Source: Monosiga brevicollis MX1
Lineage: Eukaryota; Opisthokonta; Choanoflagellata; Craspedida; Salpingoecidae
NCBI RefSeq assembly: GCF_000002865.3
Contig: NW_001865039.1
Location: forward strand, 2,444,073-2,508,072
Length of the DNA stretch: 64,000 nt
Direction of reading: 5' to 3'
How positions within the stretch are numbered: position 1 is the first letter of the stretch; every line of letters starts with the position of its first letter. Positions 1 through 64,000 of the stretch are shown piece by piece. The notes under the pieces are model-generated. The model was not told where the DNA came from. It saw only the letters and a program-made list of their open reading frames with translations, and did no database searches. The position numbers were made by a program, and so were the translations under genes.

Positions 1-2871
1 TGGTTCAGATCCCGAGGTGCAAACACCAGTTGCCACTTTGTGAAAAACGCAGGGAGGCTGGCGCTGACGACGCAAAAGTCTAGATCTCGCTCAGAGCCGA
101 CCTCTGGGGTCACATAGGTGCGGAACCGATCGGCGCCGTAGATGCTGAGTTGTTCGGTGGACGAAAAGACGCCTGGAGACATGTAATTGGCCATGTGCCC
201 ATAGTGAAGCATGTGGAACTCGGGGAGGCGGTTGTAGCGCAAGTGTCCGTAGCCATAGCCAAGGCTGGGCATGTCGTCCAAGTGATCGGACCAGCGCGAC
301 ATGCCGCTGATGATGCCCATGTGCGTGTCTCGGTAGGCCAGCATGGCTTCGTCGTAACCGTCGGGTAGAGCCCCGGCGAGAACCGTCTCCGGCCAATAGC
401 GAAAATTTGCGTACTCGGCCTCACGGCTCTCAACCATAGACCGATATGGTTGGTCGGTGTTGAGCAGCTTGGCGCTGACAAAGACGGGCTTGCCTTGTTC
501 ATCAAAGACGGTGACGTTGGGCAGTCGTGCAAACAGCTTGGTTTGCATGAGGTGTGCAGCGGCTAGATAAGGCTGCCCATCCCCCAGCCCAGTCTGGTTG
601 AGGAAATTGCCAAATTCCAACAAACCTCGCCAGGACCAAGCTTGCACATCGACGTAAAAGTCTTGATCCTGGCAGGTGTCGTGCTCAGCTGACCCATAAA
701 TGAGGCCAAAGCGCCAATCGCTGGGATCGGTGACGTTGGAGGTGGTGTTCTGTAGCCTGAGTATGTAGTCGGCCACGTGCGTGATGTTCGGTAGGTTGGT
801 CTTGGCCCAATCCATGTTCTGTGAGAGGAGGGCCGTAGTCGTGTAGAGATCCAGGAGGCGACCGTAGTCGGCCAAGCCATCGTTGAACTGACCGGTTGGT
901 GATTCAGGCATGGGGCACGGCGGCTGAGACCAGTTGTAGAGGTTGATAGTGCCGTCGGGGCGCACAAAGGTTTGCATATAATACTGTACGCGAGCTTCGG
1001 CAAGGGCGGGAAAGCCCCACTCGCTGAGGGCGTTGTCAACAGCAAAAGACGTCAGCGGCAGACCCGAGCCACGGTCCACACGCACGCTCCAGTAGTCAAA
1101 GCCAGTCCCGTAATTGGGCAACAGGTCAAGAAAAACCGTCAGGCCCTCAACCAGGGCTCCCATGGCCATGTCCATTTGCCGCAGCTCAGTCGATGGCAAG
1201 GTCACGGCCATCGGGCGCTTGGTGGCCAGTGTGGCTTGCAAGCTCGCATGGTAGACAAGCAGGTACTGGTAGAAGAGGCTCGCCGGAATGGGTTGCGGGG
1301 CATCACTGACGTTTCCCGATTGCTGGTAGTAAGTGGTCGCGTCAGTTTCCATATCGTAGAGGCGAATAAAAAGTTGTGTGCTTCTGTCTGCTAGATCCGC
1401 GGCAAAGGCCACTTGCTCAAAGCCTTGTGGCGTGTTAGGGTTACGGGCACTGGTCATGACGACGCGGTAATAGCCCCCAAACAGCCCGTTTTTGACGACA
1501 GAGTAATTTTGAGGGCGACTCTTGAGATGCGTTAGGGGATCAAATACCACCGAACCTGCGAGGGGCGGAGGCAAGGATTACACCAGACCGAGGATGGGTA
1601 CGGGCGAGGGCAGGGATTCAGCTCTCTCCTGATTTGACTTGGTCGAACATGGGCGAGGAAGCACCTCGATTGCTGGCCTGGAGCCCGTTCTTACCTGGTG
1701 AGGGGAAGCTGAGGTTGGCAGGAAATTCCATGAGATAGTCATCGGCGCGCTTGATACGCCCAACAATGGCGGTCGTCCACTTCATGGTGCTCTTGACAGT
1801 GCCCAGGAGGCCGTAATCGGGGGTGGGGGTCATGTATTTGAGCAATTCCTCCGAGGTGGGCTCTGACGTCTTGGCGAGAATGTCCGTGGCCACCAGATCC
1901 GTGAGACTGCCACTGAGCAGATCGTAATACATCTGGTGCCGAGGGAGAAAAGGCGGCGCCAAGACGGGTTGACATGGATGCATGAGCCATCAGCCAAAAC
2001 GAAACAATCGAGGGAGCGGGAGTGGAACCGCTGTGCCGACAAGCATGACCTGCCCGCCTGCATGCCTCGCAGGACTGGGAGCGGAGCGATGAGGCACCGG
2101 GGCCCGATTTACCTCATCCATGGTGTAGACGGCCTGTTGAATGTCTGAGAGACGACCAACTGTCTGTCGCAACACGAGAGCTTGAGATGGATCGGAGGTG
2201 ACAAAGGCCAGGTAGCCCCATTGGTCTGTTTGGTACTCCAGTACGGCAACCAGGGGCGCGTCGGGACTCAGCAACGTGCCCGGTGCAAGACCGCGAAACT
2301 GCCAGCGATCAAAGACCATCTGCTCGACACTGGCATTGATCGTGGAGCCCTTCCACTGTAGCCGAGCCCAGGTGGCAATTGGGGCTTGCCCGTCCTGGAG
2401 CAGTGCGGGGAGACTGGGTGGACCTTGTGCCGATGCATTCCGAAGGCCCTCAGAGTAGTGCAGGTCCTTCTGCGGGGGAATCTCGTAGGGCAGGTGGATG
2501 GGCGTGACTGGAGGCTTGCCCCCAGCCATCACCCAGGTGTCTGATTTGGCGTCAACCATGTGTGCCGTGCTGGCGGTCGACTTGAGATAGCCGTTGGTGT
2601 TGAAAGCCAGGCATTCTGGGGTACTCTCACAAATAGCACGAAGGGCGGTGGTATTGCACGGGGGCAACTGCTGCACCTCGCCGCAGTTGGTGACAGCCCG
2701 GTAGAGGGTGTAGCTGTTGTTGGCAATGTCCTTGTGCGGGATGACCGTCCATGCAGCACTCCCCCCCGATTTGGGTACCTGAACGGAAATACCCCTAGCC
2801 ACGACGACCACCAGTGCCAGCACAGCCAGGATCCACGGTGCTCGAGCTGATGAGCCCTCCATCGTACCCAT
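1..2871 (-). CDS. Secreted protein, possible six-hairpin glycosidase-like fold (partial at window edge)
   Basis: Exons read as 2871-2113, 1932-1695 and 1555 down to the window edge, with matching splice phases, so the C-terminus lies outside. The first ~28 residues form a signal peptide with a Val/Leu-rich core (ILAVLALVVVVARG), and many N-x-S/T sites follow, so the protein is secreted or lumenal. The body is rich in helix-like segments with repeated aromatic motifs (SEWGFPALAEARVQYYMQ, then DYGRLLDLYTTTALL), which recalls (alpha/alpha)6-barrel glycosidases. I could not match a specific family or identify catalytic acids. Its promoter region is shared, divergently, with the thioredoxin-like gene. 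Another secreted, carbohydrate-type protein lies at 17697-20460. The coding reading is firm; the fold and function are tentative. Confidence 0.6.
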
Positions 2872-3370
2872 TCCGCTGCCAAATCACCTCAAACACCCGT
2901 ACCGAGTGAGCCAGCAAGCAGGCGAACGAGCACGCTGCAATAAATACACTTACACCAACAATAACTCGGTCATAAGTACAAGCTTAACGCCCAACAACGG
3001 GGCACAGCATCTTCAACATCCTCAACATCTTCGACACCTTCGACATCTTTACTTTGATCAGATCCACAGCCCCCTTGTTTTTTAACTTTTTAATTCAATC
3101 GAAAGGGTCAGTGAGTTGCCGCCCCCCCCCGTCCCCGTCCCCGCCTCATCCCGCGCTGGCGCTGGCGCTGGCGGTCGACCGACCGCCCCTGCCTTGTTGT
3201 CTTGGGCTTGAGCCCGTCTTCGGGTTGCCGACCGGCAGATTTTGGCGCTTGGCCTGTTGATGGCCGAATGAAAATGAGACAGAGAGGGGCACGGGTGCTG
3301 TGACTAGACTCATAGGGTTGTGTGCTTGATCGTAGGGTGCCCTGTTCTGCTGGCCGTGTACTTGAGAACC
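2872..3370. other. Divergent intergenic region
   Basis: About 500 bases between two head-to-head genes, presumably holding both promoters. It contains a short imperfect tandem of a 9-base unit (cttcaacat / cttcgacac) at about 3010-3050 and a C-run at 3122-3130. No convincing exon was seen. Confidence 0.5.
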
Positions 3371-4495
3371 ATGTTGGGCAAGCTAGTGATTCTGGCCCTG
3401 GTGGCCTACCTTCCCTTTTTCTTCTTTGAAGGCCAGGGCCTCTTGGTGACGGAGGTGACCAGCGCCAACGCCAATGATGTAGCCAACTCTGACAAGGCCA
3501 CGGTCTTGATGATGTGTACGTGCTATCCCCTCGTTTTCCAACCTCCCCGCTTCTTCGCGCCAGCGTGGTCCGCTGAGCCCTATCGATTGCGGCTTTCAAC
3601 CCGCCTTTTGCTGTGACGTGACGTGACCTAAATCATGTGCCATGTTTCTTAGACACCAACGTGTGCCGATTTTGCAAGTCGGCCATGCCCAGCTATTATC
3701 ATGCAGCCGCGCTGGCCGCGGTAAGCAAACAGCCATCCTTGACCCAGCGTTTGAGCGATATGTGCGGCAAGCGAGCTCTCACTCAAGGGGCACTGCGTTA
3801 GCTTCGCAGCAAAACATACGATATGGCGCGCGTGGACATGGCTGCCAAGCACAACAAGCCTCTTCGTGAGTTCCACAAGGCGTCGCCCAATGGCCCTGGC
3901 GTGCCACGCTGGTACATGCTGCACAAAGGCCAGGTGTCTGAGATCAAGGTTCCAAGCCGCAACGCCGAGGACCTTCTAGTGGCTTTTGATGAGTATGTTT
4001 TTTTGGAGGGGTTGTGGCTGGACATTGTCTTGACTCATTGCACAGGTGTTTGATCTGATCTGTCGGCGTGCCTCCTGCTGCAACAGACACTATGCCGCCA
4101 AGAGCGAGCTTGAGGTCGACTTCCCGGTGATTGCCGAGATGGGCGTCCCCTTTGAATTCGATGACTTGTACGTGTTTGGATTTTTTTGAGAGGGGACGAT
4201 ATCGGATCTTTGGATTTTTTTTCCAATCCTTTAGCTCCTGCCCGTGGTCTGATTACTGGAGTTGGCCCCCGGTGCACCACAGCCCCTCTGCCGCCTTCCG
4301 TTCGTTCTCTTACCGTGGTTACATTTTGGACAATCGTGTTGCGCCTATAGTTGGACGCAAAAGAAGTTGCGCTTGAAGGACCTGTACAAGGCGACCAAGT
4401 CCAACCTGAAGGACATTAGCCAACAGCGCCGTAACGTGGTGGGCGTTTCAGTGGTGGTTGGCTTCCTGGCCGGCTTTGTGTCCTACCTTCTCTAA
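3371..4495 (+). CDS. Membrane-anchored thioredoxin-like protein (TMX-like)
   Basis: Five exons: 3371-3515, 3653-3720, 3802-3992, 4087-4167 and 4351-4495. All phases agree and predict 209 aa. An N-terminal hydrophobic signal (LVILALVAYLPFFFF) is followed by a thioredoxin-like core: a beta strand VLMMYTN running into the redox motif CRFC, then a helix, an ARVDMA strand, and GVPRWYML where the cis-proline strand is expected. A basic segment near residues 165-190 precedes a C-terminal membrane span (VVGVSVVVGFLAGFVSYLL) that ends the protein. This suggests an ER or secretory-pathway thiol oxidoreductase held by its tail, as in the TMX family. CRFC is an uncommon active-site sequence. Redox activity is inferred, not shown. 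Confidence 0.7.
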
Positions 4496-4957
4496 GGGGT
4501 TTCTCTGTGGAGAGCGCTCTATGCCTCGAAATGCCACCAAATACCCCCAAAACTCCTGTCTAGCCCATGTCTTGCTCTGATTGACATTTCGCTGATACGC
4601 GTTTCCAAATTTTCTGCGCGGTCGGTCTGGTGTCCTCACAGCCACTTTTCGATGTGCTTTTTGCAAAGAATGTGCGACCACAAACGAGGGTAAGCAGTGT
4701 CGACGGGATCAATTAATACCCAGAGGTATAATGCTTTCAGCTACATCAGATGTATACAATGAGGTTTCACATAAGTCATTAGGACGACGGGCTATGTAGC
4801 CTTTGTATTTGTGGTTGCCGAGCGATAGCTGGGCAGGCGGTCCACAGGGGTACTCTCGGCATTTGCTGGCGGCAATCCACCTGTTAATCAAACGGTGCAA
4901 AAGAAAACAGATGGCATGAACAAGCGGCAAGGAAGGTCCTTTGGAACAAGCGACTGG
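4496..4957. other. Convergent 3' intergenic region
   Basis: Lies between the 3' ends of the thioredoxin-like gene (+) and the PH-domain gene (-). No coding signal or repeat of note. Confidence 0.5.
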
Positions 4958-5269
4958 CTACAAACCTCGGAGGATGACGAGCCAGCGAAGCTGCGTGGCC
5001 TGATCATCAAACAAAATGTAGTGGCTGCCCGCGGGACTTGAAAAGGAGGCACCAAAGCGCTCTTCCTTGTTGTAGGTCTGTACGTGAGTGAGCTGACCCA
5101 GAAGAAGCAGCTCTTCATCCGCCAGTGTGGCAAAGGACTCCTTCACGTGCAGGTACATTCGATCAACGACCAAGCAACGACGAGCCCAGCCTCCGCGCAG
5201 ATAGCCCAGCCAGTAACTGGCCTCCACCTCAAACGAGGCAACGGCCGTGGCGCTGCTCATGTTAGCCAA
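4958..5269 (-). CDS. Small PH-domain protein
   Basis: Single-exon frame of 103 aa. After about 18 residues it reads like a pleckstrin-homology domain: SYWLGYLRGGWARRCLVVD matches the first two strands (W-x-G-x-L then R-x-C-x-V). A charged loop with LLLLGQLTHV follows, then the strand HYILFDDQ, and a C-terminal helix with the near-invariant Trp in QLRWLVILRGL. The protein is essentially only this domain, so membrane phosphoinositide or protein binding is the likely job. The partner is unknown. An extra upstream exon cannot be excluded. Confidence 0.55.
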   Translation of the reverse strand: MANMSSATAVASFEVEASYWLGYLRGGWARRCLVVDRMYLHVKESFATLADEELLLLGQLTHVQTYNKEERFGASFSSPAGSHYILFDDQATQLRWLVILRGL

Positions 5270-5410
5270 TCCGGTTCAGCCACCTCGTCTAGCTGTCTCG
5301 AACAACAGACCCCGATAACCGTCAATCAGAACACCCGCAACACCAAACCAAGTGCACACCATCCAGAGCTTCCGCCCCGCGCAGCTGGAGACCTTGAACT
5401 TGTAAAATAC

Positions 5411-5426
5411 TCTGTCTCTCTCTCTC

Positions 5427-5461
<35 letters not shown>

Positions 5462-5522
5462 TTCAGCTTGACGCTGTTTCGTCGTGTACATGTAGCGCTT
5501 TATTTCTCTCTCTCTCTCTCTT
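5411..5522. repeat. (CT)n tracts upstream of DSCC1
   Basis: Two pyrimidine microsatellites, mostly CT, at 5411-5459 and about 5504-5522. They lie 220-330 bases before the DSCC1 start, and the pyrimidines are on the sense strand of that gene. Confidence 0.9.
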
Positions 5523-5741
5523 CTCCCTTGTGTCTTTGCTCTTTATTTCTCACTTGTTGTCAGCAATTTTGCTTCATCTTCTCGACCGTTACAAAAGAAA
5601 AAAAAAACGCGACTGGCGCTGGCGCAGCAGCGTGTGACCGGGTGGTGTGGGAAGAAGAGTTGGAACGGGCGGGCTTTGATTTGTCGTATTTGTGGTGGTC
5701 CTTTTTGCAGCGCTACTTTTTCTTGAGTGAGACCACGTGCG

Positions 5742-8141
5742 ATGGCTGAGGCTCCAGCGGCCGCTCCGTCGCGCCTGGTCACGCCCTTGGTGTTTGGCGA
5801 GACCTTTGGCGCCAATGACATCTCCCTCTGGCAGCTCGATGACCATCTGGCCCAACAGATTGACGCGGGTGCCCCGTACGTACAGCTCGGACGGGGATCC
5901 GACCAAACCAGCTCAGGCCTTTTTGCGCTTGGCTTTGCCCCCTTGGACTGATCCTGCTTGCAATGCTTGCTGCCTTGACAACCCGTGGTCTTTCTTAGGC
6001 TGGAGATCAAGGCTGGGACCGAGAACGCAGGCGCCGTCTTGTGCAGCACCGATGCCACCTACACGATCAAAATCGCCGACGTCACGGATGCTCACTATTT
6101 TGTACAGCCCGAAGAGGTACCGCCGACCGTCATGCCACAAGCCTGACAGTGCTCTTGGCTTCGACCCAGCCAGATGGCTTCTCTTGCAGCTGATCTCCCC
6201 CTTTCTTTTACTGCCAACCAGGGAACGAAGGACCCCCTCGTCTTCTCTGATGAGCCTCGTCACATTCGTGGCAACGTGTCTAGCTATTTTGAAGTAAGCT
6301 TCATGTCGTGCGTGTTTCGCATGACGGACAAGCGCCGTACCAATGGCATGGACACGTGTCGCCCGATGGCTTTGGTGCTCTGCCTCGCCACAACTCTCAG
6401 ATGCAGCCCGGCAAATTGCTTGTTGATTTCCGCACATTTGGCAATTGTAGCTTCACCGCACTGCCCCCAGTTCGGAGCAGCTCATGCGATTGCTACGTCC
6501 TCAACCCTATACCGGCCCCACAGCAGACCTTGCATCCATTGGGGTATGTACCTGTAGATGAGGGAGGAGGGGCTTGTTTCTTCACGATTGATCTTGGGCC
6601 TGATGCCCAACTGGACGACTGCTCTCTTGAATGGCTTCTCTAGATATCAAGTGCGGCGCTTCGCCAAAGTCTACTCGCCAGTGCAACAGAAATTGATCAG
6701 CTTCTCCGACTTCATGACGTTGTTGAGCACGATGGTGCGTGTGGACCTGCTCGCGCTGAACTGACCACGCACACGCCACCACCTCACGCCGCCCTATGTC
6801 ACCATGCATAGGACGTGCATTCCTCCTCGAACCTTCTTATGCCCGCGAGGTGTTGGACCACATCCTCACGACTGCCGCAGCCGAGGTCAGTCTATTGACT
6901 GCAACCTGCCTTACATGCCCCCCCCCCTTGTTGTCGGGTCTCTTGTCAATGCACTGCTCATCTGTATGCGTTTGTCCCTGGTTACTTTTAAACAAAGGAT
7001 TTGGAGTTGACACAGCTACCTTTGAATGTGGTAGCCGGCAAGCTTGTCGAGTTTGACGTTCCTCACTTTGCCGTGCGCGGTGTCCTTCATGCTCATGGCG
7101 AAGATCTCGGTAAGGCCCCCGCTGCGCCCAAAGTGGCCAAACGTATCCTTGCGCGCTTTCTCAACCTTCCGCGGCTCGAGCACAGGTGATGGTCTTTTCA
7201 AAGTGGATCCAATCAAAGTCTGTCGCACCCGTGCCATTGAAATTTTCGTCGCGACCGACAACCCGGTAAGGCCTGTTTGTTCTTCTCAGTTGCGTCCACG
7301 ATCGAGGTCAGCCTGCAGCTTTTCGCAATTTGATCTGCACCTTGTGTTCGGGGCGGTCATAGGACTGGCAACTCTCATCCTTCCTCAATACTTGGCAAAA
7401 CCTGGCTGGGGATGAATGTCCCGTGGATGTATCCATGCTTGGGGTGCGCGGCACAACGCAAACCTCGCTTGTTCATGGCACCAGTGCGGTGCTGAGTATC
7501 CCCATTCTGAACTGGTCAAGTGCTGACCGAATGCGGCGCATGCGCGTGTGCATGTGCGCATTTGTGTAGGGCTTGGCGCTCGTCTCCGAGCGGGCCGTCA
7601 CAACTGGAGACGAGGACAACCGCATTATTACATACTTTCCAGGTATGTTTGAACAGGAGCCTTCCCTGATGAGCGTCTTCTTCCTCCCCTGTGCCCTCCG
7701 AACAGCATCTTGGCTGTCGATGGCGCGTGATTTATGCACACCTTGATGCCATTGGGTCGTACCTGTCATGCAGAATCCGAGCTGCCCCAGCAAGTCAAAG
7801 CTCGTTTCCAAGCCTTGTTTCGCCAACAACCCATTTGGACAGACGCTGAAATTCGCCCCTATCTCACGTTCGTACACCTCACCGATCGCTCAATTTCTTT
7901 GATTCAAGGGATCCACACACACACACACACGCGCGCACACACGCGCATACCTTTCCTTTCTTCCCTCCTGGGTTCTTTTTTTCTTTCCCCTCGCTCTGTG
8001 CACGATGTTCTCCTGATATCTTTGCTGTCCTCCTCGATCGACAGACCACTTTCAACCAAGTACCAAACTGTGGAGCAAATGCTACTCCAGCATGCACGCC
8101 TGTTTACGCGCAAAGGCGTCAAGCTCTACAACGCCAAGTAG
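5742..8141 (+). CDS. DSCC1: Sister chromatid cohesion protein DCC1 (Ctf18-RFC subunit)
   Basis: Thirteen exons with consistent phases: 5742-5875, 5999-6116, 6222-6293, 6333-6355, 6471-6543, 6644-6734, 6812-6885, 6998-7109, 7186-7265, 7363-7443, 7570-7642, 7774-7867, 8045-8141. They predict 373 aa, close to the family's roughly 390. Family landmarks are clear: the N-terminal LWQLDDHLAQQIDAG and AVLCSTDATYTIKIAD strands, RPQPYTGP in the middle, winged-helix segments (GDGLFKVDPIKVCRTRA, DWQLSSFLNTWQNLAG) and the C-terminal TVEQMLLQHARLF...GVKLYNAK. DCC1 joins Ctf8 and Ctf18 to form the alternative clamp loader that acts in cohesion establishment and replication checkpoints in the nucleus. The 39-base intron and 23-base exon near 6294-6355 are unusually small. 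Confidence 0.88.
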
Positions 8142-8591
8142 CCGAAACCAGATCACATGCTTTCATCATCAAACAGCAAAAAAGAAAAAAAAATCGAGAG
8201 ATCAACAGAAATAAAATACTTTTCCAAACTCGAGTTCCCCAGTCTCTGCAGAGATCGGGGGCGTTCTTTTGTTATTTTGCTTGTACCACTTGAACCGACC
8301 GCCGAGTCAGACGGCAGCGCTCTCCCTCCCTCCTCCCTCCACCCTCCTCCCTCCTCTCCCTTTCTCTCTCTTTCTGTCGTCACAGTTTTCCTTGACCAGG
8401 GAGGTCTGTCAACGAGTGCCCTTGAGCGTCTTCGAACCAAGAAAAAGGTGCACTCGTACCCGTCCCCTCGGGCTGTTGCCTCTTGGGTCTGTGGTCGCAG
8501 TGATTGATCGGATCTGCCGCGTTTGCTGTCACCGTGATCCAGCAGGCCCCCCCCCCCCCCCCCCCCTTTGGGCAAACGCACATGCGGCACC
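8142..8591. other. Intergenic region with pyrimidine and poly-C tracts
   Basis: Between DSCC1 and the MAP kinase. It holds a CT/CCT-rich stretch at about 8330-8378 and a run of 20 C at 8547-8566 ending 25 bases before the kinase start codon. No exon seen. Confidence 0.6.
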
Positions 8592-10526
<1,935 letters not shown>

Positions 10527-11185
10527 GCACTTGCGCACCTGCGCAGATGGGGTGCTGTTCAAGCAGCACGAGCTCCCTTGATCCCGTGCATAGCGCGCAC
10601 CTGGGTGCTTCCGCCACTATTCATGCAACATACTTGCTCTCTGTCAATTAGGCTGCGAACCATGATCTTTGACACGGCCCAGATGATTCATCTGAGTAGT
10701 GCTTGAAGTGCAAGGCCGGCTTGTGCACAACCCAGAGCCCACCCTCGTCATGGTGTGCCATCGAAACAATTTGTTGGAATAGAGGTGACTCTGTACGCAT
10801 CTTTTCGCTTGAATCGCTCTTGCCGCTGAGCGCATGTGGCTCGTGGACGCCAACTCAACGCAACGGACAGCGGCCTTGCAAGCAAAGGCACTCCACCCTG
10901 TCTATTTGTGCAATGTTGAAATTGATCGACTTGTGAAACACCGACTGTTTCAGCACCCGGGGAAAGAATGCTCCGATCAACGTTGGCACATGCTATGAAA
11001 GATGAAATTCGATTTCTCAGCCACATCAAGCCCAGTGGCCACAGGGAACAAGAACGGATCCTAAAGAGAGGATGATGCAAATCTGAACTGGGCGCGCTCG
11101 GTGCAGCTCTTCACACAGTGGATCCATCTAAACGCAAGAACAAAAGGAAGACGCGCTTGTGCGCGCACGCAGGCAAGGGCCCGCC
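10527..11185. other. Convergent intergenic region
   Basis: 660 bases between the 3' ends of the MAP kinase (+) and COPG (-). Only unlikely short frames are present. No repeat or RNA gene was recognised. Confidence 0.5.
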
Positions 11186-14100
11186 TTACTCAATGCACGA
11201 GAGCACCAGCTGGGACAGCTCCTCCGAGGGAGCACGCACGCAAAGATTCATGGAGACATGCTCATCAAAGGCCAGGCGCGCCCGTGCCAAAACCTCCTGA
11301 CCGCCCACATACATGCCAGCCATAAAGAGTTCGTGACGGTTCTTGCCCTCCTTGACGGTTGAGGAGCGCTCGCACGCGCTGAGACCCAGGAGCTTGAGCA
11401 CCTGATCCACGGCCTCTTGCAGGTTTGTCATGCTAGTGAGCTCAAAAACGTCCTCTGACTCGCCGCCCTTGTCTTCAAGAGCCTGCCAGGCCTGGGCGAA
11501 ATTGGGACGAGTGACAGGTGACACGTAGTCGGCAAAGCCGAGCTCAATCTCCTCCAGCTCATACTTGTCGGGGTAGCCCTCGGGATCCTCCTCGCCGGTC
11601 TCGGGATCACAATCCTTGACCACAAAGTCCAGCGTTGTCTCAAAGGTCTGAGATGCAATGCTAGCATCCAAGGGGAAGGCAACGTATGCACTCGCGGGCT
11701 TGTCGTACATCACCTTGGGCGCCGGCACAATTACCACATCATCCTCGTCAATCTCTTGTTCGCCACCCTCCATAATTACGGTGCATTGCTCCAAGATCTG
11801 ATCATTGAGCGTATTGGTAATGTTGAACTCGAATACCACGTGCGACTGGTAAACGTGTTTGTACGCCTTGACCACATATTCGGTCTCGGCCTCTGTAAGT
11901 TGGGTGGGAGGCGACGACTTGAAGAGTGGGCCGAGGTTGAGCTGCGCAAGCTCCGGCACTGCGGCCAAACGCGCCTCGTTCTCTGCCCGCTGCTCCTGTG
12001 CGTTGCTGTTGGTAGAAGCAGCAAGCTCGGCTAAACGAAAGCAAAAGTTTTGGTCATGATGAGTGAGCCAGTTCAGAAAGCAAGCGGACGACAACCAATT
12101 ATCTTGCTCAAAAGGGCCAGGCCACTCACGTTCAACGGGGTCAAACATGTCATCAAGGGCTGATTTCTCCGTGGTGTCCACCTCGACAGGAACGGCATTA
12201 ATGTCAAAGGGCTGATCACGCGGCTCGGCCACGTATTCCTTGAGTGCACGCTCCAGGGAGGAGAGCGACAACGGCAGTTCTGTACATGAAGGGCAGAGCA
12301 AGGCATGGTGAAAATCACATCTGTGTACATCACAGCCTCACAGTGCACTGCAGCCTCGGGGCGGCCCAGTCTCTGCAACGTACGGTTCATGAAAGCGGCG
12401 CCCTCGTTGCCCTCGAGCAACGTCAAAGCCAAGGTCACGCGATCGCGCACTTCATCGTCCGTGTCCATGAGGCAGCTATGAAGAGGGCGGATCAGGATGA
12501 AGAGGTGAACGGAAACGGTGCAATCTGTTTGCAATGACTGGCTCATAGACGACTGTCAACCACGGGCTTTGAGTTCTTTCATGTTTTTCTCAGAGAGGAT
12601 AATCAAGATGATGATTGGAAGCACCTCGCCCCCTGCCTGCCTCGAACACAGCCATCGACAGAGTTTACATGGACTTGGGCCTGGCCCAGCAACCCTTCTT
12701 CAAGTTTGATGAAGACGCCGTACATACCGTCGCAAGAGCACAATGATAGAGGGGCGAAGAGACTCGCAGTGAGAGCCAAACTTGGACAGAGCATCGACGG
12801 CCGCCGCGCGAACGATCGAGCTCTCAAGGATGAGTCGGTTATAGATGAAGCGGATGTACTTGGAAGGCGACGGCGTCGAAGGGCCACGCTCGCCCAGCAT
12901 GTGCAAGATGGTTGTCAAGAGGGCAGAGTGTTCGCAGTCCTCAATGTACTCGCAGAGCTGAGCCAGACCGGCCTCCTTGGCCTCGGGAATGTGCTCGATA
13001 ATGCCACTGATGGCCGCAACAATGGCCTTTTTATAATCATAGCCGCCCTCGTCGCGCAGAGCACCAGCAAGGAAGCTCATCATGACGGGATACTTTTGCG
13101 GGTACTTGAGACAGAGGGAGCGAATGGCCTCAACCACGACAATCTTAAACTCGTCGCTAATCTCGTTCATGAAAGAGGTGATTTGCTTCATGAGACGATC
13201 AACGCTTGCCTCGTTGCCGATCTAGGTCAGCACAGGGGGTCGCAGTGTCCAAACATAGTGCAGCCGAACGAATGAGCAACCACCGAGCAAGAACAATCAA
13301 TCACAGAGTCAGCGGCAGCATAGCAGAGCGACACAACACCATGACCCCGACTCAGGAAGAAGGTGTCCAGATGAACGATAGATTGAGAGAGAAAAAAAGA
13401 GACAGAGAGGGATTACCTTGAGCAGCGTAGTGATGGCCAAAGTGGCAACTGAGCGGTTTGAGTCGGTAATGAGGTTTTCCATGTCCAAGACACAGGTCTT
13501 GACCGCGTTGGGATGGCTGATGGAAACCTTGTTCAGGGAGCGCACGGCGGCGAAGCGCAGGACTGGGCGGGGCGAGCTGAGGAAGAGCTGCAGGACTGAC
13601 ACAGCCGGTGCCAGCTGGCGAGCAGTCACGTTCTTCAGATTCACAATGGCGCGAGCTGCCTCATACACCACCATCTCGCTCTTGTTACGCAGGCATGACT
13701 CGAGAAAGTCATGCAGGTCATCGTGGTTTGCATCCGGATCTGCCTCAATCACCTTGAGGGAATAGCGAATCAACTGACAGGTAGCAAAGGGCGACGAGAG
13801 ATGCTTTTTGATCTGCGTGGCCACAAGCTTTTGCACGGCCAGACGATCTTTGGCCTTGATATGGTAGAGCAGACCCAGTGCGTGATACTGGGACATAGCA
13901 GAGTTGTTGCTGGCCGCTTGCTGCACTTCGTTGACCCAACGCTTGACCACGTCGTGGCCCTTGTTAAGCAGGTGAAGGGAGGAAACGAGCGCTCCACTGG
14001 ACACTGATGGGTTGCGGTCCACAATAGCCTGCTTCAGGAAACGCTCAAGGCTTTGAAGGGTTGTGTTCTGTCCACAGGATGCGCCATGCACATGACAAAC

Positions 14101-14870
14101 CGTGAGAAACATGGAAAAAAAATGACCAGGTACTCAGCCACGTGAGGCCTCGAGATCTGGGACCGAGCTGCTAAGATTGTTTCAAAAGTCTGCGAGGGGC
14201 ACGTACATCCGTGATGGTGCAGAGGGCACGGATAGCGGCACCACGGTACGTATCGTCGCGGGCCGTCATGTCCTTCATCAGACTGCTGGTGACCATGATG
14301 ACGTCCTCAGAAATGGTGGACATGGCCTTGATAGTCAAGTAGACCATGCGGCGCAGCCGCACATCAGGGCACTGGAACAGCTTGGTCATGGAGAAGAAGG
14401 TTTCCGTGGCCTCACGCGTGCCCAGTGTATCGCCCTGCAAGGGAAAAGGAAATGAACCCAGGCGTACTGTGAGGTCGGGCGCTGGGCTGCTTCCTGCCTG
14501 CACGCGATTGGTGGAGGGCGCGGGCGCTCTGCTCTAAAGATTGGCTCAAAAACCATTCGAGTCGCCAATGACCAGGAAGGCAGATGCAAGATACCTGATG
14601 GATCAAGAAGAGTAGCTTGGTGAGAATCATCAGGCACTTGGACACTCGAATGGGCATCTCATTGAAAGCGCGGGCCTCCTGAAGCACGGTGCTCTTCTCG
14701 AGGCCGAGAAAGGGATTGACCAAGCCTGAAGAAAGAGAAGGATCCCAATCACCAGCCGGAGCAATGGATTGGTGGTGAGAAACTTGAAAAAAAGAGCTGC
14801 GCTGGCAAGAAATCGTATCAAGACATCAAGGCTCACCATCCTCTTCGTCCTTCTTATCGCGGTGCGCCAT
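11186..14870 (-). CDS. COPG: Coatomer subunit gamma
   Basis: Eight exons: 14870-14837, 14725-14595, 14434-14207, 14067-13417, 13221-12728, 12475-12384, 12279-12130, 12030-11186. Phases agree and give 874 aa, the usual length of the family. The N-terminus [12 protein letters not shown] runs into [20 protein letters not shown], a family signature. An adaptin-type helical solenoid follows ([55 protein letters not shown]). After a short linker comes the appendage domain ([48 protein letters not shown]). It is a core subunit of the COPI coat, which buds Golgi-to-ER vesicles and binds cargo and ArfGAP. The last intron (12129-12031) has no stop and a length divisible by three, so retained transcripts would stay in frame. 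Confidence 0.95.
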
Positions 14871-15738
14871 GGCGACCGGTCTTTCAGCAAACGGCGATAG
14901 AACACCTGTCATTCATTCAAACATCGAGCCATGAGGCGGCTCAAGAAGCGGTGGGCCTCTGCTTCACAGAAGCAGAACCCGCCAATGGCTCGACAATGCA
15001 TCACCCATTCCAACCACGATGCCAAAAGGGCCACTGGAGCACTGCGTGCCACTGCACCCGACACGATTGCCATAACCAGCCCAGACAGCAACCCCCCAGA
15101 TCCCTTCAAGAACCCCTTCCCCCCCCCCACCCCGCAAACCACCGAGCATTCCCGCCGCCTCCAAACTTTGGCGTGCAGGTTAGGAGCGCACCAACCTGAT
15201 CGGCCCTGCGACGTGCGGTTTCAAGACGGCGGTCGAGCGGAAAAGTCAAATCAGTTAGTCACAGTCAGTCAGCCGGCGACGAGAGGTGCGCTGTTGGACG
15301 ACTCGGCAACACCGAACAAAAACTCAGTCAATATTTTGTATCATACAACCAACAAAAACCCCGCGCCAGTCATAGCCTTCTTTTTGTCTGACATGCTACC
15401 AGTTGTGACTATTTGCCTCGAAATGTCAGCACTAATGGCTCGTAGTTGCATGCGTGCACGCTCCAGTCAAGTGAGCTCGGTTTTGATCTGATTTGTCGAG
15501 CAACGGGGTTGATGAGCTTGATGAGCTTGGTGAGGTGACGAGCGGTCGAGGTGGTGGCAAGCAGGCCAGCCACAACCAGTGCGCAAACCCCTACATCGAC
15601 AGGGGCATCTGGCTATCAAGAGTACCGGTTCATCGCGCATTTTGCCATTCCAACCTCCCTCGCCATATCCACCCAGCCATCAACGCCGCCGTCACTCTTC
15701 TGGCGCATATCGAGTCGCACACCGACCCGTGAGCGACT
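14871..15738. other. Divergent intergenic region upstream of COPG
   Basis: Contains the presumed COPG promoter and the leader of the gene starting at 15739. A C-rich stretch is seen at 15118-15132. Open frames here lack family resemblance and splice support. Confidence 0.45.
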
Positions 15739-17244
15739 ATGCTGCGACCCGCCAATACCACCGCAGCCATGCCAGAAGTACCAAATGCAGATGCGCACCA
15801 CTATGATGCAGAATATGTGGAAGGCGTCGTTTTCTATTCGGCTGCCACACATGCCCTCTTGCCGAGCCCCCGCCAGGTCATGCGTCTTGAAGAAGAAGAG
15901 AACCAAAGTCCTGGCTCAGCACGGCTAGCTGCTGTTGGCTTGGGCGGTCCATCGGAAGATAGTCCTGGCGCCAACCCAGATCCCGATTCAAACAGCCCCC
16001 CGCTGCACCTCAACACCCACACCCCTGACACCAGCCCTGGGTCAATGCACCTCGAGTCACCTGCGTCAGAGATGAGCAGCGTGGCCAATGCCCGTGCCGG
16101 GGTCACGGCACGACCTCGTCGTCAACGCCAAAATCAACAACATGATCGCCATGCCCCTTTACACCCATCCGAATGCACAATGCATCAGCAGCGACGACGC
16201 CGACGCCGACGCCGTCGTGAACAAAGTCAAGACCATAGTCACGCATCTAGCACATTGCCTCCTCGAGCCACGACGGACCTTGCGTCGGCAGATGCCGGCC
16301 CGGCCTTATCCGAGAACATTATCAATCGCGTTTTGCGGGACCTGCGCACGGCACAGCTCGTGGCTATGGCACGGGGCAGTGCCGTTGCGACGCACGCTGT
16401 GAGCTCCTCAGAGACAGAGCACCCAGACTCGAATCGGCAGGTTGGCCGGAGCAGTGACGCTCGGCTGACGTCGCCCGTCCGAGTGAGATCAAGATCCACT
16501 TCGACGATGATTTTGGCTTGCAATGGCAACGAGGACTGGGCTTTGGGTGATGCCTCTGCCTCAGAGGACGGTAAGCAACCAACCAAGCTTGGCTTGGCTT
16601 GCACAAGGCAAACGATGCCAGCATTCAACGTCATGCGGCTCATTCCCGTGTTTTTCTCCTCTAGGTACTTCCTTGTCTGATGCTGAACTAAGCGCGCGGC
16701 AGAAGCACCCCTACGCCAACGATGTGCTCAAAGTGAGCTATCGTGCTCGGTAGGATCCACCGACCCCCCGCTTGCCACCCCGGCTGGCCTTTTTGCTAGC
16801 TTCTGGCCGCCCTATGTTCTCATGTCCACATATTGTGATGGCCCTAACAATTCACGGAACAATGCCCTCATGCAGCGTGCGCAAATGCCGTCAAGCCTGC
16901 CACGCGATCATCCGAGCTGCAGATGCTGTTCCTGGCACGCTGCCAGACACCGTGGTCGTGGCTCCTTCGCGTGAACGCAACAACCATCGCCGGACCTGCC
17001 AGGTCATGGTGAGTGTGCTCATATGACATGCATTGTGCTTGGCGTTTGTTCATGGCTCATCGACTTTTGGGGGGCTATCTTCGTGCCCCCAAGCGGCTGC
17101 AAGGTCGGTTGCCTGGAGCCACGGTGCCCGCAGCTGGTGCACATGTCTGGACAGCTTGGCAGGTGCGCTCGTGTGGAGATCAACAGTCGAGAACGCTTTG
17201 CCAAGCCGTGCGAGTGTGAATGCGAGCCCACCGCCAATCTTTGA
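15739..17244 (+). CDS. Unrecognised low-complexity protein (3' end uncertain)
   Basis: The first exon opens at 15739 and runs to about 16571 (gac g / gtaagc). It continues at 16665 (ctctag / gtacttcc) and probably through an exon around 16880-17008 with a Cys/Arg segment (VRKCRQACHAII). The final exons near 17050-17244 are a guess. The protein starts acidic, with VPNADAHHYDAEYVEGVVFY, then becomes rich in Ser, Pro and Asp. It has a run of about nine arginines near residues 150-160 that could be a nuclear-localisation signal, and a helix-like patch ENIINRVLRDLRTAQLVAMA. I recognise no domain. The 942-base open first frame supports coding status; the function is unknown. Confidence 0.4.
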
Positions 17245-17696
17245 TGTTCTTGGTATATATCGGTCCTGTCCATGTGAGTAGATTGCTTATGCACAATGTG
17301 GCCAGGAAGCCGTAACAGTGACGCCCCCCATGCATGCCCAGGTTGGTCGCTCTGCTTTTGTCATCATGGTCACTGCTTTTCTGCTTGTTCTTGCAGTCCG
17401 TGTTTGTACCTTCTGCCTTTCCATCGCTCCCTGTTGTTTGCTCTCTGACTGCTGATGTGGGCATTGTGTTGTAGAGGAATGCCGAAACAGTTGCGCCATG
17501 GTTTCTCCAGGCCGCCAGGCGCAGCCAACCGGTGACCTGGCACCAGATACAACGACCAGAAGCGTAGCCAAACTTTTTCGTCTATTCTTCAGCATGGGGG
17601 AGCAATTTAACCAACATCATCAAACACGACGACCTTAGAGATATGATGGCTATGCCTTGGCTGGTCGCCCGACACCCGCAGCACTCAACCAAAACA

Positions 17697-20460
17697 TCAC
17701 TGCTCCAGGCGTACAATCAGCTGCACGTGCATGCGGTTGTCATCATGAGCGCCAAAGTCAAGCATGGCCTGAGTTGCATTCATCGCCGCAGCTGTTTGTG
17801 CGAGATGAAAGTCAAAAGCCACGCTGCTGCCTGGCGCCAGGTTGGCAGGCAGGCTTTGGCAGTCTTGCGCCCAAATGGGCTGGGGTGCACAATCACCTGG
17901 AACCGGGACGGCCGTCAAATTGGCACACACGGCGTAACCGGCCGGGAGGGCTGCCCATCCATCGTTGCGAAAGGTCACGTTGAAGGCAATGGGCTCGCTG
18001 GTCGCGTATGTCGTGGCCACTGAGTCGCTGACTGCGTACAGGTATGCGTCGAGAATTTGACCCAGTGATAGACGGGCCAAGCGGCCCAACATGAGAGGGT
18101 CCACGGCGACGGTTGACGAGTTGCGCCGAGCTAGCTCTTGCATAATGCCAACGTAAAAGTCGGGCGTCTGCAGCACGGCACGAAAAACAAAGTACTGCGG
18201 CCCAGGGTCGGAAGCGTTGTACATGGAGAGAATAGCATCGACGGCATCGGCCGCCGAGTCCGTCGGGATGTCACGCTGTACCAAGACAGGCAGGCGCTCA
18301 TTGAGGTGATTGCCACTTACGCCAGTGGCATCTCCAAATTCAGCCACGGCCCCCTCTGGCGAGAACGCCTTGTACATATCTTCGGCAGCTGGGCTCAACT
18401 GCCCCTCATCGCCCTGAAGCAAAAAGCCTGTGAAGCGTTCATCGAGCGACTGATAGAAGGCCTGGTTATGCTGCTGCCACACACATGAGCCGTCTGGTAA
18501 GCCGGACAGCGGGCGGGGGCTAATGAGACCGGTGGGGTTGGCGTAGCCGGCGCCCGAGTCGCCAGTGATGATGCGATCGTTGGGTGTGAGGCTCTTGTAC
18601 ACGTAGTCAAAGGCCACGGGGAAGCGAAGCTGAAGTTCTGGATCGAATGCCCACCCGAGCGGCACCTGCCCACGACCAGGATGATCCCACTTGGATTTGA
18701 CCTGAGTGTAGAGCCACGCTGCCGAGTCGTAGTCGCCCACGTAAAAGCTAATGTAGAATCGCGGCACAACCTGGAAGGTCTCTGCCTGCTGGACGACATA
18801 ACCCGCACTGACGGCTTCGGCAAGGCTGGGCGGCGGCCGCTGGGCCATGCGACGTGGCAGGGGGTAATGCCGATAGAAGGCCGCATTACTCATGGACTCG
18901 ATGCAACACGCATCGGCATCCACAAAGGCATTCCACTGCGACAAGTATTGAGCCAGCTCCCATTCGGTAGGCACACCGCCGTGCTTGTTGTCCACGTACT
19001 TGAATGCCCAGGGCACAAAGCCGACCACATGAATCATGTGAGCCGTATTCAGGCGAGTGTTTGAAGCATTGAGAATTTCGGTGAGCATGGCATGATCCGT
19101 GCCCAGGGGCTGATTGGGATCGTCATTGGGGGCCTCATCGGCCCAGATGTCAAGATCCCAAAAGAGGCCTCGCTGAGCAATAACCCAATCCTGATTGGGG
19201 ATGGTGTTCCCACTACGCGGTGCTTTGGTGCTCACCTACCAGGGCAATAACCCGCATGAGCCCCCATCAAGCTGTGCGACTTGTCTCACATCGGCCCCCA
19301 CAATGGTGTGTGGGATTAAAAATGAGTGTACAAGATCCAAATATTCTAGAATCTTGCTGTCTTGACCCGTGGATGTCAGCTCGAGGAGGGTGAGGGGTGA
19401 CCAGCAAAAGGCAGCAATCTCTTCTGCCCGCCCACCTGAGTCCAGTAATAGTCAATCATGTAGCCATGAACGGCGGCATTGAGTTGTGGGGAGGCCGAGA
19501 TGTTACGAATATAACCGGCCAACCAGTCATACACCTATTATGGAGGTTTGTGGGCGAGCCGACAAGGGGAGGGGGTGAGTCATCAACGATCGCTCATTGT
19601 GTGCATGGGGACGAAGCGCGCACCTCGGCTTTAGCACTGCGAAGGGGGCCCGAAGCGGAAAACTGATTGGTCATGTCTACGAGGACGGGCAGCGCAGATC
19701 GCAGAGTGGCAAGCCATCGCATCGTGGCAGAGCTACCGTTTGCCACGGGCAGGGCATCCAATTGGCCAGCCAGCGTTGCGGCGGCCAAGCTGGTTGCAGG
19801 CACCTACAAGCACTTGGTCTTTAATGAGTGCACGAGTGCATCTCAGGAGAAGGCGTGAGCAGTGTCGGCGGGGCCCACCGCTGCGTCGTAGACAATGAGA
19901 CCAGATATGGAAGCGTTAAAATGAGCCACCGCGCTTGCAATCGAGTCCAGTGCGACAAACTCGCAAGCTGCAAGCCACTGTTTTTTCAAACACACGCACG
20001 CACAAAATTTGCAATTACACGGGTGAGAAGGATGCTGGGCCGCCAGATCGGCGTGGGGAGAACGGCCGATTCTCGGTTTGCTCGATGGTCGTCGCGACTC
20101 TGACGTGAGAGCACGCACCTCCTGTGACAGCACGGGCATCCAGTCCGCATCGGCGGCATTGAGAAAGGCAAAGAGGTTGGGTGTATCACGGTTGACGATG
20201 CCTTGGAGCGCTGCTAGGAGCTGGATGGATTCGTAGTAATTATGAGGCTCATATCCCTCATCCATCATGTACGTGAGGTTGAGGGTCACGATGCGTCCGT
20301 CAGAGCTGGGACAAGGGGCTGCTGCTGCTAATCCAGCCGTTGTACTAGCCAAAGTCAAGCAAGAGACCAACACAAAACCAAGCGTCAACATCGCCTGCCC
20401 AGCGTTCTGGGCCCGCTGCCCGATCCCAACCAGACCCGCCATCGCCTCGATCACACACAC
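17697..20460 (-). CDS. Secreted GxGYxYP-family protein (putative carbohydrate-active)
   Basis: Five exons: 20460-20119, 19977-19879, 19803-19624, 19534-19436, 19235-17697; phases agree, giving 752 aa. Starting at the second Met (20442) would give 746 aa. A hydrophobic signal (MLTLGFVLVSCLTLASTTAG) begins the protein. The N-terminal domain has IQLLAALQGIVNRDTPNLF, a strong match to the start of GxGYxYP_N, then GLIVYDAAVPATSLAAATLAG. The core carries the family motif as GDSGAGYANP near position 18545. A C-terminal beta-sandwich-like stretch (PIAFNVTFRNDGWAALPAGY) may bind carbohydrate. The family is best known from bacteria and is thought to act on polysaccharides, though the chemistry is not settled. 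Introns show this copy is resident in a eukaryotic genome. Confidence 0.8.
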
Positions 20461-20547
20461 CCTCTCTCCCTCCCGCTCCCCGCCCCTCCGATCCCATCAA
20501 ATTCCAAATTCAAATGGAAAATCTGACATCTGCGCGCTCTCCCTTGT

Positions 20548-20550
<3 letters not shown>

Positions 20551-20609
<59 letters not shown>

Positions 20610-20638
20610 CTCTCTCTCTGTCTCTCTCTCTCTCTCTG

Positions 20639-20698
<60 letters not shown>

Positions 20699-20723
20699 CC
20701 AATTCAATTTCTCTCTCTCTCTC
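20551..20723. repeat. Long (CT)n tract upstream of ribokinase
   Basis: About 145 bases of nearly pure CT (20551-20695), then a second short CT tract (20710-20723), a T-run and a ttttag/cttctc sequence 30 bases before the ribokinase ATG. The tag could be a 3' splice site of a 5'-UTR intron. Confidence 0.9.
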
Positions 20724-20774
20724 TTGCCATTTTTTTTTTAAATTTTAGCTTCTCTTTGGCACAAGACTGACACG

Positions 20775-22223
20775 ATGGCAGAGGCAAAGGCAGAGGTGGT
20801 GGTAGTGGGCTCGTCCAACACAGACTTGATTGCATATATGGATCGTATGCCTCGTCCCGGTGAGACCCTGCATGGAACCGACTTTAAGCAGGGTTTTGGT
20901 GGGAAGGGGGCCAACCAGTGCGTCATGAGCGCCAAACTGGGCGCCCAAACGGCTATGGTGTCCCGGGTGGGCAGTGATGTCTTTGGCAAGGAGACAATCG
21001 AGAACTACCAGCGTCAGGGCGTGGACGTACAATTTGTCTCCGTCTCCGAGACGGCCTCGACCGGGGTGGCCCCGATCATGGTGGACAGCAAAGGTGAGAC
21101 GAATCAGCAGACTAGATTGGCGGTCGCGCCATGGCGCACTGGCGCACTGGCTCAGGTCTCATCCTCTGGCCGGCTGGTCACATGATGCTGCAGGCCAAAA
21201 TAGCATCATCATTGTACCTGGTGCCAACAATGAACTAACGCCTGCCATGGTGGACGATGCGCGGGCCCTCATCCAGTCAGCCAAGGTGAAACCACGCTGC
21301 ACACGCTCGAAGGAGCGAGGTCGCGCTTGGTGTCGACAGCGCCTTGGCGTGGTCGGCCGGCTGCCAAGTCTCACTAGCTTTGATTCGTGGACGTCAACAC
21401 CTTCGTCCCACATCTTGATCATAGGTCTTGCTGGTCCAGAACGAGATTCCTCTCGAGTCTTCGCTGGCGGCGTTGCGGATTGCACGCGAGGCTGGCGTGA
21501 CAAGGTATTGGGGGGGAAGCGCAGGTGTGGGAGAAGGCGCGCCAAGGGGCTAAGCAGCCATGCACTGGCGTGCATAGCGAGACCTGATGAAGCTGTGGTG
21601 TTTTGTACTTTGGCAGCATTTTCAACATTGCACCGGGCATTGAGCGTCCCAGCACGGATTGCATTGTCTTGCCCTCCATTGTTTGTCTCAATGAGACCGA
21701 AACGACTTTAGCAACGGGCATGGAAGTCAACACGCTTGAGGTGGGTGTGATGGCGCCGAACACTTGGACGCCGCAGTATACTAGGTGCCACAGGATACTA
21801 GAACGCTGTCTCGCATTAATTTTTGGCTCGCTCTGCACGCACTCGCACGCACACACTGACACTGACTTTGCCACTGATTCTTGCCTGGCGATTCTGTATG
21901 CACAGGAAGCCAAGCAAGCATCACAGCATCTTCTGAACACGGGTGCGGAAGGGGTTTTGTTGACGCTGGGCTCCCAGGGGTGCCTGTACATGACAAAGGA
22001 CACGTGTGTACAAGAGCCGGCCATGACCGTGGAGGCCATCGACACCTCCGGGGCGGGTGACTGTTTTATAGGCACGCTGGCCTGCAGCATGGCGCAAGAG
22101 CCAGCGGCCGACATGGCCACCCACCTCAAGCGAGCCACTCGCGTCGCCGCCCTATCTGTCCAGGCGCATGGTACACAAACTAGCTACCCACGACGCGCCG
22201 ACCTACCAAGCGACACCTGGTAG
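20775..22223 (+). CDS. RBKS: Ribokinase
   Basis: Five exons: 20775-21093, 21194-21285, 21425-21504, 21617-21740, 21906-22223; phases agree and give 310 aa, the normal length. PfkB-family signatures are complete. They include the N-terminal VVVVGSSNTDLIAYMDRMPRPGETL, the sugar-binding GFGGKGANQCVMSAKLGA with the GG switch, VPGANNELT, and CLNETETTLATG (the NxxE motif). The C-terminal anion-hole and catalytic-base motif is AIDTSGAGDCFIGTLA, where the Asp in GAGD is the base. The end, GTQTSYP, is typical of ribokinases. The enzyme phosphorylates D-ribose to ribose-5-phosphate in the cytosol and feeds nucleotide and pentose-phosphate metabolism. It is separated by about 310 bases from the divergent GxGYxYP gene. 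Confidence 0.93.
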
Positions 22224-23571
22224 ACTTGGCCGCACGCACGCACACCCTGCTCGGTGGCTTGTCACAGCCAACGAATGTAGTGAGAGCACCAAATTTCTAC
22301 ACACACCGGCGTTACGTGTGTTTGCCGATATGTACCCAAAGCGTGATGTAAATTACATTTAAGACATAGTATACCGTTGAGTCACACTTGTGTACTTCAT
22401 TGGCTGGTGGTGCCCATGAAAACCGCCATAACAACATCTCAAAGCCCCTCCCTGTCTGTCCAGCCTCCATGATGGATGGATCGCCGGTGCAGCTCAAACA
22501 CACACCAGGGCCATGTACGGCGAATGCTCCTCGACCAATTGGCTCGCCGGCCTTTGAGTGACCCATACATATGACCCCGCGTTCAGCGGACAAGTACACT
22601 GCGACTTGCTCGAAAACTTTTTCTATCTGATTTTTTTTTTGTTGATGTCTCTCTTTCTTGTGTGTTTGAAGCACACATCTTGCTCATGCCTCCCCATTAT
22701 GCTCTCAACTCCCTCTCTCGGTTCTCTCTGCTCTCTCTCTTTCTGTCTCTTTCTGCTCTCTCTCTCTCTCTCTCTTTCTGTCTCTTTCTGCTCTCTCTCT
22801 CTCTCTCTCTTTCTGTCTCTTTCTGCTCTGTCTCTTCTCTCTCTTTCTCTCTTTCTCTCTCTCTCTATGTCTCTTCTCTCTTTTTCTCTCTCTCACTTCA
22901 TTCATTTCTCTCTCCATATCTCTCATTTCTTCTCTCTCTCTCTTTTTTTCTCTCTTCTCTCTCTGCTTCTTTTCTCACTCATCGTGTTTTTGTGTCTTGC
23001 TCGTCTTATCCGAGTGTGTGTGTGTGTGTGTGTGGCGCTGCCGTTTGGCTTGCTGGGCTGGCTGATGCTTGTATGGTCGGTGCGTGGCCTTGATACCATT
23101 GCTGACGTGCTGGACGTTGCAGTGGGATCTTTTTTTCGACTTGATCTCCGGCCGGCGGTAGGTTTTGTTGCCAACCTCGAGTCGTGCTATCCAGCATCGT
23201 TCCACTCGGCTCGCTGCGTGTGCAGACTTTGGCAGCGTAGTCATCGTTGTACAAGGGCCCCCCTTCTCACTGGAGCACGTTGGTTTGCAATGAATCACAA
23301 TTTCGTCGCCTAGGTCCTGCTACTTGCCCCGTGATTTATGACGCGGGACAGCTCTGGACTCGGCCGGCTGAACCGCTCTTAAGCTCAGATCGACAAGTCG
23401 GCGGATCCTCCCTTCCCACCCACAGCGCCTCGACAACCGTCCCACAGCCTAAAGTGGAGCTCAAGCGTTTTGATCTCGCTGGCATACCCCTACGTCGCCT
23501 GGCTCTTCTTGCAAGGAAGCGATTCCCCCACCCACCTTGTGCAGCGCCAAGCTGCCGCACTATGGGACAAC
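22224..23571. other. Intergenic region with a long CT-rich tract
   Basis: Roughly 1.35 kb between ribokinase and the Smr-domain gene. Positions 22716-22980 are almost entirely C and T, built from repeats of tctctttctg plus CT runs. A (GT)n stretch lies at 23013-23034. Frames through these repeats are compositional. No exon recognised. Confidence 0.7.
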
Positions 23572-26500
23572 ATGACCACAAGCATTGTTGCCCCCAACTG
23601 GCTATGCAAGCTGCTCGCCGACGCTGGCGTGCCTGACGACGACGTCTTTGCCCCCTATATTGTTCAGCTCATCGAGGACCACGCCAATGATGAGCAACAC
23701 TGCCAAGAGGTACGCCCCTGTCCCCCCTCTCCCCCAATACGCCATGCTCACCAATACCGCTTGCCATCTCACTGACTGTGCGCCATCCTTTCCTGCTGCA
23801 TCCCATGTCCCCCTCGATCTTGGCCAAACACCACGCTCACACACTCGCCCAAACCTTATCAAAAGGCTGTTCAAGAAGCTTTGGCCGACGTGCTGGAGGA
23901 CCATCGCCCGTCCGACTTTGAGACAGCTGCTCGTGATGCCACGGCAGCCATCTTCTCACAGCGCAAATTGCGCGCCTGGGACAACGACCCACAACTCCTC
24001 CAACAGGGCAACCTGCAGCCCGTGCGCTCCCGTGGGTCATCCATCTCGGCCGCCCATTCTCCGCTGACCAATACCCCACCAGATGAAGCGGGTGCCAAAT
24101 CTAGCTTTGACGCCGCTGTCGAAGCTCAGCAGCGCTATCGTTTGGCCACCAGCCCCGCCTCTAGTGGCTCGCTCCGAACAAGCAGCCTTGGACAAGTGAA
24201 TACGGCTGCTTCTCAAGTATGTCTTCCCCGTGCTACCTTGCCGCCTACACCTTCAAGACCTGATCATGCAATCTTGGCCGAGCTCGTCCCTGTTTCAAGT
24301 GGCTCTCGCGTGTTTCTCTGGCCTTCCTTTTTGCCCTCTTTTGACCCATCAACCGGTGCTCACCATCAACCCCCGACTGTCTTTGCCTCTCGTGCATCCC
24401 AATATTGCTTTAGCTCAACATTGACGCGCCCACCTTCATGCCCTCGGGTCCTTCGCCTCTCTCCTCACCACGCATGATGGAGCATGTACCCATGCTTGGC
24501 CAGTTTTCACTAAGCCCTTTGGATAGCCAAGTGACCATGAATGAGGCCGAGCCAGCCCCTTTCTCCGGCCCAAACGAACTCGGCTCCTTGCTTGGTTCAA
24601 ATGGGTCGCTCCACCCTTTTCCTGAGGATGGTGCGGGATATGCCCCGCCCGGCCTACGGTCATCCCGCACGAACGCTCAAGTTGGCGTTCCAAACGGCTT
24701 TGATCTCCTTGCCTACCAGCAAGCCCGTCAAGAAGAAGGCAATGGCCACCCCAGTGATCACGGTTTTGCTGGGGGCAATGATTACCAATCCATGACATCC
24801 GGTTACGATGGAATGGCAAGCCCCTCCCTGGACCCTATGGGGTTCCCACCTCTTGCCGCTGGCATGGCCGGCCATGGCCATCTTGCTGGACCCTTCAACC
24901 CGCAAGAAAGCGCTGAGTTTGACCCGCGAGGCGCCCAAGAATTCTATGCCACACCCGCCGACGCAGCAAACATGTCAAGCGGCTACCCTCATAGCGGTGG
25001 CCTGGATGGCTATGATGACATGGCCTTTGCTCTTGCTCAAGCGACCGGCGACCAGGATCAGTACTACAACATGCTAGCCGAAGAGCAAGGCATAGGCCTT
25101 GATCCCTTGATTGAGCAACTTCTCGACTTGCTCATCACTCAAGAAGACAGTGATCTCAACGGCCTCAGTCAACTAGAGGAGGACAAGCTTCTCCTGGCCT
25201 TTCGCACTCTGCTGGGCAAAGAAGACGATGCCCCTGCTGATAGCAAGGACCCCAGCCGCACCGCACGGCGCACCCTTTGCAAATTCTTCCAGCAAGGGTC
25301 ATGCCGTCGCGCTGACTGCTGGTACTCACACGATCCAGCCGAGGTGCCCTGCAAGTATTTCCAACGCGGTTGGTGTGTAGCCGGTGATGCCTGCACCTTT
25401 TTTCACGACCGCACCAATGAAACCTTGAGCAACTACATGAGTTGGCTCCGCTCGGTGCTCACCGGCGGTCGCGCGACCGTTGAAGCTGTCCTCGGACGCG
25501 AAGACGATTCGCCTGACGTTCAGTACGGCACACTCGAGCACCAGCAAGCATTCCCCTCCCTGCACGATGACGGCGAGGCTGGCCATGGACACGTGGTGAC
25601 TGGCTGGGAGCCAGCCGGCTCCAACGAGCTCGTCTGGGATGGTGCCAAGCAGATTGGCTTTACTCATCTTCAACAACAGTTCCCAACAATCTGGAAGGAT
25701 GATATTATGGAGGTCTGGCCCGGAGCGATGTTTTGCATGCGAGCCAACCACAGACAGATCAAACCCCCATTTCGCAACTTGAGCCTAACTTTATGCACCT
25801 CCCCCCCCCCATCTTCTTTAATGTTATCCCACTGTAAATGTGACGTCAGGTATTTGCATCAACGGGCTACAATACGGCTTTGACCCGTGAGCAGCTTCAG
25901 CAACGCTTTCAAACTGCTCCCAAGTATGCTTATGGCAGCGCTCTTTCCCCTTTCTGTCTCTCTCTCTCTCTCGCCTTCTCTCTCTCTCTCTTCCTCTCTT
26001 TCCGTTGTTGATGCGTCACAGCTCGGTTTTTTGGCAAGGCGTGCGCTTTCCGTGGGTACACCATCACGACACCGATCCTCTACAATCCTAACCTATATTT
26101 GTTGTTCTGCCAATTAGGGTGGTGGAGGGGGAGACTGGTGCGACACCTGCCTCCAAGGCTGGACTTTCGCAACGCAAGCGAGGACCCCTTCCCCAGATTG
26201 ATTGGGTCGAGACCGGACGAAGCGTACGCACCCACGCCTCGTGCTCACAACCGAGACTCGGCTTTGCCTGACCAGTATTTGTTGATCTTGCCGCCCTCAC
26301 GAATAGCTCGGCAAGGAGTACGAACAATTGCGCGCAGAAGCGATTGAGCATGCTGTGGCTCGAAATAAACTTTTGCAGCAAGCCACTCAGGTTTGCGCAG
26401 TTTCGCAACTGGTCTTCTCCTCCAGGCCCACTATGCTCCACCCGAGTCAAACTCAACGGTTTTTGATTTCACGGTTGTCTCAGGCTTTCTTGCGCGGTGA

Positions 26501-27278
26501 CAAGCGTGCTGCCACCGACCTCTCCCGACGCGGACGGGAAGAAGACAGGGTACGATTGCTGCATCGTATTCATGGCCGTGCCATCCTATTGAGCTATTTT
26601 TCGCGGGCTGGTCATCTTTCACGCTCTTTTGGAGCCTTGTTTTTTGTTTTTTTTATATTTTGCTTTTTTTCAATGCCTGTCGCTCTCTGTTCTCACGCTT
26701 GCTTTTTGTTATTTGTTTAAACCCAAATCAACACGTTAGTTGATGAAAGAAGCGCATGAACGCGCGGCCAAGGAGATGTTCTCAAAGCGCAACCACAAGC
26801 TCAAGGATCACAATGTACTGGATCTACATGGTCTTCACATCCGTGAAGCTGAAATTTACTTTGGTACGTACGGCATACGCGATCCACTCAATCAAATGTC
26901 ACGGAGCCAGCTGAATCTGACGTGCCTCCTTTGTTCATTACCCCTGCTTCTAGACATCTTCCTCGACAAGACCACAGAGTCCAACTTGACAGAGGTCTTT
27001 ATCATCACGGGCACTGGGCACCACAGCAATCACAAGCATCTGTCAACACGCAAACACGTCTGTATATTGGACCGCCAAGCTTGCCCTTTCTGCTGTTCTC
27101 GCCAATACTCTTCTGCTGGCTTTGTAACTGTTCCCTCACGTGCTGCTTTCCGATGACTCAATCATAGAATGCCCGCTTATTGCCAGCCGTCCGCAAGTGG
27201 CTGCAATCGTATGGCTACGAGTTTGAAGACGCCAGCCCAGATGGCCGTGGTGGCATGTTGCGTGTGTTCCTGACTTAA
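23572..27278 (+). CDS. PAM2 / CCCH zinc finger / DUF1771 / Smr-domain protein
   Basis: Exons read include 23572-23709, 23866-24216, 24414-25712, from 25850, then about six short exons to the stop at 27278. Domains in order: an N-terminal helical domain (WLCKLLADAGVPDDDVFAPY) resembling the PWI-like region of CCDC43; a PAM2 motif LNIDAPTFMP; a Gly/Pro-rich spacer; two CCCH fingers (CKFFQQGSCRRADCWYSH and CKYFQRGWCVAGDACTFFH); the linker LPQIDWVETG; DUF1771 (YEQLRAEAIEHAVARN...AFLRGDKRAATDLSRRG); then the Smr domain with LDLHGLHIREAE and ITGTGHHS. Smr domains with DUF1771 occur in Cue2, NONU-1 and N4BP2, where they cut mRNA or DNA. PAM2 binds the MLLE domain of poly(A)-binding protein. A role as an mRNA-bound endonuclease is inferred. 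Confidence 0.85.
24414..24443 (+). other. PAM2 motif (PABP MLLE-binding peptide)
   Basis: The ten residues LNIDAPTFMP open the third exon and fit the PAM2 consensus L-N-x-x-A-x-x-F-x-P, including the key Leu and Phe. They follow an exon end at 24216 and the acceptor ttgctttag. Confidence 0.75.
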
Positions 27279-27768
27279 AGCCTACTCACGAAACCCTCAG
27301 GGTACACCTCGCTCTCAATCTCTCCCGCAATTGTGAGGTGATGTTATTTCACTCACTTTGCTCAATAATCACATCACACAAACTGATCCGGAAGAAATAC
27401 AAAAACTGTGTGCCGACGACCATGACTGAACGATTCGACGCCCCCCTACGCCACTTGCTCTGTGAACATCCAATGACCTGCCAGAGGACCTTTGGTTTCA
27501 CGTCTTTCCTGAATAATTTGATTGCCCTCACAATCAACCTGGCTTGTTTTCAATGCCCCCTCGGCGTGTTTACCTGAACATGTTTGACCGACACCCAGAC
27601 TCCACATGAAAATCGAGCCCAGAACCAAATTTACCGGTTAACAATTATCCAACTTTGTTGATTCACTGACATGAAGTAGTCTTTCGTAGCTGTGCACGTG
27701 AACATGACATTGTGAAAATAACAATAAGGGGGTGGGGGTCACCCTCCGAAACGCACTGCTAATACAAG
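27279..27768. other. Convergent intergenic region
   Basis: Between the stop of the Smr gene (+) and the last exon of the receptor gene (-). AT-richer than its surroundings. No coding or RNA signal recognised. Confidence 0.5.
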
Positions 27769-30700
27769 CTAATCTTGCTTCCAGCCAAGTTGCTGCAAGA
27801 TAAACTCAGCGGCCCAACTATGACGATTGTTCGGCAGGGTTGGCGGTTGGCTGGCCGAAGGCGTGGCAGTCGGTGGGGGACTTGGCTGGCGCATCGAGGC
27901 TGGCCTTGATGCACCGAATTGCGAGCTGCCCGTCTCTGGGTCAATGTCATGGCCCAGGTCAACCGTGGTCTCCGCCGCGCTCGGAGGACCTCCCTGCTCC
28001 TGAATCGAGTGGGTGGACGTATCACCAGCCGGATCTTCCATGACATCAAAGAGCTCCTCTTCGGCCAGAAAATCGGTGGCAGCATCATCAATGTCGTCCA
28101 GCATGTCGAGCACGGAGGTTTGATGCAACGATGCATCAGCGTTCAAGTCACCAGGGGCTGCTTCGGCCGAAGCGTTGTCCAAAGCCAACGTTTCAGCCTG
28201 ATTACCAGGCCTAGCCTCGGTCTCAACTTGAGCCGGGACGGCGCTCGCTGAAGCGGAGAGCTCGCCTTCATGCTGATCTGCCCTTAATTCCTGTGAGGAG
28301 GCCCACGCTGCAGCACCCAAAGCACCTGCACTCGCAGTGCTCATCGTGGATATGGGTCGCGAACTAGGGGCGGATTTTGAACGCATGCCTGCGTCACGCA
28401 CGGGTGCCCGTGCAGGGACTGCAGGGCGCCGTTCGCTAGGGTTGGGCTCGTCTACATCTGTCCCCGTCGAGCGCAGCAGTGAATCAAGCGCTTGCATGGA
28501 GAAATCCTCGGCACTGGGACTCCCTCGTCGTGAGAGCAAGCGTGAGGCCACGTGGCGCTGAGGCTGACCACTGAAAATGGAGTAAAATTCCTCCTCGTCC
28601 GAGTCCTGATTGGTCTCCCGATGCCACTTGAAACTGGAAGAGTGTGCGACGGCAGCGGATCGAAAGTCGGACGGGTGAGAGCGCAACGAACTAGAATCGT
28701 AGTAACTTGATGTGTTGGCCAAGCTTGCTGTGTCCGAGTAGGCCAAAAAATCAATCTGTGATCGACTGCGCGCTGGATTCCCTAGTACATCATCTTCTGC
28801 AGCCTCCTGTGCTGCACGCGCTCGCTCGCTCGTAGAGGCACGGAACCCAGCTCGAGTAATGGATTGACGCCGGTGGTGGCCTTCAGTGTCCTCGGCGAGC
28901 TTCTTACTGCGAGCGTGCTTTTCTCGGCCACTGCGACCACGAAGAGTTTTGCTCTTGAAGGTCTTCATTTTGGACTTGCTGCCCGAGCTTTTTTCCTTCT
29001 CTGACACTGCACCCGCCTCCGTCTCCTTGTCTTTGCTTCTGCTCTTATCAAGGGCCTTGACTCTGTCCTTATTCTTGTCTGTGTCCTTGTCTTTGTCCTT
29101 GGTCTTGCGAAGCTCGTTGCCCGGACCTGGGCTCGCGGCAGTAGACGAGGCTTTGCTTGAGGTCTTGGACACCACGTATTCCATGGCCGGGGTCGGGGGC
29201 GTTGGCTGAAGCATCAGGGGTGTCACAGATCGCACGCGCATTCCAGCACGGTTGCTATAAATGCCTTCCTCGTCCGTGTCCATGGTAGCGAATGGATCTT
29301 CGCTGCCCAGGTCAACTGCACTGGTCATGGTACTGGAAGCATCAGCATCAAACGTCGAATCTGTTCGTTGCAAAACGGCAGGATCCAAGGTTCGACTTTG
29401 CCGGGGCAAAGCACGAATGCCTGAACTCGATGGGCTTGTGCCGCGGCTGTGGTTCAAATTGCCCTTATAAGATATAAGTTGCCCGTTGATGAGAACAAAT
29501 CCGTCTCCAACTGCCTGGATGCGATCGTAAATGTGACCTCGATCTACCGCTGCGTGCATTCAACAGAGGTGCGCCGAAATCAGATTGCACGCATGAGCCC
29601 GGGGTCCGTGCGTCGCGTTCGGGCAGATCATAAAGACGGCCGCACATTCACACAAAGAAGGTGGGGGGGGGGACACATGCACACAAAGAAGGGTGGGGGG
29701 GGGGGGGGGGGGGGCCNNNNNNNNNNNNNNNNNNNNNNNNNNNNNNNNNNNNNNNNNNNNNNNNNNCAACAGGCCTGACCAGAGTAGACTGATTCCTCAT
29801 CCGTAGGTGTGTGGCGTCCGGGCAAGACTCTCATCTCCGTCCCAAGCTCATACTTTCCACTAATTATGAAATCACATTTGGCGCGCGAGATGAGCGACTG
29901 CAAGGGTCGCAGGTTGTCACTGTTTTGAACCTGACAACAGGTGTGGCAATATGACGAGCCAAGACGCAAAGGAAGACCCTTACGTTCTCGTGGGCTCTCG
30001 CGGGCGCGAGCGGCAGATTACATAAATATTGACGAGCATGAACAGCGACACAAGAACAATCAGGACAATGGCCCACACTGGCATGCCACCACCCCCACTA
30101 TCCGAGTTTGAAGCCCCGGTGTTGCTGTTGTCCGTTTTCGCAGCAGACGTCGTCGTAGCCTCGCTATAAGGACGGCAAATGGTATTGCTCAAGGGTACGC
30201 AAGCATGCAACACGCCAAAGGCACAGGTATCCTGTCACCACGAGAACCACATGGTATTTTACGACCCAATTAACATCAGTCATTGCAAAATGAGTTTCAA
30301 TCGGTCAGCCACACCAAAAAAAGGGATGAGCCCTGTCTGCTCGTCCCCTCGCCAAAGCTAGCCAAGGATAACAGTCATGCGGGAATGTGAACGTGAACTC
30401 CGTACCTCGCTTGTGCAGGTGAGACAGAGGTAGTCATTCACGCCATCACAAACACGGCTGGCATACGTGCCCTGGCGGCACATGGAGCTACATGTACGAC
30501 AAGCAACGCCGTCTGGCGAGAAGGTGCCGGAGGGGCAAGCATCGCATATTCGATCTTGAGCTGCCGTACATGGAAAGCTTTCATATTGGCCTGCTTCGCA
30601 GGCTGGGCGACTATCAAGCGCAAGCAACACGTGACGGATTGGACGAAGAATGAGGGGCAAAAGAGGACCAGCCAGCGTTCGACACAAACTACCCTTGTTT

Positions 30701-33700
30701 CACTTGAACCGCCGAGAAAAAAAAAAAACAAGCACGTAATTGGAGCGTGCATGCTAGGCGACACTTACCAGGGCACACAGGCCGTCGATGGGTCGCGGTC
30801 GTGATCGGTGGTGCCTTCAACGCAAGTGAGGAGCGAGCAAGCGCGGTATTCTCCTTCTGCTGCATACGTGCCAGCAGGACAGTTTGTGCACCCTTGGTTC
30901 GCGTTGCTTGTGGTGCCAGCTGGGCAGAGTGCACAAATTGTGTCACTCGTGCTCGTGGCCGGAGTTTGGGCGTAAAACCCGCTTTCATAGTCACATTGGC
31001 GAATTCGGCGACAATAGCCAGACGCCAACTCAAGGTATGCGTTGGAGCAGCATTCCCCTCCATCGGCGTTGGTGTTTTCTCGACAGCAAGATTCGTTGGC
31101 GTAGCTGGTAGCATTCTCAGTCTCCACACGGATATCTGAGCCCTGACATGGCAGGCCATCACAGGCAGGCTCAGTACAATTGCGTATCCAGCTGCGCTGA
31201 CGCGTGCGCTGGCGCACGACGCCACATTTATTTGGTGTCCAAGCTGTCCAGCTCAACCATGGTTCTGACATCCACGCACTCCAGGTTCCATTCTGTACAC
31301 ATTCAGCTGGACAATAGAGCTCCACGGAAACGCCAGACTGTGACTCTGTGGTTGCGTTGGGCCCAATGCATGGCAGCGGACAATCCAACCCCGCGCTCAA
31401 GCACGTACGAACCAGCTGTCGCGACCGTGATTGATTTTGAAACTGGCCACATCGTCCAAATCCCGCCAGCGTCCAAGCTGACCAAGATTCTGCCGTGAAA
31501 TTAGACCATGTTGCCTGCTCCAATGCAGCAAAGTAAGCAGCCTCCGTTTCAGTTTCAACGGTCACATTCCCATCATCCCCGCAACGTTCGCGTTCGCAGC
31601 CGGGTGGAGCATGACAGGTCCAGGTTAGCGAACGTGAGCGCCGGCGGGTCTGGCTTTCATTACACACGGGTTGAAGCAGCTCGGCGTCGGTATAGCGCCA
31701 AGCTGACCAGCTAGACATGTTGGCGAGTGTATAGAACACCAGTGCTGAGTCACAACAATTGGCAGCAGTGCGGGAATCATTGAAATACGAGCTATTTGCG
31801 TGTGTCCATTGATACTCGTGTACGACGGGGCTGCCAGCACAAGTCGAGTTGCGACATGATTCTTCAGCAAATGTGCACTCGCGTGTTGCGCGTCGGGTGC
31901 GTGCCAAGCTTCCATTAATCGGGCAGGAAAAGTTGTGGGACCACCCAGTCCATTCTGCATAAGACCAGGAAGACCAAGAGGGGGGCACATAATCAAGCCG
32001 CACCACTTCGGTCTCAGACTGCTGGGTGACCGCAGGACCCTCGCATGGGCTTCCGTCGCACAAAGGACTTGGCGCACTGCATGAGCGCGTCAGATTTCGA
32101 TATCGCGTCCGATTCTGCCAGCAAAAGGAGAGAAAGAAAACCACATGCGCTCATGAGCCGGCGACGCCCTGGTGTGCAGGAGCTGGAAGCTATGCTTGGT
32201 GTGTCGTCGTCATGAAGGCTTGATCACATTCAAAGTTGAGGGTGGGATGTTCGCGATATGTAATAACCACACGGAGCACCAGGCCCACTTGCAACACGTG
32301 ACAACACAGAGACAGGCACGCCATGCTCGCCAATCTGCTGAAAGCAAACCCAAACAACAGGTCCCTTTTCCTTTTGAAAGAAAATCCCCGAAATATAGCA
32401 CTTCTGACATACCTGGTCTTGACCGCACAGCGCCAGGTCAGCGTACATCCAGGTGCTCCAAGTATGGGCTTCCCAGCTGGTGTATTGACCGTCGATCCGG
32501 CACCCCTCGGCACAGGGATCGGTAATGTTGCGAGAGCGCTGCTCTACCTCAGTGTAATCGGCAAGGCCCTGGCACGGCAGTCCACCACAAACGGGCTCCT
32601 GACAATCCCGCGCAATACTGCGCTGTCGGGTGGCATTTAATTGAGAGCCGCAAGGGTCTCCGCTCCAGGCCGACCACGTCGACCACGCTGAGACGGTAAC
32701 GTTAACCCAGGTGCCATTCTCGACGCCATTGACATAGCGCGCGTCCGTTTCCGTGTCAATGGCCGAAGCAACCCCAGCACAGGGACTACCGCCACACGTA
32801 CCTTCGCTGCAGTCGCGTGTCTTGCTGCGCGTGCGGGTACGGTTTTGCCACCCGGTGCACAACGACTCGGGCTCAAATGGACTCCATGTCGACCATGCCT
32901 CCAGCCACCATGCTGTCCAAGCGCCGTCCACCGCTCCAGAGATATTGCGGTGTTGATCATCCAAGTTTTGCCGTGTGGCTGAGCCTTGGCAGGCTGTGCC
33001 GTTGCAGCTGGGTTCGGGACTGTCACAGGCTCGCAACTCAGCTCGCATGCGAGTGCGCGTCTGTGTACCAGAGCAAATGTCGGCTGGAAGCCAGAGGGAC
33101 CAGGCCGACCAGGCGTCGGTTGCATGCCAACTACTCCACTGGCCATTGATTGGACAGCAGTTTTCCTCCGCGGTCATCGTTTGCCGCTCTGTGTCAACGC
33201 TCTCTGTCGAGCCAATACAGGGTGCTCCACCACAGCTCGGAGCGGGACTATCACATGCTCGTGTACGTGTCCTCGTCCGCTCAACAAGCGTTTCCTCCCC
33301 ACAAGTAGATGGGCTGCTCCAAGCGCTCCAAGCGCCATAGCTCCAGTTACCGTAAACGCCGTCAATGGGACAGCAGTTTTCTTCCGCTGTGCGGTTTTCA
33401 ACGTCATATTCAATGTGGACAAGGTCTGAGGTCGGACATGCCTCACCCCCGCATTCCGGGGCTGGTGCATTACACTGACGAACGACTGTGCGCTGTCGCT
33501 GTCTTGTCTGTGCTACACCGCACGTGGTGCCCCATTCTGGCCAGGTAGTCCACGCACCAGCGACGGCAGGTCCCGCCCTACAATGCGAAGCATACAAGAA
33601 TGAGGACAAGACGCAAAGAAAAGCAAAGCTAAGCGCGCATAGTGGGCAGGGGAGAGGGAGGTGTGAACGAGGAGGGCTTTCTTGCTGACGACCCTGGCTG

Positions 33701-35615
33701 AAGCATACCTGCCATCTATAGGGCAGCAATTTTGTTCTGCCGAACGCGTCTCCGATTCCGTCTCGCTAAGGGCTGACGCATCACTTGAACATGTAGCTGG
33801 ACAGTCTGGCACAGCGCCTTCACATACACGACTTCTGTTGCGTGAGCGCGTGCGAAGCTGTTCGACCCCGCACGTCTCTGGTGAAAAGGAAGACCATGTA
33901 CTCCAAGGCGCATAGGTCCAGTTGGACCACGTTCCAGCCTGAAAGCAGCAGTTGGCAGTTGCGCCGCGCGAGTCGAGGTCCAGCTCAGTCGTGTATGCAG
34001 GCCCGGTACAGGGTGCACCACCACAACTGCCCTCAGTGCACGTGCGATTGAGCCCGCGCTCTCGGGTACGATTCTGCGCGACCCCACAATCTGGAGGTGC
34101 CCATCCTGTCCACGCTGACCAACTGGATGCGCTCCAGGTGCTCCAGGAAGAGTCGACCTGGCAGCAGTTCTCCGCTGCACTGCGACTGTCCGTCGATGTG
34201 GTTGTCAGATTGTATGGCGAGGGTGGGATCACCTCTGAGCAGTTGAGCCCACCACAGAGCTCTGGAGTGCAGCTGCGACTCCATAAGACAGATCGAGTGC
34301 GAAACTGGGTGGTTCCACACATGGAAGGTGACCAAGCACTCCAGGCACCGTATCCAGCAATATTCAGGTCGGACCAGGTAGCGTTGCGTGGCCCACAGCA
34401 ATTGTCTGCGGCTGGACGAAGCTCCGTGTCTGTGTCGTTGCTGATGGCAGGCCCCGGGCAATCGTATATTTGCGCACAGCCTGTGGCTTCACAGGTCCGC
34501 GTTGTCTGGCGCACCCGGGTGCGGCTCTGGTTGACGAAACAGTTCTGAGGCTCATACGCTGACCAAGCTGACCAGGGTCCAACAGACCAGGCCGACCATG
34601 CAGCCATGGCTGCTTCTCGAGGTGCGCCGCTCACAACAATGTTGTCAAAAGCATAGCCTTCGGAGGTGGGGCTGACCATCATGCTGGCCAGAATTTGCAG
34701 GGTGGCAGCGCCGCGCAGATCGCGAACGATCGTGCTGCCGTGTGACGCTGAGTCAGGTACCTGGCCATCCACCGTGCGCAAGGATGATGGGACAGCAATG
34801 AACTGGTCCACAGCGTACAGCCAGATAAGCCGGTCCCCCACGCGATTGGGATGCCATGATACGGGTGCTGTGGTGGCCTCTGTAGAAGCGCTGGGCGATC
34901 CAGGTGTCGTCTCAGGTGTAGAGCTCAGAGTTGGTGAAGTGCCACTGCTGCTTGATGCGTTGATGAACAAAGCTGAGGAGGTGGCGGATTTTGAGGGTGT
35001 CATTTCGCTTTTGGTGGTCGTTCCGGATGACATGAGTTCAACCGTAGCATGCGTGGTCTGAGCTGTGAAGGCGGTTGTGGACGGGCTGGGGTCCGTGCTG
35101 TGGGAGGGCCGAAGCCAGTCGACGGACACGGTCACGTTTTCAAAACAAGAGACGTTAATGATTGTAGATGACCATACCACTTCAACCTGATCGCCTATCC
35201 CCGCAGCTACAAACGCGTCTTGGGATGATGGCCAGAACCGCACGGGGCTTGCCTTGACCTGTCGGATGGAGCCGTGGTTGTGAGCTGTGACATTGAATGC
35301 ATACTTTTTGGCTAAGCATGGCCTCGCTTGTACCCTGTTGTGCCGCGTTTGCTGTAGGTTGGTTGGATCGACGCGTACCTGAAGAACCGCTGTTGGTGCA
35401 ATGAGGCTGCTGTTGGTGATCTCAAGCCACCAACCATGGTCAGCCACGTTGGCAGGCGAGGGCCAGCCCAGGCCCGTTTGACCGGTAAAGTCAAAGACAG
35501 CAATTGTCTCCGCTGCCACCGACCCGATAGAGCCACTGGGCATGTGCGGCCATCCCAACTGGGCTGCTGTTAGCAGCATGAGTGGCCAGAGCCATGACGG
35601 CGTAAGCCCTGCCAT
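27769..35615 (-). CDS. Giant receptor-like membrane protein with thrombospondin-type repeats and tyrosine-rich tail
   Basis: Exons: 35615-33709, 33577-32413, 32114-30769, 30610-30406, 30231-29984, 29919 to about 29770, then 29543-27769 beyond the N gap. All phases that can be checked agree. Order of parts: signal peptide; a beta-sandwich-like domain ending in FDNIVVSG (MAM/laminin-G-like) interrupted by a Ser/Thr-rich mucin-like stretch; about 14 Trp-rich thrombospondin type-1-like modules; Cys-rich TNFR-like modules (GFYAQTPATSTSDTICALC, CPAGTY, CPSGTF); a membrane span (VWAIVLIVLVSLFMLVNIYV) with a basic stop RSRPRE; and a cytoplasmic tail of over 600 residues. The tail has Tyr motifs (ESVYSGQ, HIYDRI, EGIYSNR, MEYVV, EEFYSIF) and a Lys/Asp-rich stretch. 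A cell-surface adhesion or signalling receptor is inferred. Joining the last exon across the gap is likely but not proven. Confidence 0.72.
29665..29766. other. Poly-G tract and assembly gap in an intron
   Basis: Two copies of a cacacaaagaagg-G(n) unit end in a run of at least 18 G, then 50 N (29717-29766). The gap falls in the intron before the last receptor exon. On the sense strand it is poly-C. Confidence 0.85.
31080..34606 (-). repeat. About 14 tandem thrombospondin type-1-like modules
   Basis: Counted by eye from the translation. Each unit is roughly 70-80 residues: W-S-x-W-x(4-7)-W-S-x-W, then C-G-x(3)-R-T-R-x-R, a Cys, a C-G-G-x-P-C-x-G loop, an E-T-E or D-T-E strand and often ENCCPIDG closing the unit. 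The W..W..W plus alternating Arg ladder is the thrombospondin type-1 pattern, with a distinctive doubled Cys at the unit boundary. Units run continuously over three long exons, so the repeats were not spread by one-exon-per-module duplication. Confidence 0.75.
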
Positions 35616-36356
35616 GGTTTAGCTTGGTTCGCGGCTACTCCGGACGCGCGGGTCGACCGGGCTCGGTTCTCATTCATTCCCGCTCATTCTTCATTGGTCC
35701 GACTCATTTTGGGCTCCCATGGCGCGTACTGCTGACCCAACGCAGATGACTTTGACTCGACCAAAAGCCAGCCCCTCGGACAGACGGCCGGCCGCTCACA
35801 AACAGCTCGCCGAACCCGTTTCCGATGGCTGAGCTGATCTGATCATACGCCACACAGGTGAAGCAAACACAAAAATGATGACATGTCAACGCAAAATTGA
35901 TTTCTCGGCTATTTTTGACGAATTTTGCACGAATATTTCTTGTATTTTTGGCACCGTTACCACTACTGTCGATGCCATCAAGACGAGGGTGTGGCAAGGG
36001 TGTGGAGCATGGTTTCGTGAGTATGATGTGTAGCCGGAGTGTGCTGTGTTGTCTCGTCTAGGCAAACAAATCCACCACCACCAGTCAAGGTCAAAGTTTC
36101 GATGATGGTTCCATTTCGTTCTATTCCACTGTCTTGTCATGCACAGTACATCCCATGTGCCAGCTGCCGATGTGATACCCGTCCCTCTGGAGCTCCTCTG
36201 TTCGAGGGACTGCTGCGACGCAATAATGACGCAGCCTTGAAAAAAAAAAACGAAGACTGATGTATCCACCACACCATGCAATCGCGATAAATGAACGATC
36301 GATTATAATCAACTAGGCATCGGGCATAGGAGGAGAAAACGAGATGGCAGGACGGG
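35616..36356. other. Intergenic region between two minus-strand genes
   Basis: Holds the presumed promoter of the receptor gene and the 3' flank of the TBC gene. Nothing recognisable as an exon, RNA or repeat. Confidence 0.5.
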
Positions 36357-38555
36357 TCAAGTCGGTGGCATTGCAGTGTGGTTGGTCGAGTCGGGAGCAG
36401 CAGGAAGCTGACGAGCGGGGGAGGAGGCGGAGCGTCGCGGAGGTCGCGATTCAGCTGAGTAAGAGGACGAAAGTGACGGTTGATCTGATGTGCCAGCCGC
36501 TGAAACGTCGGAGCTCTCCACGTCAGCCTCAGGGATGGTGGTAGCGTCAAACGTAGTCTCGGCGTCCTCAAAGGCACCAGACTCAGCACCATCAAGAGCA
36601 TCCAAGGGAGCCAAGGTGCCACAAGAGATGGAGCGCTGCTTTCGCCGGCGCACACCAGCGGGCGAGCCCGTCGACGAACTAGAGATGAGGCAAAGCATGC
36701 ACCACAAGCAGAAAAGTGAAAGAACGACACGCACACAGGCGGAGGCGATAGCCAGCGGGTGACAGGAACTAACTCGCGGCGCAGGCCAACGCTCGAGTCG
36801 TCGCGACTGCCGCGCAAGCTTCTATCGTGAGATGAGGTTCTCAAGGTAGCCACCTATGCGAGCAAACATGCACAACGCTCAGGGCTGGAGAAGCCAGGCG
36901 CGATAGTGGTGGGGCGCGGCACAAAGCAGACGTTTGCAGGTATAGAGCTCGTGGACACTGACCTCGCTTTGAGCTGATTCCAGCGCGTCAGTGGAGGAAG
37001 CCAGGCGTATACTAATGTCGAGATTTTTAGTGGCAAGAACATGGTAGGCTTCTTCAAGCGATGCAACTTTGTCGCGAAGAGACTCGTTCTCCGCTGTCAG
37101 CTCATGGCACTTGGAGCGCCACTCATCAACCTCTCGCTGAAGCTGCTCCTCCTGACGCTGGGCTGCTAAATAGTCACGTTCGGCCTTTTGCAGACGCTTC
37201 AGATTCAGGACCACACTCTTGGCTGCCATCATCAAGGAGTGGCCATTGTTCTCGTAACGCTTGAAAAGCTTGTCACGAGACAGAAGGCCCATCACGCCTT
37301 CAAAGTTCTCTCGAAGCAAATCGCGCTGGCTCTGCCCGATGATGGCCAGGGCCACGCGAAAGATGGCATCGACGCCTTCGTGTAAAAAGAGATCAAAGAT
37401 GCGAAAGCTGAGCTTGAGCGGCATCGTGCTGGAGAAGAGCGTCATGAACCACTGCGTGGCTGCACAGCGTCAGAGGGACCAAGGCATCGAGGCAGGTGTA
37501 GACCATAAGAGCCAAGAAGGTTAATGGGGAGCTGGGGTACGAAGAACAACGGCAAGCTGAGACGAAAGCGGGGGGTCGGAACACGTACCAAACATATTAC
37601 AGGAGACGTCGAGGTCATCAAAGTGTGCCATGACACGAGGGTAAGCATGACGGAGCAAGGTCTCAAGTTGGTACAGTCGGAGCGGAAGATCGGCCATCGT
37701 GGGCTTGAAGAGTCCCTTGAGGCCGTAGTCTCGGACAATCACGACCAAAAGCTGAAAGGCTTCCTCCTCAGGCATGTGCATGAGCAGGAGACCAACCAGG
37801 AATGGGATACCCTGACAATAGCCCACGACGTTATCGTAGATGGAATATGCTTTGACGACGTTATACAGAACTTCTTGGCCGAGGCCCTCGTTGCTGGCAA
37901 ACATTTCGTGCTCGGGAAAGGTCCTGGCAATGTCCAGTCGAATGAGCTTGTCAAAAGAGCTGTCGCGGGCTAGAAGCTCGGCATATGAGGGAGCGGTGCC
38001 GGTATCAGTCCCATCTTGAACTAGGTCGGCAGGAATGGCACCCTCGGTTGACACGCCGGTGGCTTGCTTGGCGTGGACTTCAGCAAATTTTTGCCAGACG
38101 ATGCAGCGCAGATGCTCTGGCACGCCAGCGTACACCAGATTGGCCAGTTGTTTGGGGCGCTTTTTTTGCCACGTTTCCAAGTGCACACAGACATCGGCCC
38201 ACTGGTCGATGATGGCATGTGATGCATCCAGGCCATCCTCAGCCATGCTGCTTTGCGAGGCAATGGAGCTCACGGGTGAGAGGCCTACAGCACCGCCATG
38301 GCCATCGCTAGCAAGCGGCGTGCGCGCTTCGTCAGCTACGGCGCCTGTGATGGGCCCCGGGGGTTTAGCATGAGTGGATTTGGTGCTCGACGTTCGGGTG
38401 GGAGGGCCTGTCCCGCTGGGACTGCTCGAGGAGGAGCGGTTGAAGGAGACAGCTCGGGCATCCTGTTGCAGAGAAGCATTGGCAGCCTCGAGCATGCGGA
38501 GCAGCTCCGCCTCTGTAGCCCCGCTTTCGTCTGTGGCAGTAGTCGAGGTGGCCAT
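36357..38555 (-). CDS. TBC-domain Rab GTPase-activating protein (RabGAP1/EVI5-like)
   Basis: Four exons: 38555-37589, 37459-36963, 36853-36774, 36678-36357; phases agree, giving 621 aa. The start at MATSTTATDESG was chosen; an in-frame Met 46 codons upstream (38693) exists. A Ser/Pro-rich leader of about 100 residues precedes the TBC domain, with LVYAGVPEHLRCIVWQKFA. The arginine-finger motif is IRLDIARTFPEH (I-x-x-D-x-x-R) and the glutamine finger is VVGYCQG, so both catalytic residues are present. The C-terminal lobe (QWFMTLFSSTMPLKLSFRI, EGVDAIFRVALAII) is followed by a coiled coil (LQKAERDYLAAQRQEEQLQR) and a Ser-rich tail. This order matches RabGAP1 and EVI5. It should speed GTP hydrolysis on Rab proteins in membrane traffic. 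The substrate Rab cannot be told from sequence. Confidence 0.87.
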
Positions 38556-39402
38556 CGTGGCGCACCGTACAGGTTCGCGTTGGCTTGCTCGCGGTTCAAA
38601 GCCTACTTCCGCAATCTTCACAAGCCTGAGCTCATGAGGGCGCAAGGGTTCTCCGCTCCCCTGAGGGGAGGGAGTGCTGTGTGCGATTGGCAAGACCGCA
38701 AGTGCCGAATCAAATTGATGTCGGAGGCAGGGGTGGCAAGGACAAGAAATAGCCCTCTCCCTGACACACGCGCACGACCGGCCGTTGTTGATTCATGAAA
38801 ACCCGCCAGCTCTGAAAAAAAAAAAAAACAGAGAGAGAGAGAGAGAGATGAGACTGTTCGAACACAGAGAGAGAGAGAGAGAGAGAGAGAACCAAAACGT
38901 TGCAGCTTACGGACAAAAGATGATCAAGAAGAGGGAGAGACGATCAAGCAGAGAGAAAGGCGCTTTGTGTGTGCACCAAAAATGTCGACCAATTGCACTT
39001 TGAAAAGCGGGGCTTGATGCGCGTGTGCTTTGACCATGAACTTTGTATCTCAGCAGCGAGCAGAGTGTGGCGTATGGTGGCGGTTGATACACAAAGTGAG
39101 CCGGCGGGGGCTCATTTTCTTGCACGTGAAATGTGTGGGTACCAAAGTGGTCTCTCGAATATCCCAACATCAATTGACATGTGAGTCGACCATTGCTCAA
39201 AGGCACTTCCAAAACACAAAGGAAAAAAAAAAAAAAAAGCGATCAAGAAGAACAACAAGGTCAAAAAAACTAGAATCAGACAGCAGAACGCAGGCCGCAT
39301 CAAGCACCAGCCTCACGCTTGAGACGGAAGAGAGAGCAAGAGGAGAGAGCAAGAGGAAGAGTGGGAAAGAGGGAAAAAATGGCCAGCGACAGCCAGCAGG
39401 TC
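38556..39402. other. Intergenic region with (GA)n tracts
   Basis: Upstream of the TBC gene and downstream of the beta-trefoil gene, both minus strand. (GA)n tracts at 38830-38850 and 38868-38890 are CT on the sense strand of the TBC gene. Purine-rich sequence at 39218-39380 includes a run of A. No exon found. Confidence 0.6.
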
Positions 39403-40258
39403 TCAACAGAATTGAATACGGAATTGAGCGCGAGCACCATGCTGGACGTGAGCTGGGTTGACGGGATCACCATTTTGATCGACACCAACACCGTGCATCT
39501 GATCGATGGCCTTGAAGCAGTAGATGTCGGGAGACACGGTGAACGCTGAAAGATGGCAGAAGGGGCCTCCGGCGCCTGTGATGTAGGTGCACGACAAAGA
39601 AGGAGTGGGCATGAGTACGAGCATCGAGGCAAGACGGGCACATGTTCGCAAAAGGATCAGGGTGCATGAAAGCGCCCAGCTGCACGCAGAAACAAAGAAT
39701 ACAGATCAACGAACCCGAGGTGAGAAAGTCGCCCTTGATAGCAAGGAAGCGCGAGGGATCAGCCACGCTGCGCAGGCGCAGATAACCATCAGGCGAGGGA
39801 TCCACGTCAAACGTGGCAAAGGCTCCGTTGGCGCCACGCGCATCAACCGAGCCGTCTTGCTTGATGCGAAGGTTGCGGCCGGTCATGACAGAGTTGAGGT
39901 GAATCCGGGCACCTCGGGGCAACACATGGGCTGGAGCTGGCACGAGGCCGACTGGGGGGGCAGCGTAAGTGGGAGCGTAGGGAGCAGCTTGCGTGTAGGG
40001 GTTACCGCCGTAGGAAACGGGGGGTGGGGTGACAATCGTGGTTGTCGATCTGCGGTTTGCAGCGCCCATGGCGGCACCGGCCATGACGCCCATTGCAAAG
40101 CCCGCACCAACCCCCGGGCCATGATGCGGGTGGTGGTGGTGGTGATGCATGGGCGGCGGTGGATGGTGATGGTGATGACCAAAGGCAGCCGGTGGTGGAT
40201 GATGCGGGTGATGGTGACCAGGACCGCCGTGATGATGGTGGTGATGATGATGCGCCAT
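39403..40258 (-). CDS. His-rich protein with FGF/fascin-like beta-trefoil (paralogue A)
   Basis: Two exons, 40258-39715 and 39575-39403, 238 aa. The start MAHHHH was preferred because frames further upstream run through CA/GT microsatellites. Residues 2-55 are dominated by His with Gly and Pro. A short Ala/Gly/Met-rich helix-like patch (GFAMGVMAGAAMGAANR) and a Pro/Tyr spacer follow. The final 125 residues look like a beta-trefoil: ARIHLNSVMTGRNLRIKQDG, SVDARGANGAFATFDVDP, LRLRSVADPSRFLAIKGD, FCHLSAFTVSPDIYCF, VGVDQNGDP, ARAQFRIQFC. The strand pattern and L-R-I-x-x-D-G-x-V-D, R-Y/F-L-A-I and F-x-x-x-I-Y motifs resemble FGFs and fascins. No signal peptide is present, so a cytosolic or unconventionally secreted protein is possible. 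The His-rich part may bind metal. Confidence 0.65.
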
Positions 40259-41056
40259 ATTGCCAGAGATCGATCGCGCCGCCGTCAGAGAAGAGAGAGC
40301 AAGAGGAAAATACAACCCTGTGTGTGTGTGTGTGTGTGTGTGTGGGTTTTCGCAACATTGCACACTTGAACACACACACACACAGAGAGAGATCCGGATG
40401 TAACGTTGTTGCCACACCTTTGACTTCAAATAGCAGCGGTCTAGACTCTATTTATAGTCGGAGAGCAGGGCATACGTAGCTTCGGGGCCTGGCGGGGCGA
40501 GTCAGTCAGCCGAGTCGGTGCGGTTGGCGTACAGACGAATGGACATGTATCGCTGGCAATGCTGCTGGCATGTTGGGGTTGGGTGGGTCTGTGTTGTCCA
40601 CTTTTGGCGTCCTTCGCCCCTTTTTACGTCTGTCTCTCGGGTCGGTCGTTCAATGGCTAGGTCAAGTTCCAAGTGACCAGCTCATGCCGTTTCTCACTCG
40701 CCTTTTCTCTCTCAAACAAGGCCTCCTTCCGAATCGTGATCAGAATAACATGGATTGAATACGGATGAACCCAACATTCATCAATTTGCAATCATTCACT
40801 GATTGAACAAGCACACACGAGCGAGCAGCAGTAGCAACAGTAACAACCACAACCTTGCAGTAGCAACAGCAACAACCACAAGCTCCAAAAAAAAAGACAG
40901 AAAAAACCAAAAAAACAAGAAAATGACGGGGACACAAGGCAAGGGGGAACACAATGGGGCCAGAGAAATCAATGGCCTGATTGGATCAGAAAAAAAAAAA
41001 AGGACAAGCGCATCGGATGGTATAATTGGGAACACCAAATGCCAGATATCTTTAAT
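40259..41056. other. Intergenic region between the tandem paralogues
   Basis: Contains a (GT)n tract at 40319-40343, (CA)n at 40371-40384 and GA-rich sequence just upstream of paralogue A, plus A-rich and CAA-rich stretches at 40820-41000. No exon recognised. Confidence 0.55.
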
Positions 41057-42164
41057 CTAGCAAAACTCGATGCGGAACTGAGCACGGGGACCGTTCTTAA
41101 CGTGGCGGGGCTCAGCTGGGGCACCGTCCTGGTTGAAGCCCACCGTCTCGTTGCCTTCGAGGGTCTTGAGGCAGTAAATGCCCGGGGAGATGGTGAAGGC
41201 GGCCAGGTGGCAAAACTTGCCGCCAGTCCCCGAGGTCAGCTGATCGTTCTTGATGGCCAAGTAGCGAGAAGGATCGGCAACGTTGCGCAAGCGAAGGAAA
41301 CCTTCGGGGGAGGGATCGATCTCAAAGGTGGCAAACTGGCCCATGCCACCACGCGCATCGACCGTGTGGTCCTTCTTGATGCGCATGTTCTGGCCCGTAA
41401 TGACGGAAGTCAGACGAATGCGACGACCACGGGGCAGCATGTGGGCTGAGACAGGGGTCAGGCCATGCGCTGGAGGCGCGGGGTGAGGGTGGGGATGATG
41501 GCCATGCGCTGGAGGCGCCACCGGGTTGAACGGCCCCGGTGGGGGCATGTGGGGCTGGTGGTGCGGGGGCTGAGGATGAGGATGAGGATGAGGATGAGGA
41601 TGAGGGTGAGGATGATGGTGGTGAGCCGGAGGGTTGCCGCGCTCGATGGGGATGGACTCGCCATCCAGGATCACGGCGCTGTTGGTCAGCTGCAGGGTGC
41701 GGGTCACATCCTCAGGCTTGACATTCATGCGCTTGGTGGAGTAGGATCCATTGCTAAAGTTGATGAGGAGATTGCAGCGGACATCGCCTGGCTGCAGGTC
41801 AAAAAGGCAACACGCACAGATGCGAAATGAGGCAGACAGAGACAGACTTGAATCAGGTCTACATGGGACATGCCAGGCACACTCGTGGAAGACACTGCAC
41901 CAACCTGGTGACGCTCAATCTTCATGACAGTTTGGCCACCCGGGGGAACGGTGGCGACATGGGGCGGGCCCAAAGGCGTGTCGGGGTTGATCGAGACGGT
42001 CTGGCCCGTGATCGTGGCTTGCCAAGCCGTGCTAGATTGAAGCGCAAGGCCCCATGATGAGAGTGAATGCCACCAACACGCCTGAGATCGAATCGCGCCT
42101 CACGTTACAATCATGCACTCACGTACCTGTTGACAACGTTGAGGGTGGTGGTCGCGTTACCCAT
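41057..42164 (-). CDS. His/Pro-rich protein with FGF/fascin-like beta-trefoil (paralogue B)
   Basis: Three exons: 42164-42127, 42031-41905, 41791-41057; phases agree, giving 299 aa. The N-terminal ~110 residues are absent from paralogue A and look like a small beta domain (TAWQATITGQTVSINPDTP, VRCNLLINFSNGSYSTKRM). A linker of alternating His-Pro follows (HPHPHPHP with neighbours). The beta-trefoil is closely related to paralogue A: RRIRLTSVITGQNMRIKKDH, TVDARGGMGQFATFEIDPSP, FLRLRNVADPSRYLAIKNDQ, GKFCHLAAFTISPGIYCLK, VGFNQDGAP, RAQFRIEFC. The intron after LTSG in A is missing in B, so one copy gained or lost it after duplication. No signal peptide. The biological role is unknown. Confidence 0.68.
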
Positions 42165-42686
42165 ACTGGCGGTGTCTTCAGATGATGAGCCAACGTGGTG
42201 CGAGGGGAAAAAAAAAATGTTGGACCAGCAGGGTCACTGATCACTTAAGCCACAACAACACAGAGAGGGAAGAGAGAGAGAGAGAGAGACACGCCCTCCT
42301 CGTGGAACGCTCTTGCACCTCGCGACGATACGTGTACAGCTGTTCTCTAAAAATAGAAACACGAGGATGTCAGATACTTTCATCTGACAATTACACTTTT
42401 CGAGCCTCAAATGGAAAAAATTACACAGGTAACAGCACCTCCTTTCCGCAAAATTAAAATTTTTAAATGGTGCTCGACTGACAGGGTCAAGTTTTTTTGG
42501 GCATGCAATTCTGTTCCATGGACAACACTGGAGATGGGGAACACCATAGGAGCGCTTGGCGCTTGATACATTGGGATGTGAAAAATCCAGTCAGTACCTC
42601 GGCTGGGTCGTATATGAATGACAAGGTTTTATATAAACAGCAACAAGAGGGTTCATGGCTTGCAGCACGACGGGCGGGCTGAGCGC
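42165..42686. other. Intergenic region
   Basis: Upstream of paralogue B. A GA-rich tract (about 42262-42290) is CT on that gene's sense strand. AT-rich sequence at 42340-42490. No exon recognised. Confidence 0.5.
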
Positions 42687-43001
42687 TCAGATGGGCAAGG
42701 GCAAGGAGGTCTTGGCATCCTCCTTGTTGGCGAGACGGTGGTCAACAGCCACGGGATCAGGCCACCAGCTGCAAAGCCATGCAGACAAACGCGAACCAAC
42801 ATCACGAGCGTGAACCGCACACGTCTGCAAACCAAAACGGTCGACTTTGTGGCGAGCCATCCAAACAACCCACCTGTGGTGCATTAGGAAGAGGCGGTTG
42901 GCCACGGCTAGGACCGTGGTACCCACAATGCCACCCCAAATCATCAACTTGCGGCGATTGGGCGGTGTTTTGCGATACAGCGTGACGCAGATATGGGTCA
43001 T
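42687..43001 (-). CDS. Small single-pass membrane protein
   Basis: Two exons, 43001-42874 and 42768-42687, joined ag/c in phase to give 69 aa. After a basic N-terminus (LYRKTPPNRRK) one hydrophobic span is seen (LMIWGGIVGTTVLAVANRLFL), then a short polar tail (DPVAVDHRLANKEDAK). Small proteins of this shape are common in mitochondrial inner-membrane complexes, but I do not recognise a family. The acceptor tttgcag and donor ag/gtgggt are good. Because the protein is short, coding status remains moderate. Confidence 0.45.
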   Translation of the reverse strand: MTHICVTLYRKTPPNRRKLMIWGGIVGTTVLAVANRLFLMHHRWVVWMARHKVDRFGLQTCAVHARDVGSRLSAWLCSWWPDPVAVDHRLANKEDAKTSLPLPI

Positions 43002-43847
43002 TGGCGCCGCAATGACGGGTCCTGAGCCCCGTCAGCGAAAGGGCAAAACCATATGCACCGTGAGACGAGCCTGGTCAATTCAACTCAGCGGCAGGTGTCA
43101 AGGCCAAAAGGAGGCTGCATTTCTTACCAAGATAGATCCACTGCTTGGATCGCCACAAGCCGCGCTCATTTTGCGACCCTACTTGCCAGCCAGCAGAGCC
43201 GGTCAGGCCAGCGCATGATTTTACCCTTGACACGGGCTTGAGACAAACTCAGTTTGCACGCACCGGGGGCGTAGTATGGTCCCTCGCGCAGGTTTGGATG
43301 CAGGCCCGCACTGGGCTTGGGATCGTGTGCGGCCATGCTAGCAGTCCAAGGTCGACTCCGCAGAGCGTAGTAGTGATGATTAAACTATACTGTCCTCCAT
43401 AGAGAGAAAGAAAATGGCACCCCCTTATTGCGGTGCCCCACCCCTGGCTGGCTGCTTGCTCTGTCTTGCGTCTCGCCCACCAGCATTGGTGGGCCCAACC
43501 TACTGAGAAACTGCGAGCCATAAGGACGAGCGCCACCTCTTGCATCACTCCACCCATCACCAACGGCACCCGACCATAACGTTCGCAGCCGCCATTCATT
43601 GTCAGACGTTTCAAACTTGTCAGACAGATGGTTGCCACAATGTGTTAAAACTTACACTATCGCTTAGATGGTCTCTCTGTGTGCAGAGTGCGCACTGCGG
43701 CTCCAGATCGAGAGATCGAGAAGAGCGCCCCAGAGGCTTTTCCCTCCCTCCCCTATTGGAGATTGTGTGGGGGTGAGGGTGGCTTTGGCGAAGCAAGATT
43801 GTGATAGAGGGGTTCTGGCGGCGCTTCGGTCGTGGGTGAGACAGATC
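43002..43847. other. Divergent intergenic region
   Basis: Between the small membrane protein (-) and AP5Z1 (+). Presumed promoters for both. No repeats of note and no supported exon. Confidence 0.45.
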
Positions 43848-46800
43848 ATGGCGACCACAAGCGAGATTGCACCCAGCATGGGTGACCCCCATGCTGCCAT
43901 TGCGGTGGCCAGGTTCGCCCCGCACTACTGCCTCCCTACCTGCTCACTGTTGGGATCACATTCTCCGTATCTCACTGCCTTTCTCCACTCCTTAAACGGC
44001 AGGCAATGGAGCGATGACCAGTTCGAGTTGTACTGCGATCAGCTTGAAACGGTCCTTCGTGCCCAGGATCGACAAACCGATGGCGTGGCGTGGGCTGCCC
44101 AACTCCTCTGCCTTCTGGCCAATGCGCCCTGGCTTCGGTACTCAAACTCTGCATTGTGTCACTGCCACTGCATCGTCTCAAGACGGCTCATATGCACCGG
44201 GGCCTCATGTTTTTTTCAATGCAATGTCTGGGCTTGCAGCATGACTGCTTCCTTAGTTGATCTTTGCTATCGGATCGTCACTGAGGCCGATCAAGGTGAC
44301 AGCTTACTCTTTTGTATTCTGCCACAACGCAGCCTGCCGACCCCACCTGCCCCCCGACCGTGCGGCAATGTGACTTAATTTCTTTATTCCTTGCCTGTTG
44401 TGTCGTTCCTTCCTCTTGCGTGTAGGTCCCTATCGACTGCGTCTTCTCCTTGTCCTCAGCCTCTGCCAACAAGCTCCTCTATCGTGCGTTTTTCGGCAAC
44501 ACTGCAATACCGCGCGTCAACGCACCCCCCCCCCCCCCCCCCCTTTGAGCGATACTTTTATTCTTGCTCACATGCACGGGCCATCAATATTTTTACATGC
44601 TGATCTCGTCAGAGTTGGGCCCAAGACTTTGGGTCCGCCCGTCGAGCCCTCCAGCCGGCGGTATCTTATGCTGCTTCTAGCCCGTCAGGGACTCGCCCAC
44701 GCCTTTCTTAGCAAGCATTTTCTGACACTCACGCGGTCCGTGATTGCTTACTTTGCGCCCACGCATCTGTGGAACTGCCATGTCGACTCCAAAACCTCAC
44801 TTTTGCTCCACGTCTGGTCTCATTGTCCCGTCGCTCTTGGCTCGACTGGCGCGCACCTGTTTACTCTCTGTGACTCTGGCAGCTGGTTGAAGGAGGACAC
44901 TGCCCTGTCCCTTGCCGCCTTTCCAACCTTGAGCAATGTGGCCGATAATATCCCCCACAGCATCGAGCCAAGTGTGTTGACTTGTTGGCGCTGCCCACCA
45001 CAAGCATCTCTTCTGGCTCTCAAGGGTTTCAGTCGCTGAAAGACCAGTTTTCAATGCTTTTTGTGCTCACTGCCCATCGTGGGCACCGGGGTTGTCATCC
45101 AGTCCACGTGCAGGAGGCCATGGGCCACGTCAGCCGAAGCTTTGCGCGTGCTCCACCTCAAGTATCGGAGAATGGGCGTACTGTGCCCATGAAAGTAAGG
45201 GCGTGCCTAGTCTTTGTCAACTTTAAAGTCGTGCTGGCCAGAAGAACAACCACGAATCAGTGCTCCCAACGCGTGCAAAAAGGCAGCACGCTCTGAACGA
45301 GTCCCTTTCCCCCGTCTTCCCGACCCTCTTTCTTCTGGGCCTCGATAGGATCTCAACGGCGATGCTTCCATGAGCCCTTTCACGCCGCTGTGTCTAGGTG
45401 AGTCGCGTCTCGGCGTTCATCAGCTTTTTTCGGGCTTTTGTTTTTTGGTTTTGTCTGCTCAAGAATATTCTCATCTGGTGTGGATTACAGGCAAGACGTA
45501 TGAGAATGAGCATCTCAACTCCATTCAAAGTTTTAGTGGCCTACGCAAGTGGCTCAAATTTTTTGCACGGCCATGTACGGTCCTTGTCTCGCTCTGTCTT
45601 TTCCCATGTCTCAGAGCACATTGCACCAAGGCTTATCTCGCCCTTTCCTATCCACAATGCTGTCCGCAGCTGAGCTGTCTCACGATGAAGGCCAGCCTGC
45701 CCTCTACCTGATTGCCACGACCCGGGATGCCTGCATTGAAATTGTGACGCGTATCATCGACCAGCTTCTTTCTACCTCAAGCAATGACTGGGTGCGCATT
45801 CACATTTGATCGACGTCTCTTAAGTACCTCTCTGCAACCCTTTGACGACGGGTTGCATGGTTGCAATGCCTTGATTCATCTTTTGTTCTTGCCGATTTTG
45901 CTCAACAGGCCAAACTAGGTGCTTTGGATGCCGAATTCGCTTTTGCCGCCCTATCTGAGGTGGGCATCTTCTTGTTGCAAAGCTTGGCCGGGGTATAGTC
46001 GAGGCTGTCCGGTCCTCATCACGCTCAACTCACCTCAACTGTTTTTAGGCCCTTCTGCTGCTTCAAGAACTCATGCGTTTGGATGAGGAATTTGTTGTGG
46101 ACGCCGTCCCTACGCTGCAACGTGTCCTTGATCGCGCTCGCTGCGTAGGTCGTGCGGTTTGCTTTATCATAACGCAGTCTGTCATGCGCTCATCCGCGCC
46201 ACCACAAATCCGTATACAGGAAACTGCGCTGGGTTGGGCAAACGCCGAACTGCTCTGTCTTCGCGTCTTGCTATCTCACGACGAGAAGAGCACCATGATT
46301 GACTGTTTGGTAAGCCATGATCATTTGTCGTGTAGGCCATACCTCTCGTAGCCACCTGTTTGTTCTCGAGGCTGTTCAGCGGCTACTGATAAGCATCCAT
46401 CTTTTGCCGACCAAACACACACCAACGTAGAGCGCACTAGATGACATCTTTACTCAAAAACACGGACGCCACATGCGTGACCCATACTTTGCTGGTGCTC
46501 TCATGGCGCTCGTGACAGACTTTATCGACCTTCTCAGCGCCAAGGGCATCGTCGATAAATACTGCCCGGCAATTTTCAAGCTCTTGGCTTGGTCAGTAAA
46601 GCGATACAAGGATGCCGCAACCGTTTGTCATGAGCTTCGCGTTCCAGCCCACTCACCGTACCTTGCCACTTGGCGCTCGTCTGGCTTCTTTTAGGCATCC
46701 AGTGTTGCTTTTGCGCAATTTTCAGCTCATTCTGCCAATGTTGCTCAATGACCAGAGCTGTCTGGAGGTGCTGCATCTCATTCTCGACCTCCCTTGCGTC

Positions 46801-48293
46801 ACCGGCGCCTTGGTGATGCTGACGGGTGCGAGTCGCTCTTCTGCTCTTGTTGATCTGTCAGCTTCAGCCTCAAAAACAGGATGGAGCCTTTTCCTCTCCA
46901 TGCCGTTCGAACAGGGATAGCCGGGTCTTGCGAGTTGCTCATGCATCGCTTTTGTTAATACAGGCACCAAGCTTGAGGCTCTGGCAGCGAAATCGGACAA
47001 TCCTCACCTGGCTCTGCCCTTGCTGAATTATATTCTGCGCGATGAGGTCCATTGCACACCATCGCTGTTGCATTGTTCTTTCGTCGGTTCGACTAGCTCA
47101 CGGTCAACACGTTGACTTTGTTCGCGGTGCTGGCGCAGGGGGGCTTGGGCGGCACGATTGATCGACTTAAAGAGCTTCATGCGTTGCTCCTGCCAGCTGC
47201 CACCAACGCCCGGGTAGTCAAGACGGCCTCAGTTGTCCACTCGCTGCTGGACATTTACTTTGAGGCCTTGCTTCGCGATGCGGGAGACCAGGTCAAAACG
47301 TGCCTGGTTGCACCTGGCGTGGCTCTTCCTGCCGTGATCGAAGCACGCCCACTTGGCTCACTTCTTGCTGTTGATCTTGTAGATTCTCGGCGAGGTGGTG
47401 CTGTTGATGTTGGAGCGGATTGTGACCATTTATCAGGCCTGCAACCTGAGCATCACTATTCAGGGCGTGTTCAGCCGGATGCTGCTCGAGCTGTTCTATC
47501 GTCACCCTTCGCTCCTCTTAGACTTGCGAGAGGACCTGTTGGAGTTTCTCAACAACCGGCAAAACATGGCCAATGGACGCGAAGAGTTCTTCTCACACCT
47601 TGTTTGGATTGTGGGCGAGTACGCGTCGCCCCAGCTAGACGAGCGTTGCGACACTAGCATTTTCTTAATATTCCATGAAGCTCTGGAGACCTTTGCCTAC
47701 GAGCTCAACAGCACCGTCAAGGACCACCGCAGCACGGGCGCCCAGCATCCAATGCAAATTCTGTGCATGCTTATGATGGCCCTGGCCAAGCTGGCCACCC
47801 GTTGTCCAGAGCTGCGGCCTCGTGTTGCTCTCAATCTGAAAAAGGTGTGCTTGCACACCTCGACATGCGACGTGTCTCCTGTGTCACTCATGCTTGTCCA
47901 TTTTCTCGCCATTAGATACACAGCACGTTTTCTGAGGGGCGCAGTGAGGATGAACTCCCATACATCGATGTGGTACATCGAGCCCGCGTCCTCGCCAATA
48001 TTCTCAAGCAGGTAAACTCGACCTAACATCAAAGGGTCTCCGCACACACGACTGCATCGGACTCACGCCGTCATTTATTGTGCCTCTTGCTAGCCTGCCG
48101 TTGCCGAAGCCGTGCTCAATGTGCCGCCCTTACCTCCTCGTACGTTTCACCATACACGTTTGTCAGTCTGTTCCAACACAGGCTCACTCGCTTGGGGCTT
48201 CCGGCTTGTTCTTTAGACGAGCAAGAAGATTTGCATGGGCGCACCATGCTCGATGCAGCCAGCGTCATTGCTGCTGCCGAGTGCAAGTCGTAG
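43848..48293 (+). CDS. AP5Z1: AP-5 complex subunit zeta
   Basis: Many short exons. Clear ones include 43848-43912, from 44003, and a long exon around 47380-47843. The last exon reads LTRLGLPACSLDEQEDLHGR and ends at 48293. Family matches run in order along the protein: WSDDQFELYCDQLETVL near the N-terminus; WANAELLCLRVLLSHDEKST; YFAGALMALVTDFIDLLSAK with YCPAIFKLLAWSV; LEVLHLILDLPCVTGALV; then LLLDLREDLLEFLNNRQN, HLVWIVGEYASPQLDERCDT and MQILCMLMMALAKLATRCPE. The last segments are a particularly good match to the C-terminal part of AP5Z1. AP-5 works with spatacsin and spastizin on late endosomes and lysosomes in retrograde sorting. Some internal exon borders are not settled. Poly-C (44525-44543) sits in an early intron. 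Confidence 0.82.
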
Positions 48294-48479
48294 GCTCTCG
48301 TTTGGCGTTATCCCGACCCCACACATTCTGAGCCCGAGCAACAAGGCCTCGTCAAACAGCAGTCTAGACTGCCAAAGTTTTTGGTGCTGCAAATTGTAGG
48401 ACAGTCACAAACCGCCCATAGATCACTTTCAATTCTGCTTCCGTCGCATCTTGTGCATGGTCACAAGGCGAGCTCGAGA

Positions 48480-48680
48480 GAGCACACCGACACCGACACC
48501 GACACACACACTAACACAGACACAGACACACACACAGAGACAGAGAGACAGAGAGAGACAAGAGACACAGACACACAGACACACAGACACACAGACACAC
48601 AGACACACAGACACACAGACACACAGACACACAGACACACAGACACACAGACACAGACACAGACACAGACACACACAAAG
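48480..48680. repeat. (ACACAG)n-type microsatellite
   Basis: Compound repeat beginning with cacacc/gacacc units and GA-rich units, then about fifteen tandem copies of an eight-base acacacag unit, ending with acacag units at about 48675. Lies in the intergenic region 48294-49083 between AP5Z1 and the phosphatase-kinase gene. No exon was found elsewhere in that region. Confidence 0.9.
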
Positions 48681-49083
48681 GCGGTTGTACAGTTCACCAC
48701 CAAATCGAATCAGCATGTTGATGTCAGAAAATTAATTCTCAACTTGTCTCGCCTCAAGCAAGCAACTTGTCAGTGTGCGCAACCCTCTCTCGGCACCCTG
48801 TTGCTGGCCTCGTGTCTCACGCGTCGTTCCGGTGGGTGGGTTGACCAGTTTCTCAAAGGTAGGCAGAACTGAACCGAGACTTGGACCGACTTTTCAAAGC
48901 GGGTCCGTATTGTCGTGGGTGTCTAGATTAAAAACAACGAAGCTTCGGGTTTTCTTTTCTTTTTCGGTCCAGACAAAGTCGATCGAGCCCCGTGGCCTCT
49001 TGATGCTCAAATGTGTCTTTGTATGACCGTCTCGATATGATGCACTCGTGAACCACTTCAGACCTTTTGCGTGGTGTCCAAGC

Positions 49084-52000
49084 ATGGACGCCACCACCCA
49101 AGGGGTTGAGGCTGTGGCGGCCCTCCTCAAGGTACGTTCGTTCCACTGGTCTCGCAGAGCCACCGGGCCTGAGAGTGAACTTCGCCTTGCTCTATGGTCA
49201 CATAGGGATTGAAGCCCCACTATGCTAGCTTGGATGAGCTCTTCGCCAGCCACGCCAACGAAGGTGCGCACCATGCACTAGACTAGACTGATAGTGAAGA
49301 GATATAGGATTGCAACGGGACTTGCGCGTGAAACGAGCTGTATCATTCTAGTTCTTCTTCACCTCTTTGCGCTCGCGTCCTCTCGTGCACACTGTGTTCC
49401 AGCTGGAGCTGTCGCCCAAGATAAGCTGGAAATCTTGCTGGGAGAAGAACTGCAGCTACCTCTTCTGGTCGTTCAGCGCTTGCTGGCTATCTGCCCCTCG
49501 CAAGAAGTGTGTGAACAGAACCGATGTGCCTGCAGGCTCTGCACCAGCTTGTCCCCGCTCACCCTGATCCCTGCTTTCCGGTTCAGGTGCACTATGTGGA
49601 CTTTATGCAAAACGTGATTATGGGCCACATCGGCTTGGCCATCCAGCAGCAAAATGTCAATCTGAGGTGTGGGCCCTCATTTCACTGCCTTGCTTCACTT
49701 GCTGTTTGTAACCCCGCACGCACGCTGTTTTTATCGACACTGTGGTTCCTGCCGGGCTTAGGGTGGTGTTCAAAGCCCACGACGAGCGGTCATACGGCTA
49801 TTTGACACGTCATCAATTGGTGCTTTTGCTGCGCACTGTTGTTGACCTTCCTACACCAGACATTGATTTCCTTCTCAACCAGGTGACTCCACATGCCCCT
49901 CTACCCCCGTCTTGGGTTTTCTGAATATTCCCCCTCATCCCGTGCGCCATTGTCCTTCCCCTCTTGTGGCCCAACTTGGGCGTGTCTTTGCCAAATTGTC
50001 TATTCATCTGGGCGTGCTTGTAGGTTGATCCCAACAGTCGGGACAAAATTCGTTATGACCAATTTGTTGCCAAGTTCTTGCGGTCAGAGACGCACCAGTT
50101 ACGCCGGGAGGCCTGGAAGGTGGCCCACAATCGGACTTTGCGTGCCGTAGTCGTCATCACCCGACACGGCGCGCGCTTCCCTCTCAAGCCTTTTCCTCGT
50201 GACAACCATTGGCCACAAGAGAAGGAATTTTGGACCAACTATGGCGGTCGCCTCACCCCAGTCGGCTGTCAGCAACACACCAAGTTGGGTGACATGCTGC
50301 GTGCCAAGTACCTCGAGCGCGATCAACTGTTGGAAGTGGATGTACGTCAACTGGGCAGAAGGGGGTATTAAAAACGTCTTGCCTGTTGGGACGTGTTTGT
50401 TCAAGCCAAAGTCAAATTGCGACACAGCACCTCTCCGCCTTGTGTGCTCTGTCTATGGCGGAAGACTTGTCAAGATATCTTCTTCTCGTGTACGCTCACT
50501 TGATCACTTCTTTCAACCGTAGGCTCCTAATCTGTCAGAGCGTGTGGAAGTGTATACTTCCAATTCTGATCGCACGTTGATGTCAGCTCAGAGGTGAGCA
50601 AAGACTCTGGTGGCAATCCCCGTGAACCCAATGCTGACCAGCGTTCTCCTCATGGCGCAACATGCTGGGGTCTTGGGTCCATTACCCATACAGTCTGCTC
50701 CTGGGTTTATTTCCAGCTTCGAGCCCACAGTTCATTCTGGATGAGGATTCCAAATTTGCAGAACGGCAGCGCAATCTACGGGTTCGCTCCGAGACTTTAT
50801 CGCGTATCCGGAGCATCGAAAGCGGCAGTGGAAAACGAATCAGCAGTATGTCACCTTTGGCATGGTTGGAAAATGTTGACGCTCATGTCTTTTCTTCATG
50901 CGGTTACGAAGCCTCACCACTGTGTGTGTGTGTGTGTGTGTGAACGCCAAACAGCCTCCATCCCCATCCATGTGGCCAGTGAAACTTACTCTCCACTCTT
51001 GCACGGATTCAAAAGCAATGCAGCATACGAAACCATCAAGGACGATGTCTTTGAACGCGGTTTGTTCATGGACATTGTGGCTTACTGCTGTTCCTATTTT
51101 TGGGCCGCTATTGACCGTCAGCTCACCCCTCGTCTGACTTATATGGCAGCCCCTGACTTTCGGGCCTGGGCAGAGGAGGAACGTTTTTGCCAGCTGGCTG
51201 AAAAGCTGTGGCAGAGCACGGGCTTTGAGAAGATTGACCCCGAGAAGTCAATGCGTAAACGCCTGCAGAGCTTCCAGTCTGTCTCACAGCAAATCAATAT
51301 CGAGCGCGCCCACGCCATGGAGGTGCGTGTGTTCTACAGAAATACCTGTACGGAAGACGATCACGTTTTACAGACTTCATTCATGACCACAAAAAAAAAA
51401 CACATATGCGTGTCGATTTAGCTCTTGTTCAATGCAGACGACGTCACGCTGGATGTGGCGGACGAGGAGGCGCTGCGTCTCGTCGCCGACACTATTTGTC
51501 GACTGCGATATTGCGGTTTGAACAACGATGATCAACGTCGCTTGGCTCGTCTCGCCGCAGGCACCTTGCCAAGTTAGTTGGTACCTATTGTGAAACACCG
51601 ATGATCATCTCTGGCCATCATGGCCTGCCGAGTGTGGTTGAATCTTTTGACCGAAGAGAAGGCATCAGACTTGTTGATATCACGGCAACTGCACTGGCCT
51701 GTGCAACTGCACTGACCTGTGCGCGCTCGTATGGTAAATCATGAACCTGTAGGTACAATCATCAACAGCTTCCAGTCGATTGTAGATGCCGAGGAACGAA
51801 ATGGCCGTTTGACAGTGTACAGCGCGCATGACAACTCACTCATGGCCATGCTGGCACAACTGGGTATGTTGATGATCTTGCAAGCAGTCTGTGGTATTTG
51901 GGTGGCTGACCTGCGGCGTGCTATCTGTGCATCTCATCTGAGTGTCACAATACGGGGCGTGCCCCGACTGCGTGAACTTTGTATCCGTGGCGTTTAGGCT

Positions 52001-55000
52001 TCAAAGATTTTCCGATTCCCAGCTTTGCTGCCCACCTGTGCTTCGAGTTGCACGAGCCCGTGCCTGGGCAGTACCGCGTGCGTGTCCTCTACAATCCCGA
52101 TCCAGATGTGTTTGGATTCGCAGACGATGAGGCTGTGCTCCAAGGCTACAAGGAAACTGTTCATCCATGCCGGGTCCCGGGTCCTGGTCAAGTGTGTTTC
52201 GGCTACTCATGCCACGCATCATGCCACAGACAGGCTTGCCTCCTTTTGAATGGATTTTTGATCTAAGGATGCTGCATTTGTGATTTTAGGTTTGCGAATG
52301 GCTTCAGCGTGACTTTGGTGACATGGAGTTTGAAGGTACGGCTTTCGTTTCGCCGGTGGCTCGATCTTTCCCTCCCTCATGTGTCAGGTCGACCAGGGGA
52401 CAGCTAGGCACGTTCATTTTGCCCGTTGTATACCCTCAATACGTGTGTGACCGTGGTGCGCGGTTGTTTGCAGAGTTCAAGAATATTCTGATGCTGGATC
52501 GCCGAAGCTTTCCAGTTCGTCATACCTGTCAGGGTGTCCTGGTCTGAATTTTTTCATTCGATCTTACTTTGTGGCCATGGACTGCTACTCTAGGATGAGC
52601 CAAGCTGGGTGGAGGCCACCTCAGGGGATCCATGGGCGCTCGATGTGGAGCCCGTGGCTGTGCCCGGTACCACCCAACCGATGTACATGGTGGATGGTGC
52701 GTGCATTGCAACCTGGTTGCGTTGTTCACGTGCTTGCATTGCATGTTAACAAGCACTCGCTTTTCCTGTCATACAGGCGTTCCACGCTATGTGCTCCGGC
52801 CATTTGACAAGCAAGTGGCAGGCCATGTTGATACCATTATGCTCCTGGGTGACACCAAGGTGTGTGGTCGCCCAATAGCCTATCGCCACCAGCAGCACTA
52901 AACTACGCTCTCTTTTCTTTCTGTCGCCCTCCTCGCCCCGCGTGTCTTATTTGTCTTACTCCTGGTCTGCTCTTGCTAGCTTTGCAAACCGCTGAATGAT
53001 CAAGAGCACGCATTTTACATGCTGCTCTTTGGTGATGAACAGGATGCAGGTGCGCACCGCTTCTTGCATCTGTCCTATCTGGAGCTGCACCGTCTCTTCG
53101 ATGCTACCCTAACCACTGCAATCTTTTAGCTGTGGTCCCGCGGACTGTGAGCCAGCCATTTACGGCACAGGCAAAAGAGTTTTTAAATGCTCACTTGGAT
53201 CAAGTACAGCTGTGGCGCGATTGTTTGAAGCGATGGATGCCGCGCTATTTTGGCACCATTCACGTTCAGCAAGAGGACATGCAAATTGCTTCCTCAAACT
53301 CAACATCTTCCCTTGCTGAAGCGACACCCAGTCGTCCCAAGTTTGTAAGTGTGCGACATCTGGTTTCCTGAAGTTGGCTTATCGCTGCTCCTTTCTCTTT
53401 TTTGAAGGCTACCTTTTTGGTGCAGCTCTTGACATACATAATCTCATCACTGCGTCCTGCGGTGGCTTACCCTGAACGGGCAGACACGGCGCTTTACTGT
53501 GAGCGTGCCCGAGTCTTACGCCTCGCCCGACCCAACTTCTTTCAAGGTCTGTGTTTGGTGCGCGAGGAGCCAAGCGGATCCAAAATGCTTGAAAGAGGGC
53601 TGAAAAAGCTGCTCTGCAGGGGCTGACTTCTAGCCCAATGTGATCTTCATTATTTCGCATCAATCTTTGCTCATTTTATTTTTACGCAGGGGTTGCGCCG
53701 TTCCTCCATCGGCTATCCTGCTCTCCCGCTTGAGGAGGTGCCGAGTCATGCCGAGGATGCTGACATGCTGGCCATGAGCCACCGCGGGGTTGTGGTTGGC
53801 TGGGTACGCATGCAATCATGGCTAGCGGGCACTTGGCAGCAGCGTTGGCTTGTTCTACAGCAGGTGCGGTATTATTCTCGAGCCAACATGCTAGGACACG
53901 GATCAGGCCATGAAAGTTGTGGGTGTTGTTGACTGCATGCTCAACTTTGCACCCGGCTGGCAACGTCGTCACCACAAACGGCCGCACATGTGTAGGACAA
54001 ACTGCTTTGGTTTTCTGAGATGGTGCGTGACAGTGTCAGCACTCCACCTTTGGGCGAGCTGAATTTGCGCGAGCACGTGGCCCAAGTGCTGCGCCCTACA
54101 GACGAGCGTCTAGCAAACATTGCCTGGCCTCAGGTCCGTCCTGAAATCAAATCGATGCTTGTGCGCGTTGGTCTGCACCACTTTTATGAGCCTGGCTCAC
54201 CTTTGGCTCACCTTTGCTCGACGCTTCTTCCCATTGCGCACCCGATCGCATCAGGTACCCGGCCAAGGGTTTGGCTTAGTCACCGAAAGTGACGCCATCG
54301 TGCCACTCTACTTTGCATCTCAAGTGCTGTGCCTCAAATGGTACAATGCATGTCGCGGGTTGATCAACAGCCTGCCGGAGGAAGGTATGGTCCTGTTGTT
54401 TCTCGAGTTTGGTACACCCTCTCCTGTGCATATTCTGGCTACCTCTGCTCTGTCAGTTCTCAAGTGGGTTGACTGCTTTGATGTATAGAAGCTGCTCTCT
54501 ATGAGCCGTCCCTTGTGCGCGAATCGACCATCAGCTCCTTGGAAAAGGCTCTTCTTACACTCAAAGAGGTACGTAAATGCCTTCGAGTAGCCAGCTCGAG
54601 GCAATTGACGTGCTTGCGTGCTACCTCTCTGTGGTGACGATGCCGTCTCCGTTGATACCTGCAATAGGCAGAGGAATTTTTGGTGGCTACGCGATTTGGC
54701 ACCAAACCTGTCGAGCGCAAGCAAGCTTGGCCAATGCGCACCAACAGCCTGCGCCAGGCCTCAAGTCAAGCCACCAATTCAGCCCGCAAGCCGCGCGAAC
54801 AACGTCACGTGTTTGTCGTTCTGGAAAACCTGCTGGTCACTTATGATGCACCATGCATCCTCGACCTCAAGCTGGGTACGCCGAAGATCTATTGCAATTG
54901 TGCAGCGTTTCTCATGCGTGTGTGTGCCTGTGGACAAGCTTGGCTCAATCTTGTTTTTTTTTTTTTGTCTCTCGACCTCCCAATGTTCGTCTTGGTGGTC

Positions 55001-55979
55001 TTGTCGCAGGTACTCGCCAACACGGAGACGACGCCACTCCAGAAAAGCGGGCGCGCCAGCTAGCAAAATGCCAGGCCACGACATCCGGCTCACTTGGCAT
55101 TCGGTTAGTTCGTAAAGCCAGGGTGCATCTGCACTTCAGGTGCACGTTCGGCGCGCTGAGGTGAAGCCAGAGGAGGGGGCGCAGCTTTCGCATATTGCCT
55201 GTGCCCATTTTGCCATTGTGGCGACTCATCATGCATTGTGTTCCCCCCCAAAAGCTGTTGCGGCATGCGCTTAGCGCAAGCCGACGGTAGCGTTGAGGTC
55301 TACGACAAGTTTTATGGCCGACAGTTGACCAAGGAAACATTTGAGTCGCAGTGTTTACGCAAGTTCTTCTCTGTAGGCGAAGGCAGCTTGCGGCGTGAGG
55401 TGAGCACGCTTTCTAGTCATGAGACAAACTTTCCCAGGCATTGCGCTTTGGAGATTTTGTGTCGCCAGTTCTTGTATTTCCATTTGTTTTGGCTCATCCT
55501 GGCTGCCCCTGGCTGATGGCACGGAATAGGTGATTGAGAGCTTGGCTGTCAAACTGGATGCTCTCATCTCAGACTTGAAGCGTTTGGATGGGTTCCGGTA
55601 TGCACCATGTCTGGCGAATCCGCGATCAGAGAGGGCGGTGAGATGTTGTAAGCGCCTTCTCACCTTTATGATCCGTATTAGTTTTTACTCGTGCTCCCTT
55701 TTGGTGGTCTACAACGGACGCGTCAACGACCTGCGCGCTGAGCTTCGCTTGATCGACTTTGCCAAGACAATTCACCCGGCATCACCACTCTGGAATGCCG
55801 ACGTGCACAAGTACGTTTCATGACAAACCGTTCATTCGCCGTTGCTGGCGGAAGAACCTTACTTGCAGCTCACCTGCTGCATTCTTCCACAATCCAGGGG
55901 CTCGGACGCGGGTCAACTTTTTGGTCTCACCCAACTGCATCGAATGCTAACTCGACTCGTGTCCGAATCCGAGGCTTAA
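49084..55979 (+). CDS. EF-hand / histidine acid phosphatase / inositol hexakisphosphate kinase fusion
   Basis: Early exons: 49084-49131, 49206-49263, 49403-49506, 49587-49666, 49762-49882, 50024-50341, 50523-50593; about 20 more follow. Degenerate EF-hands ([31 protein letters not shown]) precede a branch-2 histidine phosphatase with catalytic [31 protein letters not shown] and the proton-donor motif [12 protein letters not shown]. Exon 52594-52696 ([20 protein letters not shown]) joins in phase 0 to RRSFP at 52514 and leads into an IP6[41 protein letters not shown]-like insert follows (about 53690-54480), then [20 protein letters not shown] (PxxxDxKxG), [28 protein letters not shown] and the ending [14 protein letters not shown]. 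It could make and remove inositol pyrophosphates. Two adjacent genes remain an alternative. Confidence 0.72.
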
Positions 55980-56250
55980 AGAGCGGCACACGGCGCTTCA
56001 AATGTTGAGCTGAATTCATGCACAACGCCTTGATAGTATGAGCTGCACTCGCATTCACTGCTTTGCAAATCGATCAATTGAAAGTCAACTTTCTGTCTTT
56101 GAACAAGACTGTCATACCTACACTGTTGTTGTGTTAGCGAGTGGGATGTGCTCTGCAGCGAGCGTTTGAGTCAGGGCAAATCCACAAGGACGCGAGGTTG
56201 AGGAGCTACACTGCCCTCCGTCTCGTGGTCTTGCGTGCACTGCCCTCATG

Positions 56251-59200
56251 TCACGAAGTGGCGTTAAGAGTGAGATCATAGGTTTTGGGCGGCAAGGGTA
56301 CGCGGTCCAAACTGTCGGTGACGCGCGTTTTAATCTTTTGTGGAGGGGCCTTTGTGTGTAGCACGTCCGGTGGGTTTTCGGTGGAAGCTTTTGCCCAGAG
56401 CAAGGCCAGATGCTTCACAGGCTGGGCGGAGCGTTGACGTCGTCGAACAAGTGGAATCGTGACACCAGAGCTGTTGGTATGTAGAAGCGAAGGGGGCACG
56501 AGGACACCTTCCTTGCCTTCCTCATTGTACTTATTGGCACGTTGACTCTCGTGTCTTGCTGACCGCGAGCTCTTGGGCTTGCGCTGTAGCTCTGATGCTC
56601 GTTCATGTGGGCGGCCCCGCCGATGACGGTTCGGGCCGAGGTCATGTTCTTTTGCCGTGTGCAACGGTGCAGCAACAGTACTCGGCTGTGCCAAGTCGGC
56701 CAGTCGGGAGGAATCTAGAGCCTGCGGGCGACGCAATCCTTTGCCTTCCAAGGCAAGGTCTCGAGCAGCGTTGAGCGGCTGTGGTACGGCTGGTTCCTTG
56801 ATGATCAACTCAAAATTGCCAATGTCAGCCTTGCGGTTATCTCGGCGATCAAGCACTAGCTTCGCCAGATCCTCGAGTGCTCGTGGCACGAGATCAGCTG
56901 GGCAAAAAGCAACAAGGCCAAAAAGGGGGCAGTGAGTTCGACGTAAGAAGCCATCCCCTCAAGCCAGATAGAAGGTGAACGAAGTTCAAGGCCAAGGTTG
57001 TACAGGTTCTTACCTGTGACGGCTGTAGAGTGACTTAGGTCGGGTGAAGCATTGACCTCAAGGAGCCAGGCACTGTGCTGTGCGTCAAACATAAAATCCA
57101 AGCCAAAGAGCTCAAAGCTGTTCTTACGGGCGTGCATTTGCGGTTGAGCAGCAAGAAGGACGGAGCGAGTCACTTGACACATGGCGGGAAAAATTCTTTC
57201 GGCCCAAGCGGTGCCTTGCCCTTGTTCTTCAAGATGTGCGCGGTACTGGTTAGATGACCACATGCATTCGGGAGCCCACTCGTCGGTGGGCCGTATGGTT
57301 GCAGACTTTTGTATGCTGTTGTTACACAAATGGGTGTCGCTGCTTTCCTTGGAGTGGATATTGTCCAGGTTGAATGGTACAGAGCTGAACCTACAACCAT
57401 GGGCCACGGTTGAGACGGGTTAGGGAGGGTGCATGTGAACATGTGCAACAGGGGCCCGTGGAAGCCCAAGATAGCCAGGCGGCACACTGGACACGAGAAC
57501 CATGTGCGCTTGATCGTGCATACCTGAGGTAGCTGTCGCGATAAATGTAGGCAACAAGTGGGTTCCAAGATGTCACAACAACCCACTGCCGAATATCAAA
57601 CTTGGTGTCGTTGATTAATAGCGTATCCTCCACGTACTTTTGCGCCACCCAAGTCTCCTGGCTGGAGCCAGCCACAATGGTTTGGAGGATGAAATCGAGC
57701 CGATTCTCACAAAAGATACCACGTCCTCGAGAGAGGGCTGCCGGCTTGACCACCCAGACGTTGCGGTGGCCATATGTTGCAAGTTGAGGCCAAAGCTCGT
57801 GCACTGTGGCCAGCAGCTGGGCCGCTTGGGCATCCATGGCTGCAATTTGCTTTCCAGCTGGCGTCCAACTGGCCCGGAGCTGGTCAGCCTGTCTGCGCAA
57901 CTCTGCCGAGCAGAAGGGGACGATGGCCTCTTCCAGCTCACTGCGACCTGGGGCCGTGGGGCCATGTGTGATCAAGCGCCGCGCAGCCACGCTTTCGGCA
58001 GGGGCAGGGGCCGGGGACGGCCCCTCTTCTTCGCCATCTGCATCACTGTCGCTTTGAAGTTCAGATTCCTCGGCCAAGGGCTGTGCGGGTGTTGCGTCAA
58101 GGCAATCTAACAGCGAATAGTGCAAACGTAGCACCGCCTCCCATTCAACTGCAGTGAGTGCACTGTCAAAGGTTACCTCGGCTTCTCCAGCCGTGCGATC
58201 GTGCACGTAGGCGTTGACAGCCCGGTACGAAAGCGACAAAGCTTGGTGGGGCACATCCCAGTCCATGCGCTTGCGCAGCAGGGTTGTGGCACACAACAGC
58301 CGAAAGTGCTGAACAAAGCCGGCCAGACCATCCTTGTCGACTAAACTGAAGCAGTGAGGGTAGAATGTGGATGCAGGTTCAGAAGAGGTCCAATGTGTGT
58401 CCTCGAGTAGACGAGTCAACCCAGCCTTGGTGGTCAAAATACGATGGCCGTCAAAGTGATTAACCATTTGAAATGGTTTCATCGTACGAAAGTTGAGGTC
58501 TTTCATGTGACAAGTAAATATAAGGTTAGCTGGATAGCCTTGAAGCGCGCGTTGCACTCGGGCTTCCATATCTTCGGGGCGATCGTGTTCGTCACGGTTG
58601 TCGTCATCGTCGTGGTCTGTGTTATGGTTACTTCCGTCGTCGTCACTGTCCTGAGCATCAGAATCGGTCTCTCCTGCCAAACTGTCGCCAAACTTCTCAT
58701 CTTCAGTCCTGTCCTCATCGACCAAGGCGTTTTGTGGGCGCTGGACATGCGATGCTTCCGGAGTGCTCCGTTGGCTACTGCCTATGAAAGGATCAGGTGT
58801 GTTTTTACCGGGCAAAGCTGGCTGGCTAGCTGGAGCTGGCCGTGCCCGGACCCCACTAAGGTCATAATCACTCAAGTTATCGCCTGCAGCACCGCACGCA
58901 AGACAGCAAAAGTTCATCGGTGTGGAAGCCAGCCAGAGTAAAGTTGTGAGGCAGCACCAAATAGTCACAGCTTTTCCTGATGCAAAGGCATCAGCTTGGC
59001 TTGGGATGGAGAGTTTGCGTACAGACCTTCTATCGGAACGGGCTTTGCCACCCAGCCGCGACGCTCCAGGGCCTCGCGCATGCCTTCGTAGCGTCCGTAC
59101 ATGGTATAGACCTTGCCAGCACGCACGGCTTCCAAGGCACGCTGAATGAAGGAGTGCAAGCATGGGCAAGCCGACCTGGATGAGAGTACAGGTGCTATAG

Positions 59201-60168
59201 CAGGTTTACAGGGCACGTTCATGCGAAATGCACGAGCCTCTGGTGCACAGAATTAAGGGGCGGAAAAGGGGTGAGGGGATGCTTCCAACCTCGCGTGCGG
59301 CTCGACTGGCTTCCAAGGGACCTCTTCGACCTGAGAATGGGAAACAGGATGAGGAGAGACGAACGGCGCGGAAAGGTTGAGCAGCCTCAATATTTGAGTT
59401 GGTGGCAAAGGGTTGGGCATCTGCAAGTGCCAGCTATCTTCAGCAATTGACAGCAAAGGGGACCAACCAGGTGCTTTGGGTGCGGGGCGGTGTCGGATAA
59501 GTGTACCATGAGAGGGGTGCTGACAGGAACTGTTGATGCAGGCACAGGGGGGATCAGGGGCCTTGGTGCGTCGGTTAGGGGGCGACGCTGCCTTGAGTGC
59601 TATTCTAGTGCCATGGTCTCGGCGCGTTGAGTGCTTTCCTCGGAGCTTGTTGGCGCCTGCCTTGGCCGAGTCAGTCGAGAGCGCCGGCAGAGAGAGGCGT
59701 TCTCGGCAACGTTCAGCGTGGGCTCGCTGTCGCTCGTGAAAGTCGGACGTAACCAGACTGGCTGAGGTAGGGTTGATGGTTGGCTGAAAGCGCATATGGG
59801 CCTGTGCGGCAGCTACGACTCGTTGGTGATGCAGTTCGCGCCGAGCCTCCAGTTGTTCAGCATTGAGGTTGGCAGCCAGCTTCCGTGAGATGCGGTTTAA
59901 TTTTGGAGCAAAGGTCAGATCCTGATCGGCCTCTGAGCGAGTCTGCTGACGACGACGCGTGTGCCAGTTCTCGCGCTATCTCAACGCGACGGCATGGTGG
60001 ATGTGTGGGATGAGGGCTTGGTATGAGACCCGTGCGAGTGGCACAGTAGCGCGTCTGCCACCCAAGTGCCAACGAGCGAGAAAATCCCAAAGAAGTCGAG
60101 GCACAACAGACCTCCGTGGCAGTGGTTGCAGCCAGTTTGCCCGGTGATGGACTGGGCAGGTCCGACAT
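56251..60168 (-). CDS. Tubulin glycine ligase-like protein (TTLL3/8 family)
   Basis: Six exons: 60168-60112, 59975-59290, 59175-59027, 58883-57524, 57390-57014, 56897-56251; phases agree, giving 1091 aa. The N-terminal part has two ciliary-type F-x-P-x-I/L-N motifs (LTFAPKLNRISRKLA and RFQPTINPTSASL). The TTL module begins with AVRAGKVYTMYGRYEGMREA and ERRGWVAKP, has a long acidic insert, and continues with NVWVVKPAALSRGRGI (ATP-grasp), KFDIRQWVVVTSWNPLVAYI, HLCNNSIQK, MWSSNQYRAHL and RKNSFELFGLDFMFDAQHSA ending WLLEVNASPDL. The LCNNSIQK and RKNSFEL motifs are those of the TTLL3/TTLL8 glycylases, which add glycine to tubulin side chains in cilia. A basic 200-residue tail may bind microtubules. 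Glycylation activity is inferred from family. Confidence 0.87.
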
Positions 60169-61682
60169 GGAGGCGGGGTCTGCTTGTGCCGGGCATGACA
60201 GGGTCAAGATAGGGTCAGGTGGCTGCTCGTCAAATCACATGGGTACGCAAAGCTACGTACCAGATGAGCACTGCCCCGCCTCGAGTCGCGTCACGTATGA
60301 AGCTGCTCTCAGCTTGCAAGCGAGGATGCTTTAAAATGCCATCAGCCTCGCCTCTCGTTCTTGCCTTGACCTTCTCCACTCAAACAGTCATCTACAGCCG
60401 ATCGCAGCAGCAGCGATCGCGTCGTTGTCAAGCTCCTCTGCCGTTTGAGAAATTGGCGCGACGCCTTCAGCGCCAAAAAGAGAGAGAGAGTGTGTGTTGT
60501 TATGGATCAAAATTTGTCTGACATATGAGGGTGGGACTTTGCTTTGAGTCATTGTCGAATAATATGGAGTTATTGAAGTTTTGATAATACCTACAGTGTA
60601 AGTTCAAGTATCTTATCTTGCTGCTCCATGATCGCCTGACGGACGATCAACTCGACAACATTAGCCGGGGTTTCGCTGCGTTATTACCAATGCAGCTCGT
60701 GCTGACAATTCTTTTCGATGTTGCCAATGATGCGCGAAAGAGCGAGAGAGCGGAGAGAGCGGAGAGCGCGGAGAGAGGGAGAGTGTTGATGGTGCAGTCC
60801 ACGCTTCCAGACATCTGTAGGGGGGTGCATGGATGGTGGGGGTGCATGGACAAGATGCGTCATTCGCCCCCTACAGATTTACTCCCCGCGACCCCTTTTT
60901 CTTCAGCCTCCCCAAATATCACATGATTGCCAGCTTTGCGGTCAGGTTAGGTTGGTGTTTCGCCGATATCGCCGCCGCGTGCATGAATGGGTAATGTGGC
61001 GGGATTCGGGTTGGAGGAAGATGAAGACCCACGCTGTGTGCGTGGATGGATTAGACTGACTTGAGGACACGGGTCAACAGAACTGTGTGTCTCCATTTTT
61101 TCCTTTGGCTCTCACCCTGGTGGGTCGGGCAGCCCGCGTCGTGCTCGATGCCTCTAAAACACTTTCCACGGCGATGTCATCAGCTTCTCTGAGCTCGCTG
61201 GACAGGAGCACCACACTGATGGATTGCCAACTTGCTTACTTTTTTTTTTTTTGTTCCCCTTGATCATCATGTTCTGTAGAAGACCCGTTGAGTAGCACCT
61301 TTGAGATTGCTCATTCATGTCGCTCGCATTACAACAGCTCGACCACAATCGAGTTGAATAGAGGTGAGCCCTCCACCGTCCCACTGCGGCCCCAGGATTG
61401 AGTCTGAGCCACCGGTGCAGCGTGCGTCGCCTCCTCCTTCCATTCCAGTTGCTCGGCTCCCACCCACAGGCGGGCAAACAGATAGCGGAGGCCAGAGACA
61501 AGCCTCGAGTGCTCGAGTTGTCATTTTTTTTTGTTTTTTTTTCGTCTTGACTGCCGTGGACAGCATCGGCACTCATCTCCACCCACCGATGGTGCTTTTC
61601 TCTCAGACCCTGTCTCCAATTTTTCCAAGCCCCACTCGTGGTGTATCCCGCAGCTTGGGCCTGCACAGCGAGCAAAGACGGC
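60169..61682. other. Divergent intergenic region
   Basis: 1.5 kb between the TTLL gene (-) and the channel gene (+). Purine-rich repeats at 60478-60492 and 60735-60782 (units near gagagagcg) are pyrimidine-rich on the TTLL sense strand. T-runs at 61239-61252 and 61524-61540. No supported exon. Confidence 0.55.
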
Positions 61683-63382
61683 ATGGCGGTGTTATCCACT
61701 TCGGCGAGAAGATGGGCCGGGTCACGGCGCCAGGGCCAAGTCTGGCTTGTGCTGCTTCTTGTAGCTTGTGCTAGCGGAGACTTCATTCCCACAGGAATTG
61801 ACAACTCTTTTCGCCACGAGGTATCAGCATTCGATTCGACCCTTCCCCTCGGTTGAAACTGTCCCCACTCCAGTTCTTGCTATGCACCAAAACGGTCGTG
61901 CGCGGGTGCGCCGCCTCACCCCCAGCTGACACTTGATCCCGCCAGTGTAGGACAATGCACAACTATTCGCTAGATGATGCCGTCAACATTGTCTTTCATC
62001 AGGATAATGACACGGCCACTCTTGAGGTGTTGGCCTGCAGCGACCCGTACGCCATCTTTACTTATGGTGCCTGGCGGCAAGCACTCGCCATTTGCTCCGG
62101 CTATGCCCCGCTCAATTATTCGGCCACAGGGCAATATTATACGCCGATTGGCCTCGCTTTTGCCACTCGATACGCCCCTCAACCCTATATGGAGGACCTC
62201 TCTCGAGCCTATGTTTCTGCCTCGTGGTCTCGCGTCTCGACCGAACTCCCGGCTGACGCGCTCTACCAGCCCGTGCAAAATGTGGAAATGGGCGCTGTTC
62301 TCCCCGTGGCCATGAACGCCAACACGGACCTCCCGAAATACTACATTGATGTTGTGCGCAGTCCTGGATTGACCTTTATCATTTCCGTGCGCCAATCCAT
62401 GGCCACTACCCTGGGCGCCATCATCTCCCCAGAGATTGTCTACCTGCTCGTCCTCACCCTGGTGGTCGGCATTGTCGTGGGCACACTTGTGTACGCCGCT
62501 GAATGGGCGTCGGTGGCGCTCAAGGCCTACCACACGACCGATATCAACTACAGCCTCACATTCCCCAACGGCTTTTTATGGACAATCTTTTATGCCTTTA
62601 TGGTCATGCTCGCCGTTTTCTACGACGAGCGACACCCGCGGGCCATCGCCTCGCGCGTCTTGCTCATGGTCTGGAAGTGGGCCACCTGGCTGCTGGTGGG
62701 CCTTGTCAATGCGCGCTTGCTCTTGTATCTGCAGCCACCCTCCTCCATCCGTTCCGACCAGGAGCTGTCCACTTTAACCGTGGCCGTCCTCGAGAATACC
62801 ATTGAAGACTATCGTGTAGGCATCCGCGGCGCCATGGTCAAGGTATTCAACTCAACCGACGCCGCCATTCGTGCGTTGCTGGCTGATGAAGTGGACGCCT
62901 TTGCTGTCGACACGGTTGTGTCGGGTTCCATTTTGACGTACGCTGCTAATCTGGGCCATTCTGTCAAGACAAACGGGTATCTTCTCAGCGACATCCTGCA
63001 TGGCGTGCTGGTAAGCGCTGAGGTGGCCGATTTACCTGGCCTCAACCTAAGGAGCAACACTAGCAACACCACGTTGCTACAATGTGTGGAAGAATCAATG
63101 GTGGTCATTCGCCCAACCATTGAGGAGCAAATTGCTGCCTGGGTGGGTCACAGCAATCATTCAGCAAACGCCGCGGAAGGAAGCTCCGGATATGGCGCCG
63201 ACAACCCGCTCATCATTACCGGTGGCATCCTCGTCATCGGCCTCTGGCTTTTGGCAGCCCTGTGGAACCTTCCGCCAGCATTGCGCTGTTATCATCGTGG
63301 CGAATACGACGACAGCGACAACGAATCGGTTCCACTGGCCAGCAGCCATCGCAGCGTTACGGTAAATGACGTGCGTTTGTGA
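61683..63382 (+). CDS. Ionotropic glutamate receptor-like channel
   Basis: Two exons, 61683-61820 and 61946-63382, in phase, giving 524 aa. A signal peptide (VWLVLLLVACASG) is followed by an extracellular segment with N-glycosylation sites. Then come a first membrane span (YLLVLTLVVGIVVGTLVYAA), a re-entrant-like segment (FPNGFLWTIFYAFMVMLAVF) and a second span (WKWATWLLVGLVNARLLLYL). A second extracellular part of about 120 residues has a periplasmic-binding-like stretch (DAAIRALLADEVDAFAVDTV). A last span (PLIITGGILVIGLWLLAALW) and a short acidic tail end the protein. This S1-M1-pore-M2-S2-M3 order is that of ionotropic glutamate receptors and GluR0. The usual SYTANLA gate motif is not seen, so ligand and ion selectivity are unknown. 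Confidence 0.6.
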
Positions 63383-64000
63383 GACACCCCCAACTTCCAG
63401 TCTGCCTGGCTCTGCCAATCTCTCGAGGCGGTGACAGCCACCACGAGGAGAGGAAGGCGCTTGGCGTGACATGCTGAGGGATGCATTTTGCTATACATCA
63501 ACGTGGGGTCGCTGTATTTGTAGCGTACTGTGCGCACAAGCTGACGGTTCTTTTCTGTCTCCCCTCTTTTTCCCACTCTTTATGTTTATTCATTTCCTTC
63601 CTCTTCCTGCCTTTCTGTTTGGGTCTGGGGCAATCCTGACCTCTTGAACTCTACCTTCACCTCTTCTTGTGGCCATGCAATGGATGGATGCCTGAATGCC
63701 TTGGCGACTATGACCGACTTATTGAAAAATACTTGTTTTAGTATTCGCCTTAGGTTGAAGTGTTCAACCGGCATGCTAAGGCGCTGTCTTGGGTGCTTAC
63801 GAATTCGACCGACTGAGAAAAGCACATCAAATCATGCTCTTGCTTGCATGGCCATCGTGTGCGCAAAACAAGAGTTTTTCGGTACCGTTGGTTCAGGCTT
63901 ATGGAAGAGTGTTGTGGCTTAGGAGGCCTTGCTTCATCCAGCTGCTAAGACTGATTAATTTGTTTCCCTCCCTCCCTCCCTCCCCCCCCCCCCCCCCCCC
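63383..64000. other. 3' flank ending in a poly-C run
   Basis: No exon recognised after the channel gene. CCT repeats from 63967 lead into 19 C at 63982-64000, the window end. Confidence 0.6.

Follow-up and report, generated by a model that had tools for sequence, protein, structure and literature searches.

The question raised by this locus is whether a histidine acid phosphatase and a kinase of the IP6K type, encoded one behind the other on the forward strand of a 64,000-nucleotide stretch of the Monosiga brevicollis MX1 genome (this whole stretch is called the window, and gene coordinates refer to it), belong to one protein, and what such a protein might do. To our knowledge, distinct kinases and phosphatases control the level of 5-InsP7, a two-headed enzyme, PPIP5K, exists for the 1-position alone, and no known IP6K carries a phosphatase. 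Choanoflagellates, for their part, are known for unusual domain combinations. That the genome is that of Monosiga brevicollis or a very close one is supported by the second PDZ domain of a DLG gene in it, which agrees with PDB 6x1p (mbDLG protein, mb for Monosiga brevicollis) at all of 97 aligned residues. A first-pass annotation of the window had proposed that both enzymes are fused in one product, a "convergent bidirectional enzyme for 5-InsP7", a wording that is kept here as a hypothesis.

A probable single gene across the bridge

A single gene model was built by hand from the raw sequence and its joins were checked by script (Table 1). It comprises 1,237 codons followed by a TAA stop, and its 28 introns, which range from 74 to 181 bases, are each of the GT-AG type and joined in phase, with G at donor position +5 in 27 of them. 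The RHG (RHGARFP, residue 184), DRTLMSA (259) and HD (516) motifs of the phosphatase and the kinase motifs including LIDFA are common to one frame, and every motif that the first-pass annotation had named for either enzyme was recovered there. The bridging exon that it had drawn at 52594-52696, with its two junctions, is exact in the final model. The part of the model with the lowest certainty is the stretch of exon 19, within the kinase insertion, which is non-coding-like in its codon-preference score (-0.6 bits summed over 44 codons); the donor chosen for this exon, 11 bases further downstream, keeps exon 20 onward in frame. Introns 16 and 25 have acceptors with negative scores. Intron 13 (138 bases) is stop-free in frame, and the open frame 52290-52547 reads through it; it could be retained without breaking the protein, the join being in frame whether spliced or not.

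Table 1. Features of the phosphatase-kinase gene, in window coordinates
Feature	Position	Strand	Evidence
Whole gene model	49084..55979	+	In-phase GT-AG joins, no internal stop, 29 exons
EF-hand-like pair, residues 96-153, degenerate loops	49662..50071	+	EF-hand_7 25.3 bits against a cut-off of 30
Histidine acid phosphatase domain, residues 175-560, exons 6-12	50135..52095	+	PF00328 91.8 bits, full profile 1-354; PDB acid phosphatases 3it0, 1cvi, 4job
RHGARFP catalytic loop, residue 184	50162..50182	+	Motif in frame
Bridge linking the two enzymes, residues 593-655 (exons 13-15 and the two introns between them)	52290..52696	+	Exons jointly coding in frame; not equalled in 20,000 intron draws
IP6K-type N-lobe, exons 16-18	52777..53344	+	Alignment of residues 653-765 to a provisional human IP6K2 sequence: score 86, z 13
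Insertion within kinase, residues 766-1034	53306..54781	+	Not similar to provisional human IP6K1 and IP6K2 sequences, z -0.7 and -1.2
PH-like domain in insertion, residues about 855-965 (Pfam 859-910, remainder by eye)	53786..54371	+	PF00169 22.4 bits, profile 5-56 of 105
IP6K-type catalytic core, residues 1045-1228	54812..55949	+	PF03770 158.8 bits, profile 1-189 of 190

The decisive stretch is the bridge, and exons 13-15 (63 codons) were therefore scored for coding content in the linking frame, with the bridge itself held out of training. Codon preferences were taken either from the other 26 exons of the gene (1,174 codons), with the introns of the same gene as background, or from three long open frames elsewhere in the genome (1,693 codons, stop to stop, perhaps with some intron included). 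With the first training set the bridge reached +0.32 bits per codon and none of 20,000 intron draws was both open and as high; with the second it reached +0.25 bits per codon, again with no draw as good among 20,000. The draws overlap, their source being some 2.7 kb of intron sequence also used as background, and these counts are to be read as a strong result rather than as a literal probability. With the first set, the five other frames of the bridge were all negative, four of them with one stop each and one with four stops. Within exon 15, the 29 codons upstream of Met651 scored +0.25 and +0.31 with the two sets respectively, unmatched in 20,000 draws each time; a kinase gene of its own with its start at Met651 would leave these codons untranslated. 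Taken singly, exons 13 and 14 are less clear than the bridge as a whole and not decisive: exon 13 (15 codons) was matched by 165 of 20,000 draws with the first set and 453 with the second, and exon 14 (14 codons) by 75 and 368 respectively. Intron 13 has a poor acceptor, matched in score by 31% of all AGs, and intron 14 a middling donor (7% of GTs).

These data bear directly on the reading of the locus as two adjacent genes, phosphatase then kinase, falsely joined across a short gap. In-frame ATGs are present at 52323, 52491, 52681 and 52687, and stops ending at 52266 or 52547 appear when intron 12 or intron 14 is left unspliced. The N-lobe of the kinase starts right after the bridge, however, and consequently a separate kinase gene would need its start at one of these few ATGs; the space from stop to ATG would then be 57 to about 420 bases, and the wider options would leave the coding-like exons 13-15 untranslated. 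Given the joint coding content of exons 13-15, in frame and in phase with both flanks, and splice scores of introns 12-15 inside the range of the gene's remaining introns, two separate genes are judged very improbable. A search for seven poly(A) hexamers was uninformative, with none in 52101-52800 and none in 55980-56400 past the end of the gene either. The one-gene claim of the first-pass annotation is thus borne out by the continuous frame, the splice signals and a bridge that is coding under two training sets, and the phosphatase and kinase are, with high confidence, predicted to form one polypeptide.

The two catalytic halves and their accessory parts

A Pfam search of the 1,237-residue protein at E up to 1 returned six families. 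The single open frame holds two whole catalytic domains, both above their Pfam cut-offs, while EF-hand_7, PH, EF-hand_6 and DUF4807 fell below their own. The predicted layout is an EF-hand-like N-terminus, the histidine acid phosphatase, a short acidic bridge and an IP6K-type kinase split by a PH-like insertion. No signal peptide-like or membrane stretch was seen in the protein, the top 19-residue hydropathy being 1.38, which fits a cytosolic site of both enzyme domains.

The first half, which the first-pass annotation had named a histidine acid phosphatase, is a complete one of branch 2: PF00328 (His_Phos_2) scores 91.8 bits against a cut-off of 23.6, and RHGxRxP, the second Arg and HD stand intact at residues 184, 259 and 516. 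Among the best 60 of 96 PDB matches, 3it0 scores 61 bits, prostatic acid phosphatase about 50, ACP6 42 and phytases at most 22.5, so that on these 60 the domain appears to resemble general acid phosphatases most. Its net charge is -3 over 386 residues, with no sign of a strongly basic domain. In the accessible part of PMC11836120, the yeast Vip1 phosphatase is described with Glu in the position of the donor (exchanging this Glu for Ala activates the enzyme instead of abolishing its activity), without a conserved HD histidine and with a GAF insert that feeds substrate in PPIP5K, and the RHGxRxP and HD arrangement is described there for phytase. The fusion phosphatase has HD at 516 where PPIP5K has Glu and no phytase-type HD, and no GAF insert separates its RHxxR from the TPxG strand: from the start of RHG to the start of that strand there are 30 residues here versus 119 in the PPIP5K of the same genome on contig C45. 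With HD kept and no room for a GAF insert, the domain is not of the PPIP5K kind, judged by the PPIP5K traits given in that part of PMC11836120. When the genome was searched with the phosphatase by a BLAST-type method at E up to 10, all 7 matches lay within its own gene; this search was insensitive, since the Pfam phosphatase model gave 7 matches in four loci, namely the fusion gene, the C45 PPIP5K, C32 at 46 kb and C56 at 1.10 Mb.

For the second half, the family assignment is clear, PF03770 scoring 158.8 bits against a curated cut-off of 22.2. In Smith-Waterman comparisons the core scored 372 (z 72) with human IP6K2 and 315 with IP6K1, both as provisional sequences, versus 172 with the human IPMK core and 167 with the Entamoeba IP6K core, and the IP6K-type assignment of the first-pass annotation holds on the first and third of these scores. 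A phmmer search of the core in PDB ranked IPMK (62.8 bits) above Entamoeba IP6K (55.5 bits), with IP3-kinase A at 24 or less, among 13 matches that include no entry named as human IP6K. On balance, the kinase appears closer to IP6K than to IPMK or IP3 3-kinase, as far as the provisional human IP6K sequences can be relied upon, and it is probably an active IP6K. The N-lobe alone gave two matches in PDB by phmmer at E up to 10, neither of them an inositol kinase, and its score with the IP3 3-kinase on contig C53 of the same genome (39, z 3.7) was not significant, being below the best of 500 shuffles (48).

The N-lobe motif LRPF..QVAGH...KLCKPL...EHAFY precedes the PH-like domain and the catalytic core follows it. 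Because the N-lobe aligns before this domain and the core after it, and residues 766-1034 match neither human IP6K, the PH-like domain appears to be inserted inside the kinase, between N-lobe and core. PF00169 reached 22.4 bits against a cut-off of 25.1, over half of the profile. In PDB the PH-like stretch gave 14 matches at E up to 1. The lowest E, 6e-4, was reached by adding up two short segments, and no single segment did better than about 0.01; we take all 14 to be PH-domain proteins, in part by their names (myosin X, DAPP1, GRP1, cytohesins, PLEKHA7, PLEKHB2, KIAA0053, IPCEF1). The Arg of WQQRW is kept, and Gln stands at a spot where many lipid-binding PH domains have Lys.

At the N-terminus, the two EF-hand-like loops both carry Gln at position 12 and are not canonical calcium loops; the pair is probably not calcium-binding, and calcium control is therefore unlikely. 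Neither the EF-hand-like pair nor the PH-like domain had been noticed in the first-pass annotation.

Inositol phosphate genes and the predicted function

To place the protein in its pathway, related genes were sought in the 39.5 Mb of the genome (57 contigs), exon by exon, a procedure by which genes can be missed. At E up to 10, nine IPK matches fell in three loci: the fusion gene, C53 at 1.49 Mb and C56 at 169 kb. One exon frame on C53, compared with PDB at E up to 1, gave 11 matches, seven of them IP3 3-kinases at 1e-13 or better and four MAP kinase 9 near E 1, and the C56 locus shows by eye the same motifs as C53. No IPMK was found among the genome's IPK matches, and a human IPMK core query returned nothing at E up to 10, a result that, lacking a control, is uninformative. 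The fusion gene thus seems to be the sole IP6K-type gene found in the genome, within the reach of this exon-by-exon census. A canonical PPIP5K on C45, IPPK, ITPK and SPX are present, and these pathway partners were counted in favour of an inositol role. For a Siw14-type phosphatase, two candidates were scored and no match was obtained in the genome by the same exon-by-exon search, which can miss genes.

The explanation that best covers the whole, and to which we give about an even chance, is one gene producing one cytosolic protein in which opposing kinase and phosphatase activities would act on a nearby inositol substrate. The kinase would convert ATP and InsP6 into 5-InsP7. In the phosphatase, His185 of RHGARFP would become the phospho-histidine and Asp517 of HD would donate the proton. 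The substrate that this half dephosphorylates would be kept close to the kinase, an inositol phosphate or pyrophosphate being the most likely choice. The opposing activities might then set a local level, as PPIP5K does for 1,5-InsP8, and the PH-like domain might place or gate the kinase at a membrane or through a soluble inositol phosphate. As regards the phosphatase taken separately, a place within inositol phosphate metabolism and one outside it seem equally probable. That it takes off the 5-beta-phosphate is rather unlikely: the lack of room for a GAF insert and the likeness to acid phosphatases count against pyrophosphate specificity. Reversal of 5-InsP7 synthesis is accordingly a guess, a phytase-like or an unrelated monoester activity being as likely, and the 5-pyrophosphate is the most attractive target rather than the best-supported one; InsP6, InsP5 and non-inositol monoesters remain candidates because of the same acid-phosphatase likeness and missing GAF insert. 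The most far-reaching version is unlikely, namely that the sole Monosiga IP6K is one protein that adds as well as removes the 5-pyrophosphate of InsP7, that it arose separately from Vip1 by the joining of an unrelated kinase fold to a histidine phosphatase of the acid-phosphatase type, and that lipid or inositol phosphate, when bound by the PH-like domain inside the kinase, decides between the two directions.

A fused protein whose phosphatase works on a non-inositol substrate (a phospholipid, lysophospholipid, phosphoprotein or nucleotide monoester), and in which both enzymes are recruited to a membrane through the EF-hand-like and PH-like parts, is a serious contender, if somewhat short of an even chance. 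It would accord with the PH-like domain, with a phosphatase that is not PPIP5K-like and with the closest solved structures among the best 60 of 96 PDB matches, which are acid phosphatases including the lysophosphatidic acid phosphatase ACP6. Physical joining to an IP6K, by analogy with PPIP5K, would nevertheless favour a shared pathway; PPIP5K is, as far as we know, the only other pairing of a kinase with a branch 2 histidine phosphatase, and it works on one pathway. A phytase-like phosphatase that consumes InsP6 or InsP5, limiting the substrate of the kinase with no reversal of its product, is a sub-case of the best explanation, with which its likelihood overlaps, and in itself seems quite unlikely. 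RHGxRxP and HD are both present, as described for phytase in the part of PMC11836120 cited above, but solved phytases score far under acid phosphatases among the best 60 of 96 PDB matches, and the slight negative charge of the domain, with no strongly basic character, also speaks against it.

Relatives and known two-headed enzymes

Relatives of the kinase core and of the phosphatase were not found in the viral contigs scanned, and none of the phosphatase was found among plasmids at E up to 1e-5; few protists are expected in either collection, and both results are silent on conservation. In the open-licence literature examined, no report was found of an IPK or IP6K fused to a histidine phosphatase, and the architecture may already stand unremarked in UniProt or InterPro. 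The accessible parts of PMC8024741, PMC7217449, PMC10897400, PMC3019232, PMC3090757, PMC13384419, PMC12077091 and PMC11836120 contain no such fusion; Table 1 of PMC8024741, in the part available, covers 30 species with no choanoflagellates.

If the sole IP6K found in this relative of animals is indeed joined to a histidine phosphatase, the pairing would have evolved twice with unrelated kinases, which would argue for an inherent benefit of locally opposed activities. The protein would also provide a natural construct for experiments: changing one residue would inactivate either half, and the ratio of the products could then be followed. The regulation of IP6K would become accessible in a new way through a PH-like module within the kinase. 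For a specialist, both the enzyme pairing and the domain insertion would be unexpected.

Among known systems, the histidine acid phosphatases (prostatic, ACP6, bacterial HAP) share with the first half a whole His_Phos_2 domain with RHGxRxP, DRT and HD, whereas the fusion protein has no visible secretion signal and joins this domain to EF-hand-like and kinase parts. IP6K and Kcs1 (PF03770) share with the second half the core motif, the N-lobe motifs and the SLL and IDF motifs; human IP6K1 and IP6K2, in the provisional sequences aligned, have an unrelated linker at the site where the fusion kinase holds its PH-like domain.

With PPIP5K/Vip1/Asp1/VIH the protein shares the presence of an inositol pyrophosphate kinase and a branch 2 histidine phosphatase in one chain. 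In PPIP5K, however, the kinase is of the ATP-grasp type (PF18086) and N-terminal, whereas here an IPK-fold kinase is C-terminal and the phosphatase N-terminal, and PF18086 is absent from the six Pfam families of the fusion protein at E up to 1. The phosphatases differ as well, that of yeast PPIP5K having a GAF insert and Glu for the donor Asp according to the accessible part of PMC11836120, and that of the fusion having HD and no room for GAF. Since the genome holds its own canonical PPIP5K and the fusion phosphatase is without PPIP5K traits, the pairing looks independent of Vip1 and not like a rearranged Vip1, in agreement with the first-pass annotation, which had called the two kinase folds unrelated. 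The fusion protein is not a PPIP5K, and any likeness in its working is at most one of analogy.

A further parallel is offered by 6-phosphofructo-2-kinase/fructose-2,6-bisphosphatase (PFKFB), which sets a signal level with a small-molecule kinase and a histidine phosphatase in one chain. This arrangement is shared with the fusion protein, whereas the PFKFB kinase is unrelated, its phosphatase belongs to branch 1 and its substrate is a sugar phosphate.

Sequence around the phosphatase-kinase gene

Within the window, the phosphatase-kinase gene is preceded by a simple repeat rich in CA/CACAGA and is followed by a convergent neighbour, a tubulin tyrosine ligase-like candidate recognised by eye only from its open frames.

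Features near the gene and loci elsewhere in the Monosiga brevicollis assembly (C, contig)
Feature	Position	Strand	Remark
CA/CACAGA-rich repeat	window 48480-48690		~400 bases before the gene begins
Tubulin tyrosine ligase-like candidate	window 56251-59205	minus	convergent
Histidine phosphatase (PF00328)	C32:45907-47105		
Histidine phosphatase (PF00328)	C56:1098080-1099873		
IP3 3-kinase-type	C53:1493051-1494097		
IP3 3-kinase-type	C56:169249-170162		assigned by eye
DLG	C54:455307-456664		

PDZ domains across the assembly

At least 146 PDZ matches were found in the assembly (150 of the 197 candidates scored), and many-PDZ clusters, often in long open frames, were observed on contigs C10, C37, C43, C48, C51 and C56. 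The second PDZ domain of the DLG gene matches mbDLG in PDB 6x1p, with identity at 97 of 97 aligned residues, a match that identifies the species.

Related phosphatases and kinases

Two more loci match PF00328, both distinct from PPIP5K and from the phosphatase-kinase gene. Neither a Siw14-type phosphatase nor an IPMK-type kinase was detected in the assembly by a whole-genome exon-by-exon search, which may miss genes. Two IP3 3-kinase-type loci were also observed in this choanoflagellate; PMC8024741 describes this family as a late arrival alongside metazoan calcium signalling.
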